DNA from: Sulfoacidibacillus thermotolerans
GTDB taxonomy: Bacteria > Bacillota > Bacilli > Alicyclobacillales > SLC66
DNA length: 41,505 nt
Assembly: GCF_003144315.1 (NCBI RefSeq)
Contig: NZ_MPDK01000025.1
Span: 1-41,505, forward strand
Reading direction: 5' to 3'
The number at the start of each line of letters is the position of its first letter. Within the stretch, counting starts at the first letter, position 1. The position numbers and the translations under genes were made by a program. Positions 1 to 41,505 of the stretch are shown here, one piece after another. The notes beneath the pieces were generated by a model, which made no database searches, was not told where the DNA came from, and saw only the letters and a list, made by a program, of their open reading frames with translations.

Positions 1-78
1 TTCTTGCGCCGCCGCTCGCGGCGACATCGAGTAATATAGCATACCCTGTTTTGCTCTGTCAATGCGTTTTTATCTGTT

Positions 79-183
79 TTATTTTAGATTTTTTGGAAGT
101 ACAAGATGTGCTATAAGACCAACCATCATAAGCAATACAATTAACGCGATTAACATTGCTCCTTGTTCAACAACAAATTGCAT
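79..183 (-). CDS. Predicted 34-aa single-span membrane protein
   Basis: This short reading frame, MQFVVEQGAMLIA... ending PKNLK, starts at ATG 183 and stops with TAA at 79-81. A purine-rich GGGAGTGA lies a few bases before the ATG. Residues 8-30 form one uninterrupted hydrophobic segment, followed by a basic tail (KNLK), which suggests a single-pass membrane peptide with its C-terminus in the cytoplasm. It lies 46 nt downstream of the gyrA terminator hairpin, on the same strand. I do not recognise a family. The start context and the coherent membrane segment support a real gene, but the frame is short enough to be chance. Confidence 0.4.
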   Translation of the reverse strand: MQFVVEQGAMLIALIVLLMMVGLIAHLVLPKNLK

Positions 184-228
184 TTCAATCACTCCCACTC
201 TTAAAAAATCACACAAAAAGAGAACCTA

Positions 229-262
229 GAAACTCGAGTATATTTTTTATGCCTCGAGTTTC
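229..262 (-). terminator. Stem-loop downstream of gyrA
   Basis: Perfect 10-bp arms GAAACTCGAG (229-238) and CTCGAGTTTC (253-262) enclose a 14-nt loop, 34 nt beyond the gyrA stop. On the minus strand the hairpin is followed by TAGGTTCTCTTTTTG, so the U-tract is offset by about 8 nt. It is probably the gyrBA terminator, though not a textbook one. Confidence 0.5.
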
Positions 263-295
263 AGCTGCCCGCTAACAAAATTAAATAATCCAATT

Positions 296-2767
296 CTACT
301 CCTTTGTTTCTTCAGAATCATCCGTTCCATCCGCAACAGAAGAGGCTACCCGAGCTACAGAACTCACTTCGGAATCATCACTCAAATTAATTAATCTGAT
401 CCCTTGAGTGTTTCTACTTCTAACGGATATTTCATCGATTGGTAAACGAATAGCAACCCCTGTATTGGTAATGATCATTAGATCTTCATGCGCATGAACG
501 ACTTTAAGTGCAACAATATTTCCGTTTTTCTCTGTAACATTAAGTGTTTTAATTCCTTTTCCACCACGCGTTTGTGTGCGGTAATCGTCAATGGAAGTTC
601 GCTTTCCATATCCCTTTGTACTCACAACAAGCACCGTAGTATTAGGTTGAACGACGTCCATCCCTACAATTTCATCATCTTTTTCTAGTGTAATCCCCTT
701 AACTCCTGCAGCAGTCCGTCCCATTGGCCGAACATCAGATTCCGGAAAACGAATAGACATCCCGTATTTCGTCCCCATAATAATTTCTCTTTTCCCATCA
801 GTTAAGCGAACACCAATTAGTTCGTCATCTTCACGAATGCTAAGTGCGATAAGTCCGACTTTGCGGATGTTAGAAAAGGCACTAAGTGATGTTTTTTTAA
901 TAATTCCATCACGAGTTGCTGTGAAGAGATAAAAATCATCAGATAGCAAATCTTCTTTACTAACCGGAATAACAGCCGAGATCTTTTCTCCTTGTTCGAT
1001 GTTCAACAGATTGATAATCGGTACACCTTTTGCTGTTCTACCTAATTCAGGAACTTCATATGCCATTAAGCGATACACTTTTGCTCGATTAGTAAAAATA
1101 AGCAAATTGTTGTGAGAGGATGTAATAAACATATGTTCAACAAAATCCTCATCTTTTGTCCCCATAGCTGTAACTCCACGTCCACCACGTCGCTGACTAC
1201 GATAAGTACTTGATGGTGCGCGTTTAATATACCCTGCATGAGTAATCGTAATCACCACATCTTGTTCTTGGATGAGGTCTCCCTCATCGAATTCTTCTCC
1301 TTCGGCAGCGACTATACGTGTGCGTCTCGCATCACCAAACTTATTGCGCAGATCTAGAATCTCTTTGCGAACAACAGCAAGTACCTTGGCTTCATCCGCT
1401 AGAATCGCACGATATTCAGCAATTAAACGTTGCAATTCCCGATATTCATTTTCGATTTTCTCACGTTCTAAACCAGTCAAACGTTGCAAGCGCATATCTA
1501 GAATTGCTTGTGCCTGTTCTTCAGATAAGGAAAAAGTAGTGATCAAACCTGTTCTTGCAAGATCAACTGTTGCTGAGGAGCGAATAAGTTGAATAACCTC
1601 ATCCAAATGATCTAGTGCAATTCGCAACCCCTCTAAAATATGTGCACGGGCTTCTGCTTTTCGCAAATCATAACGCGTACGACGTACAATCACTTCTTTT
1701 TGATGTTCAAGATAGTAAAATAATAGCTCGCGTAACGAAAGCACTCTTGGTTGGCCATTAACGAGCGCTAATGCATTGACACCAAATGTTGTTTGTAATG
1801 GTGTATGTTTATAAAGATTGTTTAAGATTACTTGAGGTCGTACATCTCTGCGTAATTCTATGACGATACGCATCCCTTTTCGATCACTTTCATCACGCAA
1901 GTCAGTAATGCCATCAATCTTCTTTTCCCTTGCTAATTCTGCAATTTTTTCAATCAAGCGTGCCTTATTTACTTGATAAGGCAACTCTGTAATCACAATG
2001 CGAACTTTTCCATTTGATGCTTCTTCAATCATGTGAACTGCGCGTATCGTAAGACTTCCATGTCCGGTATGATATGCCTTTCGAATGCCATCTCGCCCAA
2101 GAATTACACCGTATGTTGGGAAATCAGGACCTTTAATTACTGTCATGAGATCATCTATTGTTGCATCCGGTCTATCAATAAGCATAACGACACCATCAAT
2201 AATTTCAGTTAAATTGTGAGGAGGCATATTTGTTGCCATGCCGACAGCAATTCCTGAAGAACCATTTACGAGTAAATTAGGAAAACGTGAGGGTAAAACA
2301 GTGGGTTCCTTTTCACTGCCATCATAATTCGGTTGGAAATCAACGGTTTCTTTATTGATATCACGTACCATTTCTAAAGCAAGTGAAGTCATACGAGATT
2401 CTGTATAACGCATTGCTGCAGCAGCATCTCCATCGACACTCCCAAAATTTCCATGTCCATCAACCAATAAATAGCGTGTTGAAAAATCTTGAGCCAGTCG
2501 AACTAATGCATCGTATACAGCTGTATCCCCATGTGGATGGTACTTTGCTAGAACATCACCAACAATTCTCGCTGACTTTTTATATGGCTTATCAGGGGTC
2601 ATTCCTAGTTCTAACATTGCATAGATAATTCTCCGATGTACTGGTTTTAAACCATCTCTTACATCAGGAATTGCACGGCTCACAATTACGCTCATTGCAT
2701 AGTCAATAAAAGAATGTCTTAGTTCTGAGGTAATATCTATCGGCAAAACCTTACCATTTTCAGCCAC
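296..2767 (-). CDS. gyrA: DNA gyrase subunit A
   Basis: GyrA is the breakage-reunion subunit of the type II topoisomerase that introduces negative supercoils; it works as A2B2 with GyrB. The 823-aa length is normal. The catalytic tyrosine is Y121 (MRYTES), and the GyrA box QRRGGRG, needed for DNA wrapping, is at residues 525-531 ahead of the six-bladed C-terminal beta-pinwheel. The quinolone-determining region reads [10 protein letters not shown], with threonine (T82) where E. coli and B. subtilis have serine; threonine is the wild-type residue in several species, so this is not evidence of resistance. The tail is acidic. The gene follows gyrB by 36 nt, so the two are almost certainly cotranscribed. 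Start ATG 2767 is preceded by GGGAGG. Confidence 0.98.
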
Positions 2768-2803
2768 ATAAATCCTCCCTTACCCACATTCGCAGTAAAA
2801 AAT

Positions 2804-4723
<1,920 letters not shown>

Positions 4724-4770
4724 TCAAATTCCCTCCAAAAATACTCCATAAATTAATTTTGTAGATAATT

Positions 4771-5010
4771 TTAGTAAATATTGATTCGCTTCTTTAATGT
4801 AGAAGAGGAAATGGGAGAAATATATACTTGGTCTTTTGTCACAACATAAGATTTAGGTTCCCCGTTTGCTAGGTCGTTTACTTTTTCTTGCTGTGCAATT
4901 GAAGCGAGAAAGGAGTGATTGTGAGGAGAGAGTTGCCAAGGTTTAACATCAATAATGACAATGATGTCATCCCAATGCAAGATGACATCTCCGCCGATAT
5001 CTAAATACAA
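4771..5010 (-). CDS. remB: Extracellular matrix regulator RemB (DUF370)
   Basis: The protein matches the RemB/YaaB family (DUF370) in its conserved ending, VVTKDQVYISPISSSTLKKR, and in its position between recF and gyrB, the place of yaaB in B. subtilis. The paralogue RemA is a DNA-binding activator of biofilm genes; the role of RemB is less clear. I place the start at TTG 5010 (MYLDIGGDV...), 79 aa, because AGAGAGGTGA lies about 5 nt upstream and family members begin at this point. A GTG at 5019, overlapping the recF stop as GTGA, would give 82 aa. Translation is likely coupled to recF. Confidence 0.85.
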   Translation of the reverse strand: MYLDIGGDVILHWDDIIVIIDVKPWQLSPHNHSFLASIAQQEKVNDLANGEPKSYVVTKDQVYISPISSSTLKKRINIY

Positions 5011-5015
5011 CGATC

Positions 5016-6101
5016 TCACCTCTCTACAGTTATTATACCATGAGCAATTTTAAATACCTTCCCATTTAAATTTGCTTTCAGTCGATTCTCTAGATCTGTT
5101 GTCGTCAAAATAGTTTGTGCTCCATGCAAATTTTCTAGTAAGTGTTTTTGTCTAGAAAGGTCAAGTTCAGAAAAGACATCGTCTAATAAAACAATGGGTA
5201 ATTCTTTTGTTTTCTCTCGAATATACTCAAAAAGTGCAAATTTTAATGATAACACAACAGTTCTCACTTGACCTTGTGAGGCAAAACGCGAAACTGGTTT
5301 GCCATCTAAATAAAATAAGAGATCATCTCGATGGGGTCCTACTGTTGTAAAACCTTTTTCTACATCATGGTGTGCAGATTGTCTTAATTGTTCAAATAAA
5401 TTTTCACGATAAGAGATTTCATTTGATCCTTTTACTCCTGTTTTATAACTGATTGATAATGTTTCTTTTTGGTTGGAAAGTTCTTTGTAAATTCGTGTTG
5501 CATGAAAACTTAATTCTTGAATAAATTGATCACGTTGAGATAAAATTACACCCCCGACCGTGCTTAACTGTTCATCCCATACGGGAAGCGGATCGAATTG
5601 GCGCATACGTAACAGAGAGTTCCTTTGCAGTAACAATTGATTATAAGTTCTTAGATGATGGACAAAACCTGAAATGAATTGTCCCATATTTAAATTCAAA
5701 AATTTTCTGCGCTCGTCAGGACCTAGTTTGATCATTTGAAGGTCATCTGGTGTAAAAAATACAATATGCAATTGACCAAGAAATTCACTTAAATTTTTCT
5801 TTGAAACACCATTTACTTTAATTTGTTTCCCTTTCTCCAGAATTTTCATTGCCATATCCATTTGTTTCCCATTACGGTGAAATAAGATCCGTAATTGTGA
5901 TTGTGTTTCACCAAATTGTATAAGTTCCTTTTCATGTTTTGCTCGTGTGGAACGACCATAAGCAAACATTGATATTGCTTCGAGTATAGTTGTCTTCCCT
6001 TCAGCATTTTGACCTAATAACACATTTAAGGTTGGACCAAATTGAAGACTTGTATAACTGTATGTTCTGAAGTTTTGTAAATCTAGTCGCTCAATCTTCA
6101 T
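5016..6101 (-). CDS. recF: DNA replication and repair protein RecF
   Basis: RecF is an SMC-like ABC ATPase that helps RecO/RecR load RecA at single-strand gaps. Walker A is GQNAEGKT at residues 30-37, the signature region is FASQGQVRTVVLS and Walker B is VLLDDVFSELD near residue 310. The start is taken as ATG 6101 (MKIERLDLQNFRTY), where homologues begin and where GAGAG lies just upstream. A TTG at 6116 would add five residues. This gives 361 aa, normal for the family. The gene overlaps the end of yaaA by 11 nt and ends at the remB start, consistent with one dnaA-gyrA transcription unit. Confidence 0.96.
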   Translation of the reverse strand: MKIERLDLQNFRTYSYTSLQFGPTLNVLLGQNAEGKTTILEAISMFAYGRSTRAKHEKELIQFGETQSQLRILFHRNGKQMDMAMKILEKGKQIKVNGVSKKNLSEFLGQLHIVFFTPDDLQMIKLGPDERRKFLNLNMGQFISGFVHHLRTYNQLLLQRNSLLRMRQFDPLPVWDEQLSTVGGVILSQRDQFIQELSFHATRIYKELSNQKETLSISYKTGVKGSNEISYRENLFEQLRQSAHHDVEKGFTTVGPHRDDLLFYLDGKPVSRFASQGQVRTVVLSLKFALFEYIREKTKELPIVLLDDVFSELDLSRQKHLLENLHGAQTILTTTDLENRLKANLNGKVFKIAHGIITVER

Positions 6102-6315
6102 GTTCACTCTCTGCAATCAGGATCGTTTGATTAAAAACGGAGATAAGATCACCAGGATATAGTTTCCTTCCTCGTCTTTGTTCATGAATTCCATTAACAA
6201 AAACTTTATTATCTTGGAGAATGACTTTTGCACTGCCTCCAGAATCAATCATTCCAGATAATTTGAGAGCTTGCTGTAAAGTGATATAGGTTGTTTTCGT
6301 GTGGATCGTTATCAT
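6091..6315 (-). CDS. yaaA: S4-domain RNA-binding protein YaaA (RlbA)
   Basis: This 74-aa protein is a single S4-like RNA-binding module: TYITLQQALKLSG, then IDSGGSAKVILQDNKVFVNG and GRKLYPGD. It corresponds to B. subtilis YaaA, encoded between dnaN and recF and reported to be connected with ribosome assembly. The ATG at 6315 overlaps the dnaN TGA (ATGA), and its own TGA lies inside recF, so translation of dnaN, yaaA and recF is probably coupled. Confidence 0.92.
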   Translation of the reverse strand: MITIHTKTTYITLQQALKLSGMIDSGGSAKVILQDNKVFVNGIHEQRRGRKLYPGDLISVFNQTILIAESEHED

Positions 6316-7454
6316 GTATTGGGTCCAAAGCGAACCGGCAAAATTAGATGTAAAGGACGGTCGCTATTCGTTGGTTTCAGTATAAAAGCACTGCCTGGAC
6401 TCGTAAATTCAATACGGACCTGATAATTATTTAATGCTTTTAGTGCGTCTAATAAAAATTTTGCATTACATGCTATTTGTAAATCATCTCCTTCAAATGA
6501 GATTGGATCGATAGTCTCTGTAACCTTACCTATGTCAGGAGAGTTTGAAGTGACCTCGATATGTGTACGTCTTAAATATAAACGAATCACCTGATTTTCA
6601 TTTTCTCTTGCCAATAGTGCTGCTCGTTCTATGGATTCAGTAAATTGTTTAGGATCTACTTCAATTGCTGTACGCCATGTAGTTGGAATAATACGTGAAA
6701 TATCCGGATATTGTCCCTCAATTAAGCGGGAATAAAATTTAGTCGCACCAAAAGTAACAAGTAGTTGATTGTCTGCAATATAAATATCTGTGAATTCTTC
6801 AGAGTCCGGTAATATTTTAAGTAGTTCATTTAAACTTTTCCCTGGAATAATTGCCTCTAATTTATCATATGAATATTTTGTCTCCGCATAAATACTGTGT
6901 ATGGATAATCTGTGACTATCACTTGCTATAAATCGCAACTGTGGCTCTACAAATGAAAAGAGAACCCCTGTGAGTGTAGGGCGAATTTCAGAAGTTGCAG
7001 TTGCAAATGCAGTTTGTTCAATAAGGGAAATTAAAACATTAGAAGGCATGGATAAACTCATTTCTTCTGTTACGGAAGGAAGATGTGGATATTCGCGAGG
7101 ATCCATTCCATTTAAGGTATACGTGGCTGAGCCAGAGCGAATGGTTGCAGTTAAGTCTGTAACATCAATTCGTACTAATTTGTGAGGTAGTTTTCTAACA
7201 ATATCAAGAAGGTATTTTGCGTGAAGTACAATACTTCCTGTTTGTTCAATTTGTAAGGTGGGTTCTGGATCATCTGTAGGATGAACAATGGTTTGAATTC
7301 CGATTTCTTGATCATACGCGGTAAGTTGAATATGAGTTGCAAAAACTTCTAAGTACACTCCATAAAGAATTGGCTTCGTTGTTCGCGTAGGGATCGCTTT
7401 TGAAATCGTCTGCAAAGCTTGGGATAAAAGCGATTTTAAGATTACGATGCGCAT
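6312..7454 (-). CDS. dnaN: DNA polymerase III beta subunit (sliding clamp)
   Basis: DnaN forms the ring-shaped dimer that tethers polymerase III and other DNA enzymes to the template. The 380-aa length fits three clamp domains. The N-terminus MRIVILKSLLSQALQTISKA and the ending LILPVRFGPNT are typical, as is the IEQTAFATATSEIRPTLTGV segment. ATG 7454 is preceded by AAGGAGAG. It lies directly after the dnaA-dnaN part of oriC and before yaaA, the standard Firmicute order. Confidence 0.97.
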   Translation of the reverse strand: MRIVILKSLLSQALQTISKAIPTRTTKPILYGVYLEVFATHIQLTAYDQEIGIQTIVHPTDDPEPTLQIEQTGSIVLHAKYLLDIVRKLPHKLVRIDVTDLTATIRSGSATYTLNGMDPREYPHLPSVTEEMSLSMPSNVLISLIEQTAFATATSEIRPTLTGVLFSFVEPQLRFIASDSHRLSIHSIYAETKYSYDKLEAIIPGKSLNELLKILPDSEEFTDIYIADNQLLVTFGATKFYSRLIEGQYPDISRIIPTTWRTAIEVDPKQFTESIERAALLARENENQVIRLYLRRTHIEVTSNSPDIGKVTETIDPISFEGDDLQIACNAKFLLDALKALNNYQVRIEFTSPGSAFILKPTNSDRPLHLILPVRFGPNT

Positions 7455-7602
7455 GAACGATCTCTCCTTGGCATATAGATCATTAGGATTAATAAAGAAG
7501 ATAGTTATTATAATAATGCCTGTGCAATCTGTTGATAACTCCGATAGATGTTTTTTTTTATGCTAATTCACATGTTGACGATCTGTGGATAAATCACTTA
7601 AC
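7455..7602 (-). other. oriC, dnaA-dnaN part, with likely unwinding element
   Basis: This 148-bp gap holds a perfect DnaA box TGTGGATAA at 7584-7592 and a one-mismatch box TGTTGATAA at 7530-7538. On the dnaN side of the boxes is an AT-rich tract with TTATTATAATAA at about 7506-7517. In B. subtilis the strands are opened between dnaA and dnaN next to such a box pair, so I infer this is the unwinding element. The boxes and AT tract are seen directly; the function is inferred. Confidence 0.7.
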
Positions 7603-8958
7603 TTACGCTTTGGCATTGTGTATAACTAATTGGTCAGTCAGTTGGTGGATGAGCAACTGTAATTTTGCGTCATTCTTTAGATCTTCAGATATTTTTTCAC
7701 AGGCATGCAAAACTGTAGTATGGTCGCGACCGCCAAATTCTCGTCCGATTTTAGGAAGAGATAAATCGGTGAGAGTTCGTGTTAGATACATTGCGAGTTG
7801 TCGTGGATAAGCGATTTCTTTTTGTCGTCCACGGCTCACCATATCTTCAAGTTGAATTTGGAAATGAGAACAGACAACTCTTTGAATATCTGCAACAGTG
7901 AGAGGTCTTTTTGCATCTGCTGGAAGAATGTCAGTGAGTGCTTCCTCGACTAATAATGCATCAATGTCGCGATTCATCATTGATGAATAGGCGATTACAC
8001 GAATTAGAGCACCTTCTAATTCACGCACATTGGTTTCGACCTTTGTGGCAATGAGATTTAAAGCCTCATTGTCAATTGAAAAACCTTCTGCTTTAGCTTT
8101 TTTTCGTAAAATAGCAACTCGTGTTTCAAATTCTGGCGGTTTTACATCGATGATTAGACCGCCAGAAAAACGGGAGCGCAAGCGATTTTCAAGACGTTCA
8201 ATGTCTTTTGGCGGACGATCGCTTGTGATGACAATTTGCTTATGATCATTGTGTAAAGTATTGAAGGTATGAAAAAACTCTTCTTGGGTAGATTCTTTAC
8301 CAGCAATAAATTGAATATCGTCGATTAACAGGATGTCTGCCCTCCGGTATTTGTTTCGAAAATCGTCAATCGTTCGTGTTTGGAGCGCAGTTACAAATTC
8401 ATTTACGAATGTTTCACACGAAATGTAGACCACTTTTGCATTTGCATTCATGCGTAATGCATGTTGGCCAATCGCATGCATCAGGTGTGTCTTTCCTAGA
8501 CCTACTCCACCGTAAAGGAAAAAAGGATTGTAATTTTGCGCAGGTCTTTCAGCTACTGCAATACTTGCAGCATGGGCTAAACGATTGCGTTCTCCAATGA
8601 CAAACGTATCGAATGTATATTTTGGATTAAACGGTGTTTGATTAGTAAATTCATCTTCAAAAGGATGCTCACGATAATCTTTGTGTTTTTGAGAGCGATG
8701 GGCTTGATTTTCCTCTAATACAAAAGAAACGGTTACGGGTTCAGGTGTTACAACACTAATGGCCTCTTGAATGGTGTCTAAAAGGTACTTATTAATATGA
8801 TCTAATGCCATTGGAGAGGGAACGCGGATGATTAAGTGATGACCATCAAATGAGTGAGCATCAGTTAGATGAATCCATGTTTCAAAAACAGATTTTTCAA
8901 GTATTCCTTGGAGTACGCGAACAGTTTGCTCCCAGATCTGGTGTCCATCGTTCATCAT
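7603..8958 (-). CDS. dnaA: Chromosomal replication initiator DnaA
   Basis: DnaA binds DnaA boxes and opens oriC. The 451-aa protein has the usual four parts: an N-terminal protein-interaction domain (about 1-85), a linker, an AAA+ domain with Walker A GGVGLGKT (150-157) and Walker B LLIDDIQF (210-217), and a C-terminal helix-turn-helix with the signature GGRDHTTVLHA (409-419). Two ATGs are adjacent; I use the first, 8958, with AGGGGG about 12 nt upstream. A perfect DnaA box at 8990-8998 sits close to the start codon, which suggests autoregulation. Confidence 0.98.
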   Translation of the reverse strand: MMNDGHQIWEQTVRVLQGILEKSVFETWIHLTDAHSFDGHHLIIRVPSPMALDHINKYLLDTIQEAISVVTPEPVTVSFVLEENQAHRSQKHKDYREHPFEDEFTNQTPFNPKYTFDTFVIGERNRLAHAASIAVAERPAQNYNPFFLYGGVGLGKTHLMHAIGQHALRMNANAKVVYISCETFVNEFVTALQTRTIDDFRNKYRRADILLIDDIQFIAGKESTQEEFFHTFNTLHNDHKQIVITSDRPPKDIERLENRLRSRFSGGLIIDVKPPEFETRVAILRKKAKAEGFSIDNEALNLIATKVETNVRELEGALIRVIAYSSMMNRDIDALLVEEALTDILPADAKRPLTVADIQRVVCSHFQIQLEDMVSRGRQKEIAYPRQLAMYLTRTLTDLSLPKIGREFGGRDHTTVLHACEKISEDLKNDAKLQLLIHQLTDQLVIHNAKA

Positions 8959-9390
8959 GACTTACTAGAGCCCCCTAGGCTAATTTCAGTTATCCACAGG
9001 GCATAATCGACACAAGAATGTAGTAAGTACGCTTGTGCTAAACGCCGAAATAAGATATACACAGGTAGATTGAGATGTGAATAATCCACATATACAAGGT
9101 GAAGTTTATATCTTATCCACAGCTGTGGATAAGATTGTGGATAAACAGTAAAAGGATAAATAGCGCTGACCAATCATATCAGAAAACTCCTAGAGAGACA
9201 AGGATCGTTATGATTCTTGGATTGTGGATAAAAATCTTCATCAGATGGCTAAAATGCAATGAGGGGTGTGTACAATTCAACATTATAGGTGCTGTGAAAA
9301 AAAGTTATCCACCGAACTTATCCACATGTGCATAAGTTCGGTGTGTACATTTATTATCGAAGATTTATCCACAGAAGTGACGGACAAAAC
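8959..9390. other. oriC, DnaA-box cluster upstream of dnaA
   Basis: Perfect 9-mer DnaA boxes TTATCCACA or its complement occur at 8990-8998 (+), 9113-9121 (+), 9124-9132 (-), 9136-9144 (-), 9223-9231 (-), 9318-9326 (+) and 9365-9373 (+). One-mismatch boxes are at 9082-9090 (+, TAATCCACA) and 9305-9313 (+, TTATCCACC). The group at 9113-9144 is tightly packed, with two facing boxes separated by 2 bp. No convincing gene lies in this 509-bp gap between dnaA and rpmH. It corresponds to the upstream box clusters of Bacillus oriC. The strand switch of the flanking genes also marks the origin. Confidence 0.9.
9310..9343. repeat. 11-bp perfect palindrome enclosing a DnaA box
   Basis: CACCGAACTTA (9310-9320) and its exact complement TAAGTTCGGTG (9333-9343) flank a 12-nt centre. 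A perfect DnaA box (9318-9326) spans the left arm and centre. No U-tract follows, so it is not an obvious terminator. Confidence 0.75.
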
Positions 9391-9420
9391 TTGACATGCT
9401 GGCGTACGGTTTACTATAAT
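9391..9420 (+). promoter_or_regulatory. Sigma-A promoter of rpmH
   Basis: TTGACA (9391-9396) and TATAAT (9415-9420) are both exact consensus hexamers with an 18-bp spacer, 48 nt before the rpmH ATG. This is the strongest promoter seen in the window. Confidence 0.85.
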
Positions 9421-9467
9421 CTATAGGTATTTTACCGATTGGTGGCTTTGAGGAGGTGTAACTCCAT

Positions 9468-9602
9468 ATGAAACCGACTTTTAATCCGAATGTTCGCAGA
9501 CGTAAAAAAGTACATGGGTTTCGTCAGCGCATGTCGACGAAAAACGGTCGGCGCGTTTTGGCGGCGCGTAGGCGTAAAGGAAGAAGAGTGATTTCTGCAT
9601 AG
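9468..9602 (+). CDS. rpmH: 50S ribosomal protein L34
   Basis: The 44-aa very basic protein [20 protein letters not shown]... ending GRRVISA is a full-length L34, part of the large ribosomal subunit. The [19 protein letters not shown] core is the family signature. The ATG at 9468 has GAGGAGGTG upstream. It is the first gene rightward of oriC, followed by rnpA, the universal bacterial pairing. Confidence 0.97.
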
Positions 9603-9627
9603 GCCACTTTACGGGTGGTCTTTTTTT
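9602..9627 (+). terminator. Terminator or attenuator between rpmH and rnpA
   Basis: GGCCAC (9602-9607) pairs with GTGGTC (9615-9620) around a 7-nt loop and is followed by seven Ts. It directly follows the rpmH stop and may reduce transcription into rnpA. Confidence 0.75.
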
Positions 9628-9694
9628 CAATTGTGCGCCTTGTGTTTTAGAATGGATGTGTCGGGAGGTTTTATTTCTGAGCGAGGAAAAGCGC

Positions 9695-10063
9695 ATGATT
9701 CTTTGCGCGCGCGCGACAATAAAGCTGACATTAAAGGGACATCGCCTGAGGCGCAATGGAGACTTTCGTTATGTTTTTGCTCGAGGTAGTTCTGTGGCCA
9801 ATCGGTATTATGTACTATATGTTTTGAAAAAAGACAGGACGAAGTCAACTCGAGTAGGTTTTTCAGTCAGCAAAAAAGTTGGTAATGCAGTAGTGCGCAA
9901 TCGAGTAAAGCGTTTATTGCGTGAAATTATGAGAGTACAAATTCAAAACTTTACAACAGGCTATGATCTTGCGATTATTGCGCGTAAAGAAGCTGCTAAT
10001 CTCAATTATGCAAAAGTTTCTAAGGAGATTCTTAAGTTGCTTGTGAGAGCAAAATTGCTCTAA
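9695..10063 (+). CDS. rnpA: Ribonuclease P protein component
   Basis: RnpA is the protein cofactor of RNase P, which trims the 5' ends of tRNA precursors. The family core is present: RLRRNGDFRYVFARGSSVAN, then VGFSVSKKVGNAVVRNRVKR with the basic RNR motif. I chose ATG 9695 (AGGAA upstream), giving 122 aa. An in-frame ATG at 9656, or a CTG at 9677 behind GGGAGG, would lengthen it. Homologues begin close to GHRLRRNGDF, so even the ATG used leaves about 14 extra residues. It lies between rpmH and yidD. Confidence 0.93.
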   Translation: MILCARATIKLTLKGHRLRRNGDFRYVFARGSSVANRYYVLYVLKKDRTKSTRVGFSVSKKVGNAVVRNRVKRLLREIMRVQIQNFTTGYDLAIIARKEAANLNYAKVSKEILKLLVRAKLL

Positions 10064-10109
10064 GGATATGAATTTTTAAGATCGTGTCACGGATGGATGT
10101 GATCGCGCA

Positions 10110-10319
10110 ATGAGATGGATTTTTATCGGCTTTATTCGTTTGTATCAAATGGTTGTTTCTCCTTTAACACCCTCTACGTGTCGGTTTTATCCGACATGTT
10201 CTCATTATTGTTTGGAGTCGATTAAAAAATATGGTGTTTTTCGTGGTCTTTGGTTGTGTGTGAAGCGTGTGGTTCGTTGTGGTCCGTGGCATCCTGGCGG
10301 ATATGATCCAGTGCCCTGA
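10110..10319 (+). CDS. yidD: Membrane protein insertion efficiency factor YidD
   Basis: This 69-aa protein shows the YidD signature [21 protein letters not shown] with three clustered cysteines, and ends [12 protein letters not shown]. YidD is a small membrane-associated protein that helps YidC insert membrane proteins. An amphipathic N-terminal helix ([14 protein letters not shown]) precedes the motif. It is located in the conserved rnpA-yidD-yidC order, 21 nt before yidC. Confidence 0.95.
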
Positions 10320-10340
10320 AGATTCGGAGGTTGGTAACAG

Positions 10341-11096
10341 TTGCGAGCGCGTTCGTCTAGGATAATAGCATTGTACCTGAGCATGGGTTTCCTTTTAACA
10401 AGTGGTTCTGTTGCTTATGCAGCTACAAGTTCTTCTGCAAAGGCGTCACCGAGTCCAAGCATTTGGGATCAAGCAGTTAATGCATTTGCTGATCTGATAA
10501 ACTGGGTGGCGCATTATGTTGGTGACTATGGAATTGCGTTAATTATTGTCACTATTTTCATCCGCTTAATTACAATGCCGTTGATGCTTAAAAGTCTTCA
10601 GAATTCAAAGAAGATGCAAGCGTTAAAACCGCAGTTAGATGAATTGAAAAAAGAACATGGCAGTGACCCGCGTAGATTTCAAGAAGAGACGATGGCGTTG
10701 TACAAAGCTGAAGGTGTTAATCCATTGAGTGGATGTATGCCGATGATTATTCAGTTTGTGGTACTAACCTTATTGTATCGGGCGATTTATACGGATCATG
10801 CGATGTTGTATTCGAAGTTTCTAGGATTATTACCGCTTGGTCAACCGGATCATACATTTATTTTGCCGGTTCTTGCTGGAGTAACGAGTTATTTTCAGCA
10901 ACGTGTAACGATGGTTCAAATGGATCCTACTCAACAAAAAATTATGCAGATCGTTTTTCCGTTGATGATTTTCTTTTTCGCTCTGCGTGTCTTTGCAGCA
11001 CTTTCGTTATATTGGGTTTTTAGTAATATATTTACAATCGCGCAAATGTACTTTGTGCGTGTGAAAACGTCAACCCAAGAGGTGGGCAAAAAATGA
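10341..11096 (+). CDS. yidC: Membrane protein insertase YidC (SpoIIIJ type)
   Basis: YidC inserts proteins into the cytoplasmic membrane; in sporulating Firmicutes the SpoIIIJ form is also needed for forespore gene expression. The 251-aa sequence has a signal-like N-terminus, then the conserved IRLITMPLMLKSLQNSKKMQALKPQ segment with the essential arginine, NPLSGCMPMIIQ, and later membrane spans ending in ALSLYWVFSN. Unlike B. subtilis SpoIIIJ I see no lipobox cysteine: the signal region ends SGSVAYA-A, which looks like a signal peptidase I site. The start is TTG 10341 with GGAGG 10 nt upstream. The stop overlaps the jag start (ATGA). Confidence 0.94.
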   Translation: MRARSSRIIALYLSMGFLLTSGSVAYAATSSSAKASPSPSIWDQAVNAFADLINWVAHYVGDYGIALIIVTIFIRLITMPLMLKSLQNSKKMQALKPQLDELKKEHGSDPRRFQEETMALYKAEGVNPLSGCMPMIIQFVVLTLLYRAIYTDHAMLYSKFLGLLPLGQPDHTFILPVLAGVTSYFQQRVTMVQMDPTQQKIMQIVFPLMIFFFALRVFAALSLYWVFSNIFTIAQMYFVRVKTSTQEVGKK

Positions 11097-11749
11097 GAAT
11101 GGTTTCTGTATCTGCCACAACAGTTGAACTGGCAGTTGCAGAGGGATTAAGGCAATTAAACGTCGGGCGTGAACGTGCGGAGGTAGTTGTGAAGACGGCG
11201 CCTTCTAAAGGTTTTTTCGGTTTTGGCGCCCGACCTGCAGTAGTTGAAGTTTCGATTATAGAAGATCCAGTTGCAGATGCTGAATTGTTTCTACGTGAAA
11301 TGTTTGTCACTATGCGTTTGGCGATTAAGGTAAATAAACAGGTTAAAGGCAGAGAAGTAACGTTTGATCTGAGTGGGGATCGTGTTGCTTTATTAATTGG
11401 CAAACAAGGAAGAACTCTGGATGCTATTCAGCTTCTTGTAAATGCGGTTGGTAATAAATATGCAAAGAAACCTTTTCGTTTTATCGTGGATGCAGAAGGG
11501 TATCGAGAGCGGCATCGTCAAAAACTGGTTTATCAGGCAAAAAAATTAGCGGATAAAGCAGTATTATTAGGCCGCGAAATTTCGATGGAACCCATGGTTG
11601 CAAGTGACCGAAAAATTATTCACAATGCGTTGCAAGAGCGCAATGATGTAAAAACAGAGAGTCGAGGAGAAGAACCGAATCGTGCGATTGTCATTGTGCC
11701 AAAGACATTAAAAAGAGCTAATCGTGTGATTAAAGAGCGGGTTCAATAA
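11093..11749 (+). CDS. jag: RNA-binding protein Jag (KhpB)
   Basis: The 218-aa protein has three modules in the expected order: an N-terminal Jag_N domain with KGFFGFG, a KH domain with the GKQGRTLDAIQ loop near residues 103-113, and a C-terminal R3H domain with RKIIH. Jag/KhpB is an RNA-binding protein associated with YidC and, in some Firmicutes, with cell elongation control. Its ATG overlaps the yidC stop by 4 nt, so translation is coupled. Confidence 0.95.
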   Translation: MRMVSVSATTVELAVAEGLRQLNVGRERAEVVVKTAPSKGFFGFGARPAVVEVSIIEDPVADAELFLREMFVTMRLAIKVNKQVKGREVTFDLSGDRVALLIGKQGRTLDAIQLLVNAVGNKYAKKPFRFIVDAEGYRERHRQKLVYQAKKLADKAVLLGREISMEPMVASDRKIIHNALQERNDVKTESRGEEPNRAIVIVPKTLKRANRVIKERVQ

Positions 11750-11933
11750 ATGTGGCTGATTTGAAGTAGCTCCTTATGCATAATTGGCAAGAGGTATAGT
11801 TGTCTTTCTGTATATAGTTGGTGTCGGGTTGAGTGCGCCAACTATTTTGGTGTCTATAAATGTTTTTTTACTTGTATGATTATGCTGGTTTAGCACTAGG
11901 AAAGTAAATTTGAAGAGAGAGGAGAATGATCAA

Positions 11934-13313
11934 GTGGATTCTCAAGACACAATTGCTGCTATTGCCACAGCCCTTGGTGAAGCGAGCATTGCTGTGATTC
12001 GCGTCAGCGGGGATCATGCTTTAGACATTGTAGATCGTGTATTTTCTGGGAAACAATCTTTACAACATGTGGATAGCCATACTGTGCATTATGGGCATAT
12101 CGTGTCTTTCCATGATCATACCCCATTAGATGAGGTTTTAGTGACTGTTATGCGTTCTCCTCGAAGTTATACGACTGAAGATGTAGTTGAGATTAGTACT
12201 CATGGGGGAACGCAAACTGTTCAAGCGGTATTACTCGAATTGTTACGTGCTGGAGCTCGTTTAGCTAGTCCTGGAGAATTTACAAAACGTGCATTTTTAG
12301 GTGGACGCATTGATTTGTCACAGGCAGAAGGTGTTATGGAATTGATCGGTGCACATACTGCTGCAGCTAGGCAAGCTGCATTAAAACAAGTTGAAGGGAG
12401 TCTTAGTTTTCGAGTAAAAGAACTTCGTGAACGTCTTTTGCAACTAATGGCTCATGTTGAGGTTACAATTGATTATCCTGAGCATGATGAGGAAGAGGCT
12501 ACAACGGAACGGGTATTTGAAGGATGTACTTCTGTGTTAGAGGATGTTTCTCAGATGTTAGAAACCGCTGATCAAGGGAGAATTTTGCGTGATGGCATCC
12601 AGACAGCAATTATCGGGCGCCCGAATGTTGGTAAATCTTCTTTACTGAATTTATTGGTTCGCAAAGAACGAGCGATTGTTACTGATATTCCCGGGACAAC
12701 TAGAGATGTTTTGGAAGAGTTTATACAGGTTGAAGGAGTGCCTTTTCATATTCTCGATACGGCTGGGATTCGTGAAACGAGCGATGTGGTTGAAAAAATT
12801 GGAGTCGATCGAAGTAGAAAGGCAATGGCTGAAGCAGATTTATTGTTACTTGTCATTGATAGTAGTCGTAAACTCTCTGAAGAAGATGAACGCTTGTTGG
12901 AGTTATCCCAGAAACAATCGACGATCGTCATATTGAGTAAGAGTGATTTAGATCGTGTTGTTTCAGTTGAAGATGTGAAGCAGAGAGCACCTGACAGTAT
13001 TTGTGTTCCTTTTTCTGTTAAAGATCCTCGGTTACTACAGGATCTCGAACATGCAATGGTGGATAAAATCTCAAGAGGACAAATGAAGCCACGGGATGCT
13101 ACTTTTATCGCTAATGCGAGACATGTCCGATTGCTTGAACAGACAAAAGAGTTATTAGAGCAAGTCTTACATTCTGCAAATGAAGGTCAAACCTTGGATT
13201 TGGTAGCTGTTGATTTATATCAAGCATGGGTTACTCTCGGTGAGATTATAGGAGAAACACCGAGAGAAGATTTGCTTGATCAGATTTTTACACAATTTTG
13301 TTTGGGGAAATAG
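11934..13313 (+). CDS. mnmE: tRNA uridine-5-carboxymethylaminomethyl GTPase MnmE
   Basis: MnmE (TrmE/ThdF) and MnmG together modify U34 of certain tRNAs. The sequence has the N-terminal formyl-THF-binding domain (EASIAVIRVSG, GGTQTVQAVL, GEFTKRAFLGGRIDLSQAE), an inserted G domain (GRPNVGKSSLLN, DIPGTTRDV, DTAG, SKSD) and the C-terminal FCLGK cysteine motif. I start at GTG 11934 (MDSQDTIAAIATALGEASI), since AGAGGAGA lies about 9 nt upstream and homologues begin here, giving 459 aa. A TTG at 11910 would add eight residues. mnmG follows 31 nt later. Confidence 0.96.
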   Translation: MDSQDTIAAIATALGEASIAVIRVSGDHALDIVDRVFSGKQSLQHVDSHTVHYGHIVSFHDHTPLDEVLVTVMRSPRSYTTEDVVEISTHGGTQTVQAVLLELLRAGARLASPGEFTKRAFLGGRIDLSQAEGVMELIGAHTAAARQAALKQVEGSLSFRVKELRERLLQLMAHVEVTIDYPEHDEEEATTERVFEGCTSVLEDVSQMLETADQGRILRDGIQTAIIGRPNVGKSSLLNLLVRKERAIVTDIPGTTRDVLEEFIQVEGVPFHILDTAGIRETSDVVEKIGVDRSRKAMAEADLLLLVIDSSRKLSEEDERLLELSQKQSTIVILSKSDLDRVVSVEDVKQRAPDSICVPFSVKDPRLLQDLEHAMVDKISRGQMKPRDATFIANARHVRLLEQTKELLEQVLHSANEGQTLDLVAVDLYQAWVTLGEIIGETPREDLLDQIFTQFCLGK

Positions 13314-13344
13314 ATTTAGAACGTAGGAAAGGAGCGTTTCTGTT

Positions 13345-15231
13345 ATGGAATATCTAGGCGGCGAATATGATGTGATTGTGATTGGGGCTGGTCATGCTGG
13401 CTCAGAGGCTGCCTTAGCTGCTGCTCGTATGGGCTGTAAGACGTTACTTGTTACGATAAATTTAGATGCCATAGCGTTCATGCCGTGTAATCCTTCGATT
13501 GGAGGACCGGCAAAAGGGATTGTGGTGCGTGAAATTGATGCACTCGGGGGACAAATGGCCTATAACACAGACTTAACCTATATTCAAATGCGTCTTTTGA
13601 ACACTGGGAAAGGTCCAGCTGTACAAGCGTTGCGAGCTCAGTCAGATAAAGCTCTCTATGGGAGAATGATGAAATGGACTTTAGAGAGTCAAGAAAATCT
13701 AACCTTGCGTCAAGGGATGGTAGAGCGCATTTTAACACGCAATGGTCATGTAACGGGAGTACAAACGCAAACAGGTGCCCAATATTTTGCACGCTCTGTG
13801 GTCTTGACAACTGGAACTTATCTGCGTGGGCGTATCATTATCGGCGATGTTTCTTATCAGGGAGGGCCTAATGGTCAGTTGCCTGCGATGAAATTAACGG
13901 ATAGTTTGCTTGACTTGGGCTTTGATCTTGTTCGCTTTAAAACCGGGACTCCTCCCCGTATTAATCGAAAAACTATTAATTTTGATCACTTGCTTGCTCA
14001 ACCGGGTGATCCTGAACCTTTGCATTTTTCTTATCGTGATGATATTGTGCCACGTGAGCAGATGAATTGTTGGTTAACCTATACATCTGCAGCTACACAT
14101 GAGATTATTGGAGAGAATTTACATCGAGCTCCGATGTTTTCCGGGGAAATAGAAGGAAGAGGTCCCCGTTATTGTCCAAGTATCGAGGATAAAGTTGTGC
14201 GCTTTAAAGATCGACCTGCACACCAGATTTTTCTTGAACCTGAGGGTAAACATACTGAAGAATGGTATGTTCAGGGGATGTCGACTAGTTTGCCTGAAGA
14301 TGTGCAGATTCAAATGTTGCGGACGATTCCTGGACTTGAGCAAGTGGAGATGTTGCGCCCTGGCTATGCAATCGAGTACGATGCAATGGTGCCAACTCAA
14401 TTGTGGCCTTCACTTGAGACAAAGACTGTATCTGGGTTATTTACGGCAGGTCAAATTAATGGTACTTCTGGATATGAAGAAGCCGCGGGGCAGGGGATCA
14501 TCGCTGGAATTAATGCAGCGTTACATGCAATGAATCGTGAACCCGTGATTTTATCCCGATCTGATGCTTATATAGGTGTAATGATTGATGATTTGGTAAC
14601 GAAAGGAACCACTGAGCCTTACCGTTTATTGACTTCTCGTGCAGAATATCGATTGTTATTAAGAAACGACAATGCGGATGCACGTCTTATGGAGATTGGA
14701 CATCGCATTGGTCTTCTCTCTGATCAACGATATGAGAGATTTTTAGAAAAACAAGAGGGTATTGCGAGAGAGAAAGAAAGATTGCGTTCTATTCGTATTT
14801 CCCCTTCAACTGTTACAGAGCGGTTTGCTGATCAAGGAATCTCTGCTCCATCGAGTTCAGTTACTTTAGAACAGTTGTTGCGCAGACCAGAAATTACGTA
14901 TGAGATGGTTGCTGATTTATCTCCTGCACCAGAAAAGATTTCTACAGAAGTTGCGAAACAGGTGGAGATTGACACGAAATATCAAGGGTATGTGGTTCGA
15001 CAAACACAGGAGATTGAACGTCAAAAACGGTTAGAAGATCGTCGATTACCGGATCAAATTGATTATACAGCAATTTCTGGTCTTGCTAATGAGGCAAAGG
15101 AAAAACTTTCGAAGATTCGCCCTCGCAGTATTGGACAAGCGTCTCGTATTGAAGGGGTTTCACCAGCGGATATTTCAGTGTTATTAATTTGGCTTGAAAC
15201 TAAGTCGAGGCGGCAAACAGCGAATGGTTGA
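13345..15231 (+). CDS. mnmG: tRNA uridine-5-carboxymethylaminomethyl synthesis enzyme MnmG
   Basis: MnmG (GidA) is the FAD-dependent partner of MnmE. The N-terminus carries the dinucleotide-binding motif [19 protein letters not shown], then [11 protein letters not shown] and KTGTPPRI. The C-terminal helical domain includes [17 protein letters not shown]. At 628 aa it is full length. ATG 13345 has GGAAAGGAG upstream. The last 8 nt overlap the rsmG start. Confidence 0.97.
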
Positions 15232-15982
15232 CACAAAAATTCAATTTTCTATCGAGGATTTTGCTCGTGAATGTGAGCAGCGTGGGTTTCCTCTTTCTTT
15301 GAAGCAAATTGATCAATTTATTCACTATGCAAATTGGCTTCAAGAATGGAATCAGAAGATGAATCTCACGGCGATCTCTGATTTTGATAGCATCTTGCTC
15401 AAGCATTTTCTTGATTGTTTAGAATTAGTTCCTGTTCTACAGCGTGGCATGGAGAAATCAAAAGGTTCTACGCACAGTAAGGTACTTGATTTTGGTACTG
15501 GCGCAGGATTTCCTGGGCTTGTTTTAAAATTAGCGATGCCGGAACTTTCTATGACTCTTTGCGATTCACTGCGAAAACGCACTGATTTCCTCTCGTTTAT
15601 TGTAGATCAACTAAATCTTACGGATGTACAGGTACTTCATGCGCGCACGGAAGAAATTGCAAAGTTAGGGGACTATCGCGAGCGTTTTGCTTATGTACTT
15701 GCTCGTGCTGTTGCTCGCATGCCTGTGCTTATAGAGTGGGCTGGACCGCTTGTACAAGTTGAAGGATACTTCTATGCAATGAAGGGTCCTCATCCCCAAA
15801 GTGAATTGCTTGAGGCCAACCGAATTGCAGAACGCGTTGGTTTTTTGCGATTTGATGTTACACCCTATGAACTGCCATTGGGCGCTGGGGATCATACGAT
15901 TGTATGTGCTTATAAGGGGAGGCCAACACCTCGCTCATTTCCAAGAAGACCTGGTGAAGCACAGCGCAATCCGATTTTGTGA
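15224..15982 (+). CDS. rsmG: 16S rRNA m7G527 methyltransferase RsmG
   Basis: RsmG (GidB) is the SAM-dependent enzyme that makes m7G527 in 16S rRNA; its loss gives low-level streptomycin resistance in several bacteria. The SAM-binding motif [16 protein letters not shown] is clear, as are the NLTAISD segment and [12 protein letters not shown] start at ATG 15224, which overlaps the mnmG stop, giving 252 aa; a TTG at 15194 would add ten residues. The basic tail [21 protein letters not shown] is typical of Bacillales RsmG. Confidence 0.95.
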
Positions 15983-16084
15983 TCAAATTTTAATTTTTGT
16001 TGTGACTATGTCAAACTTTGAGTTGTTTTGTCGATCAAGCACTTCATTTGTCGATCATCGTACGGAGAGAAGGAATTTGTCGAT
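15974..16084. repeat. Short iterated repeats upstream of noc
   Basis: TTTGTCGATCA occurs at 16027-16037 and again at 16047-16057, exactly 20 bp apart, and TTTGTCGAT recurs at 16076-16084. A related TTTTGTGATCAA overlaps the rsmG stop at about 15975-15986. Helically phased spacing suggests an operator upstream of noc. I do not recognise the motif, and it is not the Noc site ATTTCCCGGGAAAT. Confidence 0.45.
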
Positions 16085-16120
16085 GGTCTGCAGAACGTAT
16101 AGAGCATGTAGACTGAGTGG

Positions 16121-16966
16121 GTGGTGGCCAAGGTGAAGGAGCGTTGGTCTCGGTTTTTAGGGGCTGTAGAACGCGGTCATGGATCGAACAGCTTGCTACA
16201 ACAGATTCCTATCACTTCTGTGCGTGCAAATCGATATCAGCCGCGGTCTGTTTTCGATGAAGGGAAGTTAGATGAGCTAGGAGCGACGATCCGCACACAC
16301 GGGATGATTCAACCGATTGTGGTGAGACCACAAGATGACGGTTTTTTTGAGTTAGTTGCAGGTGAAAGAAGATGGCGAGCAGCTCAACGAGTTGGTCTTG
16401 ATTATATTCCCGCGATTGTGAAGGACCTTTCAGATTCTCAAGCTGCTTCTCTCGCACTGATCGAAAATTTGCAACGTGAAGGACTAACCGCAATTGAAGA
16501 AGCACTAGCCTATCAAAAATTGATTGAATTGCATCATTTAACCCAGGAGAGTTTAGCTCAACGTCTTGGGAAGGGGCAATCTACGATTGCCAATAAATTG
16601 CGTCTTTTGAATTTAGCTCCAGAAGTTCAAGAGGCAGTAAAGATGAGAACGATTAGTGAACGTCATGCCCGTGCTTTATTGTCATTATCTCAAGAGGCTC
16701 AGGGTAAGATATTAGCTGAAATTCTTGCGAAGGACTTAAATGTTCGTCAAACTGAGAAAAGGGTAGAAGATTATCTTGCGCAACCAGCGCAAAAGCCTCG
16801 AGCACAGCGGGCTGGAGTGAGTCGTGATTTTCGCATTGCGATGAACACGGTGCGTGAATCTGTTAAATTAATTCAAAATAGCGGATTTACAGTACAGACT
16901 GAGGAACACGAGGATGAAGAGTTTTTCGAGTTTATTATTCGTCTTCCTAAAAAAAAATCAAGTTAG
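16121..16966 (+). CDS. noc: Nucleoid occlusion protein Noc
   Basis: Noc is a ParB-family CTP-binding clamp that binds chromosomal sites, contacts the membrane and stops FtsZ assembly over the nucleoid. The sequence contains the CTP-pocket motif GERRWRAAQ, ENLQREGLTAIEEALAYQKL, and the helix-turn-helix LAQRLGKGQSTIANKLRLL. The Noc-specific region SRDFRIAMNTVRESVKLIQNSG distinguishes it from ParB. The N-terminus KERWSRFLG resembles the amphipathic membrane-targeting helix of Noc. GTG 16121 is used; GTG codons at 16124 and 16133 are alternatives. It sits between rsmG and parA, the normal place of noc. Confidence 0.94.
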   Translation: MVAKVKERWSRFLGAVERGHGSNSLLQQIPITSVRANRYQPRSVFDEGKLDELGATIRTHGMIQPIVVRPQDDGFFELVAGERRWRAAQRVGLDYIPAIVKDLSDSQAASLALIENLQREGLTAIEEALAYQKLIELHHLTQESLAQRLGKGQSTIANKLRLLNLAPEVQEAVKMRTISERHARALLSLSQEAQGKILAEILAKDLNVRQTEKRVEDYLAQPAQKPRAQRAGVSRDFRIAMNTVRESVKLIQNSGFTVQTEEHEDEEFFEFIIRLPKKKSS

Positions 16967-17055
16967 GAATCACTTCTTGATGAACTGCTTATGTCTTCGC
17001 TTCGCCTAAGTGGGTTCTCGTTCAATGTTTCTTTTTCAATCTTCTGCTTTGACAT

Positions 17056-17090
17056 AGGACACACAATTCCATGGTGTGTTCTTTTTTTTT
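17056..17090 (+). terminator. Rho-independent terminator of noc
   Basis: AGGACACAC (17056-17064) pairs with GTGTGTTCT (17074-17082), one G-U pair, around a 9-nt loop, and runs into a tract of nine Ts ending at 17090. It separates noc from the parAB pair. Confidence 0.85.
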
Positions 17091-17145
17091 CGAGTACAAT
17101 GGATGGTGGATCTTTTGGGGTGTTTTATATTCGGAGGTAGGTATA

Positions 17146-17904
17146 ATGGCACGAGTGATGGCGGTAGCCAATCAAAAAGGCGGGGTGGGAAAAACGACAA
17201 CCTCCGTGAATTTAGGGGCTTGTCTAGCAGAACTAGGGAAGAAAGTGCTGCTTATTGATATTGATCCTCAAGGCAACACCACGTCTGGCGTTGGAATCAA
17301 CAAAGCAGATGTTAGATATTGCATATATGATGTCATCATTAATGATGTTAATTCAACAGATGCCATTCTTCATACTTCTGTTCAAAACCTTGACATCATT
17401 CCTGCGACTATACAGTTGGCAGGTGCGGAGATTGAACTTGTTCCAACAATTTCAAGAGAAGTTCGTTTGCGTCGAGCCATTGCGGCTATCCGAGCAAATT
17501 ACGATTATATTTTGATTGATTGTCCTCCTTCTTTGGGATTGCTCACGATTAATGCACTTACTGGTTCTGATTCTGTGGTGATTCCCATTCAGTGCGAATA
17601 CTATGCATTGGAAGGACTAAGTCAATTATTAAGCACAATTCGATTAGTTCAAAAACATTTGAACACCTCTCTTGAAATTGAGGGAGTTTTACTTACAATG
17701 TTAGACGCTCGAACGAATTTAGGAATTCAAGTGATAGAGGACGTAAAAAAGTATTTTCGTGAGAAAGTCTATCATACGATTATTCCTCGCAACGTTCGGT
17801 TAAGTGAAGCTCCGAGCCATGGCAAACCAATTTTGCAGTATGACCCCAAGTCCCGCGGGGCAGAAGTGTATCTCGATTTGGCGAAGGAAGTGATTGGGAT
17901 TTGA
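17146..17904 (+). CDS. parA: Chromosome partitioning ATPase ParA (Soj)
   Basis: ParA/Soj is a deviant Walker A ATPase that dimerises on DNA, works with ParB in origin segregation and, in Bacillus, regulates DnaA. The KGGVGKTT motif is at residues 11-18, followed by DIDPQGN and later DCPPSLGLLT. Start ATG 17146 (MARVMAVANQKGGVGKT) has TCGGAGGTAGG upstream and gives 252 aa; an upstream extension of the same frame to 17071 runs through the preceding terminator and is not credible. The stop overlaps the parB TTG start. Confidence 0.96.
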   Translation: MARVMAVANQKGGVGKTTTSVNLGACLAELGKKVLLIDIDPQGNTTSGVGINKADVRYCIYDVIINDVNSTDAILHTSVQNLDIIPATIQLAGAEIELVPTISREVRLRRAIAAIRANYDYILIDCPPSLGLLTINALTGSDSVVIPIQCEYYALEGLSQLLSTIRLVQKHLNTSLEIEGVLLTMLDARTNLGIQVIEDVKKYFREKVYHTIIPRNVRLSEAPSHGKPILQYDPKSRGAEVYLDLAKEVIGI

Positions 17905-18761
17905 AAGCAAAGAGTGGACTTGGTAAAGGGCTTGAAGCTTTGCTTCCTCAAATAAGTTCTGATGCCACAGAGGAAGTTGTCCTTCTTCGTTTAGAGGATT
18001 TACGTCCCAACCCGTATCAGCCACGGAGAGAATTTAATGAAGATAAGCTGCTTGAGTTGATGGAATCTATTAGAGAACACGGAATTTTACAACCAATTGT
18101 TGTTCGTCAAGGCCAAGGTCGGCATTATGAGATTATTGCTGGTGAACGTCGATTTCGCGCAATGCAAATGCTTCAGGGGGAAACGATCCCGTCAATTGTA
18201 CGTCAAATTTCAGACCGCGAAGCAATGGAGATTGCTTTAATTGAGAATTTACAAAGAGAAGATTTGACTCCTATTGAAGTTGCCGAGGCGTATTCAAAGA
18301 TTATGCAACATTTTTCGTTGACGCAAGAGCAGTTAGCGGCTCGAGTGGGACAGAGCAGATCTCATGTGGCTAATTTGTTGCGTCTCCTGACGTTACCCAT
18401 TGAAATTCGTGATAATGTTTCACGTGGAACAATTTCTATGGGTCATGCGCGTGCACTACTTGCTATCGATGAACCACAGTCGCAGGCAACGATTGCGAAG
18501 AAAATTATTGAGGATGGATTAACGGTTCGTGCTGTAGAACAATTAGTACATCGGTTACAAGTTGTTTCACGTGAAACAAAACCTAAAAACACTACTACGA
18601 AAGTGGCACCTGTTGTAAAAGCATATGAAGAACAATTGCGAAATATTCTCGGAACCTCCGTACGTATTCACATGGGGAAAAAACGAGGGAAGATAGAAAT
18701 TGAATACTTTTCACAAGAGGATTTGGAAAGAATCTTGCAACTTTTAAACACTCATGCCTAA
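17901..18761 (+). CDS. parB: Chromosome partitioning protein ParB (Spo0J)
   Basis: ParB/Spo0J is the CTP-dependent clamp that loads at parS, spreads and recruits SMC to the origin. The 286-aa protein has GLGKGLEALLP at the N-terminus (the ParA-stimulating region), RPNPYQPRREF, the CTP-binding GERRFRAMQ, ENLQREDLTPIEVAEAY, and the HTH LAARVGQSRSHVANLLRLLTL. The C-terminus is the dimerisation domain. TTG 17901 overlaps the parA TGA. Two parS sites lie inside the gene itself. Confidence 0.96.
   Translation: MKAKSGLGKGLEALLPQISSDATEEVVLLRLEDLRPNPYQPRREFNEDKLLELMESIREHGILQPIVVRQGQGRHYEIIAGERRFRAMQMLQGETIPSIVRQISDREAMEIALIENLQREDLTPIEVAEAYSKIMQHFSLTQEQLAARVGQSRSHVANLLRLLTLPIEIRDNVSRGTISMGHARALLAIDEPQSQATIAKKIIEDGLTVRAVEQLVHRLQVVSRETKPKNTTTKVAPVVKAYEEQLRNILGTSVRIHMGKKRGKIEIEYFSQEDLERILQLLNTHA
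18416..18431. promoter_or_regulatory. parS site 1 inside parB
   Basis: TGTTTCACGTGGAACA reads on the complement as TGTTCCACGTGAAACA, an exact match to the Bacillus parS consensus TGTTNCACGTGAAACA. ParB would load here. Confidence 0.85.
18563..18578. promoter_or_regulatory. parS site 2 inside parB
   Basis: TGTTTCACGTGAAACA is a perfect 16-bp palindrome and exact parS consensus, 147 bp from site 1. Confidence 0.92.
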
Positions 18762-18831
18762 TTGGATTGCAATCAATCTTTGAATAGAAGAAAAAGTTAA
18801 ATGCATATTGGCAGTTTAGGAGGAACTACAT

Positions 18832-19557
18832 TTGTTTTTAGTCGGGCCTATCGTTAATACGATAGCTATTATCATGGGTACAATAATTGGAGTGAGTTTG
18901 AAAGAAATTCCTGAACGCATGCGAACTACAGTATTACAGGGCATGGCGTTATTTGTTATCACACTCGGGATTACGATGGCTATTGCTGCTCCATCAGGGG
19001 ATATTATTTATATTGTTCTTTCGGTAGTGCTAGGAGGTGTACTGGGAGCCTGGTGGGATCTCGAAGGTGCACTTGAGCGATTTGGGAAATTCGCGGAAAC
19101 TACATTTAAAGGGAATATGGGTGGTGTGTCAGAAGCTTTTGTTTTTGCGAGCTTAGTTTTTGGGGTTGGGTCGATGGCTGTGCTTGGTGCATTACAAAGT
19201 GGTTTGGATGGGCAAAATACAATTCTCTATACAAAGAGTATATTAGATGGTTTCTCGGCAGTGATTTTTACTACAGTCATGGGACCAGGAGTTGGTCTAT
19301 CGGCGATTCCAATCCTTATTTATGAAGGCGGGCTTGCTCTGATTGCGCACTTTATGGGCGCGGATCTGCGTTCCGCATCCATAATTGCAGATGTAACAGC
19401 TGTCGGTGGATTATTGATCATGGGGATTGGTGTCAATATATTAGAAATAAAACGGATCAGAGTAGCAAATTTACTACCAGCCATGGGGGTTGTTGCCTTG
19501 GTCCGTTGGCTAGCGACGCATGCCACTCCATTGTTGGCATCGTGGATTCACTTTTGA
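18832..19557 (+). CDS. DUF554 family membrane protein
   Basis: The 241-aa protein begins MFLVGPIVNTIAIIMGTIIG and contains KGNMGGVSEAFVFASLVFGVGSMAVLGALQSGL, features of the DUF554 (YqgA/YdfK) family. About seven hydrophobic segments make it a polytopic membrane protein. Its function is not established. TTG 18832 is preceded by AGGAGG. It lies between parB and the DUF4446 gene on the same strand, and stands 16 nt before the latter. Confidence 0.88.
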   Translation: MFLVGPIVNTIAIIMGTIIGVSLKEIPERMRTTVLQGMALFVITLGITMAIAAPSGDIIYIVLSVVLGGVLGAWWDLEGALERFGKFAETTFKGNMGGVSEAFVFASLVFGVGSMAVLGALQSGLDGQNTILYTKSILDGFSAVIFTTVMGPGVGLSAIPILIYEGGLALIAHFMGADLRSASIIADVTAVGGLLIMGIGVNILEIKRIRVANLLPAMGVVALVRWLATHATPLLASWIHF

Positions 19558-19572
19558 ATGGAGTGTATGTAG

Positions 19573-20073
19573 ATGCAAAATTTTTTGATGTTAAGTTTAA
19601 AGGATCAGGCACTAATACTTAGTGCGGGAGTTTCGTTTATTGTTGCGATTATTTCTTTGATTCTGTCTAGTGTTGCGGCCGTACGAACAAAAAAACTGCG
19701 GAATAGATATCGCAGTTTGATGAAAGGAGAATCTGGGATTGATATTGAGTCTTTAATACATCGGTATAATGATCGAGTGATTGCACTAGAACAAGAGATT
19801 GAGAGAATGGCGGGATTAATAAAAAACCACGATTTGCGAATTACTCAAAAAGTGGAGACAGCTCAAGTATTGCGTTATAATGCTTTTGGAGAAAAAGGAA
19901 ATGACTTAAGTTTTTCGGTTGCATTTTTAGATGAAAAGGGGACTGGCGCCGTAATTAGCAGTATTTTTGGCAGGGATGAGTCGCGGGTTTACGCAAAACC
20001 GATTGTTGAAAAGAAATCGAATTATGCATTGACCAATGAAGAACAAGAAGTAATTTTAAAACAGATCAAATAA
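19573..20073 (+). CDS. DUF4446 family protein
   Basis: This 166-aa protein has one N-terminal membrane segment (LILSAGVSFIVAIISLILSSVAAV, about residues 14-37), a predicted coiled coil with RYNDRVIALEQEIERM, and a C-terminal domain including VLRYNAFGEKGNDLSFSVAFLD and GTGAVISSIFGRDESRVYAKPI. The last part is the DUF4446 signature. Members occur near parB in many Firmicutes; the function is unknown. ATG 19573 follows a GGAG motif. Confidence 0.85.
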   Translation: MQNFLMLSLKDQALILSAGVSFIVAIISLILSSVAAVRTKKLRNRYRSLMKGESGIDIESLIHRYNDRVIALEQEIERMAGLIKNHDLRITQKVETAQVLRYNAFGEKGNDLSFSVAFLDEKGTGAVISSIFGRDESRVYAKPIVEKKSNYALTNEEQEVILKQIK

Positions 20074-20093
20074 AAAGTTAAATACAAACGAAA

Positions 20094-20140
20094 GGTGACA
20101 GTCGCACCCAAGATATTGGGCGAGGACCGTCCCCTTTTTT
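20094..20140. terminator. Terminator between convergent DUF4446 and yyaC genes
   Basis: An imperfect long hairpin runs from GGTGAC (20094) to GTCCCC (ending 20134), with an inner stem CCCAA-GATA-TTGGG, and is followed by a T-tract to 20140. The A-rich left side gives a weaker signal for the minus strand, so it may act both ways. Confidence 0.65.
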
Positions 20141-20771
20141 ATTTGCTTTTAAATAACGAAGAAAAACGTGGGATGGTCGATCTGGAGGTGATATTTGCAT
20201 TGTGGCTTAAGTGTAAATTGTGAAGTTCAGAAGCATAGGAAAGTGCATCTGCAATGACGTTAGCCATGCGAAAAACAATAGATAAACGAGTATTTTGTAA
20301 AACAAAATACTCCATAAAACCGCCTACATTAACGATGCCAGTAATGTGAATATCACCGACGGATGGCAATTGTTTATGGACTCCAGCGCCAGGTTGGAGC
20401 GCGCCGCGGGCGACAGATATTTGGCCAATGTTTGCTACCTGGCCTAGACACGCATCAATTGCAATGATATAAGGTTGTTCGATACTTCGTTGTACTCTTG
20501 CAATTGTTTGTTCTAAATTCACGGCATGAACAGGAAGATCAAGTGTGCCATATAAAACAAAATCATGAGTGCGTTCTGTTAGCTCAGAACCAACAAGAGG
20601 ACCGAGCGCGTCTCCAGTCGAGCGATCAGTTCCAATGCACATCACGACAATGTTTGAGCCTGCAGGCCGTTCCGAAAGTAGCTCAGCAATAGAACTTCCT
20701 AATTCAGAAGCAGCACTCGGATGATTATAGGAAATACGAACAGGCTCTTTATCTTTATGGAGGTTTAGCAA
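20139..20771 (-). CDS. yyaC: Sporulation protein YyaC (DUF1256)
   Basis: The protein matches YyaC (DUF1256), which is related to the GPR germination protease fold and expressed in the forespore in B. subtilis. Diagnostic stretches are VMCIGTDRSTGDALGPLVGS, IAIDACLGQVANIG, GAGVHKQLPSVGDIHITG and GGFMEYFVLQNTRL. I place the start at TTG 20771 (LLNLHKDKEPVRISYNHP), 210 aa, because homologues begin there; an in-frame ATG at 20861 would add 30 unrelated residues and overlap the region upstream of the divergent gene. The exact start is uncertain. Confidence 0.88.
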   Translation of the reverse strand: MLNLHKDKEPVRISYNHPSAASELGSSIAELLSERPAGSNIVVMCIGTDRSTGDALGPLVGSELTERTHDFVLYGTLDLPVHAVNLEQTIARVQRSIEQPYIIAIDACLGQVANIGQISVARGALQPGAGVHKQLPSVGDIHITGIVNVGGFMEYFVLQNTRLSIVFRMANVIADALSYASELHNLHLSHNANITSRSTIPRFSSLFKSK

Positions 20772-20805
20772 GCGACCACCACGCCCCTTAGAAGGTTGAT
20801 AGTAC

Positions 20806-20835
20806 AGTATGTGACCGAAAACCGGCAAAATATAC
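20806..20835 (-). promoter_or_regulatory. Possible forespore sigma-factor promoter of yyaC
   Basis: On the minus strand GTATA (20835-20831) and CACATACT (20813-20806) are 17 nt apart and resemble a sigma-G/sigma-F -35 and -10. They lie 35 nt before the TTG start. The resemblance is partial and the call rests on what is known of yyaC regulation in Bacillus. Confidence 0.3.
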
Positions 20836-20878
20836 CCACAAAATGCATAGAATCGAATCATTACAGAGGACAGGCGGG

Positions 20879-21475
20879 ATGACTCAAGTGATCATCGATC
20901 TCTTGATTGTGAACATCGTGGTGTGGACGGGATTAATGGGATATCTTGCAGGGGCGGGTAGAGTCTTAATTTATGTATCGGTCATAGGAGGTAGTGCCTA
21001 TATTTTAAATTCGGTGGTCCCTTGGTTACATTTTATGAATTCAGATATAACCATTAAAATGGAGTACCTTCAATGGTTAAACAGAATGTTAGAACCAATA
21101 TATCCAGTAACATGGTTACGCATGCCAAATGTTGAGTCAGTGTATGTTTTTTCAATGAACAGGTGGCTTCCTTCCATACGCGAAGGATTTCGCGAATTGG
21201 TTGCATATGGGACGGGTTTTGCAGTGTTGATAGGACTTTTATTAGGGGTTCGTACATTTGATAATTTGTGGTCAGATGTACTGGGAAAGCAACGGATGAA
21301 TAGTCTCGGTGCGTTAATGGGGGGAGTTACGGGTCTATATATAGCTGCCCTTACGTTTGAAGTGGTGAGTTCGATACTCTTTGGACTCACGGACAGTACA
21401 CCACGCTTCTGGCTCTACCATTCTCTTCTTGTTCGAACGTGGACGCATATTCGGCTGCATGGTATAGTCAGATAG
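20879..21475 (+). CDS. CvpA-like membrane protein
   Basis: The 198-aa protein starts at ATG 20879 (MTQVIIDLLIVNIVVWTG), behind AGAGGA. It has four hydrophobic segments: about residues 3-20, 25-46, 100-117 and 139-162. The pattern of paired N-terminal spans, a loop and then GALMGGVTGLYIAALTFEVV resembles CvpA/colicin V production family proteins, but the similarity is weak and judged by eye. It is divergent from yyaC and 28 nt upstream of the DUF951 gene. Confidence 0.6.
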   Translation: MTQVIIDLLIVNIVVWTGLMGYLAGAGRVLIYVSVIGGSAYILNSVVPWLHFMNSDITIKMEYLQWLNRMLEPIYPVTWLRMPNVESVYVFSMNRWLPSIREGFRELVAYGTGFAVLIGLLLGVRTFDNLWSDVLGKQRMNSLGALMGGVTGLYIAALTFEVVSSILFGLTDSTPRFWLYHSLLVRTWTHIRLHGIVR

Positions 21476-21503
21476 AAAAAGTAGTTGAGCGGAGGAAGTA
21501 CCA

Positions 21504-21698
21504 TTGGAGAAATCATATAAATTAGGGGATTTTGTGACGATGAAAAAACCCCATCCCTGTGGTGCGAATGAGTGGCAAATTATCCGCATGGGGATGGATA
21601 TTCGAATAAAATGTGTGCAATGTGGCAGAAGTGTACTCTTGACTCGACGGGAATTTGAGAGATCTTTAAAAAAGATTTTAGGAGCAGTGGAGGATTAG
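21504..21698 (+). CDS. yyzM: DUF951 family protein (YyzM-like)
   Basis: The 64-aa protein has the DUF951 signature MKKPHPCGANEWQIIRMGMDIRIKCVQCGRSV, with C19, C37 and C40 probably forming a metal site. The family is a small conserved Firmicute protein, YyzM in B. subtilis, of unknown function, encoded near ychF. TTG 21504 has GGAGGAAG upstream. The molybdopterin gene starts 1 nt after its stop. Confidence 0.92.
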   Translation: MEKSYKLGDFVTMKKPHPCGANEWQIIRMGMDIRIKCVQCGRSVLLTRREFERSLKKILGAVED

Positions 21699-21699
21699 G

Positions 21700-23733
21700 A
21701 TGAAATTTGTTAAGACAGCATGCCCGATGGATTGCTATGATAGCTGTTCAATTGTGGCAGAAGTAGATTCTAACGAAACACTCGTTAGAATAGAAGGGAA
21801 TGACAGACATCCCATTACGGAAGGGCGCTTATGCGGTAAAGGGTATAAGCTGCTTGACCGTTACCGAAGTGATCGCAGAATTTTATGGCCAATGAAAAAA
21901 GTTGACGGAAAATGGCAGCGCATTACTTGGGAAGAGGTTCTTAAGGAGATTGCTAATGAAGTACAACTTGCAATTAGAACATACGGACCCTTATCCATAA
22001 TGCATACGTATGACTATGGTTCAAGCGGTATATTAAAGTTAGCAACCGATCGTTTTTTTAGAATGTTAGGTGGATTTACAGATGTCACAGGAAGTTTATG
22101 TTGGGCTGCAGGGATTACAGCTCAGGAATACGATTTTGGCCAAGCACAAAGTAATGACCCAGAGGATATTGCTCAACATGCAAAGCATATCGTAGTTTGG
22201 GGACGAAATGTCAGCGTGACCAATATGCACATGGTTAAATATATACGTCAAGCCAAAAAGCGCGGAGCAACCCTTGTAGTGATCAATCCATTGAAAACAG
22301 ATCTTGATGCTTCTGCCGATCTTATCATTCGACCCAAACCTGGAACAGATGGGATATTGGCACTTGCGGTTTGTAATGAGTTGATTTCAAATGGACGTTA
22401 TGACCAATCTTTTGTTAATCAATACACAGTAGGTTTTGATAAATTCAAAGATCACGTTGCGGCGTATGATGTAACACGAGCAATGGATTTATGCGGAATT
22501 ACAAAGAATGAAGTTGCATATCTAACAAATATTTACGCTGATGGTCCCACAAGTACATTATTAGGGATAGGTATGCAACGTTATCGTAATGGTGGGAATA
22601 CGATTCGGGCGATCGATGCATTAGGAGCGATCAGTGGAAATATTGGTATGGCTGGCGGTGGAGTTAATTATGCACAACGTGAAGTTGCGGATATGGTCGA
22701 TTGGGATCACTTGACACAGAGAGACAAGACAGTTCCTGTACGAGAATTTTCCCGTGTTACACAGGCAAGAGAGATACTAGATGCGGACCCGCCTATTGAT
22801 GTACTGTTTATCTCGCGGACAAACTTAGTAGCTCAAGTTCCCAATGCATCGCTTACACGACAGGCACTACAGAAAGTACGTGTAAAAATCTTGCTTGAAT
22901 CTTTTATGACACAAACAGCTGATGAAGTAGATTATATTTTGCCAGCAACCACATTTTTTGAAGAAGAAGACGTCATGCTCATTTCAATGTGGAGTTCTTA
23001 TTTGGCCTATGCGAATCAGGTGGTACCACCAAGCGGAGAAGCACGACCTGATTGGATGATATTTCGCGATTTGGCGAGGGAATTGCAATTGGGGGATGAA
23101 TTGGAGATATCGCCTGAACAGCTCATTAAAGAGATATTTGAACCTCTTCATAAAAAAGGGGGATCGATAGCGACCTGTAAGTCAGAAGGTTTTATTCGTT
23201 TACCGATTCATTCAGTAGCATATCATAATAAAGTGTTCGCAACCTCATCAGGGAAAATTGAATTATATTCAGAACGAGCAAAACAAGATGGACATAGTCC
23301 GATGGCAGAACCTGATTTTTTGCAGTTTGAAAACGATCGAAATTTCCCATATAAACTTTTAACTGTGCATCCTCGCAAGCAAGAAAACTCCCAGTTTCCA
23401 CTTGATCAAGATCCGCTACAATATCCCATCGTGGAAATTGCTCCGCAGTTAGCGAAGAAACATGGAGTCAGTGAACTGGATAAAATATGGGTAGAAACTG
23501 AGGTTGGGCGTTTGCGTTGCGAAGTGAAAGTAGTAAATGAAATGCGGGCTGATGTTGTGAAAATCGAGCAAGGCTTCACTTTTGGTATGTTGAATGTCAA
23601 TCTGTTGACAGAGACAATAAGTTCGGATTTTGGCAGAGGTAGTGCCCAATATGATATGAACTGTCGATTAGTAAATGAGAAAGAAAAGCAGGGAATGAAT
23701 GACAAAGAAAAGGTGGGAGATGCTATAAAATGA
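21700..23733 (+). CDS. yyaE: Molybdopterin-dependent oxidoreductase (YyaE-like)
   Basis: This 677-aa enzyme belongs to the Mo-bisMGD oxidoreductase family (formate dehydrogenase/DMSO reductase type). C8, C12, C16 and C45 make the N-terminal 4Fe-4S site. C134 in TGSLCWAAG is a candidate region for the molybdenum ligand. A C-terminal MopB-binding domain follows (VHPRKQENSQFPLDQDPLQ onward). I see no Tat signal, so it should be cytoplasmic. It corresponds in position to B. subtilis yyaE, whose substrate is unknown. The last 20 or so residues are charged (NEKEKQGMNDKEKVGD) and likely disordered. Confidence 0.9.
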   Translation: MKFVKTACPMDCYDSCSIVAEVDSNETLVRIEGNDRHPITEGRLCGKGYKLLDRYRSDRRILWPMKKVDGKWQRITWEEVLKEIANEVQLAIRTYGPLSIMHTYDYGSSGILKLATDRFFRMLGGFTDVTGSLCWAAGITAQEYDFGQAQSNDPEDIAQHAKHIVVWGRNVSVTNMHMVKYIRQAKKRGATLVVINPLKTDLDASADLIIRPKPGTDGILALAVCNELISNGRYDQSFVNQYTVGFDKFKDHVAAYDVTRAMDLCGITKNEVAYLTNIYADGPTSTLLGIGMQRYRNGGNTIRAIDALGAISGNIGMAGGGVNYAQREVADMVDWDHLTQRDKTVPVREFSRVTQAREILDADPPIDVLFISRTNLVAQVPNASLTRQALQKVRVKILLESFMTQTADEVDYILPATTFFEEEDVMLISMWSSYLAYANQVVPPSGEARPDWMIFRDLARELQLGDELEISPEQLIKEIFEPLHKKGGSIATCKSEGFIRLPIHSVAYHNKVFATSSGKIELYSERAKQDGHSPMAEPDFLQFENDRNFPYKLLTVHPRKQENSQFPLDQDPLQYPIVEIAPQLAKKHGVSELDKIWVETEVGRLRCEVKVVNEMRADVVKIEQGFTFGMLNVNLLTETISSDFGRGSAQYDMNCRLVNEKEKQGMNDKEKVGDAIK

Positions 23734-23764
23734 CAGATCATGGTTTGTAAAGAGGTGAGCACAA

Positions 23765-23995
23765 ATGGGGGAAAAAATTGTCGGTGTGCGAAAAAATGAA
23801 CGTGGGGAAATTGCGATGCTAAAGTTGAATAATGGAACCATGGTGTCATTAGAAACCGCTCGTAAACTTGCGAGAGAAGGAAGATTAGATTCTCTAACTG
23901 ATTTAGATGAGAATGGAAACTGGATCATTGCAAATGATTTTGATGATGCTATTTCAGAATCAGGAAATAATCTGGATGTTCTTCCTGAATTTTAA
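23765..23995 (+). CDS. DUF3892 family protein
   Basis: The 76-aa protein MGEKIVGVRKNERGEIAMLKLNNGTMVSLETA... NLDVLPEF matches DUF3892, small proteins of unknown function common in Bacillales. The conserved features are IVGVRKN at the start and the acidic NNLDxLPxF tail. ATG 23765 follows AAAGAGGTGAG. It is the last gene before a strong bidirectional stem-loop. Confidence 0.85.
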   Translation: MGEKIVGVRKNERGEIAMLKLNNGTMVSLETARKLAREGRLDSLTDLDENGNWIIANDFDDAISESGNNLDVLPEF

Positions 23996-24025
23996 CGGTC
24001 ATGGCAAACTAAAATAATGACAAAA

Positions 24026-24081
24026 AATAAGCTTTATCTGCTTTCCCTTGCTCGTTGCAAGAAAAGCAGATAAAGCTTATT
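24026..24081. terminator. Long perfect stem-loop, likely bidirectional terminator
   Basis: Nineteen-base arms (24026-24044 and 24063-24081) are perfectly complementary and enclose an inner CTTGC/GCAAG hairpin. A-rich sequence on the left side gives a U-tract for minus-strand transcripts; on the right there is only TTCTTAAT. It separates the DUF3892 gene from the convergent small gene at 24114-24200. Confidence 0.75.
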
Positions 24082-24113
24082 CTTAATGATACGTGCCAAA
24101 AGGGTTATCATAG

Positions 24114-24200
24114 TTATTGGATATGATGATATGGGTCTATAGCCAATAAGCCTCGTGCCTTTCTTAATTTATTGCGAAGCGCTCTCCATCTTTTGCGCAT
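24114..24200 (-). CDS. Predicted 28-aa basic peptide
   Basis: The frame MRKRWRALRNKLRKARGLLA followed by IDPYHHIQ starts at ATG 24200 and stops with TAA at 24114-24116. Its ribosome binding site, AAAGGAGGTG with a 6-nt gap to the ATG, is complementary to the 16S tail over its whole length, as good as that of rpsF or rplI. The first 20 residues would form a highly positive amphipathic helix (ten Lys/Arg). A terminator stem lies directly downstream. I do not know a family. The start signal makes translation likely; the role is unknown. Confidence 0.55.
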   Translation of the reverse strand: MRKRWRALRNKLRKARGLLAIDPYHHIQ

Positions 24201-24333
24201 AAGGACACCTCCTTTCAAATTAGGGTCAATGTAGTTTGGCTTTTTACACTACCGCTTATCCAATACTACGCAGGATTTGTACAATTCATAATGGTAATCA
24301 ATCGATAAACACGTAAAATGAGGAGTGAAGTTA

Positions 24334-25431
24334 ATGCCGTTAAAGGCAGGAATTGTAGGTTTGCCAAATGTAGGGAAGTCAACCTTGTTTAACGCGATTA
24401 CAAAAGCAGGGGCGGAAGCGGCGAATTATCCTTTTTGTACGATTGAACCAAATGTCGGCGTGGTTGAAGTTCCTGACGAGCGACTTACTCGTTTGGCGGA
24501 TATTGTCCATCCACAAAGAATTGTACCAACAACCTTCGAGTTTGTCGACATTGCAGGACTTGTAAAGGGTGCGAGCAGAGGTGAAGGGCTTGGAAATCAA
24601 TTCCTAGCGCATATTCGCGAGGTAGATGCGATTGTACATGTCGTACGGTGTTTCACAGATGATGACATCACTCATGTCTCTGGGAAAGTAGACCCACTTT
24701 CAGACATTGAGACAATTGATCTCGAACTCATTTTTGCAGATATGGAGACAATCGGTCGGCGCCTTGATAGACAACGAAAGCAATCCAAAAGTGGTGATCC
24801 GAAGGTGCGGGAAGAAGTTTCAGTGCTCGAGGAGATTCTGCAGTTCCTGGAATCTGGCACTCCGATTCGGCGGATAAATCTCACGATGGAACAGAGGGAT
24901 TATTTGCGTGACTTGCATTTACTTACGCAAAAGCCAGTACTATATGCAGCGAATGTCGGAGAAACGGAAGTTGTACAACTTGATCATCCACTCGTTACAA
25001 AAGTTCGTGAATTAGCGCAGACTGAGGGGACACAAGTAGTGATGATCAGTGCAAAAGTTGAATCTGAAATTGCAGAACTTGATGAGGAGGATCGAAAAGT
25101 TTTTCTGGAGGAGTTAGGTCTAAAGGAATCTGGATTAGATCGTTTGATCAGGGCCTCTTATGATTTGTTAGGATTAATCACCTATTTTACTGCAGGGCCA
25201 CAAGAGGTACGAGCTTGGACGATTCGCAAAGGAACAAAGGCTCCTCAAGCGGCTGGAGTCATTCATTCTGATTTTGAACGCGGATTTATACGAGCAGAAG
25301 TGATTGGTTATGAAGATTTTATAAGTGCAGGGTCACTTGCAAATGTTCGTGATGCAGGGAAACTTCGTCTTGAAGGAAAGGACTATGTAGTCTGTGATGG
25401 GGATGTCATGCATTTTCGATTTAATGTATAG
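24334..25431 (+). CDS. ychF: Redox-regulated ATPase YchF (OLA1 family)
   Basis: YchF is an Obg-related P-loop protein that hydrolyses ATP rather than GTP and binds ribosomes. The 365-aa sequence has G1 GLPNVGKST, the [17 protein letters not shown] switch region and the altered specificity motif NVGE in place of NKxD. The C-terminal TGS domain runs from [12 protein letters not shown] to [12 protein letters not shown] 24334 (MPLKAGIVG) is chosen because AGGAG is 8 nt upstream; a GTG at 24325 is a poorer start. It lies before rpsF as in Bacillus (yyaF). Confidence 0.96.
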
Positions 25432-25493
25432 GGTACTAAACACGGATCAACTCGAGGTTCTGACGATTGCTAGTGGCATTTACCCACTACCTG

Positions 25494-25502
25494 TGATATA
25501 GT
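25494..25502 (+). promoter_or_regulatory. Extended -10 promoter of the rpsF operon
   Basis: TGATATAGT matches the extended -10 form TGnTATAAT with one change. No good -35 is present. A start near 25509 would leave an approximately 100-nt leader containing the hairpin described next. Confidence 0.45.
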
Positions 25503-25543
25503 TGCAGGATGTGAGAACTTTTTGTTCTACACGAGGTTTTGCA

Positions 25544-25562
25544 GACAGGACAACCTGCCGTC
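25544..25562 (+). promoter_or_regulatory. S6:S18-binding leader hairpin of rpsF
   Basis: CAGG (25546-25549), loop ACAA, CCTG (25554-25557), then a bulged CCG (25558-25560) and a closing GA/TC pair form the compact hairpin with a CCG bulge known from rpsF leaders of many bacteria. In those, the S6:S18 complex binds it as a mimic of its 16S site and represses the operon. It lies about 45 nt before the rpsF start. The pairing was worked out by hand. Confidence 0.6.
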
Positions 25563-25606
25563 CTTGCTCCGTAAAGGGGCCTTACGTCCAAAAGGAGGTG
25601 AAAGAA

Positions 25607-25894
25607 ATGCGCCAATACGAAACGCTTTATATTCTTCGTCCTGATCTAGAAACGGAGAAAACGCAAGAACTTGTAGAGCGCTTTAAAGGCGTAGTAACAA
25701 ATCACGAAGGAGAACTCGGAGAAGTAAACGAGTGGGGAAAACGCCGACTCGCTTATGAAATCGATGACTATCGTGAAGGTTACTATGTGCTGATGAAGTA
25801 TCAAGCGGCTACTGATTTTACAAAAGAATTGGAACGCTTATTTAAGATAAGCGATGACGTGCTGAGATATTTAACACTGCATATTGAGGAGTAA
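25607..25894 (+). CDS. rpsF: 30S ribosomal protein S6
   Basis: The 95-aa protein MRQYETLYILRPDLETEKTQ ... YLTLHIEE is S6, which pairs with S18 on the platform of the small subunit. The NEWGKRRLAYEIDDYREGYYVLM stretch is typical. ATG 25607 is behind AAAGGAGGTGA, so the longer frame reaching back to 25502 is untranslated leader. rpsF, ssb and rpsR form one operon. Confidence 0.97.
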   Translation: MRQYETLYILRPDLETEKTQELVERFKGVVTNHEGELGEVNEWGKRRLAYEIDDYREGYYVLMKYQAATDFTKELERLFKISDDVLRYLTLHIEE

Positions 25895-25926
25895 GTGGGA
25901 GTTCGAGGGTATAGGGGGCTCGCTCG

Positions 25927-26415
25927 ATGTTAAACCGAATCATCTTGATTGGGCGTCTGACACAAGATCCGGAATTGCGGTATACACAGTCTGGAACGGC
26001 TGTAGCATCGTTCACCTTAGCAGTAGATCGCCAACGGGCAAATCAAGCGGGTGATCGGGAAACAGACTTTATTAACATTGTCGTATGGCAAAAGCTTGGT
26101 GAACTATGTGCCCAATATCTACGCAAGGGCAGGCTTGCTGCGGTAGAAGGAAGACTCCAAATTCGCCAGTATGAAAATAAAGAGGGCCAACGTGTTCGCG
26201 TTGCAGAAGTGGTTGCCGACAATGTTCGCTTTCTGGATCGAGGTACGGAAGGAACAGGAGGATCTAGTGGTTCGTCCAGTTTATCCCCAGGATCTGGGCA
26301 TGGTTCGAATCGCTCTGAATCTGACCGTAGTTTTTCCTCTCCTCGTTATCAGGATGATCCCTTTGCAGATGATGGTCGGTCAATTGACATCGTAGATGAT
26401 GATCTCCCCTTTTAG
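25927..26415 (+). CDS. ssb: Single-stranded DNA-binding protein
   Basis: SSB coats single-stranded DNA at replication forks. The OB fold spans about residues 1-108 ([20 protein letters not shown]..., [18 protein letters not shown]). A Ser/Gly-rich linker follows, and the acidic tip DIVDDDLPF recruits partner proteins. Length, 162 aa, is typical of the essential chromosomal SsbA. ATG 25927 has a GGGGG motif upstream. It stands between rpsF and rpsR, the standard order in Firmicutes. Confidence 0.97.
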
Positions 26416-26447
26416 CTCGATCATTAAACGACAAAGGGGTGAATGGT

Positions 26448-26678
26448 ATGCCGCGTAAAGGCCGTGGGGGGAAAAGAAAACGCGTATGTCAGTTTTGTGT
26501 CGATAAGATTGCAGTTGTTGACTACAAAGAGTCAAATCGTCTCACGAAATATTTGACAGAACGTGGAAAAATATTGCCGCGCCGCATTTCAGGTAACTGT
26601 GCTAGACATCAACGGCAGGTAACAGTGGCAATCAAACGTGCACGCCAAGTCGCGTTATTGCCATATACAATGGAATAA
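26448..26678 (+). CDS. rpsR: 30S ribosomal protein S18 (zinc-binding form)
   Basis: The 76-aa S18 begins [20 protein letters not shown]. It keeps CxxC (CQFC) and a later CARH, the C+ zinc-binding form of S18. [20 protein letters not shown] is the conserved 16S-binding region. ATG 26448 with AAAGGGGTGAATGG upstream is preferred over GTG 26439. It ends the rpsF operon and is followed by a strong stem-loop. Confidence 0.96.
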
Positions 26679-26717
26679 GTGGAAATGGATTTGTGAGTTT
26701 TTGAGATCCAATAAGCA

Positions 26718-26772
26718 AAGCAAAATGATATGGGTTATTTGCAATATGCAAACAGCTCATATCATTTTGCTT
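26718..26772. terminator. Bidirectional terminator between rpsR and the kinase gene
   Basis: Perfect 15-bp arms AAGCAAAATGATATG (26718-26732) and CATATCATTTTGCTT (26758-26772) enclose an inner TTTGCA-ATA-TGCAAA hairpin. The genes on both sides converge here. Confidence 0.75.
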
Positions 26773-26789
26773 CTATTTAGTAAAGTAGT

Positions 26790-28604
26790 CTATAGGTCAT
26801 CTGATCGATAGAGTGGGAGTTCAATTGAGAAGCGTGTACCTCTATTTATTTCGGATTCTACCTGGATTAATCCATGATGTGCCTCAATAATCTTCTTCGA
26901 AATGGCAAGTCCGAGTCCTGAACCAGTAGATTTTGTAGTAAAAAAAGGATCAAAAATCTTTTGTAAATGGGCCTGCGATATGCCAATTCCAGTATCAGAG
27001 ATGATGAGGATATAGAAATTTTGTTCTATCTTCCCGAAAATGCTAAGTGTACCTCCGTTTGGCATTGCATCGAGAGCGTTCTTCCCCAAGTTTAAAAAAA
27101 CTTGCTTTAGTTCACTTTTATTAGCGAGGCAAAAACCAGAGGGGAGATCGGGAACGAGCATAATTACCCCTTTCATATTAGCTTCAGCAGTAATTAATGG
27201 CAAAAGGTCTTCAATAACACTTCTAATTTCTACAGGTTCACGTCCAGATTGTACTGAGTTCCTAGCAAGTGTCAAATATTCAGAGATGAGGTCATCTACA
27301 CGATCAATTTCTTCGATCATAATATGGTAGTGATCTTTGCCATTTAGATCCTGATTACGACGCCTTTGCAACTGTAAAAAGCCTCGAACAGTTGTCAAGG
27401 GATTACGTATTTCATGTGCGGTAGAGGCGGCTAGTTCAGCGATAAGATTTAAACGGTCAATTTTTGCAGTAAATGCCTCCCATTGTTTACGGGTTGTTAA
27501 ATCTTCTGCAAATACAATAATTCCAGTTGTATTTTGTGTAGTCAGCGCGTTTGCTACAATAGAGCACTCTACAACTTTAGGTTCGCGTGTGATTGTATGA
27601 ATAAATGAGATTTCGAGACTGCGGATATTAGCGCCTGAGTGGATCTTTTGTATGACGTCTTGAATACTCTGTCGCGAGATTTCGAGTCGACTAACTATCT
27701 TAAGAATGGGCTTGCCAAGGACGTCACCTTCCGAGAACCCAGTTATCGCAAGAAAAGTATCGTTTATGATTTCAATTGCACCTGTATGGGAAATACTGAT
27801 GATGGCTAATGGCGCATGTTTAATGACTTGATGGATTAAATCCTCTTGTTGATACAGCTTCTTTCTCATTTTGAGAATGGTTTGCGTTAACGGATTGAGC
27901 AAGTGTAGTGTGGATGGTGGGGTTACAAAAGGATCTTCAACTAAGCGATTAATCCATCCGACTAATTCAGTGGGTTCGGTATTTACAGTATGTATAAATC
28001 GATAAATAAATTGGGTTACTAAAAGAGCTAACAATGCGATAAGCAGTCCAATCAAAAGTTGATGATAAAACATAGATTTGAGGGTCTGTTCAATCGTCAT
28101 TTCAGAGGCAATGAAATAAACTACCCCTACAAGTACGTGGTTTTGAATGACAGGGAATGCAAGTTCAACTTCAAATGTATGCTGATCCATGTTAGGGAAT
28201 GAAGTAGACATGATGTGACCATTTTTCAAGCGGGGAGCCAATGAAATGGGGTTATCCAGCGAGCGGTCGCTTGTAAACGCGGGCACAGTCACTTTAGCAA
28301 TCATAGTTTTAGCAGGATAATCGATGAGCCCGATTTGCTCAACTTGTAGCGGAGGTGCAGAAAGTCGGCGCAACTGGTGCTGCAACATTGTTTGTAGAGT
28401 GCCTCGATCAAAATGCTCGCGATGCAAATAAGATTTAGAGATTTCATTTACAAGGAGTTGACCGCTTTCTTCAAGCGAAACATTATATGCTCTTTCGATA
28501 ATTTTACAACCATTTTTATAATCATTATAGATAAGTCCGATCAACAGACTGGCGGAGAGAATAATAACAGCTGCAATACCAATGGTTGAATGGTTTAATC
28601 TCAC
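26790..28604 (-). CDS. Two-component sensor histidine kinase, KinB-like
   Basis: This 604-aa membrane kinase starts at GTG 28604 (MRLNHSTIG), which has GGAGG 8 nt upstream; a TTG at 28619 would overlap that site. It has a membrane span at about residues 7-27, an extracellular sensor region, a second span at about 180-205, a PAS domain from about 256 to 375, and a kinase core. The phosphorylated histidine is H397 in AHEIRNPLTTVRG; N box NLGKNALDAMPNGG, G1 SDTGIGI, G2 GSGLGLAISKKIIEAHHG. The H-box and domain layout resemble sporulation kinases (KinB/KinA, phosphorelay to Spo0A). No response regulator is adjacent, which fits an orphan sporulation kinase, but the target is inferred. Confidence 0.88.
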   Translation of the reverse strand: MRLNHSTIGIAAVIILSASLLIGLIYNDYKNGCKIIERAYNVSLEESGQLLVNEISKSYLHREHFDRGTLQTMLQHQLRRLSAPPLQVEQIGLIDYPAKTMIAKVTVPAFTSDRSLDNPISLAPRLKNGHIMSTSFPNMDQHTFEVELAFPVIQNHVLVGVVYFIASEMTIEQTLKSMFYHQLLIGLLIALLALLVTQFIYRFIHTVNTEPTELVGWINRLVEDPFVTPPSTLHLLNPLTQTILKMRKKLYQQEDLIHQVIKHAPLAIISISHTGAIEIINDTFLAITGFSEGDVLGKPILKIVSRLEISRQSIQDVIQKIHSGANIRSLEISFIHTITREPKVVECSIVANALTTQNTTGIIVFAEDLTTRKQWEAFTAKIDRLNLIAELAASTAHEIRNPLTTVRGFLQLQRRRNQDLNGKDHYHIMIEEIDRVDDLISEYLTLARNSVQSGREPVEIRSVIEDLLPLITAEANMKGVIMLVPDLPSGFCLANKSELKQVFLNLGKNALDAMPNGGTLSIFGKIEQNFYILIISDTGIGISQAHLQKIFDPFFTTKSTGSGLGLAISKKIIEAHHGLIQVESEINRGTRFSIELPLYRSDDL

Positions 28605-28740
28605 GGATGTAACCTCCAAGATTACTCATGCAATGCCGAGAATATAAAAAGTAGATATAGAACTCCCAGTCTTGTGTCACACATGAAGGGATCACTTGAT
28701 GTACAATAGTAAGGTTAAATTTATCAGGAAAAAGGTGATC

Positions 28741-29652
28741 ATGCTGAAGCGAATGATTGATACCGCATGGGGTTCGGGAATCGCCTTTTTTATCTTATTG
28801 ACCTTTGCGGTTTCTACGCCACTTAGCACCCTTGCCATGGTGTTGCTGCCAGTTCCATTAATCTTGTTAGTTGCTAGAGGGCTTTGGCAACGAGCTGCGA
28901 TCCATTTAGTGGTGGCTCTTGTTGTCTTGTCCTTCTTAGGTTCCTTCGTACAGGCACTTCTCTTGCTTATATTTGTTGGGAGTTTTTCTTATGTACTTGG
29001 GAAGGGATTTCAAACAGGACGCGTTGACCGCGCCATGGTTAACTCTGTGCTCATTTTTATAGCTTTTATTGTGTTAGGCCTTGCTTTACTAAAATGGTCC
29101 GGTATAGAGATCTTACCACTTCTTATGGCTGAAGTGAAAAAAGCAATCACACAAAATCCAAACATTGGATTGTTGGGCGGTGCCCATGCATCTCAAACTA
29201 TTGCACAATTGATTAAGCAGGTCAGTCTCTATTTTCCGAGCTTTATCGTGCTTTTTGCGATTGCTTCGACATTGCTTGATGCAGCGCTTGTACGATTCTT
29301 ACTCCGGCGTCATGGGGATCAGTTTCAACCGGTTTTTCGATTTCTGAGGTTTCCTCCGATGCTTTTAGTCATTTTTGGCGCTAGTTTAGTGATTTTGGCA
29401 TTTCAGCTGTTTACTAACGTTTCACTTGTATGGTCACTAGCCAATAATGTATTTCTGATTGCAGGCTTTTTATTAGAGCTTCAGGCACTGTCATTTCTCT
29501 GGTGGTACTTGCGCCAAAGAGCGTGGGGATTCATTGCTTTTCTATTTCTCTTTATAGTAAGCTTGATTCCCTATATTAGCCAGATCTATTTGTTGTTAGG
29601 TGTTCTTGATATGGTTATGGATTTTCGCGAACGATTAAGTAAAAAAGGCTAA
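28741..29652 (+). CDS. yybS: DUF2232 family membrane protein (YybS-like)
   Basis: The 303-aa protein from ATG 28741 (MLKRMIDTAWGSG) has about eight membrane segments and ends YLLLGVLDMVMDFRERLSKKG, characteristic of DUF2232 (YybS). The family may be an ECF-transporter-like S component, but no substrate is known. A GGTGAT motif is just upstream; an ATG at 28696 would add 15 residues. In Bacillus yybS is followed by gdpP (yybT) and rplI; here rplI comes next without gdpP. Confidence 0.85.
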   Translation: MLKRMIDTAWGSGIAFFILLTFAVSTPLSTLAMVLLPVPLILLVARGLWQRAAIHLVVALVVLSFLGSFVQALLLLIFVGSFSYVLGKGFQTGRVDRAMVNSVLIFIAFIVLGLALLKWSGIEILPLLMAEVKKAITQNPNIGLLGGAHASQTIAQLIKQVSLYFPSFIVLFAIASTLLDAALVRFLLRRHGDQFQPVFRFLRFPPMLLVIFGASLVILAFQLFTNVSLVWSLANNVFLIAGFLLELQALSFLWWYLRQRAWGFIAFLFLFIVSLIPYISQIYLLLGVLDMVMDFRERLSKKG

Positions 29653-29685
29653 AGCTATTCTTGATTTGAAGGTAGGCTTTTCTGA

Positions 29686-29713
29686 TTGTAAATTTGACAC
29701 TGGTACCTATAAT
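29686..29713 (+). promoter_or_regulatory. Candidate promoter of rplI-dnaB
   Basis: TTGTAA (29686-29691) and TATAAT (29708-29713) are 16 bp apart and 50 nt before rplI. A TTGACA at 29694-29699 is too close to this -10 to pair with it. Confidence 0.4.
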
Positions 29714-29762
29714 GAATTTGTAGACATGACAACCCTTTTTTCGGACTTGAAGGAGGTAAATT

Positions 29763-30215
29763 ATGAAAGTTGTTTTCATGCAAGATGTGCCAAGTCAAGG
29801 GAAAAAGGGGGACGTTAAAAACGTCTCTGAAGGATATGCCCGCAACTTCTTGTTTCCACGGCAATTGGCTAAACCAGCTACACCTGATGTATTAAAGGAG
29901 ATTGCGCATGCTCGCGAGCTCGAAAAGAAAAAAGAGGAGCAACAAATTGCAGCTGCACGTGAGCTAGCAAGTAAATTGAATCAATTCACTTTAGAACTAC
30001 ATGTAAAAACAGGGGAAAATGGACGTGTTTTTGGTGCTGTTACTTCAAAGCAAGTTGCTGATGGACTAGCAGCCGCTGGCTATCCGGTTGATAAAAAGAA
30101 AATTGTACTTCATGATGCGATTCGCTCCTTAGGGTTTACAACAGTAGCAGTAAAACTTTATCACGATGTTACAGCTCAGTTAAAAGTTCACGTAAAATCG
30201 GAAGAACAGGCATGA
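29763..30215 (+). CDS. rplI: 50S ribosomal protein L9
   Basis: L9 is a 150-aa, two-domain protein joined by a long helix. The N-terminal domain MKVVFMQDVPSQGKKGDVKNVSEGYARNFLFP and the linker ARELEKKKEEQQ are clear. The C-terminal domain includes GRVFGAVTSKQVADGL. ATG 29763 has AAGGAGG upstream. The gene sits ahead of dnaB as in Bacillus. Confidence 0.97.
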   Translation: MKVVFMQDVPSQGKKGDVKNVSEGYARNFLFPRQLAKPATPDVLKEIAHARELEKKKEEQQIAAARELASKLNQFTLELHVKTGENGRVFGAVTSKQVADGLAAAGYPVDKKKIVLHDAIRSLGFTTVAVKLYHDVTAQLKVHVKSEEQA

Positions 30216-30241
30216 GATATCTGTAAATTGGAGGTGTACAA

Positions 30242-31582
30242 ATGATGGCAGAAGTGCCATTTGATCGTCTGCCTCCTCAAAATATTGAGGCGGAGCAAGC
30301 GGTTTTAGGTGCTATTTTCCTTGCGCCAGACCTTTTAGGGACGCTTGCTGAACGCCTTCATCCAGATGATTTCTATAGACAAGGTCATCGGGTTTTATAT
30401 GCCGCCGCGCTTGATCTTGCTGAGCATGGGGAGCCAGTTGACATTGTCACTCTCACTGCAAAGCTCCAATCGCAAGGAAAACTAGAAGAAGCGGGCGGCA
30501 TAGAATATATTATTCAACTCGCGCAGTCGGTGCCGACTGCAGCGAACGCAGAATATCACGCAGAGATTATCACACAACGCTCCATGTTGCGGCGCTTGAT
30601 AAGCGTCACAACAGAGATAGCGGCCACTAGTTATGCGGGAACAGAGGATGTAGGAGAGTTACTTGATCAAGCAGAACGGCGTATTTTAGCGCTATCACAG
30701 ACGCGCTCTGAACGGGGTTTTGTTCCCATTCGCGATGTTTTAATGCAGGCGTATGAGCGGGTGGAACATCTTTATCATCACAAAGGGGCTCTAACAGGAA
30801 TTTCGTCAGGGTACGCAGAACTAGATCGAATGACTTCTGGTTTCCAAAAGTCAGATTTGATTATTCTCGCTGCTCGGCCTTCAGTAGGTAAGACTGCTTT
30901 TGCGTTGAATATTGCACAAAATGTCGCCGTGCGTTCAGGGGAGACCGTTGCCATTTTTAGTCTCGAAATGTCTAAGGAACAACTCGTGCAACGGATGATC
31001 TGCGCTGAAGCGAACATTGATGCAACAGTCTTGCGTACAGGACAACTCAGCGATGAAGACTGGACGAAGTTATCGATGGGAATCGCCTCTCTCTCTGAAG
31101 CACCTATCTTTATCGATGATAGTCCTGGCATAAACCTTGCTGAAATGCGCTCGCGATTGCGGAGATTAAAATTAGATATGGGATTAGGTCTAGTTGTGGT
31201 TGATTATTTACAGTTAATTCACGGAAGAGGGAAATCAGATAATCGTCAACAGGAAATTTCAGAGATTTCTCGTTCGCTAAAAGGACTTGCAAGAGAATTA
31301 AATGTCCCCATTATTGCCTTATCACAGTTGAGTCGCTCTGTTGAACAACGCCAGGATAAACGACCTATGTTATCCGATATTCGTGAATCTGGAAGTATCG
31401 AACAAGACGCAGATGTGGTGGGATTTCTTTATCGAGATGATTATTATGATCCCGAATCAGAGAAAAAAAATATTGTAGAAGTCATTATTGGTAAGCAACG
31501 TAACGGTCCAACAGGAAAGGTTGAACTAGTTTTTTTGAAGAACTACAACAAATTCGTTTCACTCGAAAAAACGGTGCGGTGA
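30242..31582 (+). CDS. dnaB: Replicative DNA helicase
   Basis: This is the hexameric 5'-3' helicase of the replication fork (DnaB; called DnaC in B. subtilis). The N-terminal domain begins DRLPPQNIEAEQAVLGAIF. The RecA-like domain has Walker A ARPSVGKTAFALN, the FSLEMSKEQLVQRM segment, Walker B LVVVDYLQLI and the arginine-finger region SDIRESGSIEQDADVV. At 446 aa it is full length with no intein. ATG 30242 is followed at once by a second ATG; TTGGAGGTG lies upstream. Confidence 0.97.
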   Translation: MMAEVPFDRLPPQNIEAEQAVLGAIFLAPDLLGTLAERLHPDDFYRQGHRVLYAAALDLAEHGEPVDIVTLTAKLQSQGKLEEAGGIEYIIQLAQSVPTAANAEYHAEIITQRSMLRRLISVTTEIAATSYAGTEDVGELLDQAERRILALSQTRSERGFVPIRDVLMQAYERVEHLYHHKGALTGISSGYAELDRMTSGFQKSDLIILAARPSVGKTAFALNIAQNVAVRSGETVAIFSLEMSKEQLVQRMICAEANIDATVLRTGQLSDEDWTKLSMGIASLSEAPIFIDDSPGINLAEMRSRLRRLKLDMGLGLVVVDYLQLIHGRGKSDNRQQEISEISRSLKGLARELNVPIIALSQLSRSVEQRQDKRPMLSDIRESGSIEQDADVVGFLYRDDYYDPESEKKNIVEVIIGKQRNGPTGKVELVFLKNYNKFVSLEKTVR

Positions 31583-31588
31583 GAGACT

Positions 31589-32185
31589 ATGGCAACGAAT
31601 TCGGCAGAAAAGCCAGACACAGAGAACTCATCCGGTGAACCTGTAGTAAATGAGTGGGAACGCAATTATGTGCCGCGGCGAATGGCTCATCCTAAGCCGC
31701 GCCTTACTCTGCGGTGGCTCTTAGCTTATATGCTGTCACCCTTGCAACCTGCTCCGCGAGTGGTGGAGTCGATGCAGGCGCGAACCAAGAAACGCCCATA
31801 TCAAAGACAATATCTGGGGCGTCAAAGCACTCGACGACGACGGCGCAGACTCCGCAGAATGTACTGGCTGCGTTTTGTCAAATGGAGCAAACGAATTGCT
31901 TATAGTCTACTATTTTCCATATTAGCTATAACGATATTGTTTTGGGCTAAATTCGCTGTAGTTTACAATGTGCCAGAGTACTTGCAAGTAGGTCAGTTTG
32001 CTCAGGTCCAAGCATATATTGTATATAAATCATGGTGGTTTGGACCCCCTATATTCGATCTAGAAAAATACCCCATTCTCGACCCGGCTCATCCAGAACA
32101 ATCTCTCGTTATGCAACTTCAACGTTATAAGGATATCGTGACTGATCCTTTTGTGGTATATGTATTTATGCAACATCATGAATAA
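31589..32185 (+). CDS. Basic single-span membrane protein, unknown
   Basis: I do not recognise a family for this 198-aa protein. It has a polar N-terminus, an Arg-rich block (STRRRRRRLRR, residues 80-90), one hydrophobic segment at about 103-125, and an 73-residue C-terminal part that ends DPFVVYVFMQHHE. The positive block before the span predicts the C-terminus outside the membrane. The ATG lies 6 nt after the dnaB stop, with GGTGAGAG overlapping it, so it is cotranscribed with dnaB. The ordered codon use and close spacing argue it is real. Confidence 0.7.
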   Translation: MATNSAEKPDTENSSGEPVVNEWERNYVPRRMAHPKPRLTLRWLLAYMLSPLQPAPRVVESMQARTKKRPYQRQYLGRQSTRRRRRRLRRMYWLRFVKWSKRIAYSLLFSILAITILFWAKFAVVYNVPEYLQVGQFAQVQAYIVYKSWWFGPPIFDLEKYPILDPAHPEQSLVMQLQRYKDIVTDPFVVYVFMQHHE

Positions 32186-32219
32186 CACGAACGTTATATG
32201 TGGTTTTGGTGTTATTTGT
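32181..32219 (+). terminator. Weak stem-loop after the dnaB operon
   Basis: AATAACAC (32181-32188) pairs with GTGTTATT (32209-32216) across a 20-nt loop, followed by a short T-run. Possibly a terminator before the purA promoter. Confidence 0.35.
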
Positions 32220-32232
32220 TCGTAATTTATCA

Positions 32233-32261
32233 TTGACACATGGTTCTTGCATTGCTACACT
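32233..32261 (+). promoter_or_regulatory. Sigma-A promoter of purA
   Basis: TTGACA (32233-32238) and TACACT (32256-32261) with a 17-bp spacer lie 67 nt before the purA start. No PurR box was recognised. Confidence 0.7.
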
Positions 32262-32316
32262 CATAAAGGATTTTGTCTGTGCCAGTTGTCTCAAGAGATC
32301 GATTGAGGATTCTTAG

Positions 32317-33612
<1,296 letters not shown>

Positions 33613-33630
33613 GAATTGATGATTTTGCAG

Positions 33631-33659
33631 TTGCATAATGAACGTGAATCTGTTATATT
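33631..33659 (+). promoter_or_regulatory. Promoter of the tRNA cluster
   Basis: TTGCAT (33631-33636) and TATATT (33654-33659), 17-bp spacer, would start transcription about 10 nt before tRNA-Lys. Confidence 0.55.
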
Positions 33660-33676
33660 AATTCACGTGCTCTTTT
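33642..33676 (+). terminator. Stem-loop after purA, overlapping the tRNA promoter
   Basis: ACGTGAAT (33642-33649) pairs with ATTCACGT (33661-33668) around 11 nt, followed by GCTCTTTTT. It could terminate purA transcripts but also overlaps the proposed tRNA promoter. Confidence 0.5.
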
Positions 33677-33677
33677 T

Positions 33678-33753
33678 GAGCCATTAGCTCAGTCGGTAGA
33701 GCACCTGACTTTTAATCAGGGTGTCGCTGGTTCGAGTCCAGCATGGCTCACCA
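33678..33753 (+). tRNA. tRNA-Lys (anticodon TTT)
   Basis: A 76-nt cloverleaf: acceptor GAGCCAT/ATGGCTC, anticodon stem CCTGA/TCAGG with loop CTTTTAA, T arm GCTGG-TTCGAGT-CCAGC, and an encoded CCA end. The anticodon is at 33711-33713. First of three closely spaced tRNA genes. Confidence 0.97.
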
Positions 33754-33762
33754 GATACGTTT

Positions 33763-33845
33763 GCGGGTGTGGCGGAATTGGCAGACGCACCAGACTTAGG
33801 ATCTGGCGGGTAACCGTGGGGGTTCGAGTCCCTTCACCCGCACCA
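33763..33845 (+). tRNA. tRNA-Leu (anticodon TAG)
   Basis: An 83-nt class II tRNA with acceptor GCGGGTG/CACCCGC, anticodon stem CCAGA/TCTGG around CTTAGGA, a short variable arm (CGGGTAACCG) and an encoded CCA. It reads CUN leucine codons. Confidence 0.97.
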
Positions 33846-33868
33846 TGCAACTCATTTTACTATCTCGA

Positions 33869-33945
33869 CGGAGTTTAGCGCAGTTTGGTAGCGCGCCTGC
33901 CTTGGGAGCAGGAGGTCACAGGTTCAAATCCTGTAACTCCGACCA
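33869..33945 (+). tRNA. tRNA-Pro (anticodon TGG)
   Basis: A 77-nt tRNA with acceptor CGGAGTT/AACTCCG, anticodon stem CCTGC/GCAGG around CTTGGGA, T arm ACAGG-TTCAAAT-CCTGT and an encoded CCA. It borders the island with the tyrosine integrase and is the likely integration target. Confidence 0.97.
33917..33945. other. Candidate attachment site at the tRNA-Pro 3' end
   Basis: The 3' half of the tRNA gene (T arm through CCA) is the usual att core of tRNA-targeting tyrosine integrases, and an integrase gene lies 137 bp away. I found no second copy in the window, so the other end must be beyond 41505. This is inference from position. Confidence 0.35.
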
Positions 33946-33974
33946 CAAAAAAGCCTGATATATCAAGGAAAACG

Positions 33975-34005
33975 AATGGTAAGCTGGATACAGCCTACCA
34001 TTTTT
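33975..34005 (+). terminator. Terminator of the tRNA cluster
   Basis: AATGGTAAGCTG (33975-33986) and CAGCCTACCATT (33991-34002), with one mismatch, flank a GATA loop and run into five Ts. It may also serve the convergent integrase gene. Confidence 0.8.
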
Positions 34006-34082
34006 GTTTGCCGATGATCTAGTTTTGATCTAGTGAACGAGTATGTGATCCAAAATCGTCGATTCTGCTACCATATATACCG

Positions 34083-35219
34083 TTAATTAACACTCTGTTC
34101 GTTATGCGTTTTGCTCATCTTTTTTCGTTCATCGGCCATTGCCTGTGATAACCGATTTACACTTGCTTTTGTACGTGATGGTGTGGTGTGCAAATAGCGA
34201 TTGACGGTCATGCTGGTGTTCGCGTGGCCTAGTCGATCTGATATTTCCTTGATCGTTGCGCCTTCTGCCATGAGCATTGAGCCGTGAGTGTGGCGAAGAT
34301 CGTACAAGCGAATTTTGGGCAGTTCGGCAGCTTGCAGAACATTGGTCAGGTGTTTCCTCACTCTTGAAACGTCGATTGGATTGCCAATTTGATTGGTGAA
34401 TACTAAATCGTTGTTGATCCATTCGGCGCCAAGCATCGAACGTGCCCGTGATTGTTCTTGTTTGAGATTACGAAGGATGGTGAGTAGATCATTGGGTAGA
34501 TCAAGGTTGCGGCGGCTCGTTGTGGTTTTTAGGTCGGCAAATTCCCATCCACCACCAGGTAAGTGTTTGACAGATCGTACAATGGAAACAGTTCCGTGAT
34601 TTAAGTCAACATCCTCCCATTTAAGTCCAAACACTTCCTCTGGTCTAGTTCCTGTAAGTAAAAGAAATGCAAGAATGGGATAATAGGAATCGTGTTGAGC
34701 GTGGTCAAGAAATACGACTGCTTGTTCAATGGTTAGAAATGGGCGTTGCTCTGCTCGATCTTTTAGCTTAGTGACAGCATCCATTGGATTTTTGATTAAA
34801 TAGCCTAGATCCACTGCCTTACGAAAAGCTTTTTTCATGAGATTATAGACCATAACGGCGGTTCTGGTTTTACGTTGCTCGATGGCCAAACGATTGATCA
34901 CCTTTTGACAGTCCATTGCGTTTAGGGTATTCATGCGTTTTTGACCAATGAATGGAATAACATGATTGGTCAAGCGCAACTCATCCTCATAATAAGTGTT
35001 TTTCGTGACTTCCGGCTTCTGATAAGTTGCGAGCCAATCTCTCAAATAGTCCTCGACTTTTGTTTTGCTGGCTGTGATTGTTTCGCCGTGGGATTTTGCA
35101 TTCTCAAGCTTGGCGGCTTCCAATTCGGCTTTACGTCTTGTGCCGTGAAAAGTGAAACCTTTCTGTCGGCCATCCACAAATATGCGAATATACCAAATTT
35201 CTTTTCCTTGGTTGTCCAC
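34083..35219 (-). CDS. int: Tyrosine-family site-specific integrase
   Basis: A phage/ICE-type tyrosine recombinase. It has an N-terminal arm-binding region, a SAM-like core-binding domain (about residues 52-140, DYLRDWLATYQKP) and a catalytic domain with R192 (TGTRPEE), K231, the RLYDLRHTHG box with R309 and H312, H332 (LGHANTS) and the nucleophile Y342 (NRYLH). The annotated start is GTG 35219. However, AGGAGG (35257-35252) is 8 nt before an ATA codon at 35243, in frame, that would add MATFTYRG and complete the arm-binding fold; the GTG has no such site. It points toward tRNA-Pro. Confidence 0.93.
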   Translation of the reverse strand: MDNQGKEIWYIRIFVDGRQKGFTFHGTRRKAELEAAKLENAKSHGETITASKTKVEDYLRDWLATYQKPEVTKNTYYEDELRLTNHVIPFIGQKRMNTLNAMDCQKVINRLAIEQRKTRTAVMVYNLMKKAFRKAVDLGYLIKNPMDAVTKLKDRAEQRPFLTIEQAVVFLDHAQHDSYYPILAFLLLTGTRPEEVFGLKWEDVDLNHGTVSIVRSVKHLPGGGWEFADLKTTTSRRNLDLPNDLLTILRNLKQEQSRARSMLGAEWINNDLVFTNQIGNPIDVSRVRKHLTNVLQAAELPKIRLYDLRHTHGSMLMAEGATIKEISDRLGHANTSMTVNRYLHTTPSRTKASVNRLSQAMADERKKMSKTHNEQSVN

Positions 35220-35287
35220 ACCTCGGTAAGTGAAGGTGGCTATTTTGTATTCCTCCTAGCTAGATTGTATCAGAAAGGTTTTTTCTC

Positions 35288-35926
35288 TTATCCGTATGAA
35301 TCGAAAAAAGCGGCGTTTGGCTTTAATTGTCCTCGCACTATTACGAAAGAATGCATACTTGCAAATTCATCATTAACGTAGACATGACAGGACCATGAAC
35401 CTTCAGGAATTTCCCTGGATATTCTTAATGCATTAAAGGATACTTTTTTTCCTTTAAATCTATAAGGGCGTGAGGTAATCCATTGGGTTTGCTTAGCGCT
35501 ACACCATTCAACAGTTACAACAGCTGACATCTCGTTCGAGGATGGGGAAATAAGTTCGAAAGAGAGTATGACCATAGGATTTTCATCAGTGAAAATATTT
35601 GTTAATTCCTCAGCAATTCCTTGAGCATTAACTTTTGTACATAAAACGGACTTGATAAAAATTTGATTACTGATATCTTTTTGAACAGACACAGTCCCAT
35701 ATTCACCATTCTTAAGCAGAAATGATTCATCCGTCCAAGCATCACAAACTCTAAATTTCCCATTCAGTTCAATGGAATAGTAATGAAAAATTTCTGGTGG
35801 TGCAACTTGGTAAATATTTAACCGATCAGTTGGAATACCCTCACAAACTAACTTATTAGAAAATTCATCAAAAATGACCCTGACAGATTCTATTTCAGTT
35901 TTAAGATTTGGAATATAGATTTCCAT
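35288..35926 (-). CDS. Unknown 212-aa island protein
   Basis: I do not recognise this protein. ATG 35926 (MEIYIPNLKTEIESVRVIFD) is chosen because GGTGA lies 7 nt upstream, overlapping the stop of the preceding membrane-protein gene; the same frame continues upstream to 36028, but that stretch would be read inside the other gene. The sequence is rich in beta-strand patterns. The last part, ISREIPEGSWSCHVYVNDEFASMHSFVIV, resembles the closing strands of immunoglobulin-like domains, so an all-beta protein is likely. No signal peptide is seen. It forms a small operon with the two genes upstream. Confidence 0.65.
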   Translation of the reverse strand: MEIYIPNLKTEIESVRVIFDEFSNKLVCEGIPTDRLNIYQVAPPEIFHYYSIELNGKFRVCDAWTDESFLLKNGEYGTVSVQKDISNQIFIKSVLCTKVNAQGIAEELTNIFTDENPMVILSFELISPSSNEMSAVVTVEWCSAKQTQWITSRPYRFKGKKVSFNALRISREIPEGSWSCHVYVNDEFASMHSFVIVRGQLKPNAAFFDSYG

Positions 35927-35933
35927 CTTTGTT

Positions 35934-36116
35934 TCACCAAATTCCCAACAAATGTGTTTCAAATACGATCCAACCGATTGAAATTCCGTACCACAATGAT
36001 TTTGATGCGTCGGTTTTGTCAGTTCCAAAAAATTTGACTAATAACCAAGTACCTATTTTAATTGCAATGTATCCAACAATCGTGGATACTGATGATACAA
36101 CGATTAACCGAAGCAA
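35934..36116 (-). CDS. Small membrane protein, 60 aa
   Basis: TTG 36116 follows GGGGGGAG at a good distance. The product MLRLIVVSSVSTIVGYIAIK... has two hydrophobic segments, about residues 3-29 and 43-58, separated by a charged loop (GTDKTDASKS). Its TGA overlaps the ribosome binding site of the 212-aa gene, so the two are probably translationally coupled. The family is unknown. Confidence 0.5.
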   Translation of the reverse strand: MLRLIVVSSVSTIVGYIAIKIGTWLLVKFFGTDKTDASKSLWYGISIGWIVFETHLLGIW

Positions 36117-36131
36117 TTTGCTCCCCCCTCT

Positions 36132-36520
36132 AGGGCACGTAAGTTAGTGTAAAACTAATTACCCCACCATCCCATATTTTGTCCGAAATGGTCGATAAAA
36201 TCACCCGCATATGCTAAAGTTGCTGCTCCAACTGCTGCTGCCGCCGCTGCAGGAGCAGCATAGGCGACAACACCTGCTCCTACTTCTCCAACTGCAGCAG
36301 TACCCCCATCAATAACTGCCGCATCAAAAACTCCTGCTTTATTAGCTGTATTAATTGAACTTGCTATTTTTCCACCACCAGTAACGGCAGCAGCAATACC
36401 GCTAGCAACACTTACAGAATCACGATTGGTTTGATTAAATGCCTTTACTGTAGCACTCCACCAACTCATTTTCTTATCAACTCCAATCAAAATGTATTAT
36501 AAACCAATCCTACGTGCCCT
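36132..36520. repeat. Inverted 10-mers flanking the 104-aa gene
   Basis: AGGGCACGTA (36132-36141) and its exact complement TACGTGCCCT (36511-36520) lie on either side of the Ala/Gly-rich gene. The right copy falls between possible promoter elements of that gene (TATAAT on the minus strand just downstream), the left copy just before the membrane-protein gene. They may be operators or a cassette boundary. Confidence 0.4.
36155..36469 (-). CDS. Ala/Gly-rich 104-aa protein, unknown
   Basis: From ATG 36469 (MSWWSATVKAFNQTNRDSV), with TTGGAG upstream. The middle and C-terminal parts are strongly Ala/Gly/Val-rich: GIAAAVTGGGKIASS, then GEVGAGVVAYAAPAAAAAAVGAATLAYAG at about residues 67-95, ending DHFGQNMGWWGN. 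The long small-residue helix could insert into membranes, as in holins or hydrophobic bacteriocin-like peptides. I see no leader peptide or Gly-Gly processing site with immunity gene, so function stays open. TTG 36490 would add seven residues. Confidence 0.5.
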   Translation of the reverse strand: MSWWSATVKAFNQTNRDSVSVASGIAAAVTGGGKIASSINTANKAGVFDAAVIDGGTAAVGEVGAGVVAYAAPAAAAAAVGAATLAYAGDFIDHFGQNMGWWGN

Positions 36521-36640
36521 TTTATAATCTAGCAGTATACGAAAAAAAAGTAAATAATCAGTTGTTTTACATGCTTGTCTAAACACAAATACTTCTTGTG
36601 TGCAATTTTTTAGGAATAGCTGGAAGATGCTCCGTGGGGT

Positions 36641-36738
36641 CGACGTGGCAGAATGAGATGTGGGTGCACTCGGGGTGGCCGAATGCCGGGGCCTCGAAGT
36701 GCGCCCACATCTCACCGCAGGGGATTCTGTCCACGTCG
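36641..36738. repeat. GC-rich 98-nt hairpin upstream of the Rep-helicase
   Basis: Nested complementary blocks pair in order: CGACGTGG (36641-36648) with CCACGTCG (36731-36738); CAGAAT (36649-36654) with ATTCTG (36724-36729); GAGATGTGGG (36655-36664) with CCCACATCTC (36704-36713); GCACT (36666-36670) with AGTGC (36698-36702). That is 29 base pairs, with one 10-nt bulge on the right arm. It is a GC-rich island in an AT-rich 476-bp gap (36470-36945) that contains no convincing gene. It may be a replication origin or transposon-end structure for the Rep protein. A minus-strand open frame with GC-rich third positions also crosses it, so decayed coding DNA is possible. Confidence 0.6.
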
Positions 36739-36945
36739 GGGGCGCTAACTTGTTAAAAGCCAGAGTGGAACACGTCGGCCTAGATTAAAATTAAACAACC
36801 CGTAAACATTTTAATGCAAAACGCAAAAATCAGGTTGTGTTGACCGTGTAACTATTGAGAAAGCAAAAACCATAAAAGTAAAAGTATTCTTGCATTGATT
36901 TTTATTACACTCAAAACACCTATAGAGTGAAGGAGGTGTACAAAT

Positions 36946-39936
36946 ATGTACGAGGTGCAAGGCGTTCATGAGGATGATAGAATCAAAGAAATGAATCGCA
37001 TGGGTAAAATTGATGAGTATGCGTATGAATATGCTTGTCGTCCTCGTGCGCTGGCGTTTTTGAATGTACAGAAAAAATATGGTGCGATTGTAGATAGCCA
37101 TTGCCATAGTATCTTTTGTCCGGTTCATGGTGGCGAAGAACGTGCAGAAATTGCAAAAAACATTACGATGTATGCGAATATGTATCATTTGTATGAGTTT
37201 GTGACACTTACCCATTCGTCAGACTTAAAATCTCCAGAAGAAGCAGAACGAGCGTATGATGAGCTAAAGGAACATTTTCAAGCTGTTGTGGAACAGATGA
37301 AGAATCTGAAATTTTCATATTACCTTGGAAGAAAAAGGTTTCGTGATAAGAATGCGAAAAAGACGGATGAGCAATATTATCTAAAGTGGTTACGGTGGAT
37401 CGATCAAGTCATCAGATATGAGTATATCACGAACTTTCGACGTGTAGCACGTTCAGCGATTGCGTTTGCAATTCATAAGCGTCGTCTGATTTTGGATGTA
37501 CAAGCTGCCTATGCAGAGGTAGATGCTTTTTTAGATGAGAGTTATCAAAACGAGACGGCTCCTGATGTGATTGTAAACCAATTACGAGAGCGGTATGCGT
37601 ACTTAAAAGGCTATAAAAAGTTGGGGGAAGCGCTGGAAAACGTTCGTTTTAAGGTTGCTGATTATTTTTCACGTCTGAGTGATTATGACGAGTATAAATT
37701 TCCTTCTTCTAGTTCAGCGATTTCTCGTTATGTGATGAATGATCTGATTTTAGCTCACAACGAGAACAAAGAAGGGGTGCGTGCTTTAGAAATTGAGAAC
37801 GAGACAAAAAATCATGTCAACGAGAAGATCACGAAATTCGCTTATATTGGCACGTGGGAAGTGGGAAAAGGCGGTCATTTGCACGTGCATGCGCTCGTTA
37901 ATTACCCTGTGTTCTCTTATTTTATTGAGAAATCTAGGTTTTCTGGTGAAACGATGCAAGTGTATGATGTGAAAAGCGTGAACCGTTCTGATGCAAACGC
38001 ACTCTCTGATTATATGGTGAAGTTGGGGCAATATCAGGCGAAAACCGACATAGAGGATATTCAGCGTCTCGCTTCGATCGGCATTTTTGGTCATCGTCAT
38101 ACCGAAAAAGGGGTTGTTAGGGGGAAGTCTGTGTATTTCGTTTCGGATAACGAGATCAAAGTGCACGCCTTCCACAGAATTAAAAAACAGAGTGGATTTG
38201 TTTTTGCGGGGTTCACCAAACGTCGAAATATCATAGATAGGATTGGCAATGTTCGTGGGATAGATGTAGAGAGTGAGACGCCCGTTCTCTCCCGCATGAT
38301 TGACCGCGGTGCTAGTGAAATAGAAATAAAGATGCAATTTAGAGAAGAAGTGGATTCGATTACAGAGAGTTATACTCTTTGGCTTTCCCAAAATGAGAAA
38401 GCCAAAGAAATTTGGAAACAGGTTTTGGAGGAATATGAGGATGCTTTCTTTAAAGACATGTGTGAAACTGCGTATACGCATCTTACAAAAGAACAACTTT
38501 TTTTTGCTTTGCGAGAAACGCAATATGTAGAGTTCATTAAACGTTATGCCGCCTATCGCGCTGGCTTAGATTGGACGTGGTATGCATATTTCTCTGAAGA
38601 GGGGTTTAAAGAGGGCAAAGAGGTTGCGGGAGTTGAATATCTTTCAGGACGATATGATCATGTACCCAAGATAACTAATGAGCAATTGAAAATCATGAAC
38701 GATGCGCTTTTCCATTCAGAAATTGTGGTGAAGGCAGATGCTGGTTCTGGAAAGACTTTCACGCTAGTTAACTTTCTTAACTATACGCCTTTTGACCCTA
38801 AAAAGGTTGCAGTTCTTTCATATACAGCGTCTGTTGCCCAAAAACTACGTAGTGAGTTGGATGCGCGGTATAGTCAATCCGTTCAAACGGTAGATGCTTT
38901 TTTGGGGATGCGCCGCCGTGCTAGAAAAACAGTCTATGCTCATAATTTTCATAACGTTGCTTCAGAGATTGAATTGGTGATTATCGACGAATACGAACGT
39001 TTGACTCCTGATAAAAAGGCACTTCTTTATATGAGTTTGCCCGAAGATGTCCGGATTTTAAACTTTGGGGATACAAATCAGATTGGCGCATTTGGTCATA
39101 AATTTGGTGCTTTGGAAAACTTACCGGGTGTGGAATTGTTTTTTCTGACTAAGAATTTTCGTGTTCGCAAGGGGTTTAAAAATCACGGAGAAGACTTTGT
39201 CAAAGATTTTGAGGATCGCAAGGATGAGATTGTACAAGCTGTGTTATCTGGCACAAAAGTACTTGTCAATGTACACAAAATCCGCCGTCTGGTAAATCAA
39301 TGGGTTTTGGAAGAGTTAGATCGCACAGGCAAGCGTGGAATCAATAGAATTCGTGTTGGCGGTTATATTTTTGCAGAGGGTGATCAAGTTGTAATTAAGC
39401 GAAATCGCAAACACAATGATGACGAAAGGTTCAATTCTTTGAATGGTGAAGAAGGTACAATGAAAGTATTTATGGGGGGGCGCGTTCAATATGCGCCGTT
39501 TGTCAATGAGTATTATGATGAGGCAATGATTGCTGTAGAGTTGTCAAATGGAAAAGGAATTCGCCTTTTTCGGCATTCTGAGCTACTTCGATACACGGAT
39601 ACAATCCAACATGCATATGCAATCACGATACAATCAAGTCAAGGCAAGGAGTATGAGAATGGAATGGTGTTGTTGGCTCGTACACAGAAAAAAGAGCGAA
39701 ACAAATATTTTGCTAGTCAAGAAATGTATTATACAGCTATAAGTCGTGCTCGTTCATCGGTAAAGGTGATTACAAATTTGCTAGAAGGTGAGTTTGAGGA
39801 ATATACAGGAAAAAGCTCAAGCTATGATTATTTGGATGATCGCACGTTAAACGAAAAAGATTTCCATTCTGACCATGCCGTCTTGATTCGTACCATTCGT
39901 TATATTGCGAGAGAAAAATTCGCAACTGTTGTATGA
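36946..39936 (+). CDS. HUH Rep endonuclease fused to SF1 helicase
   Basis: This 996-aa protein combines two activities. Residues about 50-365 are a rolling-circle Rep nuclease: a zinc-finger-like HCHSIFCPVH (C53, C58, H61), motif 1 FVTLT (85-89), motif 2 GHLHVHALVNYP with the HUH pair H313/H315, and motif 3 DYMVK with candidate nucleophile Y356 and K359. Motifs 1 and 2 are 225 residues apart, much more than usual, because of a helical insertion. Residues about 570-945 are a superfamily 1 helicase: Walker A ADAGSGKT (K603), Walker B VIIDEYE, motif III GDTNQ (708-712), NFR (737-739), TIQSSQGKEYE (894-904) and YTAISRARS (929-937). ATG 36946 has AAGGAGGTG upstream. The product should nick, covalently bind and unwind DNA. 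The same pairing occurs in Helitrons and, with another order of relatives, in relaxase-helicases. All key residues are intact. Confidence 0.85.
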   Translation: MYEVQGVHEDDRIKEMNRMGKIDEYAYEYACRPRALAFLNVQKKYGAIVDSHCHSIFCPVHGGEERAEIAKNITMYANMYHLYEFVTLTHSSDLKSPEEAERAYDELKEHFQAVVEQMKNLKFSYYLGRKRFRDKNAKKTDEQYYLKWLRWIDQVIRYEYITNFRRVARSAIAFAIHKRRLILDVQAAYAEVDAFLDESYQNETAPDVIVNQLRERYAYLKGYKKLGEALENVRFKVADYFSRLSDYDEYKFPSSSSAISRYVMNDLILAHNENKEGVRALEIENETKNHVNEKITKFAYIGTWEVGKGGHLHVHALVNYPVFSYFIEKSRFSGETMQVYDVKSVNRSDANALSDYMVKLGQYQAKTDIEDIQRLASIGIFGHRHTEKGVVRGKSVYFVSDNEIKVHAFHRIKKQSGFVFAGFTKRRNIIDRIGNVRGIDVESETPVLSRMIDRGASEIEIKMQFREEVDSITESYTLWLSQNEKAKEIWKQVLEEYEDAFFKDMCETAYTHLTKEQLFFALRETQYVEFIKRYAAYRAGLDWTWYAYFSEEGFKEGKEVAGVEYLSGRYDHVPKITNEQLKIMNDALFHSEIVVKADAGSGKTFTLVNFLNYTPFDPKKVAVLSYTASVAQKLRSELDARYSQSVQTVDAFLGMRRRARKTVYAHNFHNVASEIELVIIDEYERLTPDKKALLYMSLPEDVRILNFGDTNQIGAFGHKFGALENLPGVELFFLTKNFRVRKGFKNHGEDFVKDFEDRKDEIVQAVLSGTKVLVNVHKIRRLVNQWVLEELDRTGKRGINRIRVGGYIFAEGDQVVIKRNRKHNDDERFNSLNGEEGTMKVFMGGRVQYAPFVNEYYDEAMIAVELSNGKGIRLFRHSELLRYTDTIQHAYAITIQSSQGKEYENGMVLLARTQKKERNKYFASQEMYYTAISRARSSVKVITNLLEGEFEEYTGKSSSYDYLDDRTLNEKDFHSDHAVLIRTIRYIAREKFATVV

Positions 39937-40076
39937 GCGTTTTGCAGATTGCTGAGGATAGTCAGGGCAAGGGGTTTTTGGATCAAGTCCTAAATGTGGT
40001 GTAATTTCGTTTTCCCTTTGTCGACGGGGTGCCTTGCCTTTTCATCGCCTTCCGACGACTTGAAGCTCTTCCGTTC

Positions 40077-40249
40077 ATCTTGCGATTCGTGTGGCTCCGC
40101 CCTTGCATGGATGCGGTTTGGTTTGTCCGGCCAGACGGGACCCAAGCGCAACGTGTTCATTAAGGTTCCGTCTGGATCAGCCAGCGTACCGCATCCTGCA
40201 AGGGACGCTGCGCTTTTCGCCTAACCCTGGCCATCCCAAGCGCAAGGTG
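40077..40249. repeat. Multi-stem structured region at the IS left end
   Basis: Nested complementary blocks: CATCTTGCG (40077-40085) with CGCAAGGTG (40241-40249, two G-U or mismatched positions); an 18-nt block at 40100-40117 with 40188-40204 (one extra base); CCAGACGGGACC (40131-40142) with GGTTCCGTCTGG (40164-40175, one mismatch). Together they fold a branched structure over 170 nt, just beyond the transposase stop. Confidence 0.5.
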
Positions 40250-40257
40250 GAAGCTCT

Positions 40258-41477
40258 TCATGATGCCTCCGCCTCGACCTTCTGCCTCCATTTCTCCTGC
40301 TGCTCTTTGCACCACGAAGCATATCCATCCATGTCGAGGTATTTTCGATGGGACGACCATCCCTCATCAATCTCCATCAGCAACGCTCCTAGCAAACGAA
40401 GCGCAGACTCTCGATTGGGAAAGATGCGAATGACTCGCTCACGACGGCGAATCTCCTCGTTTAACCGTTCACGCTGTTCGTCGTCCGCAACTTCCGACGC
40501 AACGGTTCGGGCAACGCCAATACTGCCGTTGCATCCTCAAACCCCTCTTCCAACACCTTGACCGCCTTGGGTGCCTTCTCGCCGTATTCTTCGAGCACAC
40601 GGTTTAACAGCGTCCTTGCTGTCTCCTCGTCAGGCGCCGTGAGAATCGCCCGCACCTGCTGCTGAATTTCAGACATCAGCGTCTTAGGCGCCTGATCAAG
40701 GATATTGCGCGTAAAATGAGTTTGGCAGCGTTGCCAGGTGCATCCGATGAATTGCGTTTGAACCGCCTGAACAAGCCCCACGTGACTGTCCGATACGACA
40801 AGATCGACACCTCGCAGTTGCCGCTGTTTCAGCCACCCAAAGAAGTCATGCCAATTCGCATACGACTCCTTATCACCAACACGCAGACCGAGGATTTCCC
40901 GAAACCCTTGATCATTGACGCCGACGGCAACCATCATGCTCATTTGCCGAATCCGTCGATTTTCTCGCACTTTGAGGACGATCGCGTCCACCAATACAAA
41001 CGGATACGTTCGCTCTGACAAGTCACGCTCATTGAAGCTTTGCACCGCCGGATCAAGGCGCTTGCATAGATCCGACACCGGCGACTTGGAAAAGGAGGTG
41101 CCACACAGTTCTTCCGTGATTTCTGTCACTTTACGCGTCGAAACGCCTTGCACCACCATCTCCATAAGGCTCAGGATCAGCGCCTGTTCGGAACGCTGAT
41201 CCCGTGAAAACAGTTCGGTAGAAAACTGCCCGTTGCGAAGGCGCGGAACGTGAAGTTTCAAGGTGCCGACGCGCGTCGTAAGCGATCGAGTATAGCTTCC
41301 GTTGCGATGATCGGTGCGGTCCTCCGAACGTTCATAAGGCTCTGCTTGAAGCTGCTCGCTGGCTTGCATCTGCAAGATCTGATTCAATACATGCTGTAAG
41401 AGAAGCGGCAATCCCTGATCACTTTGAAAAAGGGACTGCAAAAGATCGAGATTTATCGTAAACTGAGGTTGAGCCAT
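40258..41477 (-). pseudogene. IS256-family transposase, frameshifted
   Basis: The first 338 codons, from ATG 41477, encode a Mutator/IS256 transposase (DHRNGSYTRSLTTRVG, VDAIVLKVRENR, VVSDSHVGLVQA, CTWQRCQTHFTRN) and end prematurely in LRTTNSVNG. Adding one base between 40470 and 40471 restores TTNSVERLNEEIRRRERVIR and a normal end (KWRQKVEAEAS) at 40258, for about 408 aa in all. In this family the ERLN glutamate is the third acid of the DDE triad, so the deletion removes it. The copy is therefore probably inactive, unless it is a sequencing error. Confidence 0.88.
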
Positions 41478-41505
41478 TTGGATTCTCCTTCTGTGAGTGA
41501 GTACT

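Follow-up and report, generated by a model that had tools for sequence, protein, structure and literature searches.

A 996-residue protein encoded on an island of Sulfoacidibacillus thermotolerans carries a rolling-circle nuclease and an SF1 helicase in one chain, and this one protein probably both nicks DNA for rolling-circle copying and unwinds it. Judging from its sequence and gene neighborhood, we consider it likely that the fusion initiates rolling-circle replication of an integrative element working like an actinomycete AICE or a Gram-positive IME (integrase, Rep and FtsK-like translocase), perhaps with a role in transfer as well. Few bacterial replication initiators unite nuclease and helicase in one protein, an arrangement more familiar from the Helitrons of eukaryotes and from enzymes of conjugation, and bacterial rolling-circle initiators are understood to depend on a host helicase. 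In excerpts from a 2018 analysis (PMC6213432) all known prokaryotic two-tyrosine initiators are without a helicase, and the present fusions look like exceptions to that rule; in excerpts from a 2019 network study (PMC6668415) the bacterial nuclease-helicase initiators found were SF3 fusions. Two questions would become testable with a family of Rep-SF1 fusions that includes a member on a 6.1-kb plasmid: whether a replicon of this sort can do without PcrA, and would therefore be freer in its host range, and whether a nuclease-helicase initiator like the proposed Helitron ancestor works in bacteria.

Architecture of the fusion protein

The window is the whole 41,505-nt stretch that was analyzed (S. 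thermotolerans assembly GCF_003144315.1, contig NZ_MPDK01000025.1, positions 1-41,505), and its features are collected in Table 1. The fusion is encoded by a single open frame from an ATG at 36946 to a TGA at 39936, preceded by AAGGAGGTG. A putative metal-binding zinc site, FVTLT, HVH and YxxK follow one another in the order of Rep proteins, and the SF1 helicase (Walker A at residues 600-604) comes after them. The initial annotation had described one 996-aa chain with a zinc-like motif, TLT, HUH, YxxK and an SF1 motif set, which the open frame, motifs, Pfam matches and conservation in five of five fusions bore out; all the motifs that it listed exist, and it had overlooked C31 of the zinc site and the second YxxK (Y363).

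Among Pfam families, the nuclease region matched PF23343 best (REP_ORF2-G2P; residues 286-359, E-value 5.7e-6), with 27.0 bits against a cut-off of 27.8 for the protein by itself and 28.1 bits when it was run with its neighbors. SF1 helicase families matched residues 577-945 with E-values down to 2.5e-12, and the nuclease and helicase family matches are more than chance. A solved-structure search with the nuclease profile returned a single row, a viral-type replication-associated protein at an E-value of 0.91. For the structure check proposed in the initial annotation, two AlphaFold2 runs, on the whole protein and on residues 39-420, used two-row alignments (window and locus L024); mean pLDDT values were 32.2 and 35.6, and neither model was usable.

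Table 1. Positions of the fusion gene, its motifs and neighboring features in the window
Feature	Position	Strand	Evidence
tRNA-Lys, tRNA-Leu, tRNA-Pro (left edge of island)	33678..33945	+	tRNA detection
Tyrosine integrase, 378 aa	34083..35219	-	Phage_integrase, 4.1e-23
Long G+C-rich hairpin, candidate origin or nick region (putative role)	36641..36738	+	Folding; homologous hairpin in relative
Conserved block adjoining hairpin: 24 identical bases, then run of 11	36739..36775	+	Window versus locus L023
Rep-helicase fusion, 996 aa	36946..39936	+	ORF; Pfam; NCBIfam; homologues
Putative zinc site C31, C53, C58, H61 (C-x21-C-x4-C-x2-[CH])	37036..37128	+	Pattern in 5/5 fusions
Motif 1, F85-V-T-L-T89	37198..37212	+	Motif reading; fusion alignment
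HUH motif, H313-V-H315	37882..37890	+	Both His invariant in 5/5 fusions; within PF23343 match
Two YxxK motifs, Y356xxK359 and Y363xxK366	38011..38043	+	Two tyrosines after HUH in 5/5 fusions
SF1B (RecD2-like) helicase, about residues 577-945	38674..39780	+	Pfam and NCBIfam matches
IS256-family transposase at contig end	40461..41477	-	Pfam; NCBIfam

A family of fusions in Bacillota

The searches added four fusions that share this order, every one from Bacillota: one from a second species of the same genus (70% identical over its full length, no stops), two distant genomic fusions and one on a Sporosarcina plasmid. In the alignment of the five distinct fusions T87, T89 and the core helicase residues were invariant, and the conservation check proposed earlier for H313, H315 and Y356 gave both histidines in five of five and the first YxxK in four. 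The two tyrosines lay 7 apart in four fusions and 4 apart in the G420 fusion; the second was followed by xxK in all five, and Y363/K366 was conserved at least as well as Y356. C31 completed the cysteine pattern in every case. The distance from the start of motif 1 to HUH was 228 residues in the window protein and 154-228 across the five fusions versus 48-61 in 19 stand-alone initiators (22 loci minus L038, L039 and L040, in which the motif filter found nothing), in agreement with the earlier remark that this gap is unusually large.

For the other fusions, PF23343 scores were 28.4 bits (plasmid pA38H1), 22.9 and 26.2 (G017), 11.2 (G387) and 15.5 (G420) with the same cut-off of 27.8. Taken by itself, the G420 nuclease region matched that of the plasmid fusion (4e-11 over 89%). 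A profile of four fusions recovered six stand-alone proteins at E-values ≤ 0.0022 (best 3.3e-6), and a profile-profile comparison of fusion with stand-alone nucleases gave a probability of 95.3% (E-value 2.3e-8 for one comparison); by these matches, and by the above-cut-off PF23343 score of the plasmid protein, the fusion nuclease is related to the stand-alone initiators. RecD2 (TIGR01448) was the top NCBIfam match in all five fusions, at 49.9-215.8 bits with a whole-protein cut-off of 500, and the Pfam PIF1 model was above its cut-off in two (pA38H1 and G387), below it in G420 and not listed for the window protein and G017. On profile evidence, then, the fused helicase is classed as a RecD2-like domain, not as RecD2.

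Plasmid pA38H1 is circular (6,116 bp), and the fusion gene is probably its replication gene. The plasmid was typed as non-mobilizable; six genes are listed for it (a list that may be incomplete), with no transfer gene named among them.

Pattern scans of genome contigs gave no locus and then one, in the same record as G017. Those of viral contigs gave none in three rounds and then 72 loci with helicase-part matches, in whose ORFs of at least 120 aa the nuclease profile found nothing. Phage records held no match to the window protein and 250 to the plasmid protein; among the 15 of these that were listed, all start at residue 337 or later, and the nuclease profile found nothing in the six phage records to which it was applied. 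Plasmid records gave 715 matches to the plasmid protein, and among the 50 listed only the protein itself is covered to at least 80%; the nuclease profile found nothing in the two furthest-left-reaching of the plasmid matches among AAA ATPases (B. velezensis and Butyrivibrio). The record of Acetobacter plasmid pGR7 (2,446 bp) holds only the helicase end with no room for a whole nuclease, and pGR7 was therefore left out of the fusion count.

Comparison with known replication systems

Rep_1 plasmid initiators (pC194/pUB110, PF01446) share with the fusions the C-x21-C-x4-C-x2-C spacing, an FLTLT motif 1, HUH and YxxK, in the same order, but their frames of 282-321 aa contain no helicase, and their motif 1 and HUH are separated by 58 residues. 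The cysteine spacing was found in four of five Rep_1-type stand-alone proteins (one of the five being a confirmed Rep_1) and is one residue longer in the fifth, and the resemblance to the Rep_1 zinc site noted in the initial annotation thus stands; Rep_1 itself gave no Pfam match to the window protein at E-values up to 1. The REP_ORF2-G2P family, searched in 398 genomes, was above its cut-off at 24 places, of which 22 lie within frames 124-318 aa long and the other two are the fusion copies of this genome. Its stand-alone members include some in integrase-Rep-FtsK cassettes of Bacilli and carry two tyrosines in 8 of 14 proteins; these tyrosines are 4 apart, unlike those of most fusions, and none of the 14 proteins shows the zinc pattern.

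AICEs of Actinobacteria (pSAM2 type) combine an integrase, a rolling-circle Rep and an FtsK/SpoIIIE-type translocase, and pSAM2-type RepSA relies on a host helicase (both from excerpts of PMC3218068), whereas here the helicase is fused to the initiator and the hosts are Bacillota. The pCRESS1-9 group of CRESS-type plasmid Reps likewise shows nuclease-helicase fusion in bacterial replicons, with an SF3 helicase (PMC6668415) versus an SF1B, RecD2-like one here; the families above cut-off at residues 577-945 were of SF1 type and not of the CRESS-type SF3.

The island and its candidate origin

The assembly contains two near-identical copies of a segment with the fusion gene, whose identity starts at the tRNA-Lys gene, 3.3 kb before the fusion gene. 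The contig breaks off inside an IS256-family IS and therefore lacks the island's right side; a search for an attachment repeat or right end found none, and one for a duplicate of the tRNA-Pro end returned the two tRNA genes only. A connection between the island and the contig bearing tRNA-Ala-Asp and walR was rejected, the 18 kb before it carrying ordinary genes.

In G017 and G387 a same-strand FtsK_SpoIIIE gene lies about 3 kb downstream of the fusion; the present genome yielded no more than a 27% match to the G017 FtsK protein, at a site far from the island. With a profile of three integrases, neither the plasmid nor the surroundings of the fusion in G017 (20 kb read), G387 (39 kb) and G420 (12.3 kb) gave a match, and an FtsK profile was likewise negative for the G420 locus and the plasmid. 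None of the loci read thus combined a fusion with both other parts of the AICE set, the window having integrase and fusion, and G017 and G387 having fusion and FtsK. Two stand-alone initiators (L031 and L037) have an integrase on one side and an FtsK gene on the other, one of them with a weak match to RepSA of pSAM2. An 'SSB-like' label for small ORFs beside the fusions was dropped (G017 versus G387, no match; G017 versus G420, 26% over 49 residues, E-value 0.005).

The hairpin upstream of the fusion gene, already reported in the initial annotation, is real: it was recovered by folding (the z-scores, uncorrected, refer to the best of many windows relative to simple base shuffles), and a relative has a homologous hairpin with compensatory changes. 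The best matches to the adjoining conserved block in the other loci scanned have at least 6 mismatches of 23. Rfam gave nothing above gathering score except tRNAs, and sub-threshold rows at the G017 hairpin were at chance level.

Proposed mechanism and alternative explanations

The integrase upstream of the fusion, the FtsK-type gene downstream in two relatives and the plasmid homologue favor the earlier proposal of a replication engine for an integrative element as the likely one. In such an element the integrase would first excise the DNA, the zinc and HUH region would bind an origin near the hairpin, and Y356 or Y363 would nick and become joined to the 5' end. RecD-like helicases move 5' to 3', and the fused one would travel in this direction on the nicked strand and unwind the duplex; we propose that the element therefore need not recruit host PcrA. 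The second tyrosine would close the displaced strand, and this reaction could also deliver a strand to transfer machinery. An extension of this scheme would make the fusions a prokaryotic lineage apart, two-tyrosine initiators that bring an SF1 helicase of their own and reside on plasmids and integrative elements of Bacillota. They would then be living examples of the RepHel-type replicon proposed as Helitron ancestor, would go back to a single fusion event with a large motif 1-HUH insertion, and would free the element from the host helicase in both its copying and its transfer. This extension seems to us unlikely.

A conjugative relaxase-helicase (MOBF-like, as TrwC/TraI), working mainly in strand transfer and not in replication, would also unite an HUH nuclease bearing two tyrosines with an SF1B helicase, and is consistent with the FtsK-type genes near the fusion in two relatives and with a helicase part that matches TraI and TraA weakly. 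MOBF relaxases have their catalytic tyrosines before HUH, whereas those of all five fusions come after it as in Rep proteins; with TrwC absent from the Pfam matches at E-values up to 1, the Rep_1-like cysteine spacing and a homologue on a plasmid of the non-mobilizable type, we regard a relaxase as rather unlikely and agree with the initial annotation that the protein is of Rep type. That annotation had also offered a prokaryotic Helitron-like transposase, moving the element by rolling-circle transposition. Helitron RepHel, in excerpts from PMC6213432, has the same order (HUH with two tyrosines, then an SF1 helicase), and the hairpin near the gene and the two copies in the assembly would fit; its helicase, however, is of the Pif1 family there and RecD2-like here, the fusion here shares its island with an integrase and a homologue is plasmid-borne, the repeated segment begins at a tRNA gene, and the hairpin lies upstream of the gene versus near the 3' end in Helraiser (PMC4778049), on contigs that lack the element's right end. 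This reading is not supported, and we hold it to be very improbable. Decay or a chance fusion, leaving a protein that does not work as a single enzyme, might explain why the window helicase scores 49.9 bits with RecD2 versus 168.9-215.8 in three distant members, yet is likewise very improbable: the catalytic motifs are retained, the protein of the second species is intact, and the same order recurs in five divergent proteins, one of them plasmid-borne.

Domain assignment of the fusion protein

On sequence evidence, the domain fusion in this predicted rolling-circle initiator is real and rare, found in the island, at two other genomic loci and on one plasmid of Bacillota. The initial annotation had described a single chain joining the nuclease to an SF1 helicase. 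The gene is indeed one open frame of 996 aa, from ATG to TGA, with AAGGAGGTG preceding the start codon, and Pfam SF1 families matched residues 577-945 above their cut-offs (AAA_19, 2.5e-12; AAA_30, 6.8e-11; Viral_helicase1, 7.6e-10; UvrD-helicase, 1.9e-6). REP_ORF2-G2P (PF23343) matched residues 286-359 at 27.0 bits, slightly below its cut-off of 27.8. The other matches were a Dda-like helicase and exonuclease V in PHROGs, and RecD2 and RecD in NCBIfam, both well below equivalog cut-offs. Solved structures searched with the protein by phmmer gave four rows, none significant (RecD-type chains, 0.1, 0.53 and 0.54; a Mediator subunit, 0.32), and those searched with A6, a four-row nuclease profile built from fusions, gave a single row, a replication-associated protein at 0.91.

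Distribution of the fusion

Within the family, 4 of 18 genomes matched: the window's own, with two identical copies of the 996-aa protein; G017 (MAG record JAKACV010000002.1, Bacillota bacterium WH4.bin32), whose fusion is 70% identical to it over the whole length; and two others in the helicase part only. A two-row alignment matched 3 of 398 genomes of the class (own, G017 and G387, the last with an 891-aa fusion). A6 matched the same three among 59 genomes of the order and, among 398 of the phylum, three: own, G420 (918-aa fusion) and G496. The G496 protein (474 aa; locus L145, 952-2376, minus strand) has an HUH motif preceded by a long stretch, with no helicase seen, and may represent a transitional form between stand-alone initiators and fusions.

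Searching plasmids with the window protein returned three records. One of them, pA38H1 from Sporosarcina sp. ANT_H38, is a circular plasmid of 6,116 bp; it encodes a 784-aa fusion annotated as 'AAA family ATPase', which is probably its replication gene because, among the three larger of the plasmid's six genes, no other carries a replication family. By eye, nuclease motifs are absent from the pMESIL02 protein. When 72,556 plasmid records were searched with the pA38H1 nuclease part, nothing matched but pA38H1 itself; the G420 nuclease part, run against plasmid records, matched pA38H1 at 4e-11 over 89%. The searches thus gave five distinct fusions, all from Bacillota, and the arrangement is rare.

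PF23343 was present in 35 of the 398 class genomes, in 22 of them above cut-off. The 24 places above cut-off comprised 22 in frames of 124-318 aa and the two fusion copies of the window's own genome, the G017 fusion (frame 991) falling slightly below in the same scan. Two weak rows far under cut-off lay in longer frames (542 and 699 aa), of which the 542-aa one lacks HUH by eye.

By published accounts, known prokaryotic two-tyrosine initiators are all without a helicase (PMC6213432), the bacterial nuclease-helicase initiators described are SF3 (PMC6668415), and Rep_1 and Rep_2 are treated in PMC5714925. Titles and abstract openings on this theme, in which subscription journals are thinly covered, contained no prokaryotic Rep with an SF1 helicase, conjugative relaxases aside. 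Heringer and Kuhn are said to have proposed in 2022 a RepHel-bearing prokaryotic plasmid as the Helitron ancestor.

Motif anatomy and helicase type

All five fusions share one motif order: C-x21-C-x4-C-x2-[CH], motif 1, HUH, first tyrosine and Walker A. Motif 1 (FVTLT in the window protein) begins 32 or 33 residues past the second cysteine, and the first tyrosine follows HUH by 43-86 residues. The gap between motif 1 and HUH, which had been singled out as unusual, is large in all five (154-228 residues) versus 48-61 in stand-alone initiators (n = 19 of 22 loci tried; two of these proteins have an extra chance pattern match). The proposed zinc-finger likeness to Rep_1 proteins also held: the same cysteine spacing occurs in four of five Rep_1-type plasmid initiators (one of the five confirmed as Rep_1, 1e-87) and is one residue longer in the fifth, whereas the pattern is absent from all 14 REP_ORF2-G2P-type stand-alone proteins. 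The latter have two tyrosines four apart (8/14) or one tyrosine (6/14); every fusion has two motif 3 tyrosines, seven apart in four fusions and four apart in G420. Since alignments disagree on which G387 tyrosine corresponds to Y356, either Y356 or Y363 may be the nucleophile. When a profile of the five fusions was compared with one of the 19 stand-alone proteins, the probability was 95.3% and E was 2.3e-8 (single comparison) over 89 columns including HUH and motif 3.

RecD2 was the best NCBIfam helicase match in all five fusions (window, 49.9 bits; G017, 55.3; pA38H1, 215.8; G387, 206; G420, 168.9), by which measure the fused helicase is classed as RecD2-like; the Pfam PIF1 model was above cut-off only in pA38H1 and G387. 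SF1B helicases of the RecD2-like kind move 5' to 3', as TraI does, and PcrA moves 3' to 5'. Because HUH enzymes remain joined to the 5' end of the strand they cut, the fused helicase would travel along the displaced strand.

Genomic neighbourhood and candidate origin

Features of the window around the fusion gene
Feature	Coordinates	Strand	Remarks
Chromosomal origin region	296-33612		gyrA, gyrB, mnmG, ParA-type gene, ychF, rplI, dnaB, purA
tRNA-Lys, tRNA-Leu, tRNA-Pro			left of fusion gene
Tyrosine integrase	34083-35219		left of fusion gene
ORF, 246 aa	35288-36028	minus	no family above any cut-off; between integrase and hairpin
ORF, 111 aa	36155-36490	minus	alanine- and glycine-rich; no Pfam match
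Hairpin	36641-36738		upstream of fusion gene
Fusion gene	36946-39936		996 aa
IS256-family transposase ORF	40461-41477	minus	338 aa; right of fusion gene; contig ends in this IS256 copy

Further left of the tRNAs come purA and the replication-origin region, which includes dnaB, rplI, mnmG, the ParA-type gene, gyrB and gyrA. The sign of the GC skew flips near 6-7 kb, some 27 kb away from the island. The IS256-family ORF reaches no further than position 338 in a Pfam model of 379 positions and is probably truncated or frameshifted. A stretch resembling a broken relative of the 111-aa ORF, joined to an IS end, opens contig C73 (L020, 3-398).

Beyond small ORFs downstream of the fusion, an FtsK_SpoIIIE gene lies on the same strand as the fusion in G017 (2.9 kb; 1.1e-19) and G387 (3.0 kb; 1.9e-13). 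Two stand-alone Bacilli REP_ORF2-G2P initiators (L031, L037) have an integrase on one side and an FtsK gene on the other, cassettes resembling AICE-type elements outside Actinobacteria; one initiator weakly matched RepSA of pSAM2 (1.6e-6, below cut-off). An AICE is defined by an integrase, a Rep and an FtsK/SpoIIIE protein, and RepSA replication relies on host-encoded replication proteins, a helicase among them (PMC3218068). No locus covered here pairs a fusion with both integrase and FtsK: a profile of three integrases found none beside the fusion in G017, G387, G420 or pA38H1, a profile of four FtsK proteins found none in the G420 or pA38H1 loci, and the sole FtsK match in the window's own genome (27%) lies away from the island.

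The hairpin folds very stably, with -69.8 kcal/mol and z -6.6 for a window of 110 bases. Its G017 homologue occupies the same place, with a similar tip and 24 identical bases following at right; in 7 of the 43 predicted pairs both bases differ and pairing is preserved, which, from two sequences, weakly suggests a structure as such. The hairpin region is the likely candidate origin, and the hairpin might instead be a regulatory RNA. Best upstream windows elsewhere had z of -2.9 (G017), -2.8 (G387), -9.8 (G420) and -5.2 (pA38H1), each the best of many windows, uncorrected; that of pA38H1 is a modest -31.3 kcal/mol within an annotated small gene. Beyond G017, the sequence block beside the hairpin is not shared by these loci.

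Two copies in the assembly

Two 6.6-kb segments, on the window's contig C54 (~33675-40305) and on C81 (L003, 11181-17811), agree with one mismatch, at 34060; both begin at tRNA-Lys and run into the same IS256-family copy. They represent a recent duplication or an assembly artefact. G016 and G017 each have one close match to this tRNA-Pro, in the Trp-His-Gln-Lys-Leu-Pro context of C81. Behind purA, G016 carries tRNA Lys-Glu-Val-Asp and walR. The C54 copy therefore begins at a tRNA-Lys gene common to the two contexts. With a contig-end overlap of 71 bases and a tRNA of 76 bases, either recombination at the tRNA or a misjoin during assembly may have occurred, and mobility is not taken as proven by the second copy.

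Behind the G017 tRNA-Pro (L150, contig C105), a short piece that by eye resembles the final part of the integrase gene in the window precedes unrelated DNA, so the site seems to have been used there too, the piece being a possible remnant of a prior insertion at this place. Elsewhere in G017 (L023, 7822-14127), the element's FtsK side precedes tRNA-Asp and walR, the genes that close the tRNA-Lys-Glu-Val-Asp-walR run after purA in G016.
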